Positions 1 through 64,000 of a DNA stretch of 64,000 nt are shown piece by piece. The stretch's first letter is position 1. Each line of letters opens with the position of its first letter. Source of the DNA: Gemmatimonadota bacterium (GTDB lineage: Bacteria > Gemmatimonadota > Gemmatimonadetes > Gemmatimonadales > GWC2-71-9); the NCBI GenBank assembly GCA_003221895.1, contig QHUJ01000120.1, positions 1-64,000 of the forward strand, in the 5' to 3' direction. The notes beneath the pieces are model-generated. The model did no database searches and was not told the DNA's origin. It was given only the letters and a program-made list of their open reading frames with translations. The position numbers were made by a program, and so were the translations under genes.

Positions 1-302
1 TGTACATCGCGAACGAGGCCGGGTACCTCCAGTTCTGGGATCTCAGCAGCGGATTGCAGATTGGCTCGAACCTCATTTTGCCTTCCGCGGCCTACGGTCT
101 GGCCCGCCGCCCGACAAACGGCTACCTGTATCTCACCGGCGCCTATTTCGGCGGCGGTTACATCTACATCGTCGACCCTGTCACTCACGTGCTCGTCCAT
201 TCCGCCATCGTAGGTGGCTCGACTCGACACGTCGTCTTCAACGCGGACGGCAGCGTGGGTCTCGTGCCCAACGAAGGTCACTGGGTGGACTTCATCAAGT
301 AG
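1..302 (+). CDS. C-terminal end of a beta-propeller (YncE/YVTN-like) protein, 5' partial
   Basis: The reading frame is open from position 3 and ends in TAG at 300-302, so about 99 residues are visible and the start lies outside the window. The residues show repeating blade-like strands: YIANEAGYLQFWDLSSG, then GGGYIYIVDP, then RHVVFNADGSVGLVPN. This pattern is typical of secreted YVTN/YncE-type beta-propellers in which each blade ends in a V/I-x-D motif. Function and ligand cannot be told from this fragment. The next gene starts 20 bp downstream. Confidence 0.6.
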   Translation, partial: YIANEAGYLQFWDLSSGLQIGSNLILPSAAYGLARRPTNGYLYLTGAYFGGGYIYIVDPVTHVLVHSAIVGGSTRHVVFNADGSVGLVPNEGHWVDFIK

Positions 303-321
303 AGAATTATCGTTCGGGCAC

Positions 322-1056
322 ATGCCCAGCGCCGAAGACGTCAAATCGTGGTACAACCAGCACTACGCCGCGCAGGGCCTGCAGAGCATGCGTCCCGCCG
401 CGGCGTATCCTGTTTTTCTGGATCTACTGGGCGCACGAGCGGGGAACCGCCTTCTCGACGTCAGCTGTGGTACCGGCTCGCTGCTTGCCGCCGCGCGGGA
501 GCGCGCAGTAGACGCAGTCGGCGTCGACCTCTCCGACGAAGCGGTGAAGCTCGCCAGGCGCGTCGCGCCCGGCGCGGAGGTCGCCGTCGGGGCAGGGGAA
601 GCGCTCGCGTTCCGCGACGGCTCCTTCGACTACGTCAGCTGCCTCGGCTCCCTCGAACACTTCCTCGACATGGGGAAGGGCCTCGAAGAGATGAAACGCG
701 TCGCGAAGCCCGCCGCGCACTTCTGCATCATGGTCCCCAATCAGGATTTCATCGGCTGGAAGGTGCTGGGCCACCAGGGCACCGCACAGCAGGACATCAA
801 CGAGCACCTGCTGCCCCTCAAGGCCTGGCGGCAGCTGTTCGAGCGGCACGGACTCGTGGTGTTGCGCGTCGTTCCTGACCGCTGGCACGCCGTCCGGTGG
901 CGGTCCCCCCCGTCCCCCAACGGCGGGAAGCGCGGCGCCGCCCGTTTCGTTATCGGACCGGTTCTCGAGGCGGGGTGGCGGCTCGTGCCACTGCGCTGGC
1001 AGTATCAGTTCGTGTTTGTGCTAGCGAACCGTAGCACTCCTCCCACTTCGCCATGA
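322..1056 (+). CDS. Class I SAM-dependent methyltransferase (UbiE/Methyltransf_11 type)
   Basis: A 244-residue protein. SAM-binding motif I reads LLDVSCGTG near residues 44-52, followed by the acidic loop VGVDLS near residue 67 and a post-motif region FDYVSCLGSLEHF. These are the usual Rossmann methyltransferase signatures. ATG at 322 was chosen because it begins just before the fold and leaves 20 bp after the previous stop; an in-frame start at 214 would overlap that gene. No clear Shine-Dalgarno precedes it. The substrate is unknown; next to a glycosyltransferase it may methylate a glycan or lipid. Its last 107 bp overlap the 3' end of the opposing glycosyltransferase gene, and both reading frames look intact there. 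Confidence 0.75.
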   Translation: MPSAEDVKSWYNQHYAAQGLQSMRPAAAYPVFLDLLGARAGNRLLDVSCGTGSLLAAARERAVDAVGVDLSDEAVKLARRVAPGAEVAVGAGEALAFRDGSFDYVSCLGSLEHFLDMGKGLEEMKRVAKPAAHFCIMVPNQDFIGWKVLGHQGTAQQDINEHLLPLKAWRQLFERHGLVVLRVVPDRWHAVRWRSPPSPNGGKRGAARFVIGPVLEAGWRLVPLRWQYQFVFVLANRSTPPTSP

Positions 1057-2209
1057 TCTCCGGCCACCCGAACGCCTGGCGGACGCGTTGCTCGCCGGCC
1101 GTGCCAAGGCGCGCGGCGAGCGCGGGATCGCGCGCAACGCGCTCGAGGGCGCGCGCCAGCTGATCGGCGTCGGCCGGACGGACGAGCAGGCCGCTGTTGC
1201 CGTTTTCGATGATGTCCGTGATGCCGCCGATATCGCTGGCCACGACGGGAATTCCGTAGCTCATCGCTTCGAGCAGCACTACGCCGAGGCCCTCGGTGTC
1301 GCCGCGGGCGTCGAGGATCGAGGGCAGCACCATCACGTCGCTCGCGGCATAGGCGTCGCGCAACTCGGCATCAGGCACGCGGCCACGAATGTCGACCCGG
1401 CGCTCCAACCCGGCCGCGCGGGCCTGGGCTTCGAGCGCCTGGCGCTCTGGTCCCTCGCCGATGACGGTGAGGTGCGCGTGCAGCTCGGCCGGGAGGCGCC
1501 GCACGGCTTCGATCAGATGCGTCACCCCTTTGCGCTCCACGAGCCGGCCGACGAACACGATGCGGAAGTCCTGCCTGGCGCCGCGCCCTGGTCGAGACGT
1601 TTGCGGCACTTCATCAAAGCCGAGCGTATACGGAATGACGCGCACTGGCACCTGCGCAAACCGCGCGATTTCTCGCGCGGTATAAGAGGAAATCGCCACG
1701 ACCGCATCCGACGTACGCAGCGCCCACCGCACGAAGCCCCGCAGCCAGGCCAGCGAGCCCTGTACCCAGCGCAACTCGACCCCATACCAGCTCGTGACCA
1801 GTTTAGCGCGCGGACGCGTCGTCCGCCGTCCCAGCCATCCAAACAGCACGTGCGGGACCGGCCAGTGGACGTGGATGATGTCGTACTGGCGGCGGCGCGT
1901 CAGTCGCCAGATGCCCCACAGACCGCCGATCACGTAGAACAGTGGCAGCACCCGATAGAGCAGGGAACGGCGCATGCGATCGGGCGTCGCTTCATCGTGG
2001 GTCAAATCCTCCCACCCGGCCGGAAAGTACCGGAAGCGATGGACCGGAATGCCTTCATAGGACGACCCACCACCGCCGCGGTACGCCGAGGTGAAGACTT
2101 CGACGTCGTAACCGGCCGCCTGCAAACGCTTGAGTAACGCGACGAGCCAGGGAACGATGACATCGTCACGGGAGCGAGGAAATGCAGTCATGACGTGGAG
2201 AATTCGCAT
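950..2209 (-). CDS. GT4-family glycosyltransferase (GT-B fold)
   Basis: A 419-residue retaining glycosyltransferase of the GT4 type. The N-terminal Rossmann half begins MRILHVMTAFP. The C-terminal half has the donor-site landmarks IVFVGRLVERKGV near residue 217, VIGEGPE near 250 and EGLGVVLLEAMSYGIPVV near 311, which contains the E-x7-E motif of nucleotide-sugar binding. It probably adds a sugar to a surface polysaccharide or glycolipid at the cytoplasmic face. It is the only gene left of the dif-like site on the - strand. A TATAGT hexamer on the - strand at 2223-2228 could be a -10 box, with the start codon only a few bases downstream of the expected transcript start. It is not BshA: no bacillithiol gene is adjacent and the signature is generic. 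Confidence 0.85.
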   Translation of the reverse strand: MRILHVMTAFPRSRDDVIVPWLVALLKRLQAAGYDVEVFTSAYRGGGGSSYEGIPVHRFRYFPAGWEDLTHDEATPDRMRRSLLYRVLPLFYVIGGLWGIWRLTRRRQYDIIHVHWPVPHVLFGWLGRRTTRPRAKLVTSWYGVELRWVQGSLAWLRGFVRWALRTSDAVVAISSYTAREIARFAQVPVRVIPYTLGFDEVPQTSRPGRGARQDFRIVFVGRLVERKGVTHLIEAVRRLPAELHAHLTVIGEGPERQALEAQARAAGLERRVDIRGRVPDAELRDAYAASDVMVLPSILDARGDTEGLGVVLLEAMSYGIPVVASDIGGITDIIENGNSGLLVRPADADQLARALERVARDPALAARLGTAGEQRVRQAFGWPEIMAKWEECYGSLAQTRTDTASAVARAATPPREPVR

Positions 2210-2317
2210 CGGCCGTGGACGAACTATACCGCTTTCCGGCTTCCCTCGGGCAGTAGTATCTTTCGCGCTCTCCGGCCCCTGGCCCCCCGGCCCCCGCCCG
2301 CCGGCCCACTTTGAGGA

Positions 2318-3268
2318 ATGGTTCTGAGAGAATCTGCAACAACCGGCGCGCTGCGCCGCGGCAGCTGGTGGTTACGAGCGCTCCAGGCCGTCGTACTGGT
2401 CGGCGCCGCGTATTATCTCATCACCAAACAGATCACGCCCCACTGGCCCGACATCCGCGCGCGGCAGTTCGCCTGGCGGGCCGGCCCGCTGGTGCTCGGC
2501 TCGGTGATCGTCCTGGGCACATTGACGGTGCTCGTCGGCGCCTGGACCGCCAGCCTGCGCTGGTGCGCCGCGCAGATCACCGCACTCGATGCGGCGAAAG
2601 TCTGGTTCACCGCAAACCTCGCGCGCTTTCTGCCCGGTGGCGTCTGGCAGTTCGCGAGCCTCGCCCTGATGGCGTCGCGCTACGGCGTGAGCACGGCAGC
2701 GGCGACGGCGACCGTGCTGCTCGAGCAGATCGTTTTGCTCATCACCGGCCTCGCGGTCGTCGCCGTGTTCACCCCCGCGGTGCTGCACGCTGCCTGGTGG
2801 CAGGGAGCCCTGGTCGTCGCGATCATCCTGGGCATCGTCATCCTGGCGCTGCCACGGCCCGGAGGACGACTGGGCCGCTGGCTGGAGCGCTATGTGCCAA
2901 GCCTCAAACAGGTCTGGTCGCAGCTCGGCGCGCGCCACCTGCTGCTGTTTATCGTGATTCTCATCGTCCCGTGGTTGATGTACGGCACCGCCTTCCGCCT
3001 GCTCGCTATCGGACTGCTGGGCAGCGTCGCAGGATCGTGGGGCTTCTACATCGCGGCATTTACGGGGAGCTACCTTGCCGGCGTCATTGCTGTGTTTGCT
3101 CCCGCCGGGTTGTTCGTGCGCGAAGCAGCGCTCATTGGCGTCCTGTCGCCGGTCATTGGGGGCGGTGACGCCGCGATTCTCGCGGTGGCGTCGCGCATCT
3201 GGTTGACGGCGCTTGAAATCGTCGCGGGCATCACCGTGCTCGCGCTGCCGAGCACCCCGAGCGCGTGA
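2318..3268 (+). CDS. Flippase-like / lysylphosphatidylglycerol synthase-type integral membrane protein (UPF0104)
   Basis: A 316-residue polytopic membrane protein with about eight hydrophobic segments, the first near residues 19-36. It resembles the LPG_synthase_TM/UPF0104 family (AglD and MprF flippase-domain relatives), which often sits beside surface-glycan glycosyltransferases and is proposed to move or modify lipid-linked intermediates. It opens a + strand set of four genes joined by overlaps. Its stop overlaps the GTG start of the next gene by four bases (GTGA). The AGGA directly before ATG 2318 is close for a ribosome site, so the start is moderately secure. The exact role is inferred from family and context. 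Confidence 0.7.
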   Translation: MVLRESATTGALRRGSWWLRALQAVVLVGAAYYLITKQITPHWPDIRARQFAWRAGPLVLGSVIVLGTLTVLVGAWTASLRWCAAQITALDAAKVWFTANLARFLPGGVWQFASLALMASRYGVSTAAATATVLLEQIVLLITGLAVVAVFTPAVLHAAWWQGALVVAIILGIVILALPRPGGRLGRWLERYVPSLKQVWSQLGARHLLLFIVILIVPWLMYGTAFRLLAIGLLGSVAGSWGFYIAAFTGSYLAGVIAVFAPAGLFVREAALIGVLSPVIGGGDAAILAVASRIWLTALEIVAGITVLALPSTPSA

Positions 3269-5640
3269 CGGCTCCTGCGCAGTCTGCGCTCGTCGAGTAC
3301 ATGCCGCGGCGGCCGAATTGGGTCGCGCTGGGCATCCTCTCGCTGTTCATTGTGATCCTGTCCTTGCCGATGCTCTCGGGGAAGTGGCTCGCATCGCCGC
3401 ACGGCGATCAGTATTCGAGTGCATACGCCTTCTATTCCTGGGAGGCGACGGAGTGGCGCGCGACGGGCAGCATTCCGCTGTGGAACCCGATGATCATGGG
3501 CGGCCTGCCGTTCCTCGCCGTGGTCACGCACGGCGACATCCTGTATCCGACGGCGCTGCTGCGGTACTTCCTGCCGGTTCATGTCGTCATGAACCTGGCG
3601 TTTTTCCTCCACTACATTCTCGCCGGCTTCCTGACGTACCTGTTCCTGCGGCGTATGGCGGTGTCGTGGACAGGCGCCGTGACGGGCGGGATCGCCTACC
3701 AGTTGTCCGGCATCATGATCTCGTACGTGCAGCCGGGGCACGACGGCAAGCTATTCGTCTCGACGTTACTGCCCCTAGCATTCCTGGCGCTCGTTGTGGC
3801 GCTGCGCGACCGGCGTTTCTGGGGCTATCCGCTGCTCGCGGTCGCCGTCGCGCTGTGCCTGCTGAGCCCGCACGTACAGGCGACGTACTACCTGCTCATC
3901 GCCGCGGCGTTATTCGCGCTCTATCTGACGTTCGGGGAAGTGACGACCGAGCCATCGCGGCCGCGGCTCGCGCGATTGGCGCTGGCGTTCGCCGCAATTG
4001 TCGCTGGCTTCGGCATGGGGATGCCGCAGATTCTTCCATTCCTCCAGTACATCCCCCACTCACCACGCGCCGCCGGGTATTCGGTCGGTTACTCAGGGTC
4101 AACGTCGTTCGGCGTGCCGTGGGATCATGTGCCCGAATTCTTCATTGCAAGCTTCGTCGGCCATATGGAGTCGTACTGGGGCTCAAATCCGCTCAAGCTC
4201 CACTCCGAGTATCTCGGTCTCCCCGTCATCGCGCTAGCCATTCTGGGCTTCGGCGACCGGCGACGCCGGCTCGTATGGTGGATGGGGGGGATCGGCCTGC
4301 TGTTCCTCCTGATCGCGCTGGGTGGTGCCACGCCGTTCTACCATCTCTGGTGGACCGTGATGCCGATGGTCAAAAAGACCCGCGCACCGGGGATGGTGTT
4401 CTTCGTGGTCGCCTTCTGCGTCGCGATGTTCGCCGCATTCGGTGTGACGCGGTTCGAACGCGGGGAAGGGGGATGGCGTCATATCCGCGTCTGGCTCATC
4501 GCAGCCGGCGTCGTTGCGCTGTTCGGCGCGATCGGGGTGTTCGGCCAGCTCGCCGTGTCTCTCGCGCCCGCCGGGCGCGTCGGTGCGGCCATAGCGCACG
4601 GCGCAGACATCCGGCTGTCGGCCGTCATCGGGGCGGTCCTCCTTGCAGCAGTAGCGCTCCTCGTGTGGGCGCGCTTGCAGGGCCGGGTGCCCGCATTGGC
4701 GTTCGCGCTCGGCCTGCCGTTGCTCGTCGGAACGGATCTGTGGCGCGATGGTCGCCATTTCTGGACCTACTCGCTGCCGCCGGCTGCAGACCTCTACCGC
4801 ACGGACGAAGTGATTGCGCGCCTCACACAGGCGCCGAAGCCGCTGCGCGTTCTCGACCTAGGACCGTTCACGCAGAATGAGGCCGTCTATCCCCAAAACG
4901 TGCTCATGGCGCACGGCATTGCGCAGGTCATTGGGTACCAGGGAAACGAGCTCCGCTATTACGATGACCTGCTGGGGGGCCGCAACGAGTGGCGCTACCT
5001 GCTCTCATCCACGCGCCTGTGGCAGCTCCTCGCGGTGCGCTACGTGTTGATCCCGGACAGCGCCGCACTACCGGGCTACCACATCGTGATGGGTCCGGTG
5101 GTTACGGCTGCCGGCACGCGGGCATTTGTGTACGAGGCCGACACGATTCCGCCGTACGCCCGTGTCGTCCCAGCGGCGCTGAAGGTCGATAACGATTCCG
5201 CGATTCCACCGACCCTCGCCGATCCGCGCCTGCCGGGGTTCGACCAGGTTGTCTTGCTCCCGAAGGATGCGCCGCTCAGCCCACCGCCGCTGCGAGGTCT
5301 GCCGCCTCCATCCGCGTCGCGCGCTCGCGTTACGGCCTGGGATGCGGGGCAGATGACTGTCGAGCTCGACCCGGCACCGCGCGACTCGAGCTACGTGATG
5401 ATCGCCGAGAACTGGTATCTCGACTGGCGCGCCAGCGTGGACGGCCAGGCGGCGCGCGTCCTGCGCGGCGACCATGCGCTGCTCACGATTCCGGTCGCGC
5501 CCGGCGCGCGCAAGATCGAGCTGCGTTATCACTCGAGCGCCTACGCGCAGGGAAAGGTGATCGCCTTCGCGACACTCGTCATCGTGCTGGCGGGATTTGT
5601 CGTTCCGCCGCTCGTCGCTCGGAGACGCCGCAGTGCCTGA
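3265..5640 (+). CDS. YfhO-type large integral membrane protein (putative GT-C glycosyltransferase)
   Basis: A 791-residue protein with roughly a dozen transmembrane segments in the first 490 residues and a soluble C-terminal domain, ending in one more hydrophobic segment near residues 760-780 and a basic tail. This is the layout of bacterial YfhO-like proteins, which are related to GT-C glycosyltransferases using lipid-phosphate sugars. Early acidic residues in an extracellular loop (PHGDQYSSAYAFYSWEATEW, about residues 44-63) fit a GT-C active-site loop. The start is GTG at 3265, overlapping the upstream stop as GTGA. The following gene encodes a polyprenyl-phosphate-sugar synthase, which would supply its donor; this pairing supports the GT-C reading. 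Confidence 0.75.
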   Translation: MTAPAQSALVEYMPRRPNWVALGILSLFIVILSLPMLSGKWLASPHGDQYSSAYAFYSWEATEWRATGSIPLWNPMIMGGLPFLAVVTHGDILYPTALLRYFLPVHVVMNLAFFLHYILAGFLTYLFLRRMAVSWTGAVTGGIAYQLSGIMISYVQPGHDGKLFVSTLLPLAFLALVVALRDRRFWGYPLLAVAVALCLLSPHVQATYYLLIAAALFALYLTFGEVTTEPSRPRLARLALAFAAIVAGFGMGMPQILPFLQYIPHSPRAAGYSVGYSGSTSFGVPWDHVPEFFIASFVGHMESYWGSNPLKLHSEYLGLPVIALAILGFGDRRRRLVWWMGGIGLLFLLIALGGATPFYHLWWTVMPMVKKTRAPGMVFFVVAFCVAMFAAFGVTRFERGEGGWRHIRVWLIAAGVVALFGAIGVFGQLAVSLAPAGRVGAAIAHGADIRLSAVIGAVLLAAVALLVWARLQGRVPALAFALGLPLLVGTDLWRDGRHFWTYSLPPAADLYRTDEVIARLTQAPKPLRVLDLGPFTQNEAVYPQNVLMAHGIAQVIGYQGNELRYYDDLLGGRNEWRYLLSSTRLWQLLAVRYVLIPDSAALPGYHIVMGPVVTAAGTRAFVYEADTIPPYARVVPAALKVDNDSAIPPTLADPRLPGFDQVVLLPKDAPLSPPPLRGLPPPSASRARVTAWDAGQMTVELDPAPRDSSYVMIAENWYLDWRASVDGQAARVLRGDHALLTIPVAPGARKIELRYHSSAYAQGKVIAFATLVIVLAGFVVPPLVARRRRSA

Positions 5641-6355
5641 GAAAGCCCTCGTCGTCATTCCCACCTACAACGAGGCGGTGAACCTTCCTCAGCTCGTTCC
5701 GCAGGTCCTGGCGCAGGATCCGCGCATCGACGTGCTGGTGGTCGATGATAACTCACCCGACGGCACGGGCGCGCTGGCGGACGAGATGAGCCGCGCCAAT
5801 CCGCGCGTGCACACGCTCCATCGTGAAGGCAAGCTCGGGCTCGGCACCGCCTACATCACCGGCTTCAAGTGGGCGCTCGAGCGGTCGTACGACTTCATGT
5901 TCGAGATGGATGCCGACTTCTCCCACGATCCGGTCCACCTGCCGCAGTTTCTCACGGCCATCCGGGACGCCGATGTGGTGCTTGGGTCACGCTACCTGCA
6001 GGGGAGGGTGACGGTCGTCAATTGGCCGATGAGCCGCCTCATGCTATCGTATCTGGCCAACATTTACGCGCGCTGGTTCACGGGGCTCAAGATTTGGGAC
6101 CTGACCGGTGGCTTCAAGTGCTTTCGCAGGCGCGTGCTCGAAACCATTGATCTGTCCCAGGTGGTCTCCAACGGGTATGCCTTTCAAATCGAGATGAGCG
6201 TCCGCGCATGGCGAAAAGGGTTCAAGCTGCGGGAAATACCCATCGTGTTCGTCGATCGGACCGAGGGACAAAGCAAGATGAATCGAGCGATCGTCCGGGA
6301 GGCCGTGTTGAAGGTGCCGCGGCTCCGCCTTATGGCCTGGTTCGGCCGCATTTGA
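5633..6355 (+). CDS. Polyprenyl-phosphate mannose synthase-like GT2 (DPM1 family)
   Basis: A 240-residue GT2 enzyme. It has VVIPTYNEAVNLPQLV at the N-terminus, the nucleotide-binding LVVDDNSPDGTG near residue 32 and the metal-binding EMDADFSHDP near residue 90. The GSRYLQG and LTGGFKCFRR motifs follow, as in dolichol/polyprenol-phosphate mannose synthases. No C-terminal membrane domain is present, so it is the soluble single-domain form. It would transfer a hexose from GDP- or UDP-sugar to a polyprenyl phosphate. GTG at 5633 is preferred: GGAG at 5621-5624 sits 8 bases upstream and the codon lies just before the stop of the YfhO-like gene. An in-frame TTG at 5597 would enlarge the overlap. 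Confidence 0.85.
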   Translation: MPEKALVVIPTYNEAVNLPQLVPQVLAQDPRIDVLVVDDNSPDGTGALADEMSRANPRVHTLHREGKLGLGTAYITGFKWALERSYDFMFEMDADFSHDPVHLPQFLTAIRDADVVLGSRYLQGRVTVVNWPMSRLMLSYLANIYARWFTGLKIWDLTGGFKCFRRRVLETIDLSQVVSNGYAFQIEMSVRAWRKGFKLREIPIVFVDRTEGQSKMNRAIVREAVLKVPRLRLMAWFGRI

Positions 6356-7185
6356 TCGGGCTGCCGGTCTACAAGATGACGGGATCGGGAAACGATTTCG
6401 TCATGCTGGACGCCCGGGTCTCCTCGCCGGCCGACTGGAGCCCTCAGGACATGCAGGTGGTGTGCGCCCGCGGCACCGGAATCGGCGCCGACGGTGTGGT
6501 GTTCGTGGGTCCGGGGAGCAAGGCGGGCGCCGCCCGCATGATCTATTACAACGCCGACGGCTCCCACGCCGCCATGTGCGGCAATGCCGCCCTCTGTAGC
6601 ACCACGCTGGCCGCGCGCCTCGGGATCGCGCCAGCCGGCGGAATGGATCTGGAAACCGACGCCGGCACCTACCGCAGCCGGACGAGCGACCGAGGGCGCG
6701 CCGAGCTGCATCTGGCCCCGGTGGACCCACCTGAAGCCCTGGCTGGACTGGGGATCATTGATGGAGAGCGCCGGGCCGCGCTCGGTCGTGTAGGTGTGCC
6801 GCATCTCATCATTCTGGTCGACGATGTCGACCACGTAGCCTTGATGGAGCGCGGTCGCGCACTGCGGTTCGATCCGGCGCTCGCACCGGACGGCGCCAAC
6901 ATCAATTTCATATCGGCGGACGGTCCGGCGCGCGACGGCAAACCGGTCTGGCGGATGCGGACCTATGAGCGCGGCGTCGAGGGCGAAACACTGGCGTGTG
7001 GCACCGGCGCTGTGGCCGCGGGATGCGCGATAGAGGAATGGGGGCTCGGACGGCTACCGATCGAGATTCAGAGCCGCAGCGGCCGCCTGTTGACGATCCG
7101 CGGCACCAAGGGCTCAAACGGGCGCTACGACGACGTCTGGCTGGCTGGAGAGGGGAGAATGGTGTTCAGGGGCGTGATTACATGA
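6352..7185 (+). CDS. dapF: Diaminopimelate epimerase
   Basis: A 277-residue protein that interconverts LL- and meso-diaminopimelate in the lysine and peptidoglycan pathway. It carries the family start KMTGSGNDFVMLD and both catalytic cysteines: one in NADGSHAAMCGNAALC, one in GETLACGTGAVAAG. TTG at 6352 is the likely start because it overlaps the stop of the upstream gene and places the first motif eight residues in, as in known DapF proteins; the next ATG at 6376 would remove the first strand. It is the last + strand gene before the dif-like site. No terminator is seen between it and the convergent TPR gene. Confidence 0.95.
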   Translation: MIGLPVYKMTGSGNDFVMLDARVSSPADWSPQDMQVVCARGTGIGADGVVFVGPGSKAGAARMIYYNADGSHAAMCGNAALCSTTLAARLGIAPAGGMDLETDAGTYRSRTSDRGRAELHLAPVDPPEALAGLGIIDGERRAALGRVGVPHLIILVDDVDHVALMERGRALRFDPALAPDGANINFISADGPARDGKPVWRMRTYERGVEGETLACGTGAVAAGCAIEEWGLGRLPIEIQSRSGRLLTIRGTKGSNGRYDDVWLAGEGRMVFRGVIT

Positions 7186-7214
7186 ACTGCTTGTCCACAT
7201 TTGTTGACTCCGCT

Positions 7215-7242
7215 ACTTAACATAACTCCTATTATACGAAGT
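7215..7242 (-). other. Candidate chromosomal dif site (XerC/XerD recombination site)
   Basis: Read on the - strand the site is an 11-bp XerC-side arm ACTTCGTATAA (7242-7232), a 6-bp centre TAGGAG, and an 11-bp XerD-side arm TTATGTTAAGT (7225-7215). The XerD arm matches the E. coli dif arm (TTATGTTAAAT) at 10 of 11 positions. The XerC arm matches the proteobacterial consensus RNTKCGCATAA at 10 of 11. The two arms are partly palindromic (8 of 11). It is an AT-rich patch in a GC-rich genome, placed in the 63-bp gap between convergent dapF and a TPR gene, exactly where gene orientation flips for the whole window. By-eye GGGNAGGG octamers at 590, 673, 4463 and 6001 on + and ten on - to the right all point toward it. 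XerC, XerD and FtsK are not in the window. Confidence 0.85.
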
Positions 7243-7248
7243 TGATTG

Positions 7249-7959
7249 CTATGAAGCCGCGCCTTTTGTGAGCTCCGCCAAGCGCACTTTCGCTTCGGTC
7301 ACCGCCCCTTCCTTGGGCAAATCTTTCACAATGTGCTGGTAGGCGGCGATCGCCTTGGCTGTGTCTCCGGCAGCCACCCAGGCCCGACCAGCGTCCGAAA
7401 GCATTTGCGCCTTGAGGAAATCGAGCCGCGCGGCACTCGAGCCCGTCTCATAGGCCTCTCCGGCGTCCTTAAAACGGCCCAGGTTCTCGTAGGCGGCCCC
7501 GAGGAGACCGTAGGCTTGTGCCCTATAGGCTTTGCCCGCCCCGGGCGCGTAATCGCGCAGGACGTCGATTGCCTGCGGCGGCTGACCCTGCAGCAGCCGG
7601 ACGTTGGCGAGCAATAGCCGACCTTCCTGGGCCGCATTGGTTCCCGAGTAGTTCTCGACAATCCTGGCGAGTTCGCTCGCGGCCAGCGGCAGATTCTGGC
7701 TCTCGAAGGCAAACCGCGCGCCCTGGAGCTCGCGGCCGGCGATTTCTTCGGAACGGCGCTTGGTCGATTGCGTCCAGAGGAACAGCCCTGCGGCGATGAT
7801 GATGATCGCGGCGATCCAGGTCGAAAGCGTACGATGGGCCACGATCCAGGCGTTAAAGCGATCCGACAATGGCTCCTTGGACGCGACCGGCCTGTCTGTC
7901 CCTGTTGCCTGTGGTGTTTTCACGCTACCCGTGCTGCGTGTCGCAGTTGAACTCGCCAT
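7249..7959 (-). CDS. Membrane-anchored TPR protein (YfgM/Tetratricopeptide_21-like)
   Basis: A 236-residue protein. About 45 polar N-terminal residues are followed by one membrane segment (AAIIIIAAGLFLWTQ, near 49-63) and a TPR-like helical region to the C-terminus, for example LPLAASELARIVENYSG and PPQAIDVLRDYAPGAG. This is the layout of YfgM-like proteins, which assist the Sec translocon and periplasmic chaperones in gamma-proteobacteria. AGGA six bases before ATG 7959 is a good ribosome site. It is the first - strand gene after the dif-like site and converges on dapF. The role is inferred from architecture only. Confidence 0.7.
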   Translation of the reverse strand: MASSTATRSTGSVKTPQATGTDRPVASKEPLSDRFNAWIVAHRTLSTWIAAIIIIAAGLFLWTQSTKRRSEEIAGRELQGARFAFESQNLPLAASELARIVENYSGTNAAQEGRLLLANVRLLQGQPPQAIDVLRDYAPGAGKAYRAQAYGLLGAAYENLGRFKDAGEAYETGSSAARLDFLKAQMLSDAGRAWVAAGDTAKAIAAYQHIVKDLPKEGAVTEAKVRLAELTKGAAS

Positions 7960-7983
7960 GCGGATTCCTTCGAAATGATCGTA

Positions 7984-8057
7984 TGCCCCTGGGGTGACTC
8001 GAACACCCGGCCAACGGTTTAGGAAACCGCTGCTCTATCCACCTGAGCTACAGGGGC
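7984..8057 (-). tRNA. tRNA-Arg (anticodon CCT)
   Basis: The - strand folds as a 74-nt cloverleaf: a 7-bp acceptor stem GCCCCTG with CAGGGGC, a D-arm beginning AGCTC, an anticodon arm with loop TTCCTAA (anticodon CCT, reading AGG), and a T-arm loop starting TTCGAGT. The discriminator base is A and CCA is not encoded. It lies between apt and the TPR gene. Confidence 0.93.
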
Positions 8058-8093
8058 AGGTCCTGGGGGCGTAAGCGGCGAAATCTACGTGAG

Positions 8094-8606
8094 TTAGGAG
8101 TAATGCAGCAAGGCCTCCACGCGTTGTCCCTGGAGGCGTTGACGCCCGTTCAGAAAATCGAGCTCGATGAGAAAACTGAAGCCCACTACCGGCGCAGCCT
8201 TGGCGCCCACCAGCCGCGCGGCCGCAGTGGCCGTCCCGCCGGTCGCGAGCACATCGTCCACGATCAGCACCCGGTCCCCTGTCTGGATGGCGTCGTGGTG
8301 CATTTCCAGGGCGTCCGTGCCGTACTCGAGTGCGTACTCGACCCGCTGCGTGGCCGCGGGCAGCTTGCCGGGCTTCCGAATCGGGACGAGCCCCGCCCCG
8401 AGGGCCAGCGCGATCGGCGCGCCGAACAGAAAGCCGCGGGACTCGATCGACACGACGCGCGAGATCCGCGCATCGCGGTATGGACTCGCCATCAGCTCGA
8501 CCGCCTGCCCGAACAGCTTGGCGTCGAGCAGCACGGGCGTGACATCCTTGAACACGATTCCCGGCTTGGGAAAATCTTTCACGTCGCGGATCGCGCGACC
8601 CAACAT
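8094..8606 (-). CDS. apt: Adenine phosphoribosyltransferase
   Basis: About 170 residues. It salvages adenine with PRPP to AMP. The PRPP-binding signature VLIVDDVLATGGTA is intact, and the N-terminus has the family motif DFPKPGIVFKDVTP. ATG 8606 gives the usual length but has no clear ribosome site. An in-frame TTG at 8636 has GAGG close upstream and would overlap the end of acyP by 14 bp; longer ATG starts at 8651 and 8654 also exist. It follows acyP in the same direction, with tRNA-Arg just downstream. Confidence 0.92.
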   Translation of the reverse strand: MLGRAIRDVKDFPKPGIVFKDVTPVLLDAKLFGQAVELMASPYRDARISRVVSIESRGFLFGAPIALALGAGLVPIRKPGKLPAATQRVEYALEYGTDALEMHHDAIQTGDRVLIVDDVLATGGTATAAARLVGAKAAPVVGFSFLIELDFLNGRQRLQGQRVEALLHYS

Positions 8607-8622
8607 ATCAACGACTTTCGAT

Positions 8623-8895
8623 TTATCGGATGTCAAAGGACCTCGGTACATCAAGTTCTAGTGGAACTTGAAGGCGCTGTACGTCGTCCACACGCGCGTG
8701 CGACGAGCCTCGCCGCAGCGATGTCTCCAACTTGTCGAGCTGGGCATCGGGTCCTTCAGAAACCACTTCAACCGAGCCATCGGGAAGGTTGCACGCGAAC
8801 CCGCCTAGCTTCAGCCGCTCGGCTTCACGCATGACAAACCACCTGAACCCGACTCCTTGAACGCGACCCCGGATAATCCAGCGGCGCAGGCTCAA
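8623..8895 (-). CDS. acyP: Acylphosphatase
   Basis: A 90-residue small enzyme hydrolysing acyl phosphates. It has the catalytic-loop signature GRVQGVGFRWFV (Arg in the phosphate loop) and the strand LGGFACNLPDGSVEVVSEGP (active-site Asn in the N-L-P-D-G turn). The start is TTG at 8895, read because it forms a TTGA overlap with the native end of dedA (TGA 8894-8892) and follows a GGAGG-rich stretch about 10 bases upstream. It was therefore translationally coupled to dedA, whose body is now rearranged, and its ribosome site lies inside the left 48-bp inverted repeat. Confidence 0.9.
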   Translation of the reverse strand: MSLRRWIIRGRVQGVGFRWFVMREAERLKLGGFACNLPDGSVEVVSEGPDAQLDKLETSLRRGSSHARVDDVQRLQVPLELDVPRSFDIR

Positions 8896-8896
8896 A

Positions 8897-8944
8897 CTGG
8901 CGAACTCCCTCCTCCTGCACCGCGACGCCGCCGCATGACATACA
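8897..8944 (+). repeat. Left arm of 48-bp perfect inverted repeat flanking the flipped dedA segment
   Basis: It is the exact reverse complement of 9197-9244 over all 48 bp. On the - strand this arm encodes the native DedA C-terminus (VYVMRRRRGAGGGSSP) and contains the ribosome site of acyP, so this copy is in its original place. The first ten bases (CTGGCGAACT) also occur where the N-terminal half of dedA ends, which suggests they were the short homology that started the rearrangement. Confidence 0.95.
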
Positions 8945-9196
8945 TCAGCACGCTCATCGGGCGGCTGTTTCCGGTGATCCGGCATCTCATCTCGATCCCC
9001 GCGGGCCTGCATGGCATGCCACTCCCGAAGTTCATCCTGTATACCGCGGTTGGCGCGGGGTTGTGGTGCGCGATTCTCACGTGGATCGGATACTTCCTGG
9101 GACAGCACGAGGGTGTGTTGCGCAGCGAGGATCTCCACCGTTACGTCACCTGGGCGATCACGGTGTTGATTCCGCTCAGTATCATCACGGTGATCG
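8945..9196 (+). other. Inverted 252-bp inner segment carrying the dedA C-terminal coding region
   Basis: On the + strand this segment encodes the DedA C-terminal block beginning STLIGRLFPVIRHLIS and ending ITVI, while the rest of the gene and all neighbours are on the - strand. It sits between the two 48-bp inverted repeats like the loop of a foldback. A 132-residue + strand frame (8857-9255) runs through it but is a by-product of the inversion and not a new gene. No recombinase gene is nearby. Confidence 0.85.
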
Positions 9197-9244
9197 TGTA
9201 TGTCATGCGGCGGCGTCGCGGTGCAGGAGGAGGGAGTTCGCCAG
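9197..9244 (-). repeat. Right arm of 48-bp perfect inverted repeat
   Basis: It is the exact reverse complement of 8897-8944. Read on the - strand it follows GSIIGA of the dedA N-terminal half and introduces the residues LANSLLLHRDAAA and a stop, which are foreign to DedA after LAN. This copy is therefore the derived one: an inverted duplicate of the gene's own 3' end placed in the middle of the gene. Confidence 0.95.
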
Positions 9245-9443
9245 CGCGCCGATGATGCTGCCAATGACCCCGCTGAGCAGCGCCAGCGCGAAACTCATCT
9301 CGCCTTTCGCGGCCCAGTACCCTGCCGGCGGCATGACCAGCTCGCTCGGGACCGGCAGGATGGACGATTCCATGGCCATCAGCGCGACGATCCCCGGATA
9401 GCCGACCGCGAGGAGGGTCTGCAGTAGCCAATCGATGAATCCC

Positions 9444-10097
9444 TTAAGCATCGAAGCCGTGCTCGCCGACGAGCGGTACGAAACGGGCCGCGCCGATCGG
9501 AGTGGCGCTGACGCCGCCCTCTGTCCGGCGCACGAGCGTGAGTGTCTGTGCCCCCTTTGCTCCCAGCGGAATGATCATCCTGCCGCTCGGGGCCAGCTGC
9601 TCGACGAGCGGCGGCGGGATCTCCGGGCCACCCGCCGCCACGAGGATGGCGTGGTAGGGAGCATATGCGCTCCATCCCAACGTGCCATCGCCGATGAGCA
9701 GTGAGACGTTCGTCACGCCCGCGGCTTTCAGCGCGGCCTGCGCGGTCTCCGCCAGAACGCGCACCCGTTCGATCGTGAAGACCTGCGAAGCAAGAGCGCC
9801 GAGGAGCGCAGTCTGATAGCCCGAGCCCGTCCCGACCTCGAGCACGCGTTCAGTCCCCTGCAGGGCAAGCGTCTCGAGATATCGGGCCTGCGTAAAGGGC
9901 TGGGAGATGGTCTGTCCTCTGCCGATTGGCAGTGACGAATCTTCATACGCGCGGTGGCGCACACCTTCGGGGACGAAGAGGTGACGAGGCGTCTCGGCGA
10001 ACGCGCGCAACACGGCGAGGTCGCGGATACCTTGCGCGCGCAGCTGTTCCACCAGTCGCGCGCGATACCCGCCGTAGGTGTCGCGGCTGCCAGTCAC
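9444..10097 (-). CDS. pcm: Protein-L-isoaspartate O-methyltransferase
   Basis: A 217-residue repair enzyme that methylates isoaspartyl residues in damaged proteins. It has the family N-terminal block RHLFVPEGVRHRAYEDSSLPIGRGQTISQP and the SAM-binding motif VLEVGTGSGYQTALL, both in normal positions. The start is GTG 10097, overlapping the surE stop as GTGA. The surE-pcm order is the common bacterial pairing. Its 3' end overlaps the dedA start by 8 bp. Confidence 0.95.
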   Translation of the reverse strand: MTGSRDTYGGYRARLVEQLRAQGIRDLAVLRAFAETPRHLFVPEGVRHRAYEDSSLPIGRGQTISQPFTQARYLETLALQGTERVLEVGTGSGYQTALLGALASQVFTIERVRVLAETAQAALKAAGVTNVSLLIGDGTLGWSAYAPYHAILVAAGGPEIPPPLVEQLAPSGRMIIPLGAKGAQTLTLVRRTEGGVSATPIGAARFVPLVGEHGFDA

Positions 10098-10906
10098 CTA
10101 CCCAGGTCCCACTGCTTCACGACTTCGATGAGCTTGTAGTTCGTCAAATCGACATGGAGCGGCGTTACCGAGATGTAGCCATCTCGCACGGCCTGGAAAT
10201 CGGAATCAGCGTCCCCGGACCACGTGACCCGCCCTCCCCCGATCCAGTAGACCTCACGGCCCCACGGATCCTTCATCGTGGCGATTTCCTCATGAAATAC
10301 GCGGCTGCCCAGATGCGTCACCTTCACGCCTTTGACGTGGTCGGCCGGAATCGGCGGCAGGTTGATGTTGAGCAGCGTCTCGCCGGGGAAATTCTCGACG
10401 CGCACGATGCGCTGCACGAGACGCTCGAGACCCTTGCGATGACTCTCGAGGTGCTCGAGGTCGAAGCTCCCGTACGAGATCGCGACACTGGGAATGCCCG
10501 CGGCAAGACCCTCCATCGCCGCGGACACGGTGCCGGAGTACAGCACGTCCTCGCCCATGTTGGGACCGTGATTGACGCCGGAAAACACCCAGTTGGGCCC
10601 GTCGGGCATGAGGGCACCCAGACCGAGCAGCACGCAATCGGTAGGCGTTCCGTCCACCTGAAAGGCGCCGTCAGAGCGGCGGTGCGCCCGCAGCGGGCGA
10701 TGCAGTGTCAGTGAGTGGGACGTCCCGCTCTGTTCGCGGTCCGGTGCGACGACGGTGACCTGCCCAACGGTCGCGCAGACATCGGCCAGGAGCGCGATCC
10801 CGGGCGCCAATACGCCATCGTCATTGGAGACGAGAATGCGCAGGCCTTCCCCTTCGCGCATGGGAGGAATCGGGGGTGGTACCGCATCGGCAGTGGGATT
10901 GCTCAC
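10094..10906 (-). CDS. surE: 5'/3'-nucleotidase SurE
   Basis: About 270 residues; a metal-dependent phosphatase of nucleoside monophosphates linked to stationary-phase survival. The metal-site start ILVSNDDGVLAPGI is intact, followed by VVAPDREQSGTSHSLT and SGVNHGPNMGEDVLYSGTV. GTG 10906 is favoured because it forms a GTGA overlap with the upstream stop, the junction type used all along this strand. ATG 10861 would trim a proline-rich leader of 15 residues and gives a start nearer the conserved core. An ATG at 10945 is also open. Confidence 0.94.
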   Translation of the reverse strand: MSNPTADAVPPPIPPMREGEGLRILVSNDDGVLAPGIALLADVCATVGQVTVVAPDREQSGTSHSLTLHRPLRAHRRSDGAFQVDGTPTDCVLLGLGALMPDGPNWVFSGVNHGPNMGEDVLYSGTVSAAMEGLAAGIPSVAISYGSFDLEHLESHRKGLERLVQRIVRVENFPGETLLNINLPPIPADHVKGVKVTHLGSRVFHEEIATMKDPWGREVYWIGGGRVTWSGDADSDFQAVRDGYISVTPLHVDLTNYKLIEVVKQWDLGR

Positions 10907-11550
10907 CGGCGCAGCTGCTTCGCGAACGCGCGCGCCATGCGCCACGTGTCGCTCCAGGCGCGGAAATGACTGCGTGCGGCCCCGCCGTAGATCGTGGGCA
11001 CCTCTACCGACGTCACCCGAAAGCCCGCGCGCAGCGCATCGAGCAGGAAATTTGCCTCGTATTCATAGCGGTTCCCAGCCGGCTGCACCTGCTCGGCGAC
11101 TTCCCGCGTGAACGCCCGAAACCCGGTCTGCGCGTCGGGGACGCTCTGGCCGCCGATGCGTGTCGCCAGGCTCGCGGAGAGCCAGTTCGTGAAGCGGCGT
11201 GACACCGGCATTCCACCGTTTCGCTGGCGCGCGCCGAGGACGATGTCGGCCTGTGTTTCGGCAATCGGACGTATCAGCCGCGGAATCTCCTCGGGGGGAT
11301 GCTGGCCGTCGGCATCCAACGTGACAATGATCGCTGCACCTGACCGGATAGCCTCCCTGATGCCATCGCGGAGTGCAGCGCCCTTACCAAGGTTCTGCTT
11401 GTGAGCGAGCACCGTTTCCGCGACCGCCGAGTATGAGCCGTCGCTCGAGCCATCGTTCACGACGACGATCCTGGCCCCCGGTAGCGCAGCGCGCGCTCGA
11501 GCCACCACGCCGTCGATCGTGCCGGCAGCCTGGAACGCCGGAATTACCAC
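10903..11550 (-). CDS. GT2-family glycosyltransferase (short, DPM/WcaA-like)
   Basis: About 215 residues. It begins in the first strand of a GT-A fold (VIPAFQAAGTIDGVV), with the donor motif IVVVNDGSSDGS near residue 28, the metal-binding LDADGQHPPEEIPRL near residue 78 and GFRAFTREVAEQ later. It looks like a polyprenyl-phosphate hexose transferase or related GT2 without a membrane domain. GTG 11550 is the first canonical start. A CTG at 11562 would add the rest of the first strand and has GGGAG five bases upstream, so the true start may be non-canonical. It follows merR by 13 bp. Confidence 0.8.
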   Translation of the reverse strand: MVIPAFQAAGTIDGVVARARAALPGARIVVVNDGSSDGSYSAVAETVLAHKQNLGKGAALRDGIREAIRSGAAIIVTLDADGQHPPEEIPRLIRPIAETQADIVLGARQRNGGMPVSRRFTNWLSASLATRIGGQSVPDAQTGFRAFTREVAEQVQPAGNRYEYEANFLLDALRAGFRVTSVEVPTIYGGAARSHFRAWSDTWRMARAFAKQLRR

Positions 11551-11563
11551 GACGACCTGCAGG

Positions 11564-11923
11564 CTAGCTCCCTTCGAGGATGCCGAGCACCGACTTCAGC
11601 TCGGTGCGAAGCTCTTTGACCGTTTCGGTCGCGAGGGCGCGACGCGCTTCCGGCTTGAGCTCGCCCGAGCGGCGGTACTGCTCGATCTTCTGCCGGGCGC
11701 CTTCGATCGTGTACTTCTCCGTGTAGAGCAGATGCTTCACGAGCATGATCAGCTCGATCTCGCGCCGCTGATAGACGCGATTACCGGAGCGGTTCTTTGC
11801 CGGATTCAAGAAACGGAACTGGCTTTCCCAATACCGCAGGACGTGTGGCTTGAGATCGGTGAGCTGGCAAACCTCACCGATCGAGAAGAACTCCTGGACG
11901 GGTTGCGAGGGCGTGCCGCTCAT
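11564..11923 (-). CDS. MerR-family transcriptional regulator
   Basis: A 119-residue DNA-binding protein. The winged-helix MerR start is clear: FFSIGEVCQLTDLKPHVLRY, then WESQFRFLNPAKNRSGNRVY and RREIELIMLVKHLLYTEKYT, followed by a short dimerisation helix. There is no C-terminal effector domain and no cysteine pair for metals, so it is the minimal MerR type often found near gpsA/plsY in several phyla. The target is unknown. It overlaps gpsA as ATGA. Confidence 0.88.
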   Translation of the reverse strand: MSGTPSQPVQEFFSIGEVCQLTDLKPHVLRYWESQFRFLNPAKNRSGNRVYQRREIELIMLVKHLLYTEKYTIEGARQKIEQYRRSGELKPEARRALATETVKELRTELKSVLGILEGS

Positions 11924-12912
11924 TCGGCCTTCAGCTCGCGTTCCATGAGATCGGCGATCGCCTGCCGCGCGGGCTTGTTCTCGAACAGGATGTTGGCGAC
12001 CTCGCGCGCGATGGGCAACTCGACGCCTTCCCGCTCGCCCAGCGCCACGGCCGTGCGCGTGGTGTTCACGCCCTCGACCACAGCCGCTTTCCCGGCGAGG
12101 GCTTGTTCCAGAGTCTTTCCCTGCCCCAGCGCGACACCCAGCGTCCGGTTGCGCGACAGGGCGCCGGTCGCGGTGAGGATCAGGTCGCCCATCCCCGCGA
12201 GCCCCGCGAACGTCATCGGCTGTGCCCCGAGAGCCACGCCCAGGCGCGTGATCTCCGCGAGGCCGCGGGTGATCAGCGCCGCGCGCGCATTGAAGCCGAG
12301 CCCCAGGCCTTCCAGGATGCCGGCGGCAACGGCGATCACGTTCTTGAGCGCGCCGCCCAGCTCCACGCCGACGACGTCGGTGGAGGAGTAGACCCGGAAG
12401 TAGCTCGTGGAGAAGACCCGCTGAGCCCGCTGCGCGACCGAGTGGTCGGCAGCGGCGGCCACGACGGCGGTCGGCTGACGCTGAAACACTTCCAGGGCGA
12501 ACGACGGCCCCGAGAGCACCGCGACGGGAATCCCCTTCGGCAGCACCTCACCGAGGACGCGCGACGGCCGCTCCAGCCGGTCTGGGTCGAGGCCCTTGGA
12601 CGCGCTGATCACCAGGGGCTTCGTGCCCTTCAGCGCTGCTCCCGCTTGCTGCATCACGGGCCGAACGGCATGGGACGGCGCGGCCGACACGACGACCTCC
12701 ACGCCGGCTACGCTCGTTGCCAGATCACGCTCCGCACGCAACGCAGGCGCCAAGGACGCGTTGGGAAGAAACATCTCGTTCACGTGACGCCGGTTCACGC
12801 TTTCGATGACTTCGGGCTCCCGCGCCCAGAGCGTCACGTCCTCGCCCTTGCGCGCGAGCAGATCGGCGAGGGCTGTGCCCCAGGCGCCGCCACCCACCAC
12901 TGCGATCTTCAT
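11920..12912 (-). CDS. gpsA: Glycerol-3-phosphate dehydrogenase [NAD(P)+]
   Basis: A 330-residue cytoplasmic enzyme making sn-glycerol-3-phosphate for phospholipids. The dinucleotide motif VVGGGAWGTALADLLARKGE opens the protein. The substrate-domain motifs SASKGLD, VLSGPSFA and ELGGALKNVIAVAAGILEGLGLGFNARAALITRG are complete. The start ATG 12912 is abutted by a perfect hairpin (12913-12936) where a ribosome site would normally be. It lies downstream of plsY, the acyltransferase that uses its product. Confidence 0.96.
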   Translation of the reverse strand: MKIAVVGGGAWGTALADLLARKGEDVTLWAREPEVIESVNRRHVNEMFLPNASLAPALRAERDLATSVAGVEVVVSAAPSHAVRPVMQQAGAALKGTKPLVISASKGLDPDRLERPSRVLGEVLPKGIPVAVLSGPSFALEVFQRQPTAVVAAAADHSVAQRAQRVFSTSYFRVYSSTDVVGVELGGALKNVIAVAAGILEGLGLGFNARAALITRGLAEITRLGVALGAQPMTFAGLAGMGDLILTATGALSRNRTLGVALGQGKTLEQALAGKAAVVEGVNTTRTAVALGEREGVELPIAREVANILFENKPARQAIADLMERELKAE

Positions 12913-12936
12913 GTTCCCACTCTGAAGAGTGGGAAC
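12913..12936 (-). promoter_or_regulatory. Perfect 10-bp hairpin directly before the gpsA start codon
   Basis: GTTCCCACTC and GAGTGGGAAC form a 10-bp perfect stem around a 4-nt loop, ending one base from the gpsA ATG. No Shine-Dalgarno sequence is visible in the 49 bp between plsY and gpsA, and no U-tract follows the stem on either strand, so it is not an ordinary terminator. It could control gpsA translation or be an operator. The effect is inference. Confidence 0.6.
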
Positions 12937-12961
12937 AACGCACGAGAGAGGTCACGATCTC

Positions 12962-13582
12962 TCATCCGCTGGCCGACCTTCTCGTTCGGAATCGATTCTC
13001 AGTACCTGCAAGCAATCGCCCAATGTTCCGCCGGTGCGCGATGATGATCAGGGCAACGAGCGCGACACTCGCCCAAATCAGGTACGGCGAATCCGGCTGC
13101 AGCAGCGCCACCGTCACCGGGACACTCAGGACGGCAATGATCGAGCTGAGTGAGACATAGCCCGTAAGCCAGAGACAAATCCCCCACACCGGAATCGCGA
13201 TCAGCACCGCGAGCGGCGCGAGCGCGAGGAACATCCCCGCGGCGGTCGCCACACCTTTGCCACCTTTGAAGCTCACGTAGGGCGAGAACATGTGTCCGAG
13301 GACTGCGGCGCCACCCAACGCCACGGGGATCCACGGCCATCCGTCGGCGCCTGCCCAGCCGGAGAAGAACAGCACCGGAATCGCGCCTTTCACGATGTCG
13401 ATCAGGGCCACCGGAATCGCGTATTTCCAGCCCAGAATGCGGTAGACGTTCGTGGCGCCGAGGTTTTTCGAGCCGTGTTCGCGGAGGTCGATTCCCCGTC
13501 CCAGCTTGCCGGCGATGTAGCTCGTCGGCGTGGCACCGAGCAGATACGCCGCAAGGATCGCCAGGACGGGGGCGGCGTTCAG
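12962..13582 (-). CDS. plsY: Glycerol-3-phosphate acyltransferase PlsY (probable CTG start)
   Basis: About 206 residues, a multi-pass membrane enzyme that acylates glycerol-3-phosphate from acyl-phosphate. Family motifs are present: GSKNLGATNVYRILG, GHMFSPYVSFKGGKGVATAAG and, late, HRRNIGRLLAG. The frame has TAA upstream (13597-13595) and no ATG, GTG or TTG before the GTG of residues IPVAL, which is far inside the conserved region. The only sensible start is CTG at 13582, which forms a CTGA overlap with the der stop. This matches the ATGA/GTGA/TTGA junctions used by the neighbours. Confidence 0.9.
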   Translation of the reverse strand: MNAAPVLAILAAYLLGATPTSYIAGKLGRGIDLREHGSKNLGATNVYRILGWKYAIPVALIDIVKGAIPVLFFSGWAGADGWPWIPVALGGAAVLGHMFSPYVSFKGGKGVATAAGMFLALAPLAVLIAIPVWGICLWLTGYVSLSSIIAVLSVPVTVALLQPDSPYLIWASVALVALIIIAHRRNIGRLLAGTENRFRTRRSASG

Positions 13583-14907
13583 CGACGGCCTCGCTTACGC
13601 CGGAACTTGATCGTGAGCGGCGCGCCCGTGAACTCCCACGCTTCGCGAAACCCGTTGTGCAGGTACCGCGTGTACGACTCCGGGATCGCTTCGGGTCGAT
13701 TGGCTACGACCGCGAAGCGCGGCGGCGCCGTGCCCACTTGCGTCGCGTAGAACAGGCGGACCGATTCTCCCACGGGCTGCGGAGGCTGCTGGCGGGCCAG
13801 CAGCTGCTCGAGCACGCGATTGACCTCGGCAGTGGGCACCCGCTTCTCCCGCTCCTCGGCAACCGTCACGATCGCGTCCAGCAATTTCGTGACGCGCTGG
13901 CCAGTTTTCGCGGAGACGTAGTAGAACGGGATGAACTCGAGGAATGGCGCGCGCGCCTTGATATCCCGCTCGCCGTCGCGCGCCGTGTTGGTTTCTTTTT
14001 CCTCGATCAGATCCCATTTGTTCACGGCAATGATGACGCCGGCCCCGCGCTCCCATGCCTCATTGGCAATCTTGAGGTCCTGCACATGCATCCCGTCCTT
14101 TGCATCGACGACGAGCAGGCAGACCTCCGCCCGTTCCATGGCGCGTGACGTGCGCAACGTCGAGTAGAACTCGAGGTCTTCATCCACCTTGCTCCGCTTC
14201 CGGAGCCCGGCGGTATCGATGAACACAAGCTGGCGGCCCTGGTACTCGAACTGGGTGTCGATGGCGTCGCGCGTCGTGCCTGGCTCATCGTGCACGATCA
14301 ACCGCTCCTGGCCGAGCAGCCGGTTGACCAGGCTCGACTTACCGACGTTGGGGCGGCCGACGACGGCGACGTGAATCGCTGCGTCGCCCTCCGACGCGGT
14401 CGAATCCGGGAGGATCGCGGCGACCTTGTCGAGCAGATCGCCGCTGTTCTTGCCGACGGCCGCCGAAACCGGAAACGGATCGCCCAGCCCGAGTTCATAG
14501 AACGAGAGCTGGCGGGTTTCGTCGGGAAGGTCGTCCGCCTTATTCACGACAAGGAGCACCGGACGCTTCGCCTTGCGCAGATACTGAGCAATCTCGAGGT
14601 CCATGGGATGGATGCCGTCCTCGATGTCCACCACGAACAGGAGGACGTCGCTGTCCGCGATCGCTTGCTCGACCTGCCCCCGAATCGCGCGGTTTATGGG
14701 ATCGGTGGATCCAGGTACGAGACCGCCGGTGTCCACCAGCCAGAAGCGCCGGCCATTCCACTCGGCGGGCGCGAAATGGCGGTCGCGGGTGACGCCGGGC
14801 TGCGGATCCACGATCGCCTGGCGACGGCCGATGATGCGGTTGAAGAGCGTCGATTTGCCGACGTTGGGGCGGCCGATGATCGCGACGGTGGGAACGGTCA
14901 GGGTCAT
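13579..14907 (-). CDS. der: Double GTPase Der (EngA), ribosome assembly
   Basis: A 442-residue GTPase needed for 50S subunit maturation. Two G domains are seen in tandem: [12 protein letters not shown] near residue 12 with DTGG and NKADD, and [12 protein letters not shown] near residue 185 with DTAG and NKWDL. A C-terminal KH-like domain ends in a basic tail (KFRRKRGRR). It overlaps the DUF512 gene upstream as ATGA and plsY downstream as CTGA. The DUF512-der-plsY order recurs in other bacteria. Confidence 0.96.
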   Translation of the reverse strand: MTLTVPTVAIIGRPNVGKSTLFNRIIGRRQAIVDPQPGVTRDRHFAPAEWNGRRFWLVDTGGLVPGSTDPINRAIRGQVEQAIADSDVLLFVVDIEDGIHPMDLEIAQYLRKAKRPVLLVVNKADDLPDETRQLSFYELGLGDPFPVSAAVGKNSGDLLDKVAAILPDSTASEGDAAIHVAVVGRPNVGKSSLVNRLLGQERLIVHDEPGTTRDAIDTQFEYQGRQLVFIDTAGLRKRSKVDEDLEFYSTLRTSRAMERAEVCLLVVDAKDGMHVQDLKIANEAWERGAGVIIAVNKWDLIEEKETNTARDGERDIKARAPFLEFIPFYYVSAKTGQRVTKLLDAIVTVAEEREKRVPTAEVNRVLEQLLARQQPPQPVGESVRLFYATQVGTAPPRFAVVANRPEAIPESYTRYLHNGFREAWEFTGAPLTIKFRRKRGRR

Positions 14908-16217
14908 GCGGCGACTTCCTCACCGACCAACGCATCGGCGAAGTCATACGACAGCTTTATCGGCATCGGTAGTTGAGCTGCCAAATCGTGAGCTTCCACG
15001 TCGTCCATGAAGAGCAGGTTGTCATTTACAGACTCGGCCGGCAGGAGCGCGAGGTCGAGATCGCGCCGGTCGCGCAGAGCCTCGAGCACCGCCTTGCCCG
15101 GCAGCAGGCCGGCCGTGGTCACCGATTCGCCAAACAGCGTGTTCTTGAGCGCCAGGATCTCGAACTGCGCCCCGGTCGCGGCTGTCAGATCAGCGACGAC
15201 CTGCGGCATCAGCGGGCCCATGGCCATGCCGGTGACCACACCAATCCGCTTGCCGCGCCAGTTCTCTTGCTCGAAGGCCCCCCCCCTCCCCCACCCCGCC
15301 CCCCCAACCCGCGCCGCCTGGATACGCGTCTGGAGATAGCGCACCGAGCCCACACCGTTCTCGCGCTGCTCGAAGTCGCCGTACCACTCGGCGGGCGGTA
15401 ACGGCAAGTCGGCCTGGAGATACAGGTCGTCGGCACCATAGCACCACGGCATCCCGCGGTCCGCCACAGCCCGCGCCGCGAAGTCGTCGACGATACCGAG
15501 CGCGGCGCGACACTCGTCGCGGGTCGGTTGCCGGACCAGCGCATGCTTGCTGAACTCCGTGAGGGCGACCGGCACCACGGACACCGAAAGAACCGACTCC
15601 CCCAGGCCGTACAGATCGGTCAGGGTGCGAACCAACTGCGCGCCGTCGTTCACCCCTGGTACCAGCACCACCTGCGTGTGAAAGGTGATCCCCCGCTCCG
15701 CGAACCAGCGCAGCTGCGAGACCACCTCGGGCGCCTCGGGATTGCGCAGCAGCCAGCGACGCACCACCGGGTCGGTCGCGTGCACCGAGACGTAGAGCGG
15801 CGACAGTCGATATTCGACGATGCGCTCGAGGTCCCACGACTTCAGGTTCGTGAGGGTCGCGAAGTTGCCGTATCGGAAGGACAACCGGTAATCGTCGTCA
15901 CGAATGTAGAGCACCTGGCGCATCCCCTGGGGATTGCCGTCCACGAAGCAGAAATCACAGTGGTTGGCACAGCGGCGGATGCGGGGCGCCTCGAGCGTCA
16001 CCCCCATCGGCAGCCCCTCGGGACGCTCGACGTCGTACTCCACCTCTTCCCCCGAAGGCAGCTTCACACGCAGCATGAAGTGATCGTCCGCGGTCAGGAA
16101 CTCCCAGTCGAGAAAGTCCTCGAGGTCGCGGTCGTTTACCGCGATGAGTTCGGTTCCGGAGGTGAGTTGCAGAGCGGCTCCCAACGTGTCAGGAGCCACT
16201 GCTTGCACGCGAATCAC
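14904..16217 (-). CDS. DUF512-domain radical SAM protein with N-terminal PDZ-like domain
   Basis: A 437-residue protein of unknown reaction. The N-terminal 75 residues look like the PDZ-type domain of this family. A cysteine motif CANHCDFCFVDGNPQGM (C-x3-C-x2-C) follows near residue 83, as expected for a 4Fe-4S radical-SAM cluster, and the C-terminal part matches DUF512 (GVVTGMAMGPLMP, LKNTLFGESVTTAGLLPGKAV). The family is conserved beside der, which suggests a ribosome- or RNA-linked role, but this is not proven. A G/C-rich run at 15278-15310 encodes a Gly-rich loop (VGGAGWGRGGAFEQ) and is not a frameshift. The gene is 66 bp after the TPR gene. Confidence 0.85.
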   Translation of the reverse strand: MIRVQAVAPDTLGAALQLTSGTELIAVNDRDLEDFLDWEFLTADDHFMLRVKLPSGEEVEYDVERPEGLPMGVTLEAPRIRRCANHCDFCFVDGNPQGMRQVLYIRDDDYRLSFRYGNFATLTNLKSWDLERIVEYRLSPLYVSVHATDPVVRRWLLRNPEAPEVVSQLRWFAERGITFHTQVVLVPGVNDGAQLVRTLTDLYGLGESVLSVSVVPVALTEFSKHALVRQPTRDECRAALGIVDDFAARAVADRGMPWCYGADDLYLQADLPLPPAEWYGDFEQRENGVGSVRYLQTRIQAARVGGAGWGRGGAFEQENWRGKRIGVVTGMAMGPLMPQVVADLTAATGAQFEILALKNTLFGESVTTAGLLPGKAVLEALRDRRDLDLALLPAESVNDNLLFMDDVEAHDLAAQLPMPIKLSYDFADALVGEEVAA

Positions 16218-16283
16218 GGCTGGCCGCCTAGAGGTTCAAGGAGTTTCTGAAGCTAACGACGCAACTTCAACTGCTAATATCGC

Positions 16284-17900
16284 TTAGGAGGGGCGGTAAC
16301 GCCAGGCAACGAGCGCCGTGCCGGGCACCCGCAGCTGGATGGGCTGAGAGCCTTGAGGTGGTAGTTGAGGTACTTCCATGGATTGCGTGACCTGCACGTG
16401 GCCCGTGGCGTCGAGGAACTCAAAGGTTAGCCGCTGCACGGGGGAGGCGGTGCCGCCGGCATTACTTGCGACCCCCTCGAGGACGTACCCACTCGAGTCT
16501 GGCCGGAAATCGCTGATCGTGATTTCGACCTGGAGGCCGGTCTCGGCCAGGTCGCGGTACTTCTGGGCGGAGTCACGCCGTCCCCGCAGGTCCCACCCCG
16601 CTGCCACGAGGCGCAGCGTCGTACGGCTGAGCGGATCGATGGCCTGGAGCCGCTGCGCCATCGGCAGGAGATGCGCCGAATCCCGCAGCGCCTGATAGCC
16701 ATTGGCGAGGGCGGTGAGAGCATCGCGGTCATAGGACCGCTGCGCCACTGCACGCTCCAGGAGCCGCGCGCCCGCCGCGAAGGCGTTGGCGCGCATGGCC
16801 CCCTCCCCGGCCTCGATGATCACCGCGGGATCAGTCTTGCGATCGGGGGGATAGATCGAATCAAGGGCGGCACTGGCCTCCGCCCCGCGGCCGCTTTGGA
16901 TGTAGAGTGTCGCAAGCCCGGTCACGGCGTCGGTGGCTTCCGGATAGGCTCCCAAGTACGCGCGATACGCCTTGATCGCGGGATCGAAGAGCGGCGCCGC
17001 TGCCCCGCTGTCGCGGGCGACCGTGCCGGCCACTGCCGCAAGGGCCGCTCGGCGATCGGCGACGGCCTTGGCGCGTGCCGTCGAGTCACGGCTGAATGAC
17101 TGTTGGTCGGAGGGCGCGAGCCGCGCCCCACGCGCGCGCCGGGATGCGGACGACGCTTCGATGCGCGAGAGCACGGTGGAGTCAACGGTGAGCTGGCGCT
17201 GCACCGAGTCGCGCGTGAACCGCGTGCGCTGCCACCGCTGGACGGCGGGATCGCCTTGCAGCCGCCGAATGTTCAGTCGCGCGGACCCTGCGAGCGCGTC
17301 CTTCTTCAGCGCGGCGAACGCCGTGTCCGACCCCGCCGCCGCAGCCGCCTGACTCAGGTAGGCCGACGCAGAGTCAACCTTGTTTTCAGATTCGTAGATC
17401 TGCCCCAACGCGAGGAATGCGCGCGGATGCGAAGGCCGCAACGCGGCCGCCTGCCGCAGGAATAGCTTCGCCGAGTCGAGCTTGTTCTCCTGCCAGCTCG
17501 AGAGGCCATGGTTGATGACATCGATCCAGAGCCGTTCACGATGTCGATCGATATCATCCTTGCACTGTGGGGCGAGTGCGACCGCTCGCTGAAACGCCGT
17601 GTCGGCACCGGGCGCGTCCTTCACCTCGACATAGTAGCGACCCAGATAGTACCAGGCCCCGGCGTTCTTGTCCTGCTTGTCTTGCGTGATGGCGCGGGTC
17701 AGGACGTCGTTGGCATCCTTCAGCAGGCGCTCGCGCGCGTTGGGTTTCGAGGCTGCGTTCTGCAGGTCGACAATGGCACTGGTGACGCGGAAGTGACCGG
17801 CCTTGACGTCGCAGGGAGGCTGTGGCGGGACCCACTCTTGCGGGGCCCCCCCGGCCCCCCCCTGCATGGCGAGAACCAACAGGAGGAGCGGTGACGGCAC
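16284..17900 (-). CDS. Secreted TPR protein with C-terminal FxLyD-like domain (paralogue of 22036-23553)
   Basis: A 538-residue protein with a short hydrophobic leader (LLLLVLAMQGGAGGAP) and then several TPR units, for example AGAWYYLGRYYVEVKDAPGADTAFQRAVALAP near residue 81 and HPRAFLALGQIYESENKVDSASAYL. The last 80 residues look like a small beta domain ending in LVAWRYRPS. A second gene at 22036-23553 shares this plan and the ending ISAWRYRKEG. The two flank the tRNA-Gly/pgl-pgm-zwf segment. Function is unknown; a periplasmic or outer-membrane scaffold is likely. The start is GTG 17900, and a promoter-like TTGACA sequence lies just upstream. Confidence 0.7.
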   Translation of the reverse strand: MPSPLLLLVLAMQGGAGGAPQEWVPPQPPCDVKAGHFRVTSAIVDLQNAASKPNARERLLKDANDVLTRAITQDKQDKNAGAWYYLGRYYVEVKDAPGADTAFQRAVALAPQCKDDIDRHRERLWIDVINHGLSSWQENKLDSAKLFLRQAAALRPSHPRAFLALGQIYESENKVDSASAYLSQAAAAAGSDTAFAALKKDALAGSARLNIRRLQGDPAVQRWQRTRFTRDSVQRQLTVDSTVLSRIEASSASRRARGARLAPSDQQSFSRDSTARAKAVADRRAALAAVAGTVARDSGAAAPLFDPAIKAYRAYLGAYPEATDAVTGLATLYIQSGRGAEASAALDSIYPPDRKTDPAVIIEAGEGAMRANAFAAGARLLERAVAQRSYDRDALTALANGYQALRDSAHLLPMAQRLQAIDPLSRTTLRLVAAGWDLRGRRDSAQKYRDLAETGLQVEITISDFRPDSSGYVLEGVASNAGGTASPVQRLTFEFLDATGHVQVTQSMEVPQLPPQGSQPIQLRVPGTALVAWRYRPS

Positions 17901-17906
17901 GCCTCA

Positions 17907-17935
17907 GTTCTACGGGCGCTGGGCTAGGTTGTCAA
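17907..17935 (-). promoter_or_regulatory. Sigma70-type promoter for the TPR gene, possibly leaderless
   Basis: On the - strand TTGACA (17935-17930) is followed after 17 bp by TAGAAC (17912-17907, 4 of 6 matches to TATAAT). The expected transcript start falls at or next to the GTG 17900 start codon, so the mRNA may have no leader. It lies in the 95 bp between the terminator and the gene. Confidence 0.5.
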
Positions 17936-17995
17936 TTCCGCCCCCGCGAGCGTGGCGAGGGTGGAAATCGCGCGTGGCGGGCTCCCTTGCAGAAG

Positions 17996-18032
17996 AAAGA
18001 GGACCGGACATCACTGCTGTCCGGTCCTCTTT
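17996..18032 (-). terminator. Rho-independent terminator after tRNA-Gly
   Basis: A perfect 15-bp stem (AAAGAGGACCGGACA with TGTCCGGTCCTCTTT) encloses a 7-nt loop. On the - strand it lies 15 bp after the tRNA and is followed by TTCTTCT; on the + strand it is followed by a stronger T-run (CCTTTTT). It most likely ends the tRNA-Gly transcript and separates it from the TPR gene. Confidence 0.85.
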
Positions 18033-18047
18033 CCTTTTTCATTCCAG

Positions 18048-18119
<72 letters not shown>

Positions 18120-18131
18120 AGTCTGCGCGGA

Positions 18132-18160
18132 ATGTGTTCTCAGATCCCACCCGCTGTCAA
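18132..18160 (-). promoter_or_regulatory. Possible promoter of tRNA-Gly
   Basis: A perfect -35 box TTGACA (18160-18155) sits inside the last codons of zwf, with a weak -10-like ACACAT (18137-18132) 17 bp later and the tRNA start about 12 bp further. The downstream half of this region (GGAATGTG on +) is also repeated at the tRNA copy near 22025. Confidence 0.35.
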
Positions 18161-19543
18161 CGTGGGATTGTGCCAGCCGCCGTGGACTGTGATCAGCGAG
18201 TCGGCCTCTTTCGGTCCCCACGTGCCGCGCTTGTATGGGATCGCCCGGGGGTGGGCTTTGAGGACGGGATCGACCGCCACCCAGGCCGCTTCGATTGCGT
18301 CCCATCGCGTGAAGAGCGCCCCATCGCCGCTCATCGCGTCGCTCAGCAGGCGTTCGTAGGGCGATTGGGCGCCGACCAGCTCCTCGACCATATACAGCTC
18401 GCGTTGGTCGCCGACGAACTCTTTGCCCGGGCGCTTGACGCGAGCGGCCAGGGCGACCGCGGCGTCGGGGGAGAGGCGGAAGCGCAGATAATTCGCTGGA
18501 CCGGCCGGTGGCGCCGAGTCGGCGAACAGCTGCGCCGGCGGCGGCTTCAACTCAACCAGCACCTCGTCGGCCGTCTCGGGGAGACACTTTCCCGAGCGCA
18601 GATACCACGGCACCCCCTCCCACCGCCATGAGTCGATGCAGAGTCGCACCGCACAGAAGGTCTCGACGTCGGAATCGCGTGCCACGCCCGATTCGTCGCG
18701 GTAACCAGCGTATTGACCACGTACCAGATCACTCGGCTGCAGCGGTCGCATCGCTTCGAAAACTTTCGCTTTTTCGGTGTGCACCGCTCCAAAATCCCGG
18801 GTGACGGGCGGTTCCATGGCCAGGAGCGCGACAATCTGGAACAGGTGGTTTTGAATCACGTCTCGCAGACACCCCGTGGTCTCGTAAAAGGCGCCCCGGC
18901 CGTTTACGCCAAACCGCTCGGCGAGAGTAATCTGGACGCTGGCGACGTAGTTACGATTCCAGATCGGTTCCAGGAAAGAATTGGCAAAGCGGAAGTAGAG
19001 GATGTTCATGATCGCCTCCTTCCCCAGGAAATGATCGATCCGGAAGATCGCGTCCTCGGGAAACACCGCCCGCGCGACGGCGTTGAGCTCGCGCGCGGAG
19101 GCCAGATCGCGGCCGAACGGCTTTTCGACGATGACCCGCGCATGGTCCGCCAGACCGGCCGCGCCGATCCCTTGAATGACGGTCCCGAATAGCCCCGGAG
19201 GGATCGCGAGGTAGTGCGTGGGGCGTCGCGCCGTTCCCAACGCTCGCTTGAGCGCTGCGAAGGTCTCCGGGTTGTTGTAGTCCCCGGACACGTATTGGAG
19301 GAGGGACAAGAGGCGGCCGAGCGCACCCTCTTCCACCGGGGCGCCGGACTGTTTGACGCTGTCGGTGACCCGCGCCCGCAGCTCCGCCGCACTCCACGAA
19401 CGGGAAGCCACTCCAACTACTGGAACGGTGAGGACACCCCGCTCGACCATCGCGTAGAGCGCGGGAAATATCATTTTGTGGGCGAGGTCACCCGTCAGGC
19501 CGAACAACACCAGCGCATCGGACGCTGCCGGACGGTCCGTCAT
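18140..19543 (-). CDS. zwf: Glucose-6-phosphate 1-dehydrogenase
   Basis: A 467-residue enzyme for the first step of the oxidative pentose phosphate pathway. It has the cofactor motif [18 protein letters not shown] at the N-terminus and the catalytic [13 protein letters not shown] near residue 172. The C-terminal region is complete, to [13 protein letters not shown] 19543 is chosen: it forms an ATGA overlap with pgm and starts 10 residues before the cofactor motif. It is the third gene of the pgl-pgm-zwf operon and ends 20 bp before tRNA-Gly. Confidence 0.96.
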
Positions 19544-21183
19544 CCGGCGAGCGCGTTGTCGACAATCACCTGCGCCTCCTGCACGATCCGGTTCAACTGG
19601 TCCCTCCCCCGGAAGCTCTCGGCGTAAATCTTGTAGAGATCCTCGGTGCCCGATGGCCGAGCGGCGAACCATCCAGTGGCCGCGCTGACCTTCACGCCCC
19701 CGATTGGCGCGTGGTTCCCGGGAGCTTCGTTGATCACGCTCACGACCTTTTCCCCCGCGAGCTCAGCGCACTGCACCTGGTCTGGTGAGAGCGCCGCGAG
19801 CCGCCGCTTTTGTGCCGGGGTCGCGGGCGCCTCGACGCGATCGTACGCCGGCGCACCGAACTCGCGCGTCAATTCATCGTAGAGCTCCCCAGGATCGCGG
19901 CCCGCTCGCGCCATGATCTCGGCCGCGAGCAATGCCAGCGCGATGCCATCCTTGTCGGTCGTCCACGCGGTTCCGTCGCGGCGCAGCAACGTCGCCCCGG
20001 CACTCTCTTCCCCGCAGAAGCCGAGGGACCCGTCGCCGAGGCCCGCGACGAACCACTTGAATCCGACCGGAACCTCGTGGAGCCGCCGGCCGAGCTTCGC
20101 GCTCACCCGATCGATCATGCCGCTGCTCACGACGGTCTTCCCGACCCCGGCGTCCACGCCCCACTGCGGCCGGTGCGGGAAGAGATGGTGGATGGCGGCC
20201 GCGAGATAGTGATTGGGCGGCAGCAGCCCCGTGCTCCGTGTGACGACCCCATGCCGGTCGTGATCGGTATCGCAGGCGAAGGCGATGTCGAAGCGGTCCC
20301 TCAGGCCGATCAGCCGCTGCATCGCATAGGACGACGACGGGTCCATCCGGATGCGGCCGTCCCAATCCACCGACATGAACCGAAACGTCTGATCCACTAC
20401 GTCGCTCACGAGCGTTAGATCGAGATGGTAGCGCTCCGCAATGGGCGCCCAATAGTCGACGCCGGCCCCACCGAGCGGGTCCACGCCCAGGCGCAGCCCC
20501 GCGCTCTGGATCGCCGTCATATCGATCACGTTCCCCAAATCGCGGACGTACGCGTTGAGATAATCGTGCCGGTGCGTGGTCGCGGCGCGCAGCGCCATCT
20601 CGTATGGGATGCGTTTCACGCCTTCGAGGCCGCGCTCCATCAACTCATTCGCTCGGGCTTCAATCCAGCTGGTGACGCCGTTATCGGCCGGTCCCCCGTT
20701 GGGGGGGTTGTACTTGAAGCCACCGTTGTCGGGCGGATTGTGCGACGGTGTGACGACGATGCCGTCGGCCAGCCCTGTGGTGCGCTCGCGGTTGTAGCTC
20801 AGGATGGCGTGCGATACCGCGGGCGTCGGCGTGTACGCGTCGTGCTCGGCGAGCATGATATCGATGCCGTTGGCCGCGAGCACCTCGACCGCGGTGGTGC
20901 AAGCCGGCACCGACAGGGCGTGCGTGTCGAGGCCGAGAAACAGCGGGCCGTCAATCCCCTGCTGGCGGCGGTACCGACAGATGGCCTCGCTGATCGCGAG
21001 CACGTGCCATTCGTTGAACGCCCTCTCGAACGACGACCCGCGATGGCCTGACGTGCCGAACGCGACGCGTTGGGCGGGCACCGCGGGATCGGGGATCTCG
21101 GCGTAGTAGGCCGTGACTAGCTTCGCGACGTCGACCAGCATCGCCTGCGGAGGTGGATGGCCGGCGAGGGGACTGATTTTCAT
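19540..21183 (-). CDS. pgm: Phosphoglucomutase (alpha-D-glucose phosphate-specific)
   Basis: A 547-residue enzyme of the Pgm type that interconverts glucose-1-phosphate and glucose-6-phosphate. The substrate-binding [17 protein letters not shown] opens it, and the phosphoserine loop [24 protein letters not shown] carries the catalytic Ser. Metal-binding DTDHDRHG and the C-terminal [16 protein letters not shown] are intact. It overlaps pgl and zwf by ATGA junctions. With its neighbours it channels stored glucose units into the pentose phosphate pathway. Confidence 0.96.
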
Positions 21184-21914
21184 GGCGAGAGGTCAGCGGC
21201 CGCCGCTGCATCCACGCACCAGCGCACGCGGCCATTGGAGGGTGCGATCGCTTGCGCCGGCAATTCCTGCGGACGGCGGGGATCCTCGAGCACTCGGCGC
21301 AGAATGCCCGCCTTGCCGCCGCCGGAAACGAGGAACAAGATCTCGGCTGCGGCGTTGATGACCGCCGGGGTCAGGGTGATCCTCCACACAGACGCCGCCG
21401 ACGCGCGTGCTGCCATCACCCAGCGTGTCCGCTCCTGAACGGCGGCGTTGCCCGGAAAGAGCGATGCGGTATGCCCGTCCTCACCCAGTCCCAGGAGGAC
21501 GAGGTCAATGCGCCCTCCCGCCGGCGTCCGGAGCAAGGCCCGCAGCGTCGCTTCGTAGACTTCGGCAGCGGTGGCAGGATCGTCTTCGCCATGGACGCGG
21601 TGCACATTCGCCGCGGGGATCGGTACGCGGTCGAGTAGCGTTTCGCGCGCCATGCGGTAGTTGCTCTCGATATGGTCCGGCGGCACACACCGTTCGTCCC
21701 CCCACAGGACCTGCACTCGCGACCACATCACCCTGGACACGAGAGCCTCGGTACCCAGCAGGAGGTAGGTGTCACGCGGCGTCGAGCCGCCGGAGAGCGC
21801 GACGATGAACTGTCCATGCGACGCAATCGCGTCCCGCGCGGCCGTGATGAAACGTCCCGCAGCTGCGTCGGCGAGCGCGGCAGCGCTGGGCAGCACCGCG
21901 AGATCAGCTAACAT
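21180..21914 (-). CDS. pgl: 6-phosphogluconolactonase
   Basis: A 244-residue enzyme hydrolysing 6-phosphogluconolactone to 6-phosphogluconate. It is the DevB/NagB-like type with VALSGGSTPRDTYLLL near residue 38, the motif WGDERCVPPDHIESNYRMA and GLGEDGHTASLFPG. It is the first gene of the pgl-pgm-zwf set, overlapping pgm as ATGA. The upstream 30 bp hold only the terminator that closes the preceding run of genes, so its promoter must be in this short space or read-through is needed. Confidence 0.94.
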   Translation of the reverse strand: MLADLAVLPSAAALADAAAGRFITAARDAIASHGQFIVALSGGSTPRDTYLLLGTEALVSRVMWSRVQVLWGDERCVPPDHIESNYRMARETLLDRVPIPAANVHRVHGEDDPATAAEVYEATLRALLRTPAGGRIDLVLLGLGEDGHTASLFPGNAAVQERTRWVMAARASAASVWRITLTPAVINAAAEILFLVSGGGKAGILRRVLEDPRRPQELPAQAIAPSNGRVRWCVDAAAAADLSP

Positions 21915-21944
21915 CGCCCTGAGCCATCATCGCTTCAAGAATAA

Positions 21945-21972
21945 ACGGCCGCCGCTGGTGAGCGACGGCCGT
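21945..21972 (-). terminator. Rho-independent terminator between the TPR gene and pgl
   Basis: ACGGCCG (21945-21951) pairs with CGGCCGT (21966-21972). After one mismatch CGCT pairs with AGCG around the loop GGTG. On the - strand the stem is followed by TTATTCTT. It would end the long - strand gene run that finishes with the TPR gene at 22036. Confidence 0.75.
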
Positions 21973-21980
21973 CGCGTCTA

Positions 21981-22016
21981 GGGAAGCTGGCATTCTACCC
22001 CTGAATTACGCCCGCA
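21981..22016 (-). repeat. 36-bp exact duplicate of the 5' half of tRNA-Gly (tRNA fragment, possible att site)
   Basis: Identical to 18085-18120 and in the same orientation. It covers one base before the tRNA, the 5' acceptor strand, the D-arm, the 5' anticodon stem and loop, and stops exactly after the anticodon CCC. Sequence just upstream of the tRNA is also partly shared (GCGGAATGTG on +). The fragment cannot form a tRNA. With tRNA-Gly it brackets the pgl-pgm-zwf operon as a direct repeat. Confidence 0.9.
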
Positions 22017-22035
22017 TGCTAGGGCGGAATGTGGT

Positions 22036-23553
22036 CTATCCCTCTTTGCGATAGCGCCACGCGGAAATCGTCGGACCCTTGGGTTTCAGCTCGAACGACT
22101 GGCTCTCCCCAGGCTTGATCGGCGCCACCTGTACTGTATCGGTCGCCACCACTTCATTCTTCAGGTTCACGAACTCGAACACCAGCTTGAACAACGCATT
22201 GGGTTTGGACCGCCCGTTGGTGATGAGTCCCTTGACCTCGCGCCCATCGTCGGTTGAATCGAACTGGCTGATGGTGACGTCCGCGACCAGCGTCGAATCG
22301 CCGATCCGCAGATAGTGCACCGTGGAATCGATCTTGCCCGCGAGCTGCTGCGAAAACGCCATCATGCGCACGGACGTGCGGTTCATCGGATCGACCGCCA
22401 GAAGGCGGCGCGCCATGGTCAGCGCGGTCGTGGTGTCCTGGAGCCCGAGCGCAATGTTGGTGCGGTGAATCAGGCTCTCCCGGAAGTAGGGATTCAGCTT
22501 CAGACTCGCATCGAGCGCCTGCCCCGCCAGCTTATAGGCCTCTTTCGAGCTTTCCGCATGCGAGCGATTCAGCGCCGTCGTCACCGAATCGCACCGCGCC
22601 TTGATGCGCGCGAGGGTCAGCGCCGGGCGAACCGAACGCGCCTGCGTCCGGCAGCCGCTTCCCGCGGCCGCGGTGTCGGGCTCGTCCGGCACGCTTTGCT
22701 CGATGTCCACCCCGACCCGAACCAGGGGCACATAGCCCATCGAATCGGCCTTCGCGATGACCTGTCTATAAATCGCAAATGCGCTGTCTTTTTGGCCACG
22801 CTGCATGAGCACGCCGCCCAACGCGGCAAGGATTTCAGGATCGCTGGGATAGAGACCCAGGTATTCCAGGTACGTGGCCTGGGCCTCCGGCAGCTTCTGC
22901 ACGCTTTGCTGGATGCGCCCCAGGTTATACAGGGCGTCCTTGCGGTCCTGCGCGAACTTCGCGTCCTTCGACGCCACGTCGGCCGTGCGGCGGAAATAGG
23001 CGATCGCCGAGTCGGCCTGGGCGGCATTGTAGAACAGGGTGGCGAGGTATTTGAAGCTGGTCGGCTCTTGCGGCAACAGGGCACTCGCCCGACGGAACGA
23101 AGCGATCGCAGAATCGGTGTTGTTCGCCTGCCAGGCGGCGACACCGGCGTTGAACGTCGGCACCCAAAGGTAGCGGCGCCAGAAATCGGTGTCGGTCTTG
23201 CAGTCTGGCTTCAGCGCTTCCGTCTTGTTGAAGGCCGAGTCCATGCCGGGCGCGTCGTTCATCATGATGTAGTAGCGCCCCAGGTAGTACCACGCCGCAG
23301 GATTCTTTTCCTGCCCGCCCGTGGTCAACGCCTGCGTCAGGTTCTTCTGCGCGTCCTGCAGCTCCTTGCCGCGCTGATCGTCGAAGCGCGTATTCGTGGC
23401 ATTCTGCAGGTGCAGCAGCCCACCGTTGACGAGGTAGTGGCCGGGCTTCAGCTCGCATTTTGGACCCGCCCATTTCTGTGACTGCGCCACCAGCGGCGCC
23501 GCGAGAATGCACAGCAGCATTACCGCAAGATTGCGGACTGTTCGCACGTTCAC
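22036..23553 (-). CDS. Secreted TPR protein with C-terminal FxLyD-like domain (paralogue of 16284-17900)
   Basis: A 505-residue protein with a signal peptide (NLAVMLLCILAAPLVAQ). TPR units include NPAAWYYLGRYYIMMNDAPGMDSAFNKTEALKP near residue 84 and QADSAIAYFRRTADVASKDAKFA. A beta-rich end has VTISQFDSTDDGREVKGLITN and closes with ISAWRYRKEG. It shares the plan and several blocks (AWYYLGRYY, AWRYR) with the gene at 16284. The start is GTG 23553, overlapping the larC stop as GTGA. It is the last gene of the long co-oriented run and is followed by a terminator. Function unknown. Confidence 0.7.
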   Translation of the reverse strand: MNVRTVRNLAVMLLCILAAPLVAQSQKWAGPKCELKPGHYLVNGGLLHLQNATNTRFDDQRGKELQDAQKNLTQALTTGGQEKNPAAWYYLGRYYIMMNDAPGMDSAFNKTEALKPDCKTDTDFWRRYLWVPTFNAGVAAWQANNTDSAIASFRRASALLPQEPTSFKYLATLFYNAAQADSAIAYFRRTADVASKDAKFAQDRKDALYNLGRIQQSVQKLPEAQATYLEYLGLYPSDPEILAALGGVLMQRGQKDSAFAIYRQVIAKADSMGYVPLVRVGVDIEQSVPDEPDTAAAGSGCRTQARSVRPALTLARIKARCDSVTTALNRSHAESSKEAYKLAGQALDASLKLNPYFRESLIHRTNIALGLQDTTTALTMARRLLAVDPMNRTSVRMMAFSQQLAGKIDSTVHYLRIGDSTLVADVTISQFDSTDDGREVKGLITNGRSKPNALFKLVFEFVNLKNEVVATDTVQVAPIKPGESQSFELKPKGPTISAWRYRKEG

Positions 23554-24722
23554 TCCTTACCTTTCGCGATAAGAGCCTGGGCGTCGCGCTCGACCGCGCG
23601 CGCCACGTCGATGGGCGGCCGTCCCAATGCCTTTGCCGCCGCCAGCACATCGTCGTATTCCGGTTTCACCCGTACACTGCCGCCGTCCAATACCTTTACG
23701 CGAATGGCGACGCCGTCCAGCCGCACCGTCAATTGATGGCGCGGCAACGTCGCGCGTTCGGCAAACCAGCGCCGCACCCCGGCGGTGGTACTATGCCGGA
23801 ACAGCTCGGCCGTGACTGCATCGGCCAACCCTTCGGGCGCCATGACCTCCACCCGAAACCCCTGCCTCCCCTTCTTCATTTGCACGGGCCAAGTCTGGAC
23901 ATCCAGCGCGCCTGCGCCAACCAGCGCCTGGCGCAATGGTTCCACGTATTCCGGACTCATGTCGTCCACATCGGTGGCGAGCAGCACCACGCGGCCCGCC
24001 TCGCTTGCCCCTTCCGCCACGAGAATCCGCAGCGCATTGGGATAATGCTGGGGATCGCGATCCCCGGCTCCCCAGCCACTGCCCACGATGCGCCAGCGAT
24101 CCGGCGGACCACCCGCCGATAGCACGCGCAACAAGGCGGCGCCCGTCGGCGTTGTCGCTTCGCCCTCGACGGGTCCGGCCGCCGCGAGCTCCAGGCCCTC
24201 AAGCAGAATCGCCGTCGCGGGGGCCGGAACCGGGAGCCGTCCGTGATCAGCCACGACCCAGCCGTTACCGACCGCGATTGGAAGGTGGTACACGGATTCG
24301 ACGCCCAATCGCTCGATTCCTTCGATACCGCCGACGATATCGAGCACCGCGTCCACCGCTCCAACCTCGTGGAGGTGGACCTTCTCGGGCGCAACGCCGT
24401 GCACCCGCCCCTCGGCTTCACCCACCAACTGAAAAGCGCGGACCGCGCGTTCTTTGACCCAATCGGAAATCGGCGCGCGCTCGACTAACCGAACCAGTTC
24501 AGAGACGTGACGGCCATGTGGCTGCTCGGGAATCTCGAAGGCGACCTTCTTGCACGTGATTCCAGAACGCCGCACGTCGCGAACCGCAACGCGCACATCA
24601 CCTACCCCGAGCCGTCCGGGTAGCTCCTCGAGCCAGGACACCGGCAGCCCGAGCGACAGCAGCGCACCGAGGGTCATATCGCCGCTGATACCGGCTGCCG
24701 GATCGAAGATGGCGATGCGCAT
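23550..24722 (-). CDS. larC: LarC-type nickel insertion protein (nickel-pincer cofactor chelatase, DUF111)
   Basis: A 390-residue protein. The family start IAIFDPAAGISGDMTLGALL, the VHLHEVGAVDAVLDIVG block (His and Glu-rich) and the C-terminal DDMSPEYVEPLRQALV and VRVKPEYDDV match LarC, which inserts nickel in the pincer nucleotide of lactate racemase and related LarA-family racemases. No larA, larB or larE is in the window, so its client is elsewhere or differs. It is 27 bp after thrC and overlaps the TPR gene by 4 bp. Confidence 0.9.
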   Translation of the reverse strand: MRIAIFDPAAGISGDMTLGALLSLGLPVSWLEELPGRLGVGDVRVAVRDVRRSGITCKKVAFEIPEQPHGRHVSELVRLVERAPISDWVKERAVRAFQLVGEAEGRVHGVAPEKVHLHEVGAVDAVLDIVGGIEGIERLGVESVYHLPIAVGNGWVVADHGRLPVPAPATAILLEGLELAAAGPVEGEATTPTGAALLRVLSAGGPPDRWRIVGSGWGAGDRDPQHYPNALRILVAEGASEAGRVVLLATDVDDMSPEYVEPLRQALVGAGALDVQTWPVQMKKGRQGFRVEVMAPEGLADAVTAELFRHSTTAGVRRWFAERATLPRHQLTVRLDGVAIRVKVLDGGSVRVKPEYDDVLAAAKALGRPPIDVARAVERDAQALIAKGKE

Positions 24723-24749
24723 AGGCCGAAGTCTTGGAATATAAATGGC

Positions 24750-25904
24750 TTAGGCTCTGTAGAGCCACCCGGCGCCGGTGTTGAACAACACCACGCGCTC
24801 GTCACCACTCACCAGTCCCTTCTCCTGCAGCGCTATGGCGCCCGCCAGGGCCGCGCCGCCCTCCGGTGAGGCATCGATGCCTTCCACGGTCTGCAGCGCA
24901 TTAGCGGCGGCCACCAGCGCTTCGTCGCTCACCGCCACCGCGCCGCCGTTGCTGTCGCGCAGCGCGCGCAGCATCAGGCGATCGCCGAGGGGCGATGGCA
25001 CGCGCAGGCCCGCTGCGACCGTCTGGGGATCGGTCCAACCCGTGGCGCGCTCCGCGCCGCTCTCGAAAGCCTGGACGACGGGCGCACAACCAGTCGCCTG
25101 GACGGTGTACATCCGAGGCAACCCGCCGCGGATCCAGCCGTTGTCGCGCAGCTCCTGGAACGCCTTCCACATTCCGATGAGACCGGTACCGCCGCCTGTG
25201 GGATAAACAATGGCGTCCGGTAGCGTCCATCCGAACTGCTCAGCCAGTTCGAGGCCGAGCGTTTTCTTCCCTTCGATACGATACGGCTCGCGCAGCGTCG
25301 AGACATCGACGGCGCCCGTGCCGCTTGAAAACAGTCGCGCGGCGATGCCGCAATCACCGATATGGCCATCGACCAGCTGCAGATCGGCCCCGAAGGCACG
25401 AATCTGTTTGAGAATCGGGGCCGGCGTGGTCGTGGGAGCGTACACCCTTGCCTGGGCGCCGGCACGGGTCGCGTACGCGGCGAGCGCGATCCCGGCATTG
25501 CCGGCCGTCGGCACCACGAACTGGTTCGCACCCGCTCCCACCGCCCGTGTGATCGCCGCAGCAAGCCCGCGTGCCTTGAATGATCCGGTGGGATTGGTGC
25601 TCTCGTCCTTCACCCAGAGCTGTTGGAATCCGTGGCGCGCACCGAGGCGTGTCGCGGCGAGCAGCGGCGTGCCGCCTTCGCCGAGCGTCACGGGGTGCTC
25701 ACCTTCCGCCAGCGGCAGCCAGGAGCCGTAACGCCACATCGTCCAGCGCTGGCGCTTCAGGAGCGATTTGGCTTCCGGTGGAGGCAGCGTTTCGTAACGG
25801 ACCAGGTAGGGCGCGCCGCAGACGTCGCACACGCCGGGAAAGCCTTCGGCGTCACGCGTGCGAACCGGAACGCACGCCGAGCACTCCAGCGTCCAGGTGG
25901 TCAC
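24750..25904 (-). CDS. thrC: Threonine synthase
   Basis: A 384-residue PLP enzyme making threonine from O-phosphohomoserine. It is the type with an N-terminal zinc-ribbon-like pair (CSAC near 9-12, CDVC near 26-29). The PLP lysine is in DESTNPTGSFKARG near residue 104, the phosphate loop is VVPTAGNAGIALAAYA and the Gly-rich YPTGGGTGLIG comes later. GTG 25904 overlaps the uvrC stop as GTGA. Tryptophan synthase beta-type relatives are less likely given the zinc-ribbon and length. Confidence 0.92.
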   Translation of the reverse strand: MTTWTLECSACVPVRTRDAEGFPGVCDVCGAPYLVRYETLPPPEAKSLLKRQRWTMWRYGSWLPLAEGEHPVTLGEGGTPLLAATRLGARHGFQQLWVKDESTNPTGSFKARGLAAAITRAVGAGANQFVVPTAGNAGIALAAYATRAGAQARVYAPTTTPAPILKQIRAFGADLQLVDGHIGDCGIAARLFSSGTGAVDVSTLREPYRIEGKKTLGLELAEQFGWTLPDAIVYPTGGGTGLIGMWKAFQELRDNGWIRGGLPRMYTVQATGCAPVVQAFESGAERATGWTDPQTVAAGLRVPSPLGDRLMLRALRDSNGGAVAVSDEALVAAANALQTVEGIDASPEGGAALAGAIALQEKGLVSGDERVVLFNTGAGWLYRA

Positions 25905-27709
25905 GCGCGCTGGTGCAACCGGTCGAGAATGCGATCCGCGAGCTTGTTGGAGAAACCCGGCAATGACGCGATTTCTGCCGGCGTGGCCGTTCGCACGCCG
26001 GCCAGCGATCCGAAGCGTTCGAGCAGCAATCGCCGCCGCGCGGGACCGATTCCCGGGATCCGCAGGAGCTCAGAAGTGATCGTCCGTTGCGCCCGCCGCT
26101 TGCGGCTGTACGTGACGGCAAATCGATGCGCCTCGTCTCGCACTCGCTGCAGCAGCTTGAGCGAGGGGCTGCTGCGCGACAGCCGCAGCGGGTCGCCGTA
26201 GCCTGGCAGATAAATCTCCTCTTCCCGCTTTGCCAGGCTCACGAGCGGCAGGCCCTCTTGCCCCGCTTCGCGAGCGGCTTCGACCGCGGCCGCCAGCTGG
26301 CCTTTTCCGCCGTCGATCACGATCAGATCGGGTAGCTGCTTGTTCTCGGCACTGCGTCGTGTGAGGAATCGGCTCACGACTTCTTTCACTGCCGCGAAAT
26401 CATCGATGCCCTGGACGCCTTTGATCCGGTAGCGGCGGTACTCGGATTTGCGTGGGCGACCGCCTTCGAACCAGACGAGTGAGCCAACAGTATCGCGGCC
26501 CTGATTCGTTGAGATATCGATGCACACCATGGCGCGCGGCACGACCGGCAAGCCGAGATCGCGGCCGAGCGAAAACACCGGATCGGCCGCGCGCTCGTCG
26601 ATATCGAACGCGTCGATCTTGAAGCTGTCGAGCAGATGGCGGGCATTCTGGTCCGCGAGCTCCACGAGTTTGGCAGCCGAGCCACGCTGCGGCACGGCGA
26701 AATCCACACCCGGCGCCAGCTCTCGTAACGCATCGAGATCAGCAGGCGCAAACGGCATCACCACACGCTGCGCCCGCTGCTCGAGCGGCAGATAGTAGCC
26801 GACCAGGAACGTTCGCAATACGTCGCCCTCCGGCGCGTGCTCGACGTGCTCGAGAAATCGGTGCTCCCGCGCGATCAAGCGGCCGTCGCGAATGCGCAGA
26901 ATCACCGTCGCCGCGTCGTCGCCGTCGCGCGCCAGGCCGATGGCGTCGGCGTCTCCGCCCCCCACGACCTCGACGGTCTGCGGCTGCTCGAGCTGATCCA
27001 GCCATTTGAGCGCATCGCGGAGCTGTGCCGCCCGCTCGTAGTCCTGGGCGTTGCTCGCCTCCTGCATACGCTCGCGCAGCCGCGCCCGCACGTCCAGCGT
27101 CTTCCCCGAGAGAAACAACAGCACGTCATCGATCATCCGCCGGTAGTCTGCGGCGCTCTGATACCCGACGCACGGCGCTTTGCACCGCTCGATATGAAAA
27201 TCGAGGCACGGCCGGTCCGGCGCGTCCTCCGGCAGATGCCAGGAGCAGGAGCGGACCGTGAAGATGCGGCGAATGATCTTCAGCGTCTGCCGCAGCGTCG
27301 CGACGTCGGTGTAGGGCCCGAAATAGCGCGCTCCTGGAATCGCGACCCGCCGGACGACCAGCACGCGCGGGAACGGCTCGGCGATGGTCACGGCAATCTG
27401 CGGATAGCTCTTATCGTCCCGCAGCCGGATGTTGAACTTTGGCTGGTTTTCCTTGATCAGCGTGTTCTCGAGCAGCAGCGCCTGCGCCTCGTTCGGTACG
27501 ATGATCGTCTCGAGGTCGGCGATTTGCTCGCGCAATGCCTCGCGCTCGACGCTGCCCTGCTCTTCGGCAAAGTAGTTGGGCACGCGCGTGCGCAGGTTGG
27601 CCGCCTTCCCGACGTACAAAATCTCCCCGGCGGCGTCTTTCCAGAGATAGACGCCGGGGCGAGCAGGAAGGGCCGCTAGTTGGCGGGCGAGCCGGTCAGA
27701 AATTGCCAT
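25901..27709 (-). CDS. uvrC: Excinuclease ABC subunit C
   Basis: A 602-residue nucleotide-excision-repair nuclease. It has an N-terminal GIY-YIG domain (PGVYLWKDAAGEILYVGKAANLRTRV), a UVR motif (AQDYERAAQLRDALKWL, which binds UvrB), an RNase-H-like 5' nuclease domain with VCIDISTNQGRDTVGSLVWFEGG, and tandem helix-hairpin-helix motifs at the end (LLRIPGIGPARRRLLLERFG). ATG 27709 starts eleven residues before the first conserved block. The first 34 bp overlap the end of murJ. Confidence 0.96.
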   Translation of the reverse strand: MAISDRLARQLAALPARPGVYLWKDAAGEILYVGKAANLRTRVPNYFAEEQGSVEREALREQIADLETIIVPNEAQALLLENTLIKENQPKFNIRLRDDKSYPQIAVTIAEPFPRVLVVRRVAIPGARYFGPYTDVATLRQTLKIIRRIFTVRSCSWHLPEDAPDRPCLDFHIERCKAPCVGYQSAADYRRMIDDVLLFLSGKTLDVRARLRERMQEASNAQDYERAAQLRDALKWLDQLEQPQTVEVVGGGDADAIGLARDGDDAATVILRIRDGRLIAREHRFLEHVEHAPEGDVLRTFLVGYYLPLEQRAQRVVMPFAPADLDALRELAPGVDFAVPQRGSAAKLVELADQNARHLLDSFKIDAFDIDERAADPVFSLGRDLGLPVVPRAMVCIDISTNQGRDTVGSLVWFEGGRPRKSEYRRYRIKGVQGIDDFAAVKEVVSRFLTRRSAENKQLPDLIVIDGGKGQLAAAVEAAREAGQEGLPLVSLAKREEEIYLPGYGDPLRLSRSSPSLKLLQRVRDEAHRFAVTYSRKRRAQRTITSELLRIPGIGPARRRLLLERFGSLAGVRTATPAEIASLPGFSNKLADRILDRLHQRA

Positions 27710-29226
27710 GCGCGTATCGCGTCGGGGTGACGGAACGCCAAAGTGAGCGCCCCGTAAGCCACCCCAAAGATACCCAGCACAGCAATGCCCTGAGGGACGG
27801 GTCGCCAGGTTGCGACCACAGGCCGAGCCGCCATGCCTAGCAGGGCCGCGAGCAATCCGGCGGCGACGACCAGGCCGAGGGTGCGCCAATCGGAGCGCTG
27901 CAGGATCGCGCCAATGCGTTTGTCGAGGTCGTAGAGATGCAGCACCGTGTTGAAGGACTGCCCGATCGACGAGCCGAGTGCGATGCCCGCAGGCCCGAAC
28001 CGCCGCATGAAATACCACGACAGCAGCGCGGAGATCACGAGCGAGGTGATTGCGATCTTCACGGGCGTCCGCGTATCGCGCATCGCATAGAAACCGGACG
28101 CAAACAGCCTGACGGTCGACGTGCCAAGTAATCCGATGCCGTAGGCAGCCAGCACTCCACCTACGAGCATCGTATCGTCCGCGTCGAACCGTCCGGTCTG
28201 GAAGAGTGCGCCGATGATCTGCGGACCCAAGGCCGCGAACGCGAACGCCGCCGGGATGACGAAGAACGCGATCCGCCGGAACGCGATCGCGATCCTGGCA
28301 CGCAGCTGCGCATGCGGGGCTTCACCAACCGCGTCACGGGAGAGCTCGGGCAGTGACACCGCGGTCACGGCCACGCCGAACAGGCTGATCGGCAGCTGCT
28401 GCACGAGCTGCGCGTAGCCGAGGCTCGCCAGCCCGCCTTCGCCGGTGTACGAGCCAAGGAACGTGTCGATGAGACCCGAGACCTGCGCGACTCCCGCGCC
28501 AAGTACGAGCGGCGCCCAGGCGACGATGACCTGGCGCACACCCTCGGGGGCAAAGCTCACGCGCAGAGGAATCCCGCCCAACAACCGCCAGCACGCGGGG
28601 AGCTGGATCGCGACCTGCAACACGCTGCCCGCGACGGTGCCCCAGGCGAGGGCGAGCGAGAGTCCGTAGAGTCCCGATCCTTTCATCCACGCGGCCGCGC
28701 CGACCATGGCCGCGATGCCGGCAACGTTCCACAGCGCCGGAGCCGCGTAGGGCAAGAAGAAACGACGATGGGTGTTGAGAATCCCGAGGCACCAGGCCGA
28801 AACCACCATGAGCCCGGTCATCGGGAAGAGGATCCGAACCAGCACCGTCGTCAGCTCGCGTCGCGGTCCGTCGAAGCCCTGGGCGACGATGGCGGTGATC
28901 GCGGGCGCGAATGCGATGCCGATGACCGCGAGCAAGCCGCTCGCGAGTAGCAGGAGACCGAGAATCGCCCCCGCCAGGGCGCGGGCCGCCTCCTTGTTGT
29001 CCTCGTTCAGCTGTGCATAGACGGGGATGAACGATGCCGAGAGCGTGCCTTCACCCAGAAGATTGCGGAGAGCGTTGGGGATGCGCAGCGCGGCGCGAAA
29101 AGCGTCAGCCGCGGCGCCGTTGCCGAAGTAGTGCGCGAAGACACGCTCGCGCACGTACCCGAGCACGCGAGTGACGAGAATACCGGCCGCCACCCGCGCC
29201 GCGTGACGGCCGCCGCTTTCCTTCAA
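27676..29226 (-). CDS. murJ: Lipid II flippase MurJ (MviN)
   Basis: A 516-residue protein with about 14 transmembrane segments of the MOP superfamily. It moves lipid II across the inner membrane. The N-terminal ARVAAGILVTRVLGYVRERVFAHYFG block and the RIPNALRNLLGEGTLSASFIPVYA block match MurJ, including the conserved Arg residues. The start ATG overlaps the small coiled-coil gene as ATGA. It is followed by uvrC with a 34-bp overlap. Confidence 0.94.
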   Translation of the reverse strand: MKESGGRHAARVAAGILVTRVLGYVRERVFAHYFGNGAAADAFRAALRIPNALRNLLGEGTLSASFIPVYAQLNEDNKEAARALAGAILGLLLLASGLLAVIGIAFAPAITAIVAQGFDGPRRELTTVLVRILFPMTGLMVVSAWCLGILNTHRRFFLPYAAPALWNVAGIAAMVGAAAWMKGSGLYGLSLALAWGTVAGSVLQVAIQLPACWRLLGGIPLRVSFAPEGVRQVIVAWAPLVLGAGVAQVSGLIDTFLGSYTGEGGLASLGYAQLVQQLPISLFGVAVTAVSLPELSRDAVGEAPHAQLRARIAIAFRRIAFFVIPAAFAFAALGPQIIGALFQTGRFDADDTMLVGGVLAAYGIGLLGTSTVRLFASGFYAMRDTRTPVKIAITSLVISALLSWYFMRRFGPAGIALGSSIGQSFNTVLHLYDLDKRIGAILQRSDWRTLGLVVAAGLLAALLGMAARPVVATWRPVPQGIAVLGIFGVAYGALTLAFRHPDAIRAWQFLTGSPAN

Positions 29227-29492
29227 GACGTCGGTTTCTTTCGGCGGGGGTCTTCCAGCAGGCGCTGCATGAATTGCAGCTCTTCCCGCATCCCGGCCAC
29301 GGAGCGGTTCAGATCCTCTATCTCGGACTCGAGCAGCTCGACCTTGCGCTGCATATCGCGCAGCTCAGGCGGGGGACCCTCGGTGCGGCCTTCCATACGC
29401 CGCGCGACGGACCTGCCCAGCGGCGAGTCCACCAGGATGGCGGCAACCGGGATGAGCAGCGCCACGACGAGAATGATTGCGAGCACCCACAT
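29223..29492 (-). CDS. Small membrane-anchored coiled-coil protein (PspB-like shape)
   Basis: An 89-residue protein with one N-terminal membrane segment (VLAIILVVALLIPVAAIL, near 3-20) and a C-terminal coiled coil of heptads from residue about 46 (LRDMQRKVELLESEIEDLNR). The shape recalls phage-shock PspB, but no psp gene is nearby and the sequence is too generic to name. It sits between bshC (9-bp gap) and murJ (ATGA overlap), which suggests an envelope role. Confidence 0.65.
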   Translation of the reverse strand: MWVLAIILVVALLIPVAAILVDSPLGRSVARRMEGRTEGPPPELRDMQRKVELLESEIEDLNRSVAGMREELQFMQRLLEDPRRKKPTS

Positions 29493-29501
29493 GTCCGGAT
29501 T

Positions 29502-30932
29502 TTATGAAGCCGCGGCCCAGCGCGCCACCTCTCGATCGATTTCATCCAGCAGCGACCCGCTGTAACGCGCTAGAAACGACGCGATCGTGAGCACGCGCTC
29601 CTGTGGCTTGCCCAGCGGCGCCAGGGCCGCACGGGCACGAGAGAGCTGGCTCACCACCGTGCCCTGAGTGCGCTTCAGACTCGCGACGAGTTTCTTCTCG
29701 ATTTCGTTGGTGCCCGCCAGGGCCGCGTTCCGCGCTGCCTCAACGGTGCGCTCCAGCGTCGGATCGAGCAGCTGGACCTCGCCGCTGATGCGGGCGAAGC
29801 GGGACTCGACATCCGCGCGCAGCTCGTCCAGCGAGGCGGCGAGATCGGGAGGCAGATCGGCCTTCGCGAGCCGACTCTCCAGCGCTCCCGGTTGTTCATT
29901 GAACTCGGCCGGGGTGAGGCCGTGTTTGCTCAGCACCTTGTCGATCCGCGCCTCGATGATGACCCCCGACCAGCGGGGAACGTGCGCCTGCGGCGCGACG
30001 CCGAGACGCGAGAACAGCGGGGCGGACTCGGGCAGATATCCCATCTCCCCCGGACCGCCGAGGTAGGCGAGCGTCGGAAACAGGGCCGCCTCGATCACCG
30101 GGCGGAGCAGCACATTGGGCGACAGTCGCTCGGGCGTTTCGGCCGCGATTTTCTCGAGCTGCCCCCGGGTAAAGCGCTCGCCGCTGCGGCGCGTGACGAA
30201 GCCGCCGCCATCCTTGCGCAGGCGGTCGCGGCCCAGCCGCCCTTCGACCAGGACCGGCGACAGACCGTCGGCGAGCGTTTCGTCCAGCGCCAAAAGCAGC
30301 CAGGGTGCGGCAGCCCGTTTCGCGGCGCGGTCGTGCGCCCGAAAGACAGCGAGCCCTTTTCCGCGAGCGCCGAGCAGCCGATTCAGCGCCTCGGCCCCCG
30401 CGTCGGCCAGGTTCATCTCTGGCCGGTAGCACGCCGCCAGCCATTGCCGAACGTCGGGCTTGCACTCCGAATCGGGCAGCGCGGCATCCAGCGCGTCGAG
30501 CGCCGCGCCGATATCCGATCCCAGCGACTCGCGAAACAGCGGCAACTGCGGCGCGTCGTGCGCGCGCTCGCGCAAAGTGATCTTGACCGGCTCGCCGTCC
30601 CGCCCCAGTACCCAGGCGTGGTTGGCTTCCGCGAAATCGTGATCATCTCCCGCGACCCAGAACACGGGGACGACCGGGACGCCGCGCTCCCGCTCGATCC
30701 GATCCGCCAGTGCGATCGCCGACAGCGCCTTGTACACGGTGTACAGCGGGCCTGTGAACAGTCCCGGCTGCTGCCCGGTCGTAATGGTCAGCACTTCGCC
30801 GTTGGCGAGCCGGTCTCGGCCCGGTCCCGGGAGCATCGAGGCGAGCGCGTCCGCGTGGATGCGGCGGGGTGTGCCGGCAGGAAGCGTTCCCGCCGGCATG
30901 GGGATTGGGGTTGAGAGGATTCGCGAGATCAT
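29502..30932 (-). CDS. bshC: Putative cysteine ligase BshC (bacillithiol synthesis)
   Basis: A 476-residue protein of the BshC family, which adds cysteine to glucosaminyl-malate in bacillithiol synthesis. Family blocks: TITTGQQPGLFTGPLYTVYKALSAI near residue 49, VVPVFWVAGDDHDFAEANHAWVLG near residue 86 and, later, VLLRPVIEAALFPTLAYLGGPGEMGYL. A coiled-coil region follows near 380-410. bshA and bshB are not in the window. It overlaps the methyltransferase gene as ATGA. Confidence 0.92.
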   Translation of the reverse strand: MISRILSTPIPMPAGTLPAGTPRRIHADALASMLPGPGRDRLANGEVLTITTGQQPGLFTGPLYTVYKALSAIALADRIERERGVPVVPVFWVAGDDHDFAEANHAWVLGRDGEPVKITLRERAHDAPQLPLFRESLGSDIGAALDALDAALPDSECKPDVRQWLAACYRPEMNLADAGAEALNRLLGARGKGLAVFRAHDRAAKRAAAPWLLLALDETLADGLSPVLVEGRLGRDRLRKDGGGFVTRRSGERFTRGQLEKIAAETPERLSPNVLLRPVIEAALFPTLAYLGGPGEMGYLPESAPLFSRLGVAPQAHVPRWSGVIIEARIDKVLSKHGLTPAEFNEQPGALESRLAKADLPPDLAASLDELRADVESRFARISGEVQLLDPTLERTVEAARNAALAGTNEIEKKLVASLKRTQGTVVSQLSRARAALAPLGKPQERVLTIASFLARYSGSLLDEIDREVARWAAAS

Positions 30933-31672
30933 GCGCGCGCCGCGACCAAGATCACCCGCGGCGCGCTCGGTTCCAGCGGCCCGCCATCGTAGTTCCCGAA
31001 GCGCCCGGTGACCTCGAGGCCGGCGTCGACCAGCAACGCTGCGAGCTCATCCGGTCCGTAGAGGCGGACCCGCTCCTGAAACCGCCGGCCCTCATCCCGC
31101 AGCTCGATCTCCTTGATCACAAAACGGCCGTTATCGTCGATACGCCGTGTGACGCGTACATCGCGACGCCGTTCACCATTTTCCGAGCGCCGCTTGCCCT
31201 GCTCGCTGAGCTGCAGCGCCCGCCGCACTTCTTCCGCGTTGAGGTAATCGAGGACGAAATGCCCGCCGGGCGCGAGCGCGGCGGCCACCTCATGGACCAC
31301 GCGACGATGCTCGTCATCGCTCAAAAAGTAACCGAATGAAGTAAAGAGATTCACGGCTAACGAGAAACTCCCGGCGCGAAACGGCAGCGCCCGCATGTCG
31401 CCGCGCACCAGCGCGGCGCGTGTACGCTCGCGGGCGCGCCGCAACATCGCCCGGGACAGATCGAATCCAACGACGTGTCCTCCCCCTCCCAGCCGTTCCA
31501 GCTCCGCGGCGTGGCGCCCCGGCCCGCAGGCGAGATCGAGTATGCGATTTCCGGGCCTCCACGGGACGACAGCGCGAATCAGCTCTACCGCGCGGCGCGC
31601 ATCCTCCTCGTCGCGGTGCGGATAGAGGGCATGATACTCCTCGCCGAACCACTGCTCGAACCACTCGGTCAT
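30929..31672 (-). CDS. Class I SAM-dependent methyltransferase
   Basis: A 247-residue protein. Motif I is ILDLACGPGRHAAELERLG near residue 44, with VVGFDLSRAMLRRARER and ALVRGDMRALPFRAGSFSLAV following; the C-terminal half is beta-rich. The substrate is unknown. It sits between AMMECR1 and bshC with 4-bp overlaps on both sides, so it may be co-expressed with thiol synthesis. A role on a small molecule is as likely as one on RNA or protein. Confidence 0.82.
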   Translation of the reverse strand: MTEWFEQWFGEEYHALYPHRDEEDARRAVELIRAVVPWRPGNRILDLACGPGRHAAELERLGGGGHVVGFDLSRAMLRRARERTRAALVRGDMRALPFRAGSFSLAVNLFTSFGYFLSDDEHRRVVHEVAAALAPGGHFVLDYLNAEEVRRALQLSEQGKRRSENGERRRDVRVTRRIDDNGRFVIKEIELRDEGRRFQERVRLYGPDELAALLVDAGLEVTGRFGNYDGGPLEPSAPRVILVAARA

Positions 31673-32223
31673 TCGACGAAAACGTCTGCTGTGAAAGTGA
31701 AAACGTGCGTGGCCGGTTCCCGCCAGCTGCCGGCGGTGAGTCCCGCTTTGTGACAGACGGCGTTGAGAAACGCCTCGACCCCGAACCCGTGCTCGGTTGC
31801 CACCTGTGGCAGCAGCACCGCCTGGGCACGCCCGCGCCGCACCACTACGCCGTCGCGGCCGATCACCACGCGCCCACAGTCGGCCGCCTCCATCCGCGCC
31901 AGCTCGCTCAGCACGGAGATCTCGATACGCAAATCGGGGAGCTCATCAGGCGTAATGGGGGCGAAGCGCGGGTCCGACCGCGCGGCCGACACCGCGACCT
32001 GGCAGATGACTTCGCCGAGCGGCCGGTCGCCCGTCACATGACCAATGCAGCCACGCAGGTCGCCGCCGGACTCGTGTAAGGATACGAAAGCGCCGCGATG
32101 TTGCTGGGCGGCCGGCACGCTCGGAATCCGCGGGGCCGCGCGTCCCGCCAGGACCGCTTCGATCGCGCACCGCGCCAGGGCGAGGAATGCGCTCCGGTCA
32201 GCCGGCGAGAGCTCACCCGCGAT
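31669..32223 (-). CDS. AMMECR1-domain protein, start uncertain (no AUG/GUG/UUG before the domain)
   Basis: About 184 residues if read from ATC 32223. The domain is clear: RGAFVSLHESGGDLRGCIGH, then SDPRFAPITPDELPDLRIEISVLS and LLPQVATEHGFGVEAFLNAVCHKAGL. The N-terminal helix LSPADRSAFLALARCAIEAVL is also typical of the family, yet the frame has an upstream TAG and no standard start before it; the first GTG is at 32118, inside the domain. GGGGAGAG lies 9 bases before ATC 32223, in the end of rlmH, which fits a non-canonical start. The molecular function of this conserved family is unsettled. Confidence 0.82.
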   Translation of the reverse strand: MAGELSPADRSAFLALARCAIEAVLAGRAAPRIPSVPAAQQHRGAFVSLHESGGDLRGCIGHVTGDRPLGEVICQVAVSAARSDPRFAPITPDELPDLRIEISVLSELARMEAADCGRVVIGRDGVVVRRGRAQAVLLPQVATEHGFGVEAFLNAVCHKAGLTAGSWREPATHVFTFTADVFVE

Positions 32224-32625
32224 GGTAAGGCTCTCCCCGACGGATCGTGTAGGCCCGGTATAGTTGTTCGTAGACTACGACTCGGGCGAGCTCGTGGGGC
32301 AGCGTCAGCGGACCGAGGCTCCAGGTGCGCTCGGCGCGGCGTAACACATCCGGGCGCAGGCCATCGGCGTCGCCGATGACGAACGCGACATCGCGACCGT
32401 CCATCTCCCAGCGCCCCACCAGCTCGGCCAGCTGCGGGGAGGACCACCCTTCCCCGTCGCGCGCCAGCGCGATGAGACGCGAATCCTCGGGGATCCGCGC
32501 CTCGTTCACTTCTCGTTCCTCGATTTTGGCGTAGTGTCGAATCCGGCTCAGGTAGTCGTCACAGGCGGCGCGCAGCGCGGCGCTTTTCATTTTGCCGCCG
32601 CCGAGCGCGACCACGCGATAGCGCA

Positions 32626-32626
<1 letters not shown>
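32213..32626 (-). CDS. rlmH: 23S rRNA pseudouridine-1915 N3-methyltransferase RlmH
   Basis: A 137-residue SPOUT methyltransferase acting on helix 69 of 23S rRNA. The knot motifs VAFVIGDADGLRPDVL and SLGPLTLPHELARVVVYEQLYRA, and the C-terminal end RRGEPYHRG, are all typical. ATG 32626 overlaps the stop of the glutamate dehydrogenase gene by one base (TGATG). A much longer frame open further upstream is only the antisense-like shadow of gdhA. Confidence 0.95.
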
Positions 32627-33911
<1,285 letters not shown>

Positions 33912-33915
<4 letters not shown>

Positions 33916-34943
33916 ACCGCTCGCTTCAGGACCCCTTCCAGGACACGTTCGACGGCCTCCCCATTGAGCTCCCAGTGCAGCGCCAGCTCCGCCACGAGCG
34001 GCTCGGGCGCATCCGACGGCCAGCGATCGCGCAGCTTCACCGCGTCCTTCTCGGTGACTACAACATAATCGGCGTCTTTTGCGACCTGCGCGAGCCGGGC
34101 GACATCACCGGGATGGTACGGGTGATGATCTTGGTACGCCATGAGTTGCACCGTGGCACCGGAGGCGCGCACCTGGGCAGCGAAGCTCACGGGGTCGGCG
34201 ATGCCCGCCGCAACCACGACGCGCTTGCGGGCGAGCAGGGACAGCCCCACCCGCCCGCCCGAGCGGAGCCCCCTCAGCCCCTCGACCGCCAGATGTACGC
34301 TCGCCACCACAGCGCTTGGCCAGCGGGCCGCGATGCGCGCGGCCAGGCGGTGGGATTCCGCGATCGCCGCATGCCGCCGCGTCACGATGATCACGTCGGC
34401 CCGGCCCAAGGCGCTCCAATCCTCCCGCCACGGCCCGGCGGGCAACGGCCAGGCCACGGCGCGCGGTGGAGCACTCTCGGTGTTGACGAGGGCCACGTTC
34501 ACATCGCGCGCCACATCGAGACGCTGATAGGCGTCGTCGAGCACCAGGACCTGCGCGCCTGCAGCGCGCGCACTTGCGGCCCCCGCCACGCGATCGGGAT
34601 TCGCAACGACGATCGCGTCCGGCACCAGCCGCTGGTGCACCGCCTGCTCGTCACCGCGATAGCCGCGGAGCAGGATGCCCGGCCGGACATTCCTGCGGGC
34701 GAAGTATGCCGCCGTCCACGCCGCGAATGGCGTCTTCCCCGCTCCACCCACCGCCAGGTTGCCCACGGCGACAGACGGCAGCGGCAACGCGCGGCGGCGC
34801 AGCCAGCCGCGCCGGTAGGCCTTCGCTCGGGCGCTCATCACCGTGCGGTACAACAGCGCGAACGGCACCAGCACGCCCCGCGTGGCTCGCGCCGGAGCCG
34901 TGCTGCTCCACCACAGCCACTGCGCGACGCGCTGCGCGCTCAT
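33912..34943 (-). CDS. lpxK: Tetraacyldisaccharide 4'-kinase
   Basis: A 343-residue lipid A kinase that phosphorylates the 4' position of the disaccharide. The P-loop [19 protein letters not shown] lies near residue 55 after an N-terminal membrane-associated helix, with [10 protein letters not shown] and [17 protein letters not shown] following (family: DDGFQ-type motif). ATG 34943 forms an ATGA overlap with the acyltransferase gene. Confidence 0.93.
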
Positions 34944-35542
34944 GCGTTGACCTCGTCGAGGCTGCGCTGCACGGCCGCGATGCCCTGCCGCAGCCCCTCT
35001 TTGCCGGGGCCGATGGAGATGGGTGGTCCAAATCGCACGTCGATTCCGGCAAACGGCTTCGGAATGCACATGCGATCCCACGAGCGGAGATACCAGGCCG
35101 ACGATGCGCGGGCACCCGCGGCGACGAGCGGAACGCCGGCGTGCTGAGCCGCGGCGATGGCGCCCGGTTGGACGCGTTCCGCCGGCCCGCGCGGTCCATC
35201 GGGGGTCATCGCGACGATCGCTCCTGCCTGTAAGGCGCGGACAACCCCGAGTAGTCCGACTTCACCACCGCGCTGGGTCGAGCCCCGGACGAACCGGTAG
35301 CCCCATCCCTCCGCCAGATTCGCCAGATACTCGCCATCGCGGTGCCGGCTGATCAGCAGCACGTGGCCGTTGTGCTTGTGGAACGGCAGCAACGGCAGAA
35401 TGCGCGAGTGCCACAAAACAAAAATGAATGGGGACTGCCACGGCCGGACGCCGCTGGCGCGATAACGCCAGGTCGCCGCGAGCGTCTTGATCACGACAGG
35501 CCCGAGGGCCGCGGCGACCGGTTCCGCCCAGCGGAGCTTCAC
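34940..35542 (-). CDS. DUF374-type lysophospholipid/lipid A acyltransferase-like protein
   Basis: A 200-residue protein of the LPLAT superfamily. VLWHSRILPLL (the catalytic His in place of the usual HxxxxD block), RGSTQRGGEVGLLGVVRAL, AMTPDGPRGPAERVQPGAIAAAQ and VPLVAAGARA are the DUF374 blocks. It may add an acyl chain to lipid A or a precursor. No standard LpxL/LpxM is in the window, so it is a candidate for that step. It overlaps lpxB and lpxK by 4 bp each. Confidence 0.82.
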   Translation of the reverse strand: MKLRWAEPVAAALGPVVIKTLAATWRYRASGVRPWQSPFIFVLWHSRILPLLPFHKHNGHVLLISRHRDGEYLANLAEGWGYRFVRGSTQRGGEVGLLGVVRALQAGAIVAMTPDGPRGPAERVQPGAIAAAQHAGVPLVAAGARASSAWYLRSWDRMCIPKPFAGIDVRFGPPISIGPGKEGLRQGIAAVQRSLDEVNA

Positions 35543-36657
35543 TCGATCAGCCCGGCCGCAAGATCCGCGACGCGGTCGGCGGCTCCGGGCGCACCGAGCC
35601 GTTCCCGCACCAGACGCAGACCCTCTCGCTGGCGCCGCGTCGCGGGGTTGTCGGCATCGAGCAGCGGCAACACACCGCCGGCCAAGGCGTCGGGCGTCGC
35701 GCGACGCTGCAGGAACTCGGGCGCGACCTCATATCCCGCCACCAGATTCACGAGCCCGACCCACGGTACCCGTAAGACGCGCAACGCGATGAACGACGAA
35801 ATCGGATGCACGCGGTACGTGATGACCATGGGCAGGTCGGCGATCGCCGCTTCGAGCGTCGTCGTGCCTGATTTGCAGATCCCGGCGTCCGACGCGGCGA
35901 AGACAAGTAAGGGATCGCCGTAATGCACCTTGATCACGCCGGGCTCTGGGTACTCCGCTTCCCGCGTTCCGGCGAGCACGATCTGCACGTCGGGCCGCAC
36001 CGCCAACACCTTCCCGGCCGCTTCGCGGAACATGGCCCAATGGCGCCGCACCTCTTGGGCCCTGCTTCCGGGAAACAACCCGAGCGTGGTGCGATTGGGA
36101 TCGAGCGCCAGCGCGCGGCGTGCATCGAGGCGTGCCGGCGGCGCCGGCCGATCTTTGAGCGGATGGCCCACGAACGTCGCGGCCACGCCGCGGGCGCGAA
36201 AGAACGCCTCTTCGAACGGCAGGATCACCGCGAGCTGATTCACCGGGGCGAGCTTCCGCACCCGATTCTGTCCCCAGGCCCACATCTGGGGCGCGATGTA
36301 GTACAGCACGGGAATGCCGGCCGCAGCGGCGGCGGCGGCGGCGCGCAGGTGATAGCCCGGATAATCGACGAGGATTACGAGGTCGTAGCGGCTCTCGTTG
36401 AACGCCTTCTTGACCCGGGCGAGCAGTCGGTAGTGCGCGGGAATCTTGGCGATCGCTTCGACGAAGCCGACCACCGAAAAGGCTTCCATCCGGTCCAGCA
36501 CGCGCACACCGGCGCGCTCCATCAGGGGACCGCCAAGCGCCTCGAGCTCGACTCCGGGTAAACGCCGGCGCAGCGCCGTCGCGACCGCGGCCGCATGCGC
36601 GTCCGCCGATGGCTCGCCCGCCGATATGTAGATGCGCGGGGTCTTGCGGGTGCTCAC
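35539..36657 (-). CDS. lpxB: Lipid-A-disaccharide synthase
   Basis: A 372-residue GT19 enzyme joining UDP-diacylglucosamine and lipid X. The N-terminal ISAGEPSADAHAAAVATALRRR is typical, as are VDYPGYHLRAAAAAAAAGIPVLYYIAPQMWAWGQNRVRKL and, late, GTTTLEAAIADLPMVITYRVHP. It sits inside an lpxA-oxidoreductase-lpxB-LPLAT-lpxK string, all with 4-bp overlaps. Confidence 0.96.
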   Translation of the reverse strand: MSTRKTPRIYISAGEPSADAHAAAVATALRRRLPGVELEALGGPLMERAGVRVLDRMEAFSVVGFVEAIAKIPAHYRLLARVKKAFNESRYDLVILVDYPGYHLRAAAAAAAAGIPVLYYIAPQMWAWGQNRVRKLAPVNQLAVILPFEEAFFRARGVAATFVGHPLKDRPAPPARLDARRALALDPNRTTLGLFPGSRAQEVRRHWAMFREAAGKVLAVRPDVQIVLAGTREAEYPEPGVIKVHYGDPLLVFAASDAGICKSGTTTLEAAIADLPMVITYRVHPISSFIALRVLRVPWVGLVNLVAGYEVAPEFLQRRATPDALAGGVLPLLDADNPATRRQREGLRLVRERLGAPGAADRVADLAAGLIE

Positions 36658-37637
36658 GGCCTCGCGGACGCGAGCGGCGACGTTTCAATCGCGTCCGCGA
36701 CCCGATGGGCCAACGCCAGCGCCTGCAGCCCGGCCGCGCCGGTGACGACGACCTCTGCCTCGCCCCGCACCGCCCGCAGGAAGCTCTCGAGCTCCAGCTT
36801 CAACGGCTCGGCCTCCGGTGCCTCGAGGCCAACATGCTCGACGATCTCCTCGACCCGCGTCGCGCCGAGCCCCTGCCAGCCCGATTTCAGCCGGTAGAAG
36901 TGCCCGTTGCCCTGCGCGAGGTCGAGGGAGAAATAGCCCGTGGGCTGGAAGATGCGCAGTTTTCGCGTCCGCTCGCGGGAAACCCGGCTGGCGGTGATGA
37001 CGGCCACCGCGCCGTTCACGAATTCCACGCGCGCGTTGGCGATGTCGACGTGCGGCGTGAGAATCGGGACGCCCGTGGCCCGGACCTCCGCCACCTCCGA
37101 GCGCACCAGCTCGAGGACCAGGTCGAGATCGTGAATCATCAAATCGAGTATCACCGCGACGTCGGTGCCACGCGGCTGGAACGGCGCCAGCCGCTCCGTT
37201 TGCAGGAACCGCGGCTCCTCGAGATACGGCGCCGCGGCGCGCACCGCGCGGTTGAACCGCTCGACGTGGCCCACCTGAAGGCAGAGCCCGCGCTCACGCG
37301 CCGTGTGAACCAGCTGCTCCGCACCGGGCAGCGTGTCCGCAAGGGGTTTTTCGATCAGGGCATGAATGCCGTGGTCCAACACTGCCAGGCCCACATCCAC
37401 ATGCGCCGGCGTCGGCACGACCACCGTGATCGCCTCGACACGGTCGAGCAGCGCCTCGAGTGACGGGAATGCTGTCGCCCCGAGCTCCTTCGCGACGTAC
37501 GGAGCCCGCTTGGGGTTATGGTCGTAGAACCCCACGAAATCGGCGCCGTCGATCTTTTGGAGCAGCCGGATGTGATGGAAGCCCAGTGCGCCCGCCCCGA
37601 CCACACCGACGCGCACCGGCCGCGGATGCCGCGTCAT
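36654..37637 (-). CDS. Gfo/Idh/MocA-family oxidoreductase inside the lipid A operon
   Basis: A 327-residue NAD(P)-dependent sugar dehydrogenase. The Rossmann start VGVVGAGALGFHHIRLLQKI and the EKPLADT motif near residue 101, with the conserved Lys, are intact, followed by the GFO/IDH C-terminal fold. Placed between lpxA and lpxB, it resembles GnnA, which oxidises the 3-OH of UDP-GlcNAc to make the 2,3-diamino sugar form of lipid A. The partner aminotransferase GnnB is not in the window. The assignment to GnnA is inference. Confidence 0.8.
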   Translation of the reverse strand: MTRHPRPVRVGVVGAGALGFHHIRLLQKIDGADFVGFYDHNPKRAPYVAKELGATAFPSLEALLDRVEAITVVVPTPAHVDVGLAVLDHGIHALIEKPLADTLPGAEQLVHTARERGLCLQVGHVERFNRAVRAAAPYLEEPRFLQTERLAPFQPRGTDVAVILDLMIHDLDLVLELVRSEVAEVRATGVPILTPHVDIANARVEFVNGAVAVITASRVSRERTRKLRIFQPTGYFSLDLAQGNGHFYRLKSGWQGLGATRVEEIVEHVGLEAPEAEPLKLELESFLRAVRGEAEVVVTGAAGLQALALAHRVADAIETSPLASARP

Positions 37638-38401
37638 ACCATCACCCCGCGCTGCGACGCCTCGATGAAGCGCAGAAACGTTTCCACTTCAGGCACTTCG
37701 GGCAGCTCGACCCGCGCGCGGGCGACCCCCTGGCTCACCGTCAGATCCGAGTTGAATACGAGGCGATAGGCGCGCTTCAGCGCCAGCTTCACCTCGGCCG
37801 GGAAGTCCGCGCGCTGCAGGCCGACAGAGTTGAGACCGTACAGGTGGACGGGATTGCCGGCCGCCTTCGTGTACGGCGGCACATCCTGGTTGACGCGCGA
37901 GAGGCCGCCGACGAACGCGTACGTGCCGATGCGCACGAATTGATGGATGGGTACGAGTCCGCTGATGATGGCCCGATCGTGCACCGTGACATGCCCGGCC
38001 ATCTGCACCGAGTTCGCGATGATCACGTCGTTCCCGACCACGCAGTCGTGCGCGATGTGCACGTACGTCATGATAAAACAGCGCTCGCCGATCGTGGTCC
38101 TCCCCGTCGCCGTGCTGCCGCGGTTGATCGTGCAGTATTCACGAATGATCGTGCCGGTGCCGATCTCGACCCACGTCTCTTCGCCCTTGTACTTCAGGTC
38201 CTGCGGGTCGTTACCGATCACGGTCCCGTAGCCGATCTTGACGCCGTCGGCCACGCGGGTGTTGCGCTCGATCACGGCATGCCCCGCGATCGTGCAGCGC
38301 TCACCCACCGTCACCTTGGGCCCGATCACGCAGTAGGGGCCGACCGAAACCTCGGCGCCCAGCTCGGCGGTGGGGTCGACCAGCGCAGTCCGATGGATCA
38401 C
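37634..38401 (-). CDS. lpxA: UDP-N-acetylglucosamine acyltransferase
   Basis: A 255-residue left-handed beta-helix protein, first enzyme of lipid A synthesis. Hexapeptide repeats run from residue 8 (LVDPTAELGAEVSVGPYCVI) to about 185. The catalytic His is in FIMTYVHIAHDCVVGNDVII, and a helical C-terminus follows. It overlaps lpxC-fabZ and the oxidoreductase by 4 bp. Confidence 0.96.
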   Translation of the reverse strand: MIHRTALVDPTAELGAEVSVGPYCVIGPKVTVGERCTIAGHAVIERNTRVADGVKIGYGTVIGNDPQDLKYKGEETWVEIGTGTIIREYCTINRGSTATGRTTIGERCFIMTYVHIAHDCVVGNDVIIANSVQMAGHVTVHDRAIISGLVPIHQFVRIGTYAFVGGLSRVNQDVPPYTKAAGNPVHLYGLNSVGLQRADFPAEVKLALKRAYRLVFNSDLTVSQGVARARVELPEVPEVETFLRFIEASQRGVMV

Positions 38402-39696
38402 TTATCGACCACCATGGCCATCATCTCGGCCTCGGCGACCACCTGCCCGTCCACAAACCCGGCGCCCTTCATCCGGCAGGTCTTCCCCCGAAATTGCAGC
38501 ATGTCGAGCTCGAACCGGATCTGATCGCCGGGCACGACGGGCCGGCGGAACTTCACGTTATCGAGCGACATGAAGTACACGACCTTGTTCGCCGTGTCCT
38601 GGTCCTCGAAATGGCTCATCAACAGCATCCCGCCGACCTGCGCCATCGCTTCGATGATGAGCACGCCGGGCATGATGGGATGACCCGGGAAATGGCCCTG
38701 AAAGAACGGCTCGTTGATGGTGACGTTCTTGATCCCGACGATGCGTTTCTGCCCCTCGACCTCGAGGATCCGGTCGACCAGCAAAAACGGATAACGGTGC
38801 GGCAGGTAATCCATAATCTTGCTGATGTCCATCGCCGGCATTCCCGTGCGCCTCCCTGCGCGTGCGAGCGCCCGCGCCAGCGCGATGTTGCCGCCATGGC
38901 TGGGCCGCGTCGCCACCACATGAGCCTGAATCCGGGCGCCGGTGAGCGCCAGGTCCCCCACGATATCCGCCGCCTTATGCCGCACAAATTCGTCCGGCCA
39001 CCGCAGCTTGCCGCCGGCCACCACCTTCTCATCGTCGAGCACGATGGCGTTCGCTTCCGACGCCCCCTTGATCAGCCCGCGCGCCTGCAGCTCCGCCACT
39101 TCGTGCGTGAAGCCAAATGTCCGCGCGGCCGCGAGCTCGGTCGCAAACCTCTCGGGCGTGATCTCGTACGTCCCAGCCTGGCATCCGATCAAAGGGTGCG
39201 GCCACTCGATCGAGACCGTGAGCCGCAAGGTCTTGGACGGCGCCACAACATACGCTGCGTCCCGGTCCGTCACCGTGAAAGGCGCCTGCACGGTGAGAAA
39301 GGAGGCCTCTCCACCTACCGGTGCCGGCTCGGCCTTCGTTAATGCCTCGAAGTATGGTTGCACGCTACCGTCGAGTATCGGCGGCTCGGGGCCCGTCAGC
39401 TCGATCGTCAGATCGTCGATGGCATGCGCGGCCACGGCCGCGAGGACGTGCTCGACGGTATGGATCGTCGCCTCACCCTTCCCGATCGCAGTCCGCCGTT
39501 CCACGGCTTCCACCTCGCTCAGGCGTGCGGGCACTTCCGGCTTGCCCGCGAGGTCGGTGCGCCGGAATACGATCCCTTGGCCGGCAGGCGCGGGCAAAAA
39601 CGTCGCCTCCGTCGTAGCACCCGTGTGCAGCCCGGTCCCGCGCAGGGACGCCGGACGCGTGACGGAGCGCCTACTGCTCTGTTGCGGAGGACGCAC
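38398..39696 (-). CDS. lpxC-fabZ: Bifunctional UDP-3-O-acyl-GlcNAc deacetylase / 3-hydroxyacyl-ACP dehydratase
   Basis: A 432-residue fusion. LpxC (about 1-285) has the zinc ligands in HTVEHVLAAVAAHAIDDL and in VRHKAADIVGDLAL, and SHGGNIALARAL close to its end. FabZ (about 290-432) has HRYPFLLVDRI and the catalytic GHFPGHPIMPGVLIIEAMAQ (His and Glu). The fusion is known in Bacteroidota and some other diderms and links the committed step of lipid A to fatty acid elongation. It overlaps lpxD by 26 bp. Confidence 0.96.
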   Translation of the reverse strand: MRPPQQSSRRSVTRPASLRGTGLHTGATTEATFLPAPAGQGIVFRRTDLAGKPEVPARLSEVEAVERRTAIGKGEATIHTVEHVLAAVAAHAIDDLTIELTGPEPPILDGSVQPYFEALTKAEPAPVGGEASFLTVQAPFTVTDRDAAYVVAPSKTLRLTVSIEWPHPLIGCQAGTYEITPERFATELAAARTFGFTHEVAELQARGLIKGASEANAIVLDDEKVVAGGKLRWPDEFVRHKAADIVGDLALTGARIQAHVVATRPSHGGNIALARALARAGRRTGMPAMDISKIMDYLPHRYPFLLVDRILEVEGQKRIVGIKNVTINEPFFQGHFPGHPIMPGVLIIEAMAQVGGMLLMSHFEDQDTANKVVYFMSLDNVKFRRPVVPGDQIRFELDMLQFRGKTCRMKGAGFVDGQVVAEAEMMAMVVDK

Positions 39697-40774
39697 CGGC
39701 CGAGGGAGCGGGGGGGGGGGGAGCGGGGGCGGTCTTGGATGTCACGAGCTCTTCGAGATCACCGATGATCTTGGCGAGACGGTACAGCGCGGCCTGCCCG
39801 CGCAGATACTCGCGGTGCGGGCGGGCCAGCGTGCCGAAGTAGGTCGCGTCCGCGGGGATATCGGCGATCGTGCCGGACTGGACGAGGAGTCGCGCCCCGC
39901 GTCCGATCGTGATGTGGTCGGAAACGCCAGCCTGTCCCGCGATGATGACATCATCCTCCACCTGACAGCTGCCCGCGATGCCGGCCTGCGCCATGATGAG
40001 ACAGCGGGCGCCGATCCGCACGTTATGGGCGATGTGGACGAGGTTGTCGATCTTGGTGCCCGACCCGATCACCGTATCGTCCACGCTGCCCCGGTCGATG
40101 CAGGTGTTCGCGCCAATCTCGATGTCGTCCCCGATCAGGCAGCGCCCCACGTGCGGGATCTTGCGATGCGCCTCGCCGCCCTTGCCGGGGATGTACCCGA
40201 ACCCATCACTGCCGATCACCGCACCCGAATGTACGATGACGCGCTTCCCGAGCGCCGTGCCCGCGTACAGACTGACGCCGGGATAGAGCTGCGAGTCGTC
40301 GCCGACCGCCACGCCGTCGCCGAGGACGCACCCGGCGCCAATGCGGACGTTGCGACCCAGCTGCACGCCGGGGCCCAGCACCGCATGCGGGCCGATCTCG
40401 ACCGGCTCTTGCCACGTCGCGCCGCGACCCACGACCGCGCTCGCATGCACGCCCGCTTCCCACACGGCCTGCGGGTACAGCACCGGGAGCACCACGAGCA
40501 GCGCGGCATACGGGTCGGCGACAATGACGCGGGTCTCGGGCCCTGCGCCGCTCGCCGCCTGCTCGAGATCGGGCGCGATGAGGACGACGGACGCGCTGGT
40601 GCGCTGAAGGTATGGGACGTACCGGGACGAGGCAAGAAAAGACAGGTCGCCGGGACCCGCGCGCTCCAGCGGCGCAATGCCGGCGACCGTCGTTGTCCCC
40701 GGCCCCACCAGCCGTCCGCCGGTGAGCGCCGCGATTTCACTTGCGGCGAGCGGCCGCGTTCCCGCCGAATTCAC
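39671..40774 (-). CDS. lpxD: UDP-3-O-(3-hydroxyacyl)glucosamine N-acyltransferase
   Basis: A 367-residue trimeric beta-helix acyltransferase. An N-terminal uridine-binding domain (about 1-100) is followed by hexapeptide repeats; the catalytic His is in DNLVHIAHNVRIGARCLI and GSDGFGYIPGKGG is present. The last 20 residues are a Pro/Ala tail (PAPPPPAPSAGA), which accounts for the G-run on the + strand near 39709. It lies 20 bp after the Skp gene, the usual bamA-skp-lpxD order. Confidence 0.95.
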   Translation of the reverse strand: MNSAGTRPLAASEIAALTGGRLVGPGTTTVAGIAPLERAGPGDLSFLASSRYVPYLQRTSASVVLIAPDLEQAASGAGPETRVIVADPYAALLVVLPVLYPQAVWEAGVHASAVVGRGATWQEPVEIGPHAVLGPGVQLGRNVRIGAGCVLGDGVAVGDDSQLYPGVSLYAGTALGKRVIVHSGAVIGSDGFGYIPGKGGEAHRKIPHVGRCLIGDDIEIGANTCIDRGSVDDTVIGSGTKIDNLVHIAHNVRIGARCLIMAQAGIAGSCQVEDDVIIAGQAGVSDHITIGRGARLLVQSGTIADIPADATYFGTLARPHREYLRGQAALYRLAKIIGDLEELVTSKTAPAPPPPAPSAGASSATEQ

Positions 40775-40794
40775 GGTGGGAAGCTAGCCGTCGA

Positions 40795-41358
40795 TTATTG
40801 CGCCTGCGAGAGGCGCTGCAGCACCCGGGCCGTGATGTTGAGCGCGGGGTCTGCCGCGGCGATCAATCCTCCGGCCGCATCCGCGTCGAGAATCAGTGAA
40901 TAGTTCGACTCGGCACGGATTCCCTGGATCACGGAGTTCACGCGCGCCTGAATCGGCTGCAGCAGCTCCTGTTCCCGTTGCCGCGCCTTGTCCTGCAGCT
41001 CGTTGGTGCGCGCTTCCATTCGTTGCTGCATCGCCTGCAGGTCTTTCTGCTTCTGCGCGCGCGCCGCCGGCGAGAGCGCGATCGACTGCTGGTCGAAGGC
41101 CTGCACGGCCGAGTCGAGCGCCTGCTGCAGCTTCTGCACTTCGGTGCGGTAGCCGTCGACTTCCTTCAGATACGTCGACTCGGCGGCCGCGTAGCCGGGC
41201 GTGCGCTGCAGAATTTCCCGGGAATTGATGTAGGCGATCTTGATCGCCGAGGCCGCCTGACTGGCCGACGGGCCCTGGGCGCGCGCAACACTGGGTACCG
41301 CGACGTGGAACGCGAGCGCGGCGACCGCGGCGAGAGAGACGAGCATGGAACGCTGCAT
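40795..41358 (-). CDS. skp: OmpH/Skp-family periplasmic chaperone
   Basis: A 187-residue protein with a signal peptide (about 1-27, ending PSVARA). The mature part is the OmpH fold: a short strand IKIAYINSREILQRTPGYAA, then two long helices forming the tentacles, and VIQGIRAESNYSLILDADAAG at the end. It carries unfolded outer-membrane proteins to BamA, whose gene lies 51 bp upstream. Confidence 0.92.
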   Translation of the reverse strand: MQRSMLVSLAAVAALAFHVAVPSVARAQGPSASQAASAIKIAYINSREILQRTPGYAAAESTYLKEVDGYRTEVQKLQQALDSAVQAFDQQSIALSPAARAQKQKDLQAMQQRMEARTNELQDKARQREQELLQPIQARVNSVIQGIRAESNYSLILDADAAGGLIAAADPALNITARVLQRLSQAQ

Positions 41359-41409
41359 AAAGCTGGAGCTCCCCGGGAAGAACGTGGGTGCTGAGTATGT
41401 GGGTATGGC

Positions 41410-43818
41410 TTAGAAGAAATTGCCGAGTTTGAAGTGCAGCTTCCAGCCCGGCGCCGGACGGCCGGTGATATCGGTCTTATCGAAGCCATACGCATAGTCG
41501 ATACCCAACGGGCCGAGCGGCGAGATGACCGCCGCCCCGAAGCCGGCGCCGCGGAACAGGTGCGTCGGATCGAATTGGGCCGGCCGCGACCACACGTTGC
41601 CGGCGTCGTAGAACGTCGAGAGGTACAGCATCTGGGACACGCGGATCCCGATTTCACCCGTCATCGTGAAGTACGACTTCCCGAACGCGAGGGGGCTCGC
41701 GCCGTTGACGGCGGCGTTGGGATCGTAGCCGAAGGGCGTAATGGACGCTTCGTCGTAGCCGCGCAGCGGGATGAAGAACTGGGTGCCGCCGAGCGTGAAG
41801 AGCTGGTCGAAGAACGGGGTAACGCCGAACACGAAGCCCGTGCGACTCGATAGGCCGAGCACCAGCTTGACGTTGGACGTCGGGGACCCGCCAAGCGTGC
41901 CGATCGGCGCGTAGAAGTGGTCTTCGACGTCGACGCGCTGGAAGTCGCCGGTGCCGCCGAGGAAGCCGCCGTTCTGCGTGAAGCCGAACTGCACCATCGT
42001 GCCGGCGGTCGGGAACGGCAAGTCGACCCGCGTGTCGCGCATGACCGAAGCGCCGAGGCTGGAACGCACGCAGTAATTGCAGCGGAACGCGTTGGTAAAC
42101 GCCGCGTTGGTGCTGGAGCCGGTATAGCTCTGCTCGTCGAGGGCGTAGTTCAGGAACAGGCGCGTGTAGTTGGAGCCGAACAGCGGAAAGCCGAACTGCA
42201 CGTTGGCGCCCCGCCGCCGCAGCCGCCCAACGTCGGCAATCACATACCGGACGCGCTGGTCGTGCACCCCGATCGTTCCCGAGATCCGGGACTCGCGGAT
42301 CGCGGGATCCGTATACGTAATGCTGAAGTCGTTGATGTTCTTCCCGAATTGCCACTGCAGCTGGCCGCGCTTGCCCTTGCCGAACAGGTTGGGTTCGTCG
42401 AGTCCGATGAACCCGCCGACGCCTGTGCCCTGCCCCACCGACGCGCCGAAGTTGATGTTTCCGGTCCGCTTTTCGGTGACGTGGAAGACGACGTCGATGT
42501 CGCCCTGCTCGTTGGCCGGTTTGGTCTCGGGGAAAGGCAACGGCTGGTTGAAGAACCCGAGGTTCGAGACGCGCTGGTAGGACGCGATCAGCGCGTCCTG
42601 CCGGAACACGTCGCCCGGAACCATCACGATCGCCTCGCGGATCACGCGCTCGTGGGTGACGTCGTTGCCGCGGATCTCTACGTGGCTCACGATCGCGGGC
42701 TGGCCCTCGTTGATGACCCAGCGCAGATCCACCACGGGCTTCCCGTTCGCATCGAAGCGGCGAATCACGTCGGGCCGGACCTGGACGTAGATGTAGCCGT
42801 TGTTGTAGTACAGCGTCTGCAGCTTGCGCGTCGCATCCTGCCACTGCTGGTCGTCGAAGTACGCGTTCGACGGCCGGCCACCGAGCCCGAGCAAGCCGGT
42901 GCGGTTGTGCGTGTCGAACGGATAGTACGGCTGCAGCTCGTCGGTCGAGAAGCGCCGGTTGCCGACGATCTCGAACGTGCCGACCTTGTACGGCTCGCCT
43001 TCACTCACGGTGACGACGAGCGTCGCCTTCCCCGTTTTCTCGTTGACGATCAGCGTGTCCTGCAGGACCTGGAAGTCGACGTAGCCGCGCTTGCCGTAGT
43101 ACTCCGGCAGGGTCTGGCGCAGATCCTCGGCGACCTTGTCGTCGTTGTACTCCCCCGAATGCATCCAGAAAAAGCCTTCGGGCTTGGAATGCATCTGCTC
43201 GACGATCAGCTGGTCGGTGAAATGCGTATTGCCCTGAATGTCCACCTGCGAGATCGCGACGCGGTTGCCTTCCTGGAGGTCGAAGATCACGCGGACCGCG
43301 GCCGAGTCGCGCTCGTACACGTAGACCGGCTTGGCCTCGGCGAGATAATAGCCCTGGGCGTGGTACATCGAATCGATGCGGGCCAGCGCGCGCGTGACCG
43401 CCGCGGGATCGAGCGGCCGGCCTTCCGACAGCTGGACCTTGTCGCGCACGCTGCCCTCGGCGAGCCGCTCCACGCCGCGGACCGTCCACTTCACGAGCTG
43501 CGGGCGCTCGCGCACTTGAATCACGAGGATGTTCCTGCCGTCGGCCTGCGTCTGGAGAAGCTGGACGTCGTCGAACTGGCCGCTCGCAAACAGGGCCTGG
43601 ATGGCACGCTGCACGTCCCGGTAGTTCAGCGCCCGCCCGGGAACGAGACCGCTCATCTGGATGACGCTGGCGGCGGTATTGCGCTTCTGACCGGCGACGG
43701 CGATGGAGTCGGGAGTCGGCGGCGAATCAACGCCCGCGACCCGCCCCTGGGCCTTGGACAGGCCCGGGGCGAGGACGGCGAGGCTGACGACGATTGGAAG
43801 GGTGAGCCGGCGAATCAC
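41410..43818 (-). CDS. bamA: Outer-membrane protein assembly factor BamA
   Basis: An 802-residue outer-membrane insertase. A signal peptide (LTLPIVVSLAVLAPGLSKAQG) is followed by five POTRA-like units to about residue 430 and a C-terminal 16-strand barrel. The barrel holds the conserved loop-6 type motif RGAGFGAAVISPLGPLGIDYAYG and ends LHFKLGNFF with the terminal Phe. It overlaps clpC by 4 bp and heads the envelope module. Confidence 0.96.
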   Translation of the reverse strand: MIRRLTLPIVVSLAVLAPGLSKAQGRVAGVDSPPTPDSIAVAGQKRNTAASVIQMSGLVPGRALNYRDVQRAIQALFASGQFDDVQLLQTQADGRNILVIQVRERPQLVKWTVRGVERLAEGSVRDKVQLSEGRPLDPAAVTRALARIDSMYHAQGYYLAEAKPVYVYERDSAAVRVIFDLQEGNRVAISQVDIQGNTHFTDQLIVEQMHSKPEGFFWMHSGEYNDDKVAEDLRQTLPEYYGKRGYVDFQVLQDTLIVNEKTGKATLVVTVSEGEPYKVGTFEIVGNRRFSTDELQPYYPFDTHNRTGLLGLGGRPSNAYFDDQQWQDATRKLQTLYYNNGYIYVQVRPDVIRRFDANGKPVVDLRWVINEGQPAIVSHVEIRGNDVTHERVIREAIVMVPGDVFRQDALIASYQRVSNLGFFNQPLPFPETKPANEQGDIDVVFHVTEKRTGNINFGASVGQGTGVGGFIGLDEPNLFGKGKRGQLQWQFGKNINDFSITYTDPAIRESRISGTIGVHDQRVRYVIADVGRLRRRGANVQFGFPLFGSNYTRLFLNYALDEQSYTGSSTNAAFTNAFRCNYCVRSSLGASVMRDTRVDLPFPTAGTMVQFGFTQNGGFLGGTGDFQRVDVEDHFYAPIGTLGGSPTSNVKLVLGLSSRTGFVFGVTPFFDQLFTLGGTQFFIPLRGYDEASITPFGYDPNAAVNGASPLAFGKSYFTMTGEIGIRVSQMLYLSTFYDAGNVWSRPAQFDPTHLFRGAGFGAAVISPLGPLGIDYAYGFDKTDITGRPAPGWKLHFKLGNFF

Positions 43819-46295
43819 GCCTTCGAGCCGGAGAGTGCCCTGAATGCGAGGCGCTCCTTGTCCGGAGCGACGTCCACTTCGATCTCGTCGCCCTTGGCGA
43901 AATCTCCGACGAGGATCTTCTCCGACAGCGGGTCCTCGACGTACTTCTGAATGGCGCGCTTCAGCGGCCGCGCGCCGAAATGTTCGTCGTAGCCGTGGTC
44001 CACCAGGAAATCGGTGGCGCCCTGGGTGAGTCGCAGCGTCAGCTCTTCTTCGCCAAGCCGCTTCTGCACGTCGCGCGCCAGGATGCCGACGATCAGCGCG
44101 ATGTGCTCCCGGTTCAGCGCGTGGAACACGATCACGTCGTCCAGCCGGTTCAGGAATTCCGGATTGAAGACCTTGTTGATTTCCTCTTTCACCTTCTCGG
44201 ACATCCGGTCGAACTCGGTGCGCGCATCCGGTTGCCCGAAGCCCAGCGTCTTGCCCTTCGCCACGTCGCGCGCGCCCACGTTCGACGTCATGATCACGAC
44301 CGTGTTCTTGAAATCGATCATGCGGCCGTAGTTGTCGGTCAGATGGCCTTCATCCAGCACCTGCAGCAGGATGTTGAACACGTCGGGATGCGCCTTCTCG
44401 ATTTCGTCGAGCAGCACGACCGAGTACGGTTTGCGCCGCACGGCCTTGGTGAGCGTGCCGGAATCCTCGTAGCCCACATAACCCGGGGGCGCGCCGATCA
44501 GCCGGCTCACGGAGAACTTCTCCATGTACTCCGACATGTCGACGCGAATCAGGGCGTTGGCATCCGCGAACAGGAACCGCGCCAGGGCCCGCGCCAACTC
44601 GGTTTTGCCGACGCCGGTGGGGCCGCTGAAGATGAATGAGCCGATCGGCCGCTTCGGATCCTTGAGGCCGGCCCGGCTCCGCCGGATCGCGCGCGAGATC
44701 ACGTGGATTGCTTCGTTCTGGCCGACGACGCTCTCGTGGAGCTCGTCCTCCATCCGGAGGAGCCGGGCGGTCTCGGCCTCCTGCAGTCGCGTGACCGGGA
44801 TGCCGGTCCAGCGCGACACGATGAAGGCGACGCCTTCCTCGCTGATCGTGGGCCGGCGGGTCTGCCGCTCACGCTCCCACTCCTCCTGCTTACGGCGAAT
44901 CTCGGCCTGGAGCTCGCGCTCCGAATCGCGCAGCGACGCCGCCTTCTCGAAGTTCTGATCGCGCACGGCCGCTTCCTTGTCGCCGTTGATGCCTTCGAGC
45001 TTCTCCTTCAGCTCGGCGACCTCGGGCGGCGGCACCTGGGCGGCGAGCCGCGCGCGCGCGCCGGCTTCGTCGATCACATCGATCGCCTTGTCGGGCAGGA
45101 ACCGGTCGGTGATGTAGCGCTCCGACAGCTTCGCCGCTTCGATCAGCGTCTCATCGGGAATCACGACGCGGTGATGGTCCTCATACCGCTTCCGCAGTCC
45201 CTTGAGGATCTCGATCGTCTCGTCGATGGTCGGCGGATCGACGATCACCGTCTGGAAGCGCCGCTCCAGCGCGCCATCCTTCTCGATGTATTTGCGGTAT
45301 TCGTTCAACGTCGACGCGCCGACGCACTGCAGCTCGCCGCGCGCCAGCGCGGGCTTCAGCATGTTGGACGCGTCCACTGCGCCCTCGGCCGCGCCTGCCC
45401 CGACCAGCGTGTGCAGCTCGTCGATGAACAGGATGATGTTCTTGTTTTGCGCGATCTCGTTGATGACCGCCTTGAGCCGCTCTTCGAACTGGCCGCGATA
45501 CTTCGTGCCCGCGATGACGGCCGCCATGTCGAGCGACAACACGCGGTGATCCTTGAGCGCGTCGGGGCACTGCCCGCTCGAGATCAGTTGGGCCAGGCCT
45601 TCGACGATCGCCGTCTTGCCGACGCCGGGCTCGCCGATGAGCACGGGATTGTTTTTCTTGCGGCGCGACAGAATCTCCATCACGCGCTCGATTTCCTTCT
45701 GCCGCCCGATCGTCGGATCGAGCGCGCCTTCTGCCGCAAGCTGCGTCAGGTCGCGGCAGAAATGGTCGAGCGCGGGCGTCTTGGATTTCTTTTCGCTCTT
45801 GGGCGGCGTGGGCTGCGCGCCGGTGCCGCCACCAGCCGGCGTCGCCGGCATCTCGCTGCCCAGCAGCCGCAGCGTCTCGGCGCGCGCCTGTTCGAGGTTC
45901 ACCCCGGCGTCGGTCAGTACCTGCGCCGCGATGCCCTTCTCTTCACGCAGCAAGCCGAGCAGCAGGTGCTCGGTGCCGACGTAGGAGTGATTCAGCTCGC
46001 GCGCCTCGCTCATCGCCAGCTCGAGCACCTTCTTGGCGCGGGATGTATAGGGGAGGTCGGGACCGGCCGCGGCCGCGGCCTTTCCTTTCTTCACCGTCTC
46101 CTCGATCTTCTGCTGAATCTCCTCGAGGTCGACGTTGAGATTCGTTAAGACCGCCGCCGCGACGCCCTCACCTTCGCGGATCAAGCCGAGCAGGATGTGC
46201 TCGGTACCGACGTACTCGTGATGCAGGCGGGCCGCTTCTTCGCGAGCCATCTGCAGAACTTTCCGGACTCGATCCGTGAAATTGTAGCCGTTCAT
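43815..46295 (-). CDS. clpC: ClpC AAA+ unfoldase
   Basis: An 826-residue Clp ATPase. It has two N-terminal Clp repeats ([21 protein letters not shown] and [21 protein letters not shown]), Walker [16 protein letters not shown] near residue 217, a UVR-containing middle domain ([20 protein letters not shown]) and a second ATPase with [19 protein letters not shown] near 560. The UVR middle domain marks ClpC over ClpA or ClpB. With McsB and McsA directly upstream, it would degrade arginine-phosphorylated proteins together with ClpP, which is not in the window. Confidence 0.96.
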
Positions 46296-47374
46296 CGGGG
46301 CTCCACATTCGGTTCGTCTTCAAGCAAGCGCCGCACAAACGCCGCGCGCACCGTCGGCAGTTCGCGGTCGCCGGTAGACCGGTCGTCCATGGCTGCCAGG
46401 TGCGCGAGCTGGGTATAGATCAGCAGCTTGTTGAGCGTATATACCCCGGGTCCCGGCAGCAGCTTCAGCCCAACGCCCAACCGCACACCGCTCAACAGAT
46501 TCATCGTCTCTTCAAACGTCAACCGGCGCGCGTGTTTCAGCAAACCGTATGCGCGCCATGTCTTATCCTCGACTTCCTCAGGTGCCGTTCGCAACAGCAC
46601 GTCCCGTGCCTGCTCTTCGTATTCGACGACTTGCCGGACGATCTTCCCGAGGTGATCGATGAGCTCGTCTTCAGTCTTCCCCAAGGTTGTTTGGTTGGAC
46701 AACTGGAAGAAATTTCCGACGACTTCACTGCCTTCCCCGTACAGGCCCCGAAACGTCAATCCCACCTGCGAGAGGCCTTGCAGAACTTTGTTGATTTCCT
46801 TGGTCAAAACAAGGCCCGGCAAATGGATAAGAACGCTGGCCCTGAGACCGGTTCCTGCATTCGTGGGACAAGACGTAAGATAGCCAAATTCAGGGTGAAA
46901 GGCGAAAGGAATCAGCGTGCCGAGTTCGGCATCTACCGATTCCACCGCGGCATAGGCGTCCTCCAAATCGAATCCCGACCACATGCCGTGCAGCCGCAGA
47001 TGATCCTCTTCGTTCACCATCACCCCAACCTGATCCTGCACCAACAGCGCCGCGCCCGGTCGAGGCGGCGATTCGCGCTCCAAGCCCGCTAACTCCTTAC
47101 TGATGAGATGGCGCTCGTGCAGCAGTTGCCGCTCGGGACGCTCCATCTCGTCGAGATGGAATGCGACGGCCGACGACAAGTGGTCGGAGGCGGCGGCGGC
47201 TTCCTGCACACGGTCCAGCACGGCTTTCCGGTCGGTATCCTTCGCCCGCTGGCTGAACGGGATCCCCCGCACGTTGCGGGCAAGCCGGATGCGGGTGGAC
47301 AGGACGATCGTCGATTTCGGCCCCGATGCGTCCAGCCAGCGCATCCCGCCATCGGGTAGCAGTGTCAGGTCCAT
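46292..47374 (-). CDS. mcsB: Protein-arginine kinase McsB
   Basis: A 360-residue ATP:guanido phosphotransferase that phosphorylates arginine in proteins to mark them for ClpCP. The N-terminal STRIRLARNVRGIPF binds ATP phosphates. The catalytic cysteine lies in LTSCPTNAGTGLRASVLIHLP near residue 168, and RLGVGLKLLPG is near the C-terminus. It starts in a TAATG overlap with mcsA and overlaps clpC by 4 bp. The order mcsA-mcsB-clpC is that of Firmicutes, without ctsR. Confidence 0.95.
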   Translation of the reverse strand: MDLTLLPDGGMRWLDASGPKSTIVLSTRIRLARNVRGIPFSQRAKDTDRKAVLDRVQEAAAASDHLSSAVAFHLDEMERPERQLLHERHLISKELAGLERESPPRPGAALLVQDQVGVMVNEEDHLRLHGMWSGFDLEDAYAAVESVDAELGTLIPFAFHPEFGYLTSCPTNAGTGLRASVLIHLPGLVLTKEINKVLQGLSQVGLTFRGLYGEGSEVVGNFFQLSNQTTLGKTEDELIDHLGKIVRQVVEYEEQARDVLLRTAPEEVEDKTWRAYGLLKHARRLTFEETMNLLSGVRLGVGLKLLPGPGVYTLNKLLIYTQLAHLAAMDDRSTGDRELPTVRAAFVRRLLEDEPNVEPR

Positions 47375-47871
47375 TACTCGAGTACCCGGATGCGATCGCG
47401 CAGCTCAGCCGCGAGCTCGAAGTTCTCGCCTTCCACCGCCCGCCGCAGCTGCGCCTTCAGCTCGAGCAGGCGGCTGCGGGGATCGGCTGCCCCCTCCAGG
47501 TCGCCCGGCGCATCGTAGCGCTCCCCGACGTGCTGGCTCGAGCCGTGGAGCCGGCGGAGCAGATCACGCAAGTGCGCGTCGAATGTGGCGTAGCACTGAT
47601 CGCAGCCCAGGCGGCCGGAGTCGCGGAAGTCGCGCAGCGTACTGCCGCACGACGCGCAACGCACGCCATCGGCCGGCGTGGGGACGAGGGCGCCTCCCTT
47701 CCCCAACGCCGTCAGGAATCCGCCGAGCGGCGTCTTGAGGACGGCGCCACCGGTTTCGACACCCTTCAGCTGGGCACACTGCTCGCAGAGATGGAGGGTG
47801 ACTTTGGAGTCATGCTCCACCTGCGTGAGGTTGATGATCGCGTCGCGCTCCTTGCAGTTATCGCACAGCAT
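47374..47871 (-). CDS. mcsA: McsA, zinc-binding activator of McsB
   Basis: A 165-residue protein. Four CxxC pairs (CDNC near 3-6, CEQC near 29-32, CASC near 72-75 and CDQC near 90-93) bind zinc, and a C-terminal UVR motif reads RRAVEGENFELAAELRDRIRVLE. It activates McsB and adapts substrates to ClpC. ATG 47871 is chosen because it overlaps the lolD stop as TGATG and begins directly with the first CxxC. Confidence 0.92.
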   Translation of the reverse strand: MLCDNCKERDAIINLTQVEHDSKVTLHLCEQCAQLKGVETGGAVLKTPLGGFLTALGKGGALVPTPADGVRCASCGSTLRDFRDSGRLGCDQCYATFDAHLRDLLRRLHGSSQHVGERYDAPGDLEGAADPRSRLLELKAQLRRAVEGENFELAAELRDRIRVLE

Positions 47872-48572
47872 CAGGGTATCGCATCGACCGAGCTCACCAC
47901 CGTGAGCCGGCCGTCCTCCAGGAGAAGCACCCGATCCGCCCGGCCGGCGAGCTGGCGATTGTGCGTGACCACGACGATCGCCGTCTCGTATTCCCGAGCC
48001 AGGCGGAAGAAGATCTCGTGCAACCGTTCGGCATTCGCGTGGTCGAGGTTGCCCGACGGCTCGTCGGCCAGCACGACGTTGGGATCGTGGACCAGCGCGC
48101 GCGCCACCGCGCACCGCTGCTGTTCGCCGCCGGACAGTTCGGCCGGCCGATGGCTCATCCGCCCCGCCAGACCCACGTCGGACAGCACCTCTTCGGCCCG
48201 CGAGCGAGCCTGGCGGGGCGACGTACCGCCGATCAGGAGTGGCATCATCACATTCTCGACCGCTGAAAACTCACGCAGCAGGTGGTGAAACTGGAACACA
48301 AATCCCAGCTTCCGGTTCCGAAGTTCCGCGGCGCCGCCCGCATCCTGATCGGCATAGCGAGAGCCGTCCAGCCAAATATCACCGCCGGTCGGCGTATCCA
48401 GCGCACCCAGCAAATGCAGCAACGTGCTTTTTCCCGCTCCCGACGACCCGACGATGGCGACGAACTCGCCGCGTCGCACTTCCATGTCCACGCCGCGCAG
48501 CACCTCGAGCGGCTGCCCATCGCCTCCCGCGAAGACCTTGCGGACACTGCGAGCCACGAGCAGCGCGTTCAT
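47871..48572 (-). CDS. lolD: Lipoprotein-releasing ABC transporter ATPase
   Basis: A 233-residue ABC ATPase of the LolD/MacB type. Walker A is VGSSGAGKSTLLHLLGALD, the signature is LSGGEQQRCAVARALVHDP and Walker B is VVLADEPSGNLD. It powers extraction of lipoproteins from the inner membrane for transport to the outer membrane. It overlaps the permease gene by 4 bp. A macrolide-type exporter is less likely given the permease partner. Confidence 0.9.
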   Translation of the reverse strand: MNALLVARSVRKVFAGGDGQPLEVLRGVDMEVRRGEFVAIVGSSGAGKSTLLHLLGALDTPTGGDIWLDGSRYADQDAGGAAELRNRKLGFVFQFHHLLREFSAVENVMMPLLIGGTSPRQARSRAEEVLSDVGLAGRMSHRPAELSGGEQQRCAVARALVHDPNVVLADEPSGNLDHANAERLHEIFFRLAREYETAIVVVTHNRQLAGRADRVLLLEDGRLTVVSSVDAIP

Positions 48573-49909
48573 TCGTATCGAATCGCGGCCACCGGATCGA
48601 GCCGGGCGGCCTGCATACTGGGGTACAGCGGCGCCAGGGTGGCGATGACCAGACTCGCAGCGATGACCGCCAGGGCATCGAGAGGATTCGTCAGCACCGG
48701 CAGATGATCGATGAAGTAGATCGACGGATCGATGGGGATCAGGTGACCGCGATTGACGCTCGACCCCACGATCAGGCCCAACACCGTGCCGAGGGCCGTA
48801 CCCGTAAGGCCGATGAACACGCCCTGGATGAGGAAGACGCGCCGAATCCGGTTGCGCGCCATCCCCATCGCCAGGAGGATGCCGATCTCGCGCGTTTTGT
48901 CGCGCACGACCATGGTCAGCGTCCCCACGACATTGAAGGCAGCCACGACACAGATCAGGAACACGACGAGCCCCATCGCGAGCTTCTCGAGCTTGAGCGC
49001 CGAAAAGAGCGAGCGGTTTTGCAGCTGCCAGTCGAGCGCGCGATACGGATATCCGAGCTGGCTCTCGAGCTGCTGCCCGAAGGCGTTCGCCTGCTCGGGA
49101 TTGGCGAGCCGCACCTCGAGCCCAGTGACCGCATTGGCGAGCCCGGCGAAGTCCTGCGCGTTTTCACGCCGCATGACGACGTAGCTGTTGTCGTAATCGT
49201 ACATCCCCGTTTCGAACAGACCCGTCACCTCGTAGCGGCGATACTTCGGGACGAACGCGCCAAGGCTGCGGTTGAACTGCGAGCCGGCCGGCGCGACCAT
49301 GGTCACGATCTCACCAGGATAGGCCGAGAGCTTGGTGGCGAGCCGGGTCCCGATCGCAATGCCGCCTTCCACGCCCGGCTGCGTCGTGTGGAACGTCAGG
49401 TCGCCCTTTGTGAAGTAATGCGGCAGACTCGTTACGGCGCGCGTGCCCGTATCGGCTTCGACGCCGATCACCGCCACTCCCTCGGCGTAATCGTGCCCCG
49501 CGGAGATGAGGCCCTGCGTCAGCACGAACGGCGCGGCGGCCACCACCCCCGGGGTGCGCTGCACTTTGCCGAGCACGGTGCCCCAATCGTCGAGCCGCAG
49601 CCCCTCGCCATAGGTGAGGACGCGGAGATGGGGATTCACGACGAGAATTTTCTCGCGCAGGTCGTTCTGCATCCCGTTCATGACGCCGAGCACGATCACC
49701 AGAGCCATGACGCCGACGGTCACGCCGCCCACCGCGATCACCGTAATTAAGGAAAGGAGACGCGACGACCGGCGGCTGCGCAGGTAGCGCATCGCGACGC
49801 GCAGATCGAGCCAATTCGGCCAGTTGGCGGCCAGCACCACGAGCGCCCCGATCGTCGCGATCACGAACAGGGCCTTGAGGATGTCGAGGACCGTGATGGA
49901 AATCGTCAT
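48569..49909 (-). CDS. lolC: Lipoprotein-releasing ABC transporter permease (LolC/LolE type)
   Basis: A 446-residue permease with one membrane segment near the N-terminus and a large periplasmic domain, followed by three segments of an FtsX-like domain. The N-terminal block VAMRYLRSRRSSRLLSLITVIAVGGVTVGVMALVIVLGVMNGMQ is typical of LolC/E. The C-terminal EIGILLAMGMARNRIRRVFLIQGVFIGLTGT is the FtsX motif. One permease gene is present, so a homodimer (LolF-like) is likely. Confidence 0.9.
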   Translation of the reverse strand: MTISITVLDILKALFVIATIGALVVLAANWPNWLDLRVAMRYLRSRRSSRLLSLITVIAVGGVTVGVMALVIVLGVMNGMQNDLREKILVVNPHLRVLTYGEGLRLDDWGTVLGKVQRTPGVVAAAPFVLTQGLISAGHDYAEGVAVIGVEADTGTRAVTSLPHYFTKGDLTFHTTQPGVEGGIAIGTRLATKLSAYPGEIVTMVAPAGSQFNRSLGAFVPKYRRYEVTGLFETGMYDYDNSYVVMRRENAQDFAGLANAVTGLEVRLANPEQANAFGQQLESQLGYPYRALDWQLQNRSLFSALKLEKLAMGLVVFLICVVAAFNVVGTLTMVVRDKTREIGILLAMGMARNRIRRVFLIQGVFIGLTGTALGTVLGLIVGSSVNRGHLIPIDPSIYFIDHLPVLTNPLDALAVIAASLVIATLAPLYPSMQAARLDPVAAIRYE

Positions 49910-51387
49910 TCGGGCCGCAGCATCGGAAAGAGAATCACATCACGAATGTTCGTCTGGTCGGCGAGAATCATGGTCAACCGGTCGACGCCCAGGCCGACGC
50001 CGCCCGCGGGCGGCATGCCGTACTCCAGCGCGCGCAGGTAGTCCTCGTCCAGCTGCTGTGCGTCGGTGTCGCCCGCTGCGCGGAAGGCCGCTTGCTGCTC
50101 GAAGCGGCGCCGCTGCTCGTCGGGGTCGTTGAGCTCGCTGAACGCATTGGCGAGCTCGCGGTGCTGCACGAACAGCTCCCACCGCTCGACCTTGGTCGGA
50201 TCACCGCGCTTCGGCTTCGCGAGCGGCGAGAGCGCCACGGGATAGTCGAAGACGAACGTCGGCTGCACCAGCTTCGGCTCGACGCAGGTCTTGAAGACCT
50301 CATCGACGAGCTTCGGCCCGCTGAGCGCAGCGATCTCGTCTGGCGGTGCATTGTGGCGCTTCAGCACGGCCCGCAGCTCGGCGTCGCTGGTGTGGGCGAG
50401 ATCGACGCCGGCGTGCTCGCGCACGAGCGCGTAATAGTCCTTGCGCGCGAACGGCCGCTCGAACGAGAGCGTCGCGCCGTGGCGCTCCAGCACGCTGCTC
50501 TTGAACAAGTCGAGCACGAGACCCGACAGCATTTCTTCCGTCAGTTGGGCCATGTCGTTGTAGTCTGCGTACGCCTGATACCACTCCGCCATCGTGAACT
50601 CAGGATTGTGAAAGCGCGACAATCCTTCGTTGCGAAAGTCGTGGCCGATCTCGTACACCTTCTCGAGACCGCCCACGATACAGCGCTTCAGGTACAGCTC
50701 ATCCGCGATGCGGAGATAAAACGTGGCGTCGAGGGCCTCGTAATGCGTCTGGAACGGCGATGCCGTCGCGCCGCCGTACAGCGGCTGCAACACCGGCGTC
50801 TCTACTTCCAAGTACCCCTTGCCGTCGAGGAACGCCCGAATCCCTTGGACAATCCGGGTGCGCAGCCGGAACAGTTCCCGCACCTCGGCATGCACCGCCA
50901 GATCGGCGTACCGCTGCCGGTAGCGTAACTCCGGGTCGGTCAGTTCGCCGTGTTTTACGCCACTCGCGTCTTCCTTGCCGAGCGGCAGCGGCCGGAGTGC
51001 CTTGGCCAGCAAGGTACAGCGGCCGACGCGCACGGTGATTTCGCCCGTTCGGGTCTTCATCAGGCGCCCCTCGACCCCGATGTGATCCCCCAGGTCGAGC
51101 AGCTCGATCAGGCCGTAGAGATCCGTCCCCAGCTCATCGCCCTTGAAGTAAAGCTGGATCCTGCCGCTCGCGTCCTCCAGGTGCGCGAAGGTGGTTTTGC
51201 CGTGAGGCCGCAGCGCCACCAGGCGACCCGCCAGGCGGTACTGCGTGTGGTCGTTGTCATCCCGATACGCCCCGAGCGCCTGCTTGGCGGTGGCGCTGCG
51301 CTCAAAGCGGTACGCGAACGGGGCGACACCTCGCTCGATCAGCTCCTTCAGCTTCTCGCGGCGCGCGGCTTCGACGAAACCGGTCAT
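49906..51387 (-). CDS. lysS: Lysyl-tRNA synthetase, class II
   Basis: A 493-residue aminoacyl-tRNA synthetase. It has an N-terminal OB fold (YRLAGRLVALRPHGKTTFAHLEDASGRIQLY) and class II motif 2 at HDFRNEGLSRFHNPEFTMAEWYQAYADY. Motif 3 is GMPPAGGVGLGVDRLTMILAD near the C-terminus. ATG 51387 overlaps the prfB stop as TAATG; the frame is open further upstream only as a shadow of prfB. Confidence 0.96.
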   Translation of the reverse strand: MTGFVEAARREKLKELIERGVAPFAYRFERSATAKQALGAYRDDNDHTQYRLAGRLVALRPHGKTTFAHLEDASGRIQLYFKGDELGTDLYGLIELLDLGDHIGVEGRLMKTRTGEITVRVGRCTLLAKALRPLPLGKEDASGVKHGELTDPELRYRQRYADLAVHAEVRELFRLRTRIVQGIRAFLDGKGYLEVETPVLQPLYGGATASPFQTHYEALDATFYLRIADELYLKRCIVGGLEKVYEIGHDFRNEGLSRFHNPEFTMAEWYQAYADYNDMAQLTEEMLSGLVLDLFKSSVLERHGATLSFERPFARKDYYALVREHAGVDLAHTSDAELRAVLKRHNAPPDEIAALSGPKLVDEVFKTCVEPKLVQPTFVFDYPVALSPLAKPKRGDPTKVERWELFVQHRELANAFSELNDPDEQRRRFEQQAAFRAAGDTDAQQLDEDYLRALEYGMPPAGGVGLGVDRLTMILADQTNIRDVILFPMLRPE

Positions 51388-52494
51388 TACGCGGCCTTGC
51401 TTCCGAAGCGCTTGAGGAACGCTTCGATGAAGGGGTCGAGATCGCCGTCCATCACCTTCTGCACGTCGCTCACCTTCAGCTCGGTGCGGTGATCGTTCAC
51501 CATGGTGTAGGGCTGGAACACGTACGACCGAATCTGGTTGCCCCACGCGATGTCCGTCTTCTGCTTGTCCACTTCCGCCTTCTTGGCTTCGCGCTCGGCG
51601 ACCGCGCGCTCGTACAGCCGCGCCTTCAGCATTTTCATGGCCGTCGCCTTGTTCTTGCCCTGGCTGCGCTCCTGCTGGCACGATACGACAATCCCCGTCG
51701 GCAAGTGTGTGATCCGCACCGCAGACGATGTCTTGTTGACATGTTGCCCGCCCTTGCCGGACGCCCGAAACACGTCGATCCGCAGATCATCGTCCTTGAT
51801 CTCGATCTCGATCTCGTCGTCGACTTCGGGATAGACGAAGACCGACGCGAACGAGGTGTGCCGGCGTGACTGCGAGTCGAACGGCGAGATCCGCACCAGG
51901 CGATGGACGCCCTTCTCCGCCCTCAGGAGGCCAAAGGCGTATTGGCCGCGAATCTCGATCTCGGCAGATTTGATGCCCGCCTCTTCACCCGGGAGGATGT
52001 CGAGCACGTTCACGGCAAAGCCATGCCGCTCCGCCCAGCGCGTGTACATGCGGACCAGCATTTCGGCCCAGTCCTGTGACTCGGTACCGCCAGCACCCGG
52101 ATGAATGGTGAGCAGCGCATCGCGCGCATCATCCGGTCCCTGCAACATGGTCTGCATCTCGAGCGACTCGAGCCGGCCGGCGATTTCATCCGCCTCGGTC
52201 TCGAGCGAGCGTTGCATGGCGAGATCGACGTGGGATTCGGCTTCCAGCAGCTCGTTGAGCTCTCGGCCCTCATCCACCCGCTTGCGCAGCGCGTGGTACG
52301 GCTCGAGCCACCCTTTCAGCGATTTGACTTCGGCGACGGTCCGGCGGGCGCGCTCCGAGTCGGCCCATAACGTTCCGTCGGCCATCTTGTGCTCCAGCTC
52401 CGCGAAGCGCCCAGCTTTCCCCTCCACGTCAAAGAAAGCCCCGGAGCTCGGTGAGGCGACGATCGAAATCGGCAAAACGATCAGTGAGAGTCAT
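51387..52494 (-). CDS. prfB: Peptide chain release factor 2, with programmed +1 frameshift
   Basis: RF2 is read in two frames. The first starts at ATG 52494 and gives 21 residues (MTLTDRFADFDRRLTELRGF then L), ending in TGA 52431-52429. The second continues from GAC (DVEGKAGRFAELEHK) to TAA 51389-51387. The full product has about 368 residues. The stop-recognition SPF (RISPFDSQSRRHTSF) and the catalytic GGQ (SGKGGQHVNKTSSAV) are intact. RF2 recognises UGA and UAA. The start overlaps the zinc-ribbon gene stop as ATGA. Calling only the second frame from an internal start near 52475 would miss the true N-terminus. Confidence 0.96.
52428..52434 (-). promoter_or_regulatory. prfB +1 frameshift site CTTTGAC
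   Basis: On the - strand CTT (52434-52432) is followed by TGA (52431-52429) and C, the classic slippery CUU-UGA-C. A G-rich CGGGG 6 bases upstream can act as the internal Shine-Dalgarno. Low RF2 lets the ribosome slip +1 and finish RF2, giving autoregulation. Confidence 0.95.
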
Positions 52495-53432
52495 GAGAAC
52501 AGCGTCTTCCCCCCTGCGAGAATTTCGTTCAGAGCCTCGGTCCAGTACGGCGTGCTCTGCGCCATCTCCTGGCCGACCTGCTCGACGTACTCCTGCCAGC
52601 TCTTGTCGATTTCATCCCTGAAGAGCTGGGGCAGCGTTCCGTCGCGAATGCCCTGCTGCCGCTTCTCAGGATGATAGACGAGCATGTCCGATATCAGGGC
52701 CCGCGCCAGGCGTCGTGCCTTCTGCTTCGGGTCCTGAACCATAAACGGATTCACCGGACGGAGCGGACCGGTGCTGCGCTTGCCGGGCGTGGGCGGGGGG
52801 GGCGGGGGGGCCGGAGCGGCCGCCGGAGTGGCTCTCGACCCCGCGGCCTGCGGCGGTGGTGGAGGGGGAGCGGGAGGCGGAGGCGGCGGCGATTGCAATC
52901 GTGGCGCGGGAATCGCTGACGCAACCGGCGGCACGGGAGCCGACGAGGGCGCCCGAGGCACGAACGGCGCCGGACGCGCGGGCGTGGCGGCGGTCGCTGC
53001 GGGCCTCGCGGCGAACGGGTTCCGGCTCGACGGGGGTGCCGCAGGCCTGGCCGGCGCTGCAGCGATGGACGGCGCTGTGGGTCGCGCCGCTGGTGGCGCT
53101 GCGGGTGTCGCGGGCCGGGCGATCGGCGACGGCGCAGAAGCCGGCGCCGCAGGAGCGGCTACGGGCGTCCGGGCTGTGAAGGGTGCCGGGGCTCGCGGGG
53201 CCGGCGCGGGTGGGGGGGGCGGCGGAGGCGGGGGTGGCGGCGACATCGCAGGCCGTGAAGATGCGGCCGCGGGCGCTGGAGTTGCAGGCGCCCCGTGCGC
53301 AGCCGCTGCTCCATCCACGCTGACAGCGAAGATGTTGCTGCACACGCTGCAGCGCGCGCGGATGCCACTCGCGGGGACCTTGGTCGGGTCAACGCGATAG
53401 ACCGTTTGGCACGATGGACAGTTGACGTTCAC
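52491..53432 (-). CDS. MJ0042-type zinc-ribbon protein with long Pro/Ala linker
   Basis: A 313-residue protein. An N-terminal zinc-ribbon has CPSC near residues 5-8 and CSVC near 28-31, of the MJ0042/zinc_ribbon_5 type. About 170 residues of Pro/Ala-rich, low-complexity linker follow. A folded C-terminal part of about 85 residues closes it (KQKARRLARALISDMLVYHP, YHPEKRQQGIRDGTLPQLFRDEI). The same build occurs in delta-proteobacterial motility/regulator proteins, but no function is established here. It lies 3 bp after the GGDEF-like gene, hinting at a regulatory pair. Confidence 0.75.
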   Translation of the reverse strand: MNVNCPSCQTVYRVDPTKVPASGIRARCSVCSNIFAVSVDGAAAAHGAPATPAPAAASSRPAMSPPPPPPPPPPPAPAPRAPAPFTARTPVAAPAAPASAPSPIARPATPAAPPAARPTAPSIAAAPARPAAPPSSRNPFAARPAATAATPARPAPFVPRAPSSAPVPPVASAIPAPRLQSPPPPPPAPPPPPPQAAGSRATPAAAPAPPPPPPTPGKRSTGPLRPVNPFMVQDPKQKARRLARALISDMLVYHPEKRQQGIRDGTLPQLFRDEIDKSWQEYVEQVGQEMAQSTPYWTEALNEILAGGKTLFS

Positions 53433-53435
53433 GCG

Positions 53436-54413
53436 CTACGCCTCGCTGTCTCCTCTTTCCTCGTCGTTCCCTTCCCGATCGTGACGGCGATCGACCACGA
53501 ATACCGAGCCCGCCTGCGTCTTCGCGTAGCTCTTCATTTCAGTGGCCAGCTCGCTCACCTGGGCGGGGTGCGCAAAGCGGCGGTGCTTGTTGGTGACGAC
53601 GCCGATCGACAGCGTCATGAGCGGCACGCGATGCAGTTGCCCGCGCCGATCCTTGCCGAAGTAGTAGCCCGCGCGACGATCTTGCTCGTTGTACTGATAG
53701 GGCACGAGCGTGTCGAACACGTCCAGCACCTCGGTGCAGACCGCCTGAATGCTCTCGATCGGGATGACTACTATAAAATCATCGCCGCCGATATGCCCAA
53801 CGAAGCCTTCTGGTCCAACCATCCCCCGCACCACGTCGTGCAAAATGCGGGAGAGCAGATAGATGACCCGATCGCCGTCGTAATAGCTGTAGCGATCGTT
53901 GTATTCCTTGAAGTGATCGAGATCGGCGTAGCAGACCGCAAACAGCTCGCCGCGCTCCATGCGCCGGCGCACTGCGCGTTCGATCTCGGTCGTCCCCGGG
54001 AGTCGAGTCGAAGGGTTTACCGCGACATCCCGCTCGGCGCGTGTGACCAGGGCGTCGAGGCGGCCGGCCTGCTCTCCCGGTTCGAACAGCGGCGTGATGA
54101 CTTCATCGGCGCCGGCGGCAAACCAGCGACGAACCGCATCGGTCGCGTGACGATTGATCACCACGGCGAGCGGAACAATGGCCGTGTAGGCATCGCCTTT
54201 GAGCCGGGAGCAGAGCTCCATCCCCTCTTCTCCGGCACTATCGGCGTCCACCACCACCAGCGTGGGAAGAGAGCGCAGCACCCGCTCTTCCACAGCCGCC
54301 GCTTGGGGAATGCTGATCACGGGAACCCCTCTCCCGTTGACCCAGGCGGTCACGAAGTCAGGTACGGACCGACCAGCCGGCGAAAAGAAAAGAATGGCTT
54401 GGCGCGACCGCAC
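53436..54413 (-). CDS. GGDEF-domain protein (GGDDF variant) with receiver-like N-terminus
   Basis: A 325-residue protein. The first 125 residues resemble a response-regulator receiver (LPTLVVVDADSAGEEGMELCSRLKG, then AGADEVITPLF), with Asp57 a possible phosphorylation site. The rest is a GGDEF domain: STRLPGTTEIERAVRRRMERGELFAVCYADLDHFKEYND and HIGGDDFIVVIP. The signature is GGDDF, with Asp in place of Glu at the fourth position, so cyclase activity is uncertain. No RxxD inhibitory site is evident. The start is GTG 54413, with AGGAG five bases upstream. Confidence 0.85.
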   Translation of the reverse strand: MRSRQAILFFSPAGRSVPDFVTAWVNGRGVPVISIPQAAAVEERVLRSLPTLVVVDADSAGEEGMELCSRLKGDAYTAIVPLAVVINRHATDAVRRWFAAGADEVITPLFEPGEQAGRLDALVTRAERDVAVNPSTRLPGTTEIERAVRRRMERGELFAVCYADLDHFKEYNDRYSYYDGDRVIYLLSRILHDVVRGMVGPEGFVGHIGGDDFIVVIPIESIQAVCTEVLDVFDTLVPYQYNEQDRRAGYYFGKDRRGQLHRVPLMTLSIGVVTNKHRRFAHPAQVSELATEMKSYAKTQAGSVFVVDRRHDREGNDEERGDSEA

Positions 54414-54448
54414 CTCACTCCTCTCGTAAGGGTAGAAACCACCTAAAC

Positions 54449-55213
54449 TTAGGTCCCGTCGCCTCTCGTGTCAATTGAACCTTGATAGGCGTCGCGGATT
54501 CTCACCGGCAACGTGCGCGAGCGTATGCGGATGTTGAGCATCTCGACGAAGACCGAGAATCCCATCGCGAAGTAAATGTACCCCTTCGCAATGTGCTGTC
54601 CCAATCCATCGGCGATCAGCGAGACGCCGATGAGCAGTAAGAAGCTCAGCGCCAGCATCTTGATGGTAGGATGCCGGTGCACGAAATCACTGATCGGCGC
54701 GGCCGCGAACATCATGACCCCGACGGCGAGGACCACCGCGGTAATCATTACCGCCAGATGGCGCGCCATTCCCACCGCGGTGATTACCGAGTCGAGCGAG
54801 AAGACGATGTCGAGCAGCATGATCTGCCCGACCACTCCCGCCAGCGTCGCCCGCACTTTCTTGCCGGACCGATCCTCCTCGCCTTCGAGCCCGTCGTGGA
54901 TCTCGCGTGTGCTTTTGGCGAGCAGAAACAGACCACCCGCGATCAGGATCAAGTCCCGCCCGGAGATCGGGCGCCCCAGCACCTGAAACAGCGGCGCGGT
55001 CAGCCGGATGATCCAGGCCAGCACGGCGAGCAGTGCGATGCGCGTCCCCATCGCGCCCACGAGTCCGATCCGGCGGGCCCTGCCTTGCTGCGCTTTCGGG
55101 AGCTTTCCCGCGAGGATCGAGATGAAAATGATGTTGTCGATGCCGAGCACGATCTCGAGCAGCGTCAACGTGAGCAAACCGACCCAGGCCTCGGGTTGCG
55201 TAAGCCAGCTCAT
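54449..55213 (-). CDS. TerC-family integral membrane protein
   Basis: A 254-residue protein with about seven membrane segments. The TerC signature is clear: LTLLEIVLGIDNIIFISILAGKLP near residue 15 and LDIVFSLDSVITAVGMA near residue 134, each with a conserved Asp in a membrane helix. TerC proteins are linked to metal (Mn) export or tellurite resistance and to folding of exported metalloproteins. It is 7 bp after the preceding gene; its stop codon lies in a short palindrome (ACCTAAGTTTAGGT). Confidence 0.9.
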   Translation of the reverse strand: MSWLTQPEAWVGLLTLTLLEIVLGIDNIIFISILAGKLPKAQQGRARRIGLVGAMGTRIALLAVLAWIIRLTAPLFQVLGRPISGRDLILIAGGLFLLAKSTREIHDGLEGEEDRSGKKVRATLAGVVGQIMLLDIVFSLDSVITAVGMARHLAVMITAVVLAVGVMMFAAAPISDFVHRHPTIKMLALSFLLLIGVSLIADGLGQHIAKGYIYFAMGFSVFVEMLNIRIRSRTLPVRIRDAYQGSIDTRGDGT

Positions 55214-55220
55214 GGCCGTC

Positions 55221-56018
55221 CTAAAATGGGAGAGTGATCGACACTTGCGCGCGCCCCCACCCGACCATGCTGTGCATTTCGGCCGGCCGGCCGGCGGCTG
55301 CCGCCAGGCGGGCGGAAATCAAGGCGTCGACCGCGCTCAACACGTGATTGGCGAGAAGCAGCCCGATCTGGTTCTGTGCGCTGCGATACGCGTTGTCGCT
55401 CCGGCGAATCGCGGCGCGATACTCCTCGTGCTCGAGGGAATGATCGCGCCAGCTCCACTGGTATCCGGGGCCAATGGCGTGATTCCAGTAGAAGGTCAGC
55501 GCGTTGATGTATGGCTGGGACATCGGGTCGGGCTGGACATTGGGGTCCGGCCAGAAGGTGCGGCGCGCGAGCAGCCATACAGAGCCGTTGTACGTCCCCG
55601 GATCCAGCTCGGGAGCGAACGCCGGTCCGGGATCGCCGTCGTAGAAGCCGCTCTCCGGGAATCGCTCCATCTGCTCGTAATACTCGAACACCGTGTCTTT
55701 CTTCTCCGGCAGGTACGGCGCGCGTGCGACGTTGAAGGCGAGCGCCTGGAACCGCGTGGCCTGTTGCGTCGCCTCGTGGTCGAGCTGCACGAAGCTCGCC
55801 AGAAGATAGATCTCAGCCGCGAGATACACCGCGCCGCGATCCTGATGCGCCATCAGTTGTCCCGTCCCGGGAACGAGCAGCGAAGCGAGCGGGCGGACCC
55901 ACAGACTGGCCGGCTGGACGCTGTCCGGCACGACGGAGCTGCTGTCCCGGCGCTGCGCCGCCAGTTGAACCGCAGTCAGCAGCGCGGCGCATGCTGCGCG
56001 TGCCGCGCGGCCCTTCAT
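55221..56018 (-). CDS. Secreted DUF5683-like protein, possible outer-membrane component
   Basis: A 265-residue protein with a signal-like N-terminus (ARAACAALLTAVQLAAQ). A motif SLLVPGTGQLMAHQDRGAVYLAAEIYLL, of the P-G-x-GQ kind found in DUF5683-like proteins, follows. The protein ends in VSITLPF with a terminal Phe, as outer-membrane barrels do. ATG 56018 overlaps the PorV-like gene as TAATG. Function unknown; it is probably co-assembled with or delivered beside that protein. Confidence 0.65.
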   Translation of the reverse strand: MKGRAARAACAALLTAVQLAAQRRDSSSVVPDSVQPASLWVRPLASLLVPGTGQLMAHQDRGAVYLAAEIYLLASFVQLDHEATQQATRFQALAFNVARAPYLPEKKDTVFEYYEQMERFPESGFYDGDPGPAFAPELDPGTYNGSVWLLARRTFWPDPNVQPDPMSQPYINALTFYWNHAIGPGYQWSWRDHSLEHEEYRAAIRRSDNAYRSAQNQIGLLLANHVLSAVDALISARLAAAAGRPAEMHSMVGWGRAQVSITLPF

Positions 56019-57043
56019 TAAAATGTCACTCGAAATGAAAAGAACGTCGGGCTGTCGGCCTGCAGCTCCGATCCTGTGAGGAAGGCGCGCGCCAGATCCA
56101 CGCCGATCGAGCCGCTCTCGATGCCGAGCCCGACGCTGGGTCCGCTGAGCCCATCCTGCACGAAGGCATAGCCCGCCCGGACGCGCACCAGCTTCTGGTA
56201 CCCAACGTCGAATCCCACTCGCGTCTCCGATTGCCCGCCCTGTCCCCACGGGCTGTCGACGTCGGCAGCGAGCTTCAAATCGAACGTTTGATCGAGGGTG
56301 GCACCTTCGGCCGGACGGAAGTGAACCTCATACAGCGCTCCGATCGCGAGGCGGGTGGGAAGTGGATCGGCCTGCGCCTGGTTTTGTACCTGCAGTCGGA
56401 AGCCCACGTTGCGCAGCGCCACGCCGATGCGTAGCGGACCGCCCGGCCCGACACGAAACTGGCCGCCCAGATCGATCGCGTGCGTGGTACCCGCACCGGC
56501 GGGGAGATTGCTGCAATCACCGCTGCAGTCGACGCGGAACTGCACGAGCTTGTAGCTCACGCCGAAGACAACGGAGCCGGCCAAGTTCGTCGCGTAGGAC
56601 GCCATGAATTCAAAGTTGCGTGCAGCGAGGCGCGCGATGGTATTGCCGTCGATGTCGGTGCGAGGCAAGTCGCCGTAGTCAACGAGATACACCGCCCCGC
56701 CCAGTACCCCGATGCCGCGCGACGGAAAGTAGGCGCCGAGCACGCTGCTCTTCCCCGCTACGAGGGTGGCGGTATGCAGGGCGAACTCGTCGTCCGATAG
56801 TGTCGCGAGACCGGCGGGGTTCCAGAAAGCCACCTCACCGTGTCCCGACGCCGCAGTCGCGGTTTGCCCCATGCCGACCGCCTGCGCGCCGACTGGAAAG
56901 GCGAGGAACAGCGCGCCCGCGTTCAGCGGCTGTTCTTGCGCGGGCAGGCGGGCCGGCTGGCTGGCGGTCAGTAAGACAAGAAGGGCGAGCCCTCGCCCGC
57001 CCGCACGCCTGCCCGCCCGTCCGTCAGAAGGCTTTCGCCTCAT
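56018..57043 (-). CDS. PorV/PorQ-like outer-membrane beta-barrel protein
   Basis: A 341-residue protein with a signal peptide ending near ARLPAQEQP. The early block [42 protein letters not shown] is the PorV/PorQ signature, and the protein ends FFSFRVTF with a terminal Phe. In Bacteroidota this family belongs to type IX secretion, but no other por gene is in the window, so a general outer-membrane role is equally possible. It overlaps the Trm112-like gene by 20 bp. Confidence 0.75.
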
Positions 57044-57194
57044 CGATCAGCATGATGGGGATGTCGTCCTCGACCGCGTACATCAGCCGGCAGTTATGAC
57101 AGACGAGTAACTCGGCCGGTGCGGTGCGGTGCTCGAGCGGCCCCTTGCACTTGGGGCAGACGAGAATTTCGAGCAGGTCCGGTGCCAGGCTCAT
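57024..57194 (-). CDS. Trm112-like small zinc-ribbon protein
   Basis: A 56-residue protein. [18 protein letters not shown] and [20 protein letters not shown] give two CxxC pairs and the Trm112/YcaR pattern. Eukaryotic Trm112 activates methyltransferases; the bacterial role is unclear. ATG 57194 overlaps era as ATGA. A longer in-frame reading to 57242 runs into era and is not needed. Confidence 0.9.
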
Positions 57195-58030
57195 GACGTG
57201 GCGTACCCCAACCGTTTGAGGGAAGGTTCGTCGCGCCGCCATTTGGGAAGCACTTTCACATGCAGATCCAGAAACACGCGCTGCCCCAGCAGCGCCTCGA
57301 TCTTGGCGCGCGCCGCTGCGCCGAGCGCCTTGATGGTGCGACCGCCCTCGCCAATGACGATGCCTTTTTGACTGTCGCGCTCGACGTACAATACGGCCCG
57401 AATATATACCGGCTCGGCACCCTCCCGAAACTCGTCGATTTCACACGCCACACTATAAGGCAGCTCTTCATGAAGCTGTTCGAACGCCGCTTCACGGACG
57501 AATTCGGCGGCAAAGAACCGCATCGGCTGCGTGGCGAGCTCATCGGGATCGTAATGGAACGGGCCTTCCGGGAGCCTGTCGCGCAACGCCGCGAGCATCG
57601 TGTCGAGCCCCGCTCCCGTCGTCCCAGAGACCGCCAGCGTTTCCGGATGCGCCGGTGCGAGGTCCGCCTTGGTGTACACCATCACAACCGGTGCACGCGG
57701 CGCCCGCGCGAGCCCCGCCAGGCTCGCGAGTGGTGGCGCAGGGTATTCGCTGAGCGGATGGAGGTAGGCGATCACTTCGGCATCGTCGATCGCGCGCAGC
57801 GCGGCAGCCCGCATTGCCTCGTGGAGCTTGTATTCGGGCTCCAACAGGCCGGGCGAGTCGGTGAAGATGTACTGCGTGTCGTCTTTGGTGAGCAGGCCGA
57901 CGACGGGCAGCCGCGTCGACTGCGGTTTGGGAGACACGATCGCGAGGTGCTCGCCGACGAGCGCATTGAGCAAGGTGGACTTGCCGACGTTGGGCCGGCC
58001 GGCGAGCACCACGGTCCCGCAGCGCGTCAT
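57191..58030 (-). CDS. era: GTPase Era
   Basis: A 279-residue GTPase for 16S rRNA maturation and 30S assembly. The G domain has [32 protein letters not shown] and VYTKADLAP, and the C-terminal KH domain has [29 protein letters not shown] 58030 was chosen for the ATGA overlap and its position five residues before motif G1. Confidence 0.95.
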
Positions 58031-58761
58031 GCGCGCCGGGCCGCTTCGATGAACGCCGCGAACAGCCGCGCCATGCGCGGATCGACATCGACCAGGTCTT
58101 CGGGGTGCCACTGCACGCCGATCAGAAACTGCCCGTTGGCAGCCTCCACGCCCTCGATGAGACCGTCGGGTGAGGTAGCGACCGGAACGAGTCCCGGGGC
58201 GAGGCGTGCGATACCCTGGTGATGCATGCTGTTCACGGCGAGCGATTCGGTGGCAAGCAGGCGCTGCAGGCGCGATCCCGGCGCGAGGTGCACTTCGTGC
58301 GCCAGCTCGTCGCGTCGTCGGCCGCCCACCGGAAAATGATCGTGCTTGATCGCCTCGGGATGTTGCGCCGTGACATCCTGATACAGTGAGCCACCCACGG
58401 CCACATTGATGAGCTGCGCGCCGCGACACACCGCGAGCACGGGCTTGCGATCGGCCAGCGCCCAGCGCGAGAGAAGGAGCTCGGTCCAGTCCCGCGCCGC
58501 GTCGGTTCGGCCGCACAGTGTCGTGCGTGGCTCACCATACGCCGCCGGATCGACATCCACGCCGCCCGGCAGGAAGAGGCCGTCGAGTCGCTCGTAGATG
58601 CGGCGCAGCGCCGCTTCGTTGCCTTCGAGCAGCGGAATGACCCACGGGATGGCGCCCGCCGACGTGAGGACCTGGACGTAGCGCTGGCTCATGATCCAGC
58701 AGCGCGGCAGCTGGTCGGGGATTGCTTCCAGCGTCTGAGTCGTGATACCGATGACCGGCAA
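58027..58761 (-). CDS. Class I glutamine amidotransferase-like hydrolase (PuuD/peptidase C26 type)
   Basis: A 244-residue hydrolase. The nucleophile is Cys112 in LAVCRGAQLINVAVGGSLYQD, and His219 and Glu221 are in GVQWHPED, completing the triad. The family includes gamma-glutamyl-GABA hydrolase PuuD, which removes a gamma-glutamyl group. It directly abuts the YbdK gene (no gap) and ends the ligase cluster, so removal or trimming of a gamma-glutamyl group from the product is a reasonable idea, though unproven. It overlaps era as ATGA. Confidence 0.88.
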   Translation of the reverse strand: MPVIGITTQTLEAIPDQLPRCWIMSQRYVQVLTSAGAIPWVIPLLEGNEAALRRIYERLDGLFLPGGVDVDPAAYGEPRTTLCGRTDAARDWTELLLSRWALADRKPVLAVCRGAQLINVAVGGSLYQDVTAQHPEAIKHDHFPVGGRRRDELAHEVHLAPGSRLQRLLATESLAVNSMHHQGIARLAPGLVPVATSPDGLIEGVEAANGQFLIGVQWHPEDLVDVDPRMARLFAAFIEAARRA

Positions 58762-59865
58762 TTACAGTCCTTCCGCCGTCTCGGCGATCACGTGATCGAC
58801 GACGGCCTTGAAATCGTTTGTCCGACTGAATGTGGCGAGCTGACGATCCGCGCTCGAGCCCTCGTCGAGAATCCGGAAAGCGTACTCGACCTCTTTGCGG
58901 CTGCCTAACTCGTCCAACACGTCATCGATGAACCATACCAGCAGCTCCCGCACCAGCTCGCGCGCCGGGAGCTCGACGCCCTTGCCGAAGTCCACGAGCC
59001 GCCCGTCGAATCCGTACCGAACGGCCCGCCACTTGTTCTCCTCGATGAGATCGGAGGGATATACCCGAAACGTCATGTTGTCCCGCCGCAAACGCCAGAT
59101 CTTCGCCACGATCGCCTGGATGATCGCCGCGATGCACACCGCCTCGTCCACGCGCGTACACACGTCACACACCCGGAACTCGAGGGTCGGATAGTTCCAG
59201 TTGGGCCGCACGTCCCACCAGATCTTGGACCCGTTGGGGATGCAGCCGGTGGTGGTGAGCACGTCCACGAGCTCGGTGTACTCGCTCCACCCCCGCAGGG
59301 GGCGCGGGACACCCGTGCGCGGAAAGCCGCGCCACACGATGCTGCGATACGATTTCAGTCCCGTCTTGCGCCCCAACCAGAACGGCGAGCTGGTGGAGAG
59401 GCACATGAGGTGGGGGAGGAAGTAGCGCGACACGTTGAGCGCGTCGATCAGGAATTCGCGATCCTCGATGCCGACGTGGACGTGCGTACCGAAGATCAGC
59501 AGGCGCTGCGCCAGCTCCCCCATGTCCTCGCGCACGCCGAGGTAGCGCTCGAGCGGCGTGATCTGCTGGTCGATCCAGGAGGAGAAGGGATGCGTGCCAG
59601 CCGCGGCGATGCGGAGCCCGTTCCTGCCGACCAGCTCCAGGATGTCGCGACGCAGCCGCACGAGCTCCGCGCGCGCCTCGGCCGGCGTCTTACAGACCTT
59701 CGTGCCGACTTCGACGATGGATTGATGGAGCTCGGGCTTGACCTGTGTCAGCACCAGGTGATCGCCGCTCAGGAGCTCCGTGATGTACGATTTCAGCTCG
59801 CGGGTCTTGGGATCGATGATCTGATACTCCTCCTCGATTCCCAGCGTGAGCGACGGGGGCTTCAT
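58762..59865 (-). CDS. ybdK: YbdK-type carboxylate-amine ligase (GCS2 family)
   Basis: A 367-residue glutamine-synthetase-fold ligase. SLTLGIEEEYQIIDPKTRELK at the start, LHQSIVEVGTKVCKTPAEAR and FGTHVHVGIEDREFLIDALN are the GCS2 blocks that bind metal-ATP. E. coli YbdK has weak glutamate-cysteine ligase activity; the true substrate of most members is unknown. ATG 59865 overlaps the circularly permuted ATP-grasp gene as ATGA. In this setting it could join glutamate to an amine. Confidence 0.92.
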   Translation of the reverse strand: MKPPSLTLGIEEEYQIIDPKTRELKSYITELLSGDHLVLTQVKPELHQSIVEVGTKVCKTPAEARAELVRLRRDILELVGRNGLRIAAAGTHPFSSWIDQQITPLERYLGVREDMGELAQRLLIFGTHVHVGIEDREFLIDALNVSRYFLPHLMCLSTSSPFWLGRKTGLKSYRSIVWRGFPRTGVPRPLRGWSEYTELVDVLTTTGCIPNGSKIWWDVRPNWNYPTLEFRVCDVCTRVDEAVCIAAIIQAIVAKIWRLRRDNMTFRVYPSDLIEENKWRAVRYGFDGRLVDFGKGVELPARELVRELLVWFIDDVLDELGSRKEVEYAFRILDEGSSADRQLATFSRTNDFKAVVDHVIAETAEGL

Positions 59866-61223
59866 CGCGGCTCCAGGAGGAAGGTCGGTGCCTGCGAGCC
59901 ACCACCGGCGGTGACGTTGACGAGTGCAGCGGACGAGAGGCGCGAGAGGCAGCCGTCCACATACGCGCCATGGTACGCGAATGGATTGACGTCCAGAATG
60001 CGGTCGGCCAGAACCACGTGGCCGTCCACGAAACTCGGAAACGGCTCGCTCGGGATCGGCACGCGCTCCTGCACGACGAAGGGCTCGGCCAGTGCGGTTT
60101 GGAGCGCCCGTTCCCACGTGGCCGCGTCGACCTCCCAGCCGAGGACGATCCCCTTCCCTCCGTACTCGTCGTTGGGCTTGAGCACGAGACGCTCGCGCTC
60201 GGCGACGACGAAGGGCATGAGGTCGATTGTGCGGCCGCGGTAGCGCGTGCTGCGTTCGGCCACCAGGCGCGTCCAGGGCACGTGTCCGTCGATGGCCCGG
60301 CGCTCGTCGTCCGGAAAGAGTTCGGCGTTGCGCTCGTCACTCAGCACGGCCAGGCTCGCTTTCTTGTGCAGCAGCTTACAGCGGAATGGATTCACCATGC
60401 ATACGGCGCCAGATTCGACGGCACGGATCACGGCGTGCTCGCGGCCGCAGCGCTCCACGAGCTCGCTGATGAGCACGCGTTTGTAGATCAGATCTACCGG
60501 AGCCCCGGCGGCGATGAGACGCCCACGCGCGAGCTCCGTGTCACGCGGGTCGACGATCACCGCTTCGAGTCCGCGCGCGCGGAAATAATCGACCCAGAGC
60601 ACGAACTCATTGTGTGTCGGCACTTCGCGCCAATCGAGAATCGCAATCCGCGGGGCGGAGCGCTTTCCGCCGCCCCACTGCTCATATGACGCCAGCAGCG
60701 CGTGCAGTACGCCGTGCCGCGCGGGCAGTGGCCGCACATCGTAGCGGCGCAGCAACGGTCGCATCGCGGGCAGCGCAAGAAACGTCTCCGCCAGCGCATC
60801 GCCGTACGCCGCGCCGGCGGGAGTCTCGGCGTTGTACTCGGTGAGGTGAAACACTCCCTGATCGGGGAGAAAGAAGGTATCGATGCGTGACGTGGGGCTG
60901 GGATCGGCGAAGCCTGGGTCCTGTTCCATCAGGGCTTCCTCCCAGTCCGCGAGCCCGAACTGGCGCCGCAATGCGGCATTCTCGAGCGCGGCCCGGTACA
61001 CGCGGTCGAACGCCCGCAGCAAGATCGCGCAGCCGTCACGCAGGAGGCGGTACTGCTCGGGGGTCAGGAATCGTGGACGCAGGACGGTACAGAGGGGCCG
61101 ATCGCCGAAATACAAGCCGCGGCGACGTAGCTCGCCATCCAGTATCGCCTGGGATTCACCCGCCACCTCATCGCTCAACGACTCGTGATAGTGCCCGATC
61201 GCCTGCTCCAGCACCGACCTCAT
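59862..61223 (-). CDS. Circularly permuted ATP-grasp ligase
   Basis: A 453-residue protein of the circularly permuted ATP-grasp kind related to glutathionylspermidine synthase and COG2308. The nucleotide-binding stretch [21 protein letters not shown] is near residue 352 and a terminal loop [17 protein letters not shown] lies at the end. An N-terminal domain has [18 protein letters not shown]. Such proteins make amide bonds and often sit beside GCS2 ligases and amidotransferases. ATG 61223 is chosen for the ATGA overlap with the next gene. The substrate is unknown. Confidence 0.85.
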
Positions 61224-62170
61224 GCCGAAGAGGCCCGGCTCCGGGTGCGACCCTTGAAGAGAGTCTCCCAGTGGAACTTGCGCGGCGTCGTCTTGCGCTT
61301 GGCCAGGCCAATCACCAGGTCGGCCATGTGCTGTACCACCCACGCGAAGTATTCAGGGGTGAGCGAGTTGATGTCGAAGTCCGGCGCCGGATTCATGAAA
61401 TCGATCGCATAGGGGACACCGTCTCTGACCGCCCACTCGATCGAGTTCATGTCATAGCCGAGCGCGGTCACGAGGGTGCGCGAGTCGGTGATGATCCGCT
61501 CGCGGAGCTCGGGCGACAGGTACTCGGGATCCACGATGTAGCTGCGCGCCTTCGGGTCGTAATGGATCGGAAGGATGTCCCGCTGCCCGAGACAAATGCA
61601 GCGGACGAACTGCTGCCAGTCGATGAATTCCTGGACGATCATCGTCCGCAGTCCGGAGCCGTCGTAATGGGCGAGCAGCTCTTCTCGCGTGCGGCAGATG
61701 TACACGTCCTTCCATCCGCCGCCGTGCGCATCCTTGAGAATGCAGGGCAAGCCAACGTGCTTCACCACGGCATCCCAATCGAGCGGAAACACCAGGTTGC
61801 GCAGGCTCTCCTGATGGCTGATCGCGGGGATGTAACCCTTGTTCGGCAGCAACAGGGTCCTCGGACTCGCGATGCCAAGCTTGGTGGCGAGGGCGGCGCC
61901 GAAGAACTTGTCGTCCGCGGTCCACATGAACGGGTTGTTCACGACCGTGACCCCCTGGAGCGCGGCGTACTTGAGATACGACCGGTAGAACGGCACTTCG
62001 TGAGAGATCCGGTCGACCAGGACGGCGTAGTCTCTCGGCGTGTCCATCGCCGTCGGTCCAAGCTTGGCGAACTCCGCCACCACCCCCTCGTCGCGGCGGT
62101 TCACTTCCTCGATGAACTTCGGCGGGAATGACCATTCCCGGCCGACGATCAGCCCCACTTTGGCAGTCAT
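61220..62170 (-). CDS. ATP-grasp ligase (D-Ala-D-Ala ligase/RimK-like fold)
   Basis: A 316-residue ATP-grasp protein. CILKDAHGGGWKDVYICRTREEL is the ATP-binding loop, MIVQEFIDWQQFVRCICLG the hinge strand, and GVPYAIDFMNPAPDFDINSL carries the metal-binding Asp and Asn. It joins a carboxylate to an amine or similar nucleophile; the acceptor is unknown. ATG 62170 is 19 bp after the upstream stop. Confidence 0.85.
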   Translation of the reverse strand: MTAKVGLIVGREWSFPPKFIEEVNRRDEGVVAEFAKLGPTAMDTPRDYAVLVDRISHEVPFYRSYLKYAALQGVTVVNNPFMWTADDKFFGAALATKLGIASPRTLLLPNKGYIPAISHQESLRNLVFPLDWDAVVKHVGLPCILKDAHGGGWKDVYICRTREELLAHYDGSGLRTMIVQEFIDWQQFVRCICLGQRDILPIHYDPKARSYIVDPEYLSPELRERIITDSRTLVTALGYDMNSIEWAVRDGVPYAIDFMNPAPDFDINSLTPEYFAWVVQHMADLVIGLAKRKTTPRKFHWETLFKGRTRSRASSA

Positions 62171-62189
62171 CGCGCGCTCCTCGTTGTCC

Positions 62190-63431
62190 TCAACCGGCGT
62201 ACAGCTGTAGATCGGTACCGACCGCGTCCGCGATATCCAGCGTTGTCTGCAGGTCGGGATGGCGCACGACCACAAAGCCATCCGACACGAGCGTCAACAA
62301 CCAGTTCCGCCGCAGCGCGCCGACGGGAAGCAGCTCGACCGCGGCGATGTGCGGGCCATAGCGCCCGTACAACCGGTCGAGCCCGTCGATCTGCCGGATG
62401 TGACCCGCACCCCGGGCACGCTTAAAGACGATCGCGGCGTTGTAGCGGCGTTCCAACTGCGCGCTGAAGCGTTTGTGCAAGACGGCTTCGGCCCATCCCG
62501 TGTAGAGGTCGATGTCGGACGCGTAGTTCATGCAATCCACGGTTCTCGCGCCGGGCGGCCGGGCCGCGATTTCGCCGAATATGGTTTCGCCGTTCTCCTT
62601 GCGATACCACTCCATGTGCGTGAATCCCGTCTGAAAGCCGAGTGCCTTCAGCACGGCGCGTCCCATCTCCCTGCCGCCTTGCAAATGATCAGCTTCAACG
62701 TCGCGCAATGCGATGGTCTGGGGACTAATCCACTCTTCCTGGCGGGCGATCAGGGGGCGAGGCCGATACAGGCACATGTTCCAGAACGCGATTTTGCCGT
62801 CGATGCAGATCGTGTCGAACGTGTACTCCACCGCCTCGATGAATTCCTCGACATTGACGTCCCGGGCCTGCCCGAGACGAGCGAGCACGGCATCGAGCTC
62901 GAGCCGGGAGTTGACGCAGAACGTATCAGCCGAGCCGGCCCCGGCGATCGGCTTCACGACGACGGGGAAACCGATCTGCTCCGCCGCGCGCTGGCACTCG
63001 GCCGGGTTCGTCGCGCGCCGGTGTCTGGGCGTACGAATGCCTGCTTTCGCAACCGCCTGCTTCATCGCGTCTTTGTCGCGGAACATGGTCGCCTGCGCGA
63101 CGTCTTGCCCCTTCACGCCCAATTTTTCCCGCAGCTGCGCCGCCAGGATCACGCCCGGTTCCCACAGGCACTCGACCTGTTCGATGGGCTGAGCCGCTTT
63201 CCAGCCAGCGACCTGCTTTACGACCGCCGCCTCATCGAGCAGCGAAGACACCTGCAGATAGCCCGCGAGGTGCGGGCGCACGAGCTCAGGCAGGTCATGC
63301 TCCGCTTGATCGCCGATGCCAAAGACCCGGGCGCCCTGCACCGCCAATCCGCGGGTGAAGTAATTGATTTCCGTGGGGTATCCGGGTGAGATCACGAGCA
63401 CGTTCATGGCGGCGCCCTTTTCTCTTTTCAT
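62190..63431 (-). CDS. ATP-grasp ligase (biotin-carboxylase/L-amino-acid-ligase-like)
   Basis: A 413-residue ATP-grasp protein: N-terminal Rossmann-like domain (MNVLVISPGYPTEINYFTRGL), ATP-binding loop FPVVVKPIAGAGSADTFCVN near residue 155, and metal motif IFGEIAARPPGARTVDCMNYA near residue 289. It is a paralogue of the next gene upstream (shared xEIAARPPGA block and C-terminal layout). ATG 63431 overlaps that gene's stop as ATGA; ATG 63407 has a nearby AAGGG and starts exactly at the fold, so it is an equal candidate. Confidence 0.85.
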   Translation of the reverse strand: MKREKGAAMNVLVISPGYPTEINYFTRGLAVQGARVFGIGDQAEHDLPELVRPHLAGYLQVSSLLDEAAVVKQVAGWKAAQPIEQVECLWEPGVILAAQLREKLGVKGQDVAQATMFRDKDAMKQAVAKAGIRTPRHRRATNPAECQRAAEQIGFPVVVKPIAGAGSADTFCVNSRLELDAVLARLGQARDVNVEEFIEAVEYTFDTICIDGKIAFWNMCLYRPRPLIARQEEWISPQTIALRDVEADHLQGGREMGRAVLKALGFQTGFTHMEWYRKENGETIFGEIAARPPGARTVDCMNYASDIDLYTGWAEAVLHKRFSAQLERRYNAAIVFKRARGAGHIRQIDGLDRLYGRYGPHIAAVELLPVGALRRNWLLTLVSDGFVVVRHPDLQTTLDIADAVGTDLQLYAG

Positions 63432-64000
63432 GAGGCCAGCTCGACGCGTACCAGCGAAATCAACCGCTGCAACGCGCGCTGCACTACAGCGGTCTCAGGG
63501 TGCCGGAGAATCACGAACCCTTCACCTTCGTAGCTGCCGGTAGGCGTTTGACCCGGGGTGGGCAGCTTCGCGTCCACGACCAGCGAGCCGATCTCGTGCT
63601 GTACCTGATCGAGACCGCGAATCGCCCGGACGCGCCCATTTCCCTGACCGCGCAAGTATGCGGCCCCCACGGCGTATTGGCGCGGCGGCGCGGCAAAGTC
63701 GCCGAACACCATCAGCCGTGCCCAGGCCGCGACCGCGTCGAAGTCGTGCGCCCGCGAGATGATCGTCATGATCTGCGCCCCGGGCGGGCGCGCCGCGACT
63801 TCGGAAATCGCGATCGTCCCATCCGGACGCCGAAACCATTCCATGTGCGTGAGCCCCGTCTCCATCCCCAGGACGCCCAGTGCGCGGAACGCCGCGCTGC
63901 GGATGTCGTCATACTGCGGCTCCTCCACCTCCCGCGGCAGCACCAGACACCACTGGATCCACGGATTGCGCAGCACCTCGAGCGGCGAGGGATAGTAGTG
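63428..64000 (-). CDS. ATP-grasp ligase paralogue, 5' end beyond the window
   Basis: The frame is open to position 64000 and about 190 C-terminal residues are visible. It has GLTHMEWFRRPDGTIAISEVAARPPGAQIMTIISRAHDFD, whose Glu and Arg match the metal/ATP site of the neighbouring paralogue, and the same end (GFVILRHPETAVVQRALQ against GFVVVRHPDLQTTLDIAD). It is the fourth ATP-grasp enzyme of the cluster, and more members may lie beyond the window. Confidence 0.82.
   Translation of the reverse strand, partial: HYYPSPLEVLRNPWIQWCLVLPREVEEPQYDDIRSAAFRALGVLGMETGLTHMEWFRRPDGTIAISEVAARPPGAQIMTIISRAHDFDAVAAWARLMVFGDFAAPPRQYAVGAAYLRGQGNGRVRAIRGLDQVQHEIGSLVVDAKLPTPGQTPTGSYEGEGFVILRHPETAVVQRALQRLISLVRVELAS

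Follow-up and report, generated by a model that had tools for sequence, protein, structure and literature searches.

A chromosomal dif site with a putative accessory element on its XerD side in a Gemmatimonadota bacterium

The 64,000-nucleotide stretch of DNA analysed here (the window) contains a 28-bp sequence that, with a probability of roughly 0.93, is the chromosomal dif of this Gemmatimonadota bacterium and lies in a functional unit longer than 28 bp, which includes a putative element for an accessory protein. The 28-mer had been read in a preliminary description as the XerC/XerD site at which sister chromosomes still joined when replication ends are separated and, judged from its sequence, this is what it is. 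The sequence, coordinates and strand given there (ACTTCGTATAA-TAGGAG-TTATGTTAAGT on the minus strand) are exact. That description did not contain the conserved second element beside dif. The features to which the text refers are the following:

7215-7242, minus strand: dif core site, formed by the XerC arm ACTTCGTATAA (7232-7242), the centre TAGGAG (7226-7231) and the XerD arm TTATGTTAAGT (7215-7225).
7191-7199, minus strand: dif-associated element TGTGGACAA (TTGTCCACA on the plus strand), DnaA-box-like, 15 bp past the XerD arm, intergenic, 5 bp after the dapF stop.
7201-7209, minus strand: place of the upstream copy of the tandem pair (offset +5), which is degenerate in the window (AGTCAACAA).
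6208-7185, plus strand: dapF (diaminopimelate epimerase; Pfam PF01678, NCBIfam TIGR00652), left side of the convergent junction.
7249-7959, minus strand: gene for a TPR protein, right side of the convergent junction, adjoining dif in many relatives across the class.
8094-12912, minus strand: phosphoribosyltransferase, acylphosphatase, pcm and gpsA genes, a conserved ter-proximal neighbourhood.
2318-5640, plus strand: genes for LPG-synthase-TM-like and YfhO-like membrane proteins, the conserved neighbourhood on the other side of dif.

The site shares with the E. coli dif/XerCD-FtsK-KOPS system the following properties: (i) a 28-bp sequence in an 11-6-11 layout; (ii) one copy per chromosome; (iii) genes for both XerC and XerD; and (iv) an FtsK with a gamma domain, together with KOPS words (GGGNAGGG) that converge on the site. 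Its position at the terminus, where the skew switches, was judged in relatives. The XerD arm agrees with that of E. coli (TTATGTTAAAT) at 10 of 11 positions, as had been claimed, and the XerC arm agrees with its E. coli counterpart (GGTGCGCATAA) at only 7 of 11. Both 11-bp arms are partly palindromic around the 6-bp centre, and their inner halves, TATAA and TTATGT, are invariant in a set of 28 sequences. When up to three mismatches are allowed, the 28-mer is found once in the window (none of 100 shuffles gives a match) and once in the whole assembly (3.71 Mb, 250 contigs). The genome-wide search with a dif profile which had been proposed as a check, here with a profile built from 28 related sites and E<=10, returned the site at 7215-7242 and no second or better match in the organism's own genome.

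This dif was traced across more than 200 Gemmatimonadota genomes and it is kept in close and distant relatives alike, so that the loss of the motif in close relatives, named beforehand as grounds for abandoning the reading, was not observed. The dif pattern is present in all 9 other sampled species of the genus and in most of the family; a profile search found it, nearly always as a single copy, in 143 of the 151 genomes of the order. An alignment of the intergenic region next to dapF, also suggested earlier, gave a mean column identity of 96% for dif against 59% for the 60 bp upstream in the genus set (11 sequences, one of them from another genus of the family). The gene order gpsA, pcm, acylphosphatase, phosphoribosyltransferase, TPR gene, dif, dapF, yfhO and LPG-synthase-like gene is whole or partial in nearly all members of the order that were examined, and a TPR gene adjoins dif in several other families of the class. 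Two side observations concern the locus in individual assemblies. Some of them (G104, G141, G038, G130, G134 and G270) hold two copies of dif, of which one or both often lie close to the end of a contig, and the two dif flanks of G104 score differently; such double copies are possibly due to integrative elements at dif, strain mixtures or breaks in the assembly graph. In four other genomes (G036, G055, G113 and G082), dif is separated from one of the genes that usually adjoin it by 3-8 kb of large ORFs, with dif and the remaining neighbourhood in place.

In the window, dif lies inside a 63-bp convergent gap between dapF on the plus strand and the TPR gene on the minus strand, which bears out the orientation flip noticed in the preliminary description. 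The DapF relatives at 73-78% identity come from Gemmatimonadetes metagenome assemblies, which places the organism in the Gemmatimonadota. The genes left of dif are mostly on the plus strand, as described, with one minus-strand glycosyltransferase gene among them. To the right, the assignment of the genes to the minus strand also holds: those genes that were tested pairwise carry Pfam domains, the plus-strand ORFs overlapping them carry none, and both tRNAs are on the minus strand. Plus-strand coding starts again about 77 kb into the contig. The flip at dif is the one expected at a terminus, because gene orientation and GC skew switch together at the ter of Gemmatimonadota: Tomasch et al. (2024; PMC11237797) described a 600-kb region with a strong gene-strand bias that switches at ter. 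The joint switch of orientation and skew is common to that study and the present one. The two differ in that ter was placed there from a prediction of the origin and from skew, and in that dif comes up a single time in its main text, as a general remark, with no mention of XerC, FtsK or KOPS.

The enzymes that would act on the site are encoded in the same genome. XerD scores above its NCBIfam cut-off; XerC scores 333.9 against an equivalog cut-off of 335.15 (1.3 bits below), with XerC as its best match and a trmFO-xerC-hslV neighbourhood; and FtsK has alpha, motor and gamma domains, the last of these matching PF09397 at 1.7e-25. The KOPS word GGGNAGGG points toward dif far more often than away from it: 18:2 on the own contig, where it ranks second among 56 composition-matched words; 46:14 in the sampled closed relative G043, where it ranks first among such words; and 78:8 over distances of up to 10 kb from dif in 18 relatives. 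Since composition-matched control words run at 1946:907 against 78:8 for KOPS, the excess toward dif is not due to GC skew alone.

Only 7 kb of the window lie left of dif, too short for skew, and the own assembly is too fragmented to place dif on the chromosome directly; the evidence on position comes from relatives. In G043 (closed, 4.64 Mb), where dif is at 1.93 Mb, every sampled segment between 230 kb and dif has a positive skew and every one after it a negative skew, the values going from +0.089 at 1.88 Mb to -0.030 at 1.96 Mb; the absence of a skew change, which had been set out as evidence against a terminus, is thus not what this relative displays. In six closed or near-closed relatives, dif and dnaA are separated by 0.42-0.49 of the chromosome. 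The exception is G029, a closed relative from family f1 (a single contig of 5.51 Mb), in which dif and the element are intact but lie at 0.26 of the chromosome from dnaA, with neither skew polarity nor KOPS polarity around dif. GC skew was set aside as proof in G029: it is noisy, dominated by gene orientation and has no switch at dif. This genome may be rearranged or misassembled.

By analogy with E. coli, XerC would bind ACTTCGTATAA and XerD would bind TTATGTTAAGT, and septal FtsK would follow the KOPS words that point at dif from both replichores. On contact with XerD, the gamma domain of FtsK would trigger recombination between two copies of dif, by which a chromosome dimer would be turned into monomers. 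What is read from the DNA itself comprises the site with its single copy, conservation and setting, the enzyme genes and the KOPS polarity; Xer binding, strand exchange and FtsK activation are carried over from E. coli. In this lineage, the functional unit would extend beyond 28 bp to an oriented TGTGGANAA element, often a 10-bp tandem pair, located 15-16 bp past the XerD arm, and this element probably binds an accessory protein.

The second element is TGTGGANAA (TTNTCCACA on the other strand). Of the 63 distinct dif flanks, 60 contain it at +15/+16, a match of at least 7 of 8 positions being required; in shuffled flanks, the mean number with it at that place is 0.05 and the maximum 2. The distance is exactly +15 in the genus (9/9), in family f1 (37/38) and in family f3 (4/4), and mostly +16 in family f2. 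A tandem copy in the same orientation, 10 bp nearer to dif, can be recognised in about one third of the f1 sites and in most f2 sites. Aligned flanks have no comparable conservation on the XerC side of dif. The word itself is rare, with about one occurrence per 75-105 kb in the sampled stretches and 27 in the own genome, and TTGTCCACA at 7191-7199 is the sole copy of the element word on the 90.5-kb contig. Once the element is added to the profile (54 positions), the score of the own site goes from 28.8 to 44.8 bits, and this longer profile gives full or near-full length matches across the order and in families f4 and f6 of the class, each of which has the element at +15/+16 in 3 of 3 loci.

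The element belongs to dif and not to dapF, because its place is kept where dapF is up to 4 kb away. An artefact of conserved coding at the 3' end of dapF was considered and rejected: the element is outside dapF in the window, and its phase is kept in relatives. Nor is it a general feature of dif, an idea that was discarded since the flank of E. coli dif has no comparable element and 14 loci from families f5, f7 and f10 have dif without it (0/14). The presence of TGTGGANAA at +15/+16 on the XerD side sets the dif of this Gemmatimonadota clade apart from that of E. coli. The fixed spacing, the fixed orientation and the restriction to one side of dif lead us to infer that a protein bound to the element works with XerCD or FtsK.

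As to the nature of this protein, DnaA is the leading but unproven candidate, because, of the known sites, the DnaA box of GC-rich bacteria, TT(G/C)TCCACA (PMC4285127), matches the element best. It is possible, though short of an even chance, that the element is a true DnaA box, in which case DnaA or a DnaA complex beside dif would link the state of initiation to dimer resolution, or the terminus would be a DnaA-binding locus. The consensus TTNTCCACA equals the GC-rich box, and the dominant words, TTCTCCACA (19 flanks) and TTGTCCACA (17), make up 36 of the 63; the window copy TTGTCCACA fits the 9-mer TT(A/G/C)TCCACA and is identical to a listed high-affinity DnaA box of M. tuberculosis and S. 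coelicolor (PMC4285127). The element has a mean of 1.6 mismatches to TTATCCACA, a value equalled by 0.04% of column permutations, its tandem 10-bp copies share their orientation, and the same lineages have a TTWTCCACA box in their dnaA promoter (TTGACTTTTCCACA). But that promoter has a single TTWTCCACA box, in the form TTTTCCACA or TTATCCACA and not in the G/C form, and neither a cluster of TTNTCCACA nor any other multi-box cluster was seen near dnaA in the genomes searched. Known DnaA boxes cluster at oriC, whereas the dif-associated element lies near the terminus, its distance from dif being fixed. Furthermore, the literature searched yielded no report of a dif-coupled DnaA box or of any other conserved element beside dif. 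The fuller proposal, put forward as a doubtful one, is that dif is composite in this clade: with a DnaA box, single or in tandem, at constant spacing from the XerD arm, the initiator would bind next to the site and couple initiation control to dimer resolution or to terminus segregation.

Alternatively, and again only tentatively, the element may be the target of a different DNA-binding accessory protein, which would shape the Xer synaptic complex or gate it in the way ArgR and PepA do at plasmid cer. Fixed spacing and orientation, presence on the XerD side only and restriction to certain lineages agree with such a role, as does the E. coli dif flank, where there is nothing comparable; the motif, however, already equals a known box and no candidate protein was identified. 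The plasmid Xer sites cer and psi, with ArgR, ArcA and PepA, resemble the present arrangement in that a core site has a neighbouring sequence bound by accessory proteins, the binding being putative here. They differ in scale and location: the accessory sequences of cer are about 180 bp long and plasmid-borne (PMC5357621), and the Gemmatimonadota element takes up 9-19 bp at a chromosomal dif.

It is unlikely that the element represents extra, degenerate Xer half-sites that would recruit more recombinase subunits. When scored against the XerC-arm profile it does beat 99.5% of its own column permutations, but its absolute score is -4.8 bits against 18.9 for a real arm, and its 10-bp period differs from the 11+6+11 layout. 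An FtsK loading site beside dif, that is, a KOPS variant, is very improbable: the element does lie on the side of XerD, on which FtsK gamma acts in E. coli, but GTGGANAA has no polarity between the replichores (12/12 and 12/16), and TGTGGANAA is rare while GGGNAGGG is polar. The element was accordingly rejected as KOPS, being neither frequent nor polar toward dif. That the 28-mer itself is an attachment site of a phage or mobile element, or a chance palindrome, is hardly credible: integrative elements exploiting Xer use dif, and a few assemblies have two copies, some of them at contig ends, but the site is single in nearly all genomes, order-wide synteny and conservation contradict such an origin, there is no integrase among the identified flanking genes, and viral contigs gave no match to the composite site of dif and element.

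The reading of the 28-mer as dif is correct and, as originally stated, largely ordinary for a specialist. The terminus, presented at the time as rare and directly readable, is less rare than claimed. Kono et al. (2011; PMC3025954) predicted dif in the sole Gemmatimonadetes genome of their set; phylum and kind of site are thus the same, with the difference that no flanking element is mentioned in the portion of that paper drawn on here. Because this prediction and the strand switch of Tomasch et al. (2024) precede it, the present dif call with its strand switch adds one more case to what was known. As far as the literature searched shows, the composite architecture of dif in the clade looks new. 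In practical terms, dif provides a terminus marker that requires sequence only. It is useful for fragmented metagenome assemblies of Gemmatimonadota, in which the GC skew may be faint and governed mainly by gene orientation. The conserved element, for its part, suggests that in some lineages chromosomal dif exceeds the 28 bp of the textbooks and has a protein partner of its own; were this partner DnaA, the initiator and the terminus would be linked at one site.

Some minor observations concern DnaA and its boxes elsewhere in these genomes. In the dnaA promoters (loci L135-L139 and L230-L236), a conserved TTGACTTTTCCACA or TTGACTTATCCACA contains a DnaA-like box overlapping a -35-like element, and the place of this box upstream of dnaA suggests autoregulation. 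Most of the 14 genomes checked encode a DnaA-like protein in which the Bac_DnaA ATPase domain occurs twice in tandem, for instance at L182:5061-7019 (G029), where the gene is followed by another whose product apparently contains TPR, and at G000:C234:10554-12137 in the own genome. This paralogue was rejected as the binder of the element, as no DNA-binding domain was recognised by eye in the G029 translation. Finally, an inverted pair, TTATCCACA ... TGTGGAAAA, occurs at two places in the own genome, G000:C174:197-234 and G000:C249:20597-20634, with a spacing of 29 bp at both; it is possibly a repeat or a DnaA-regulated site.
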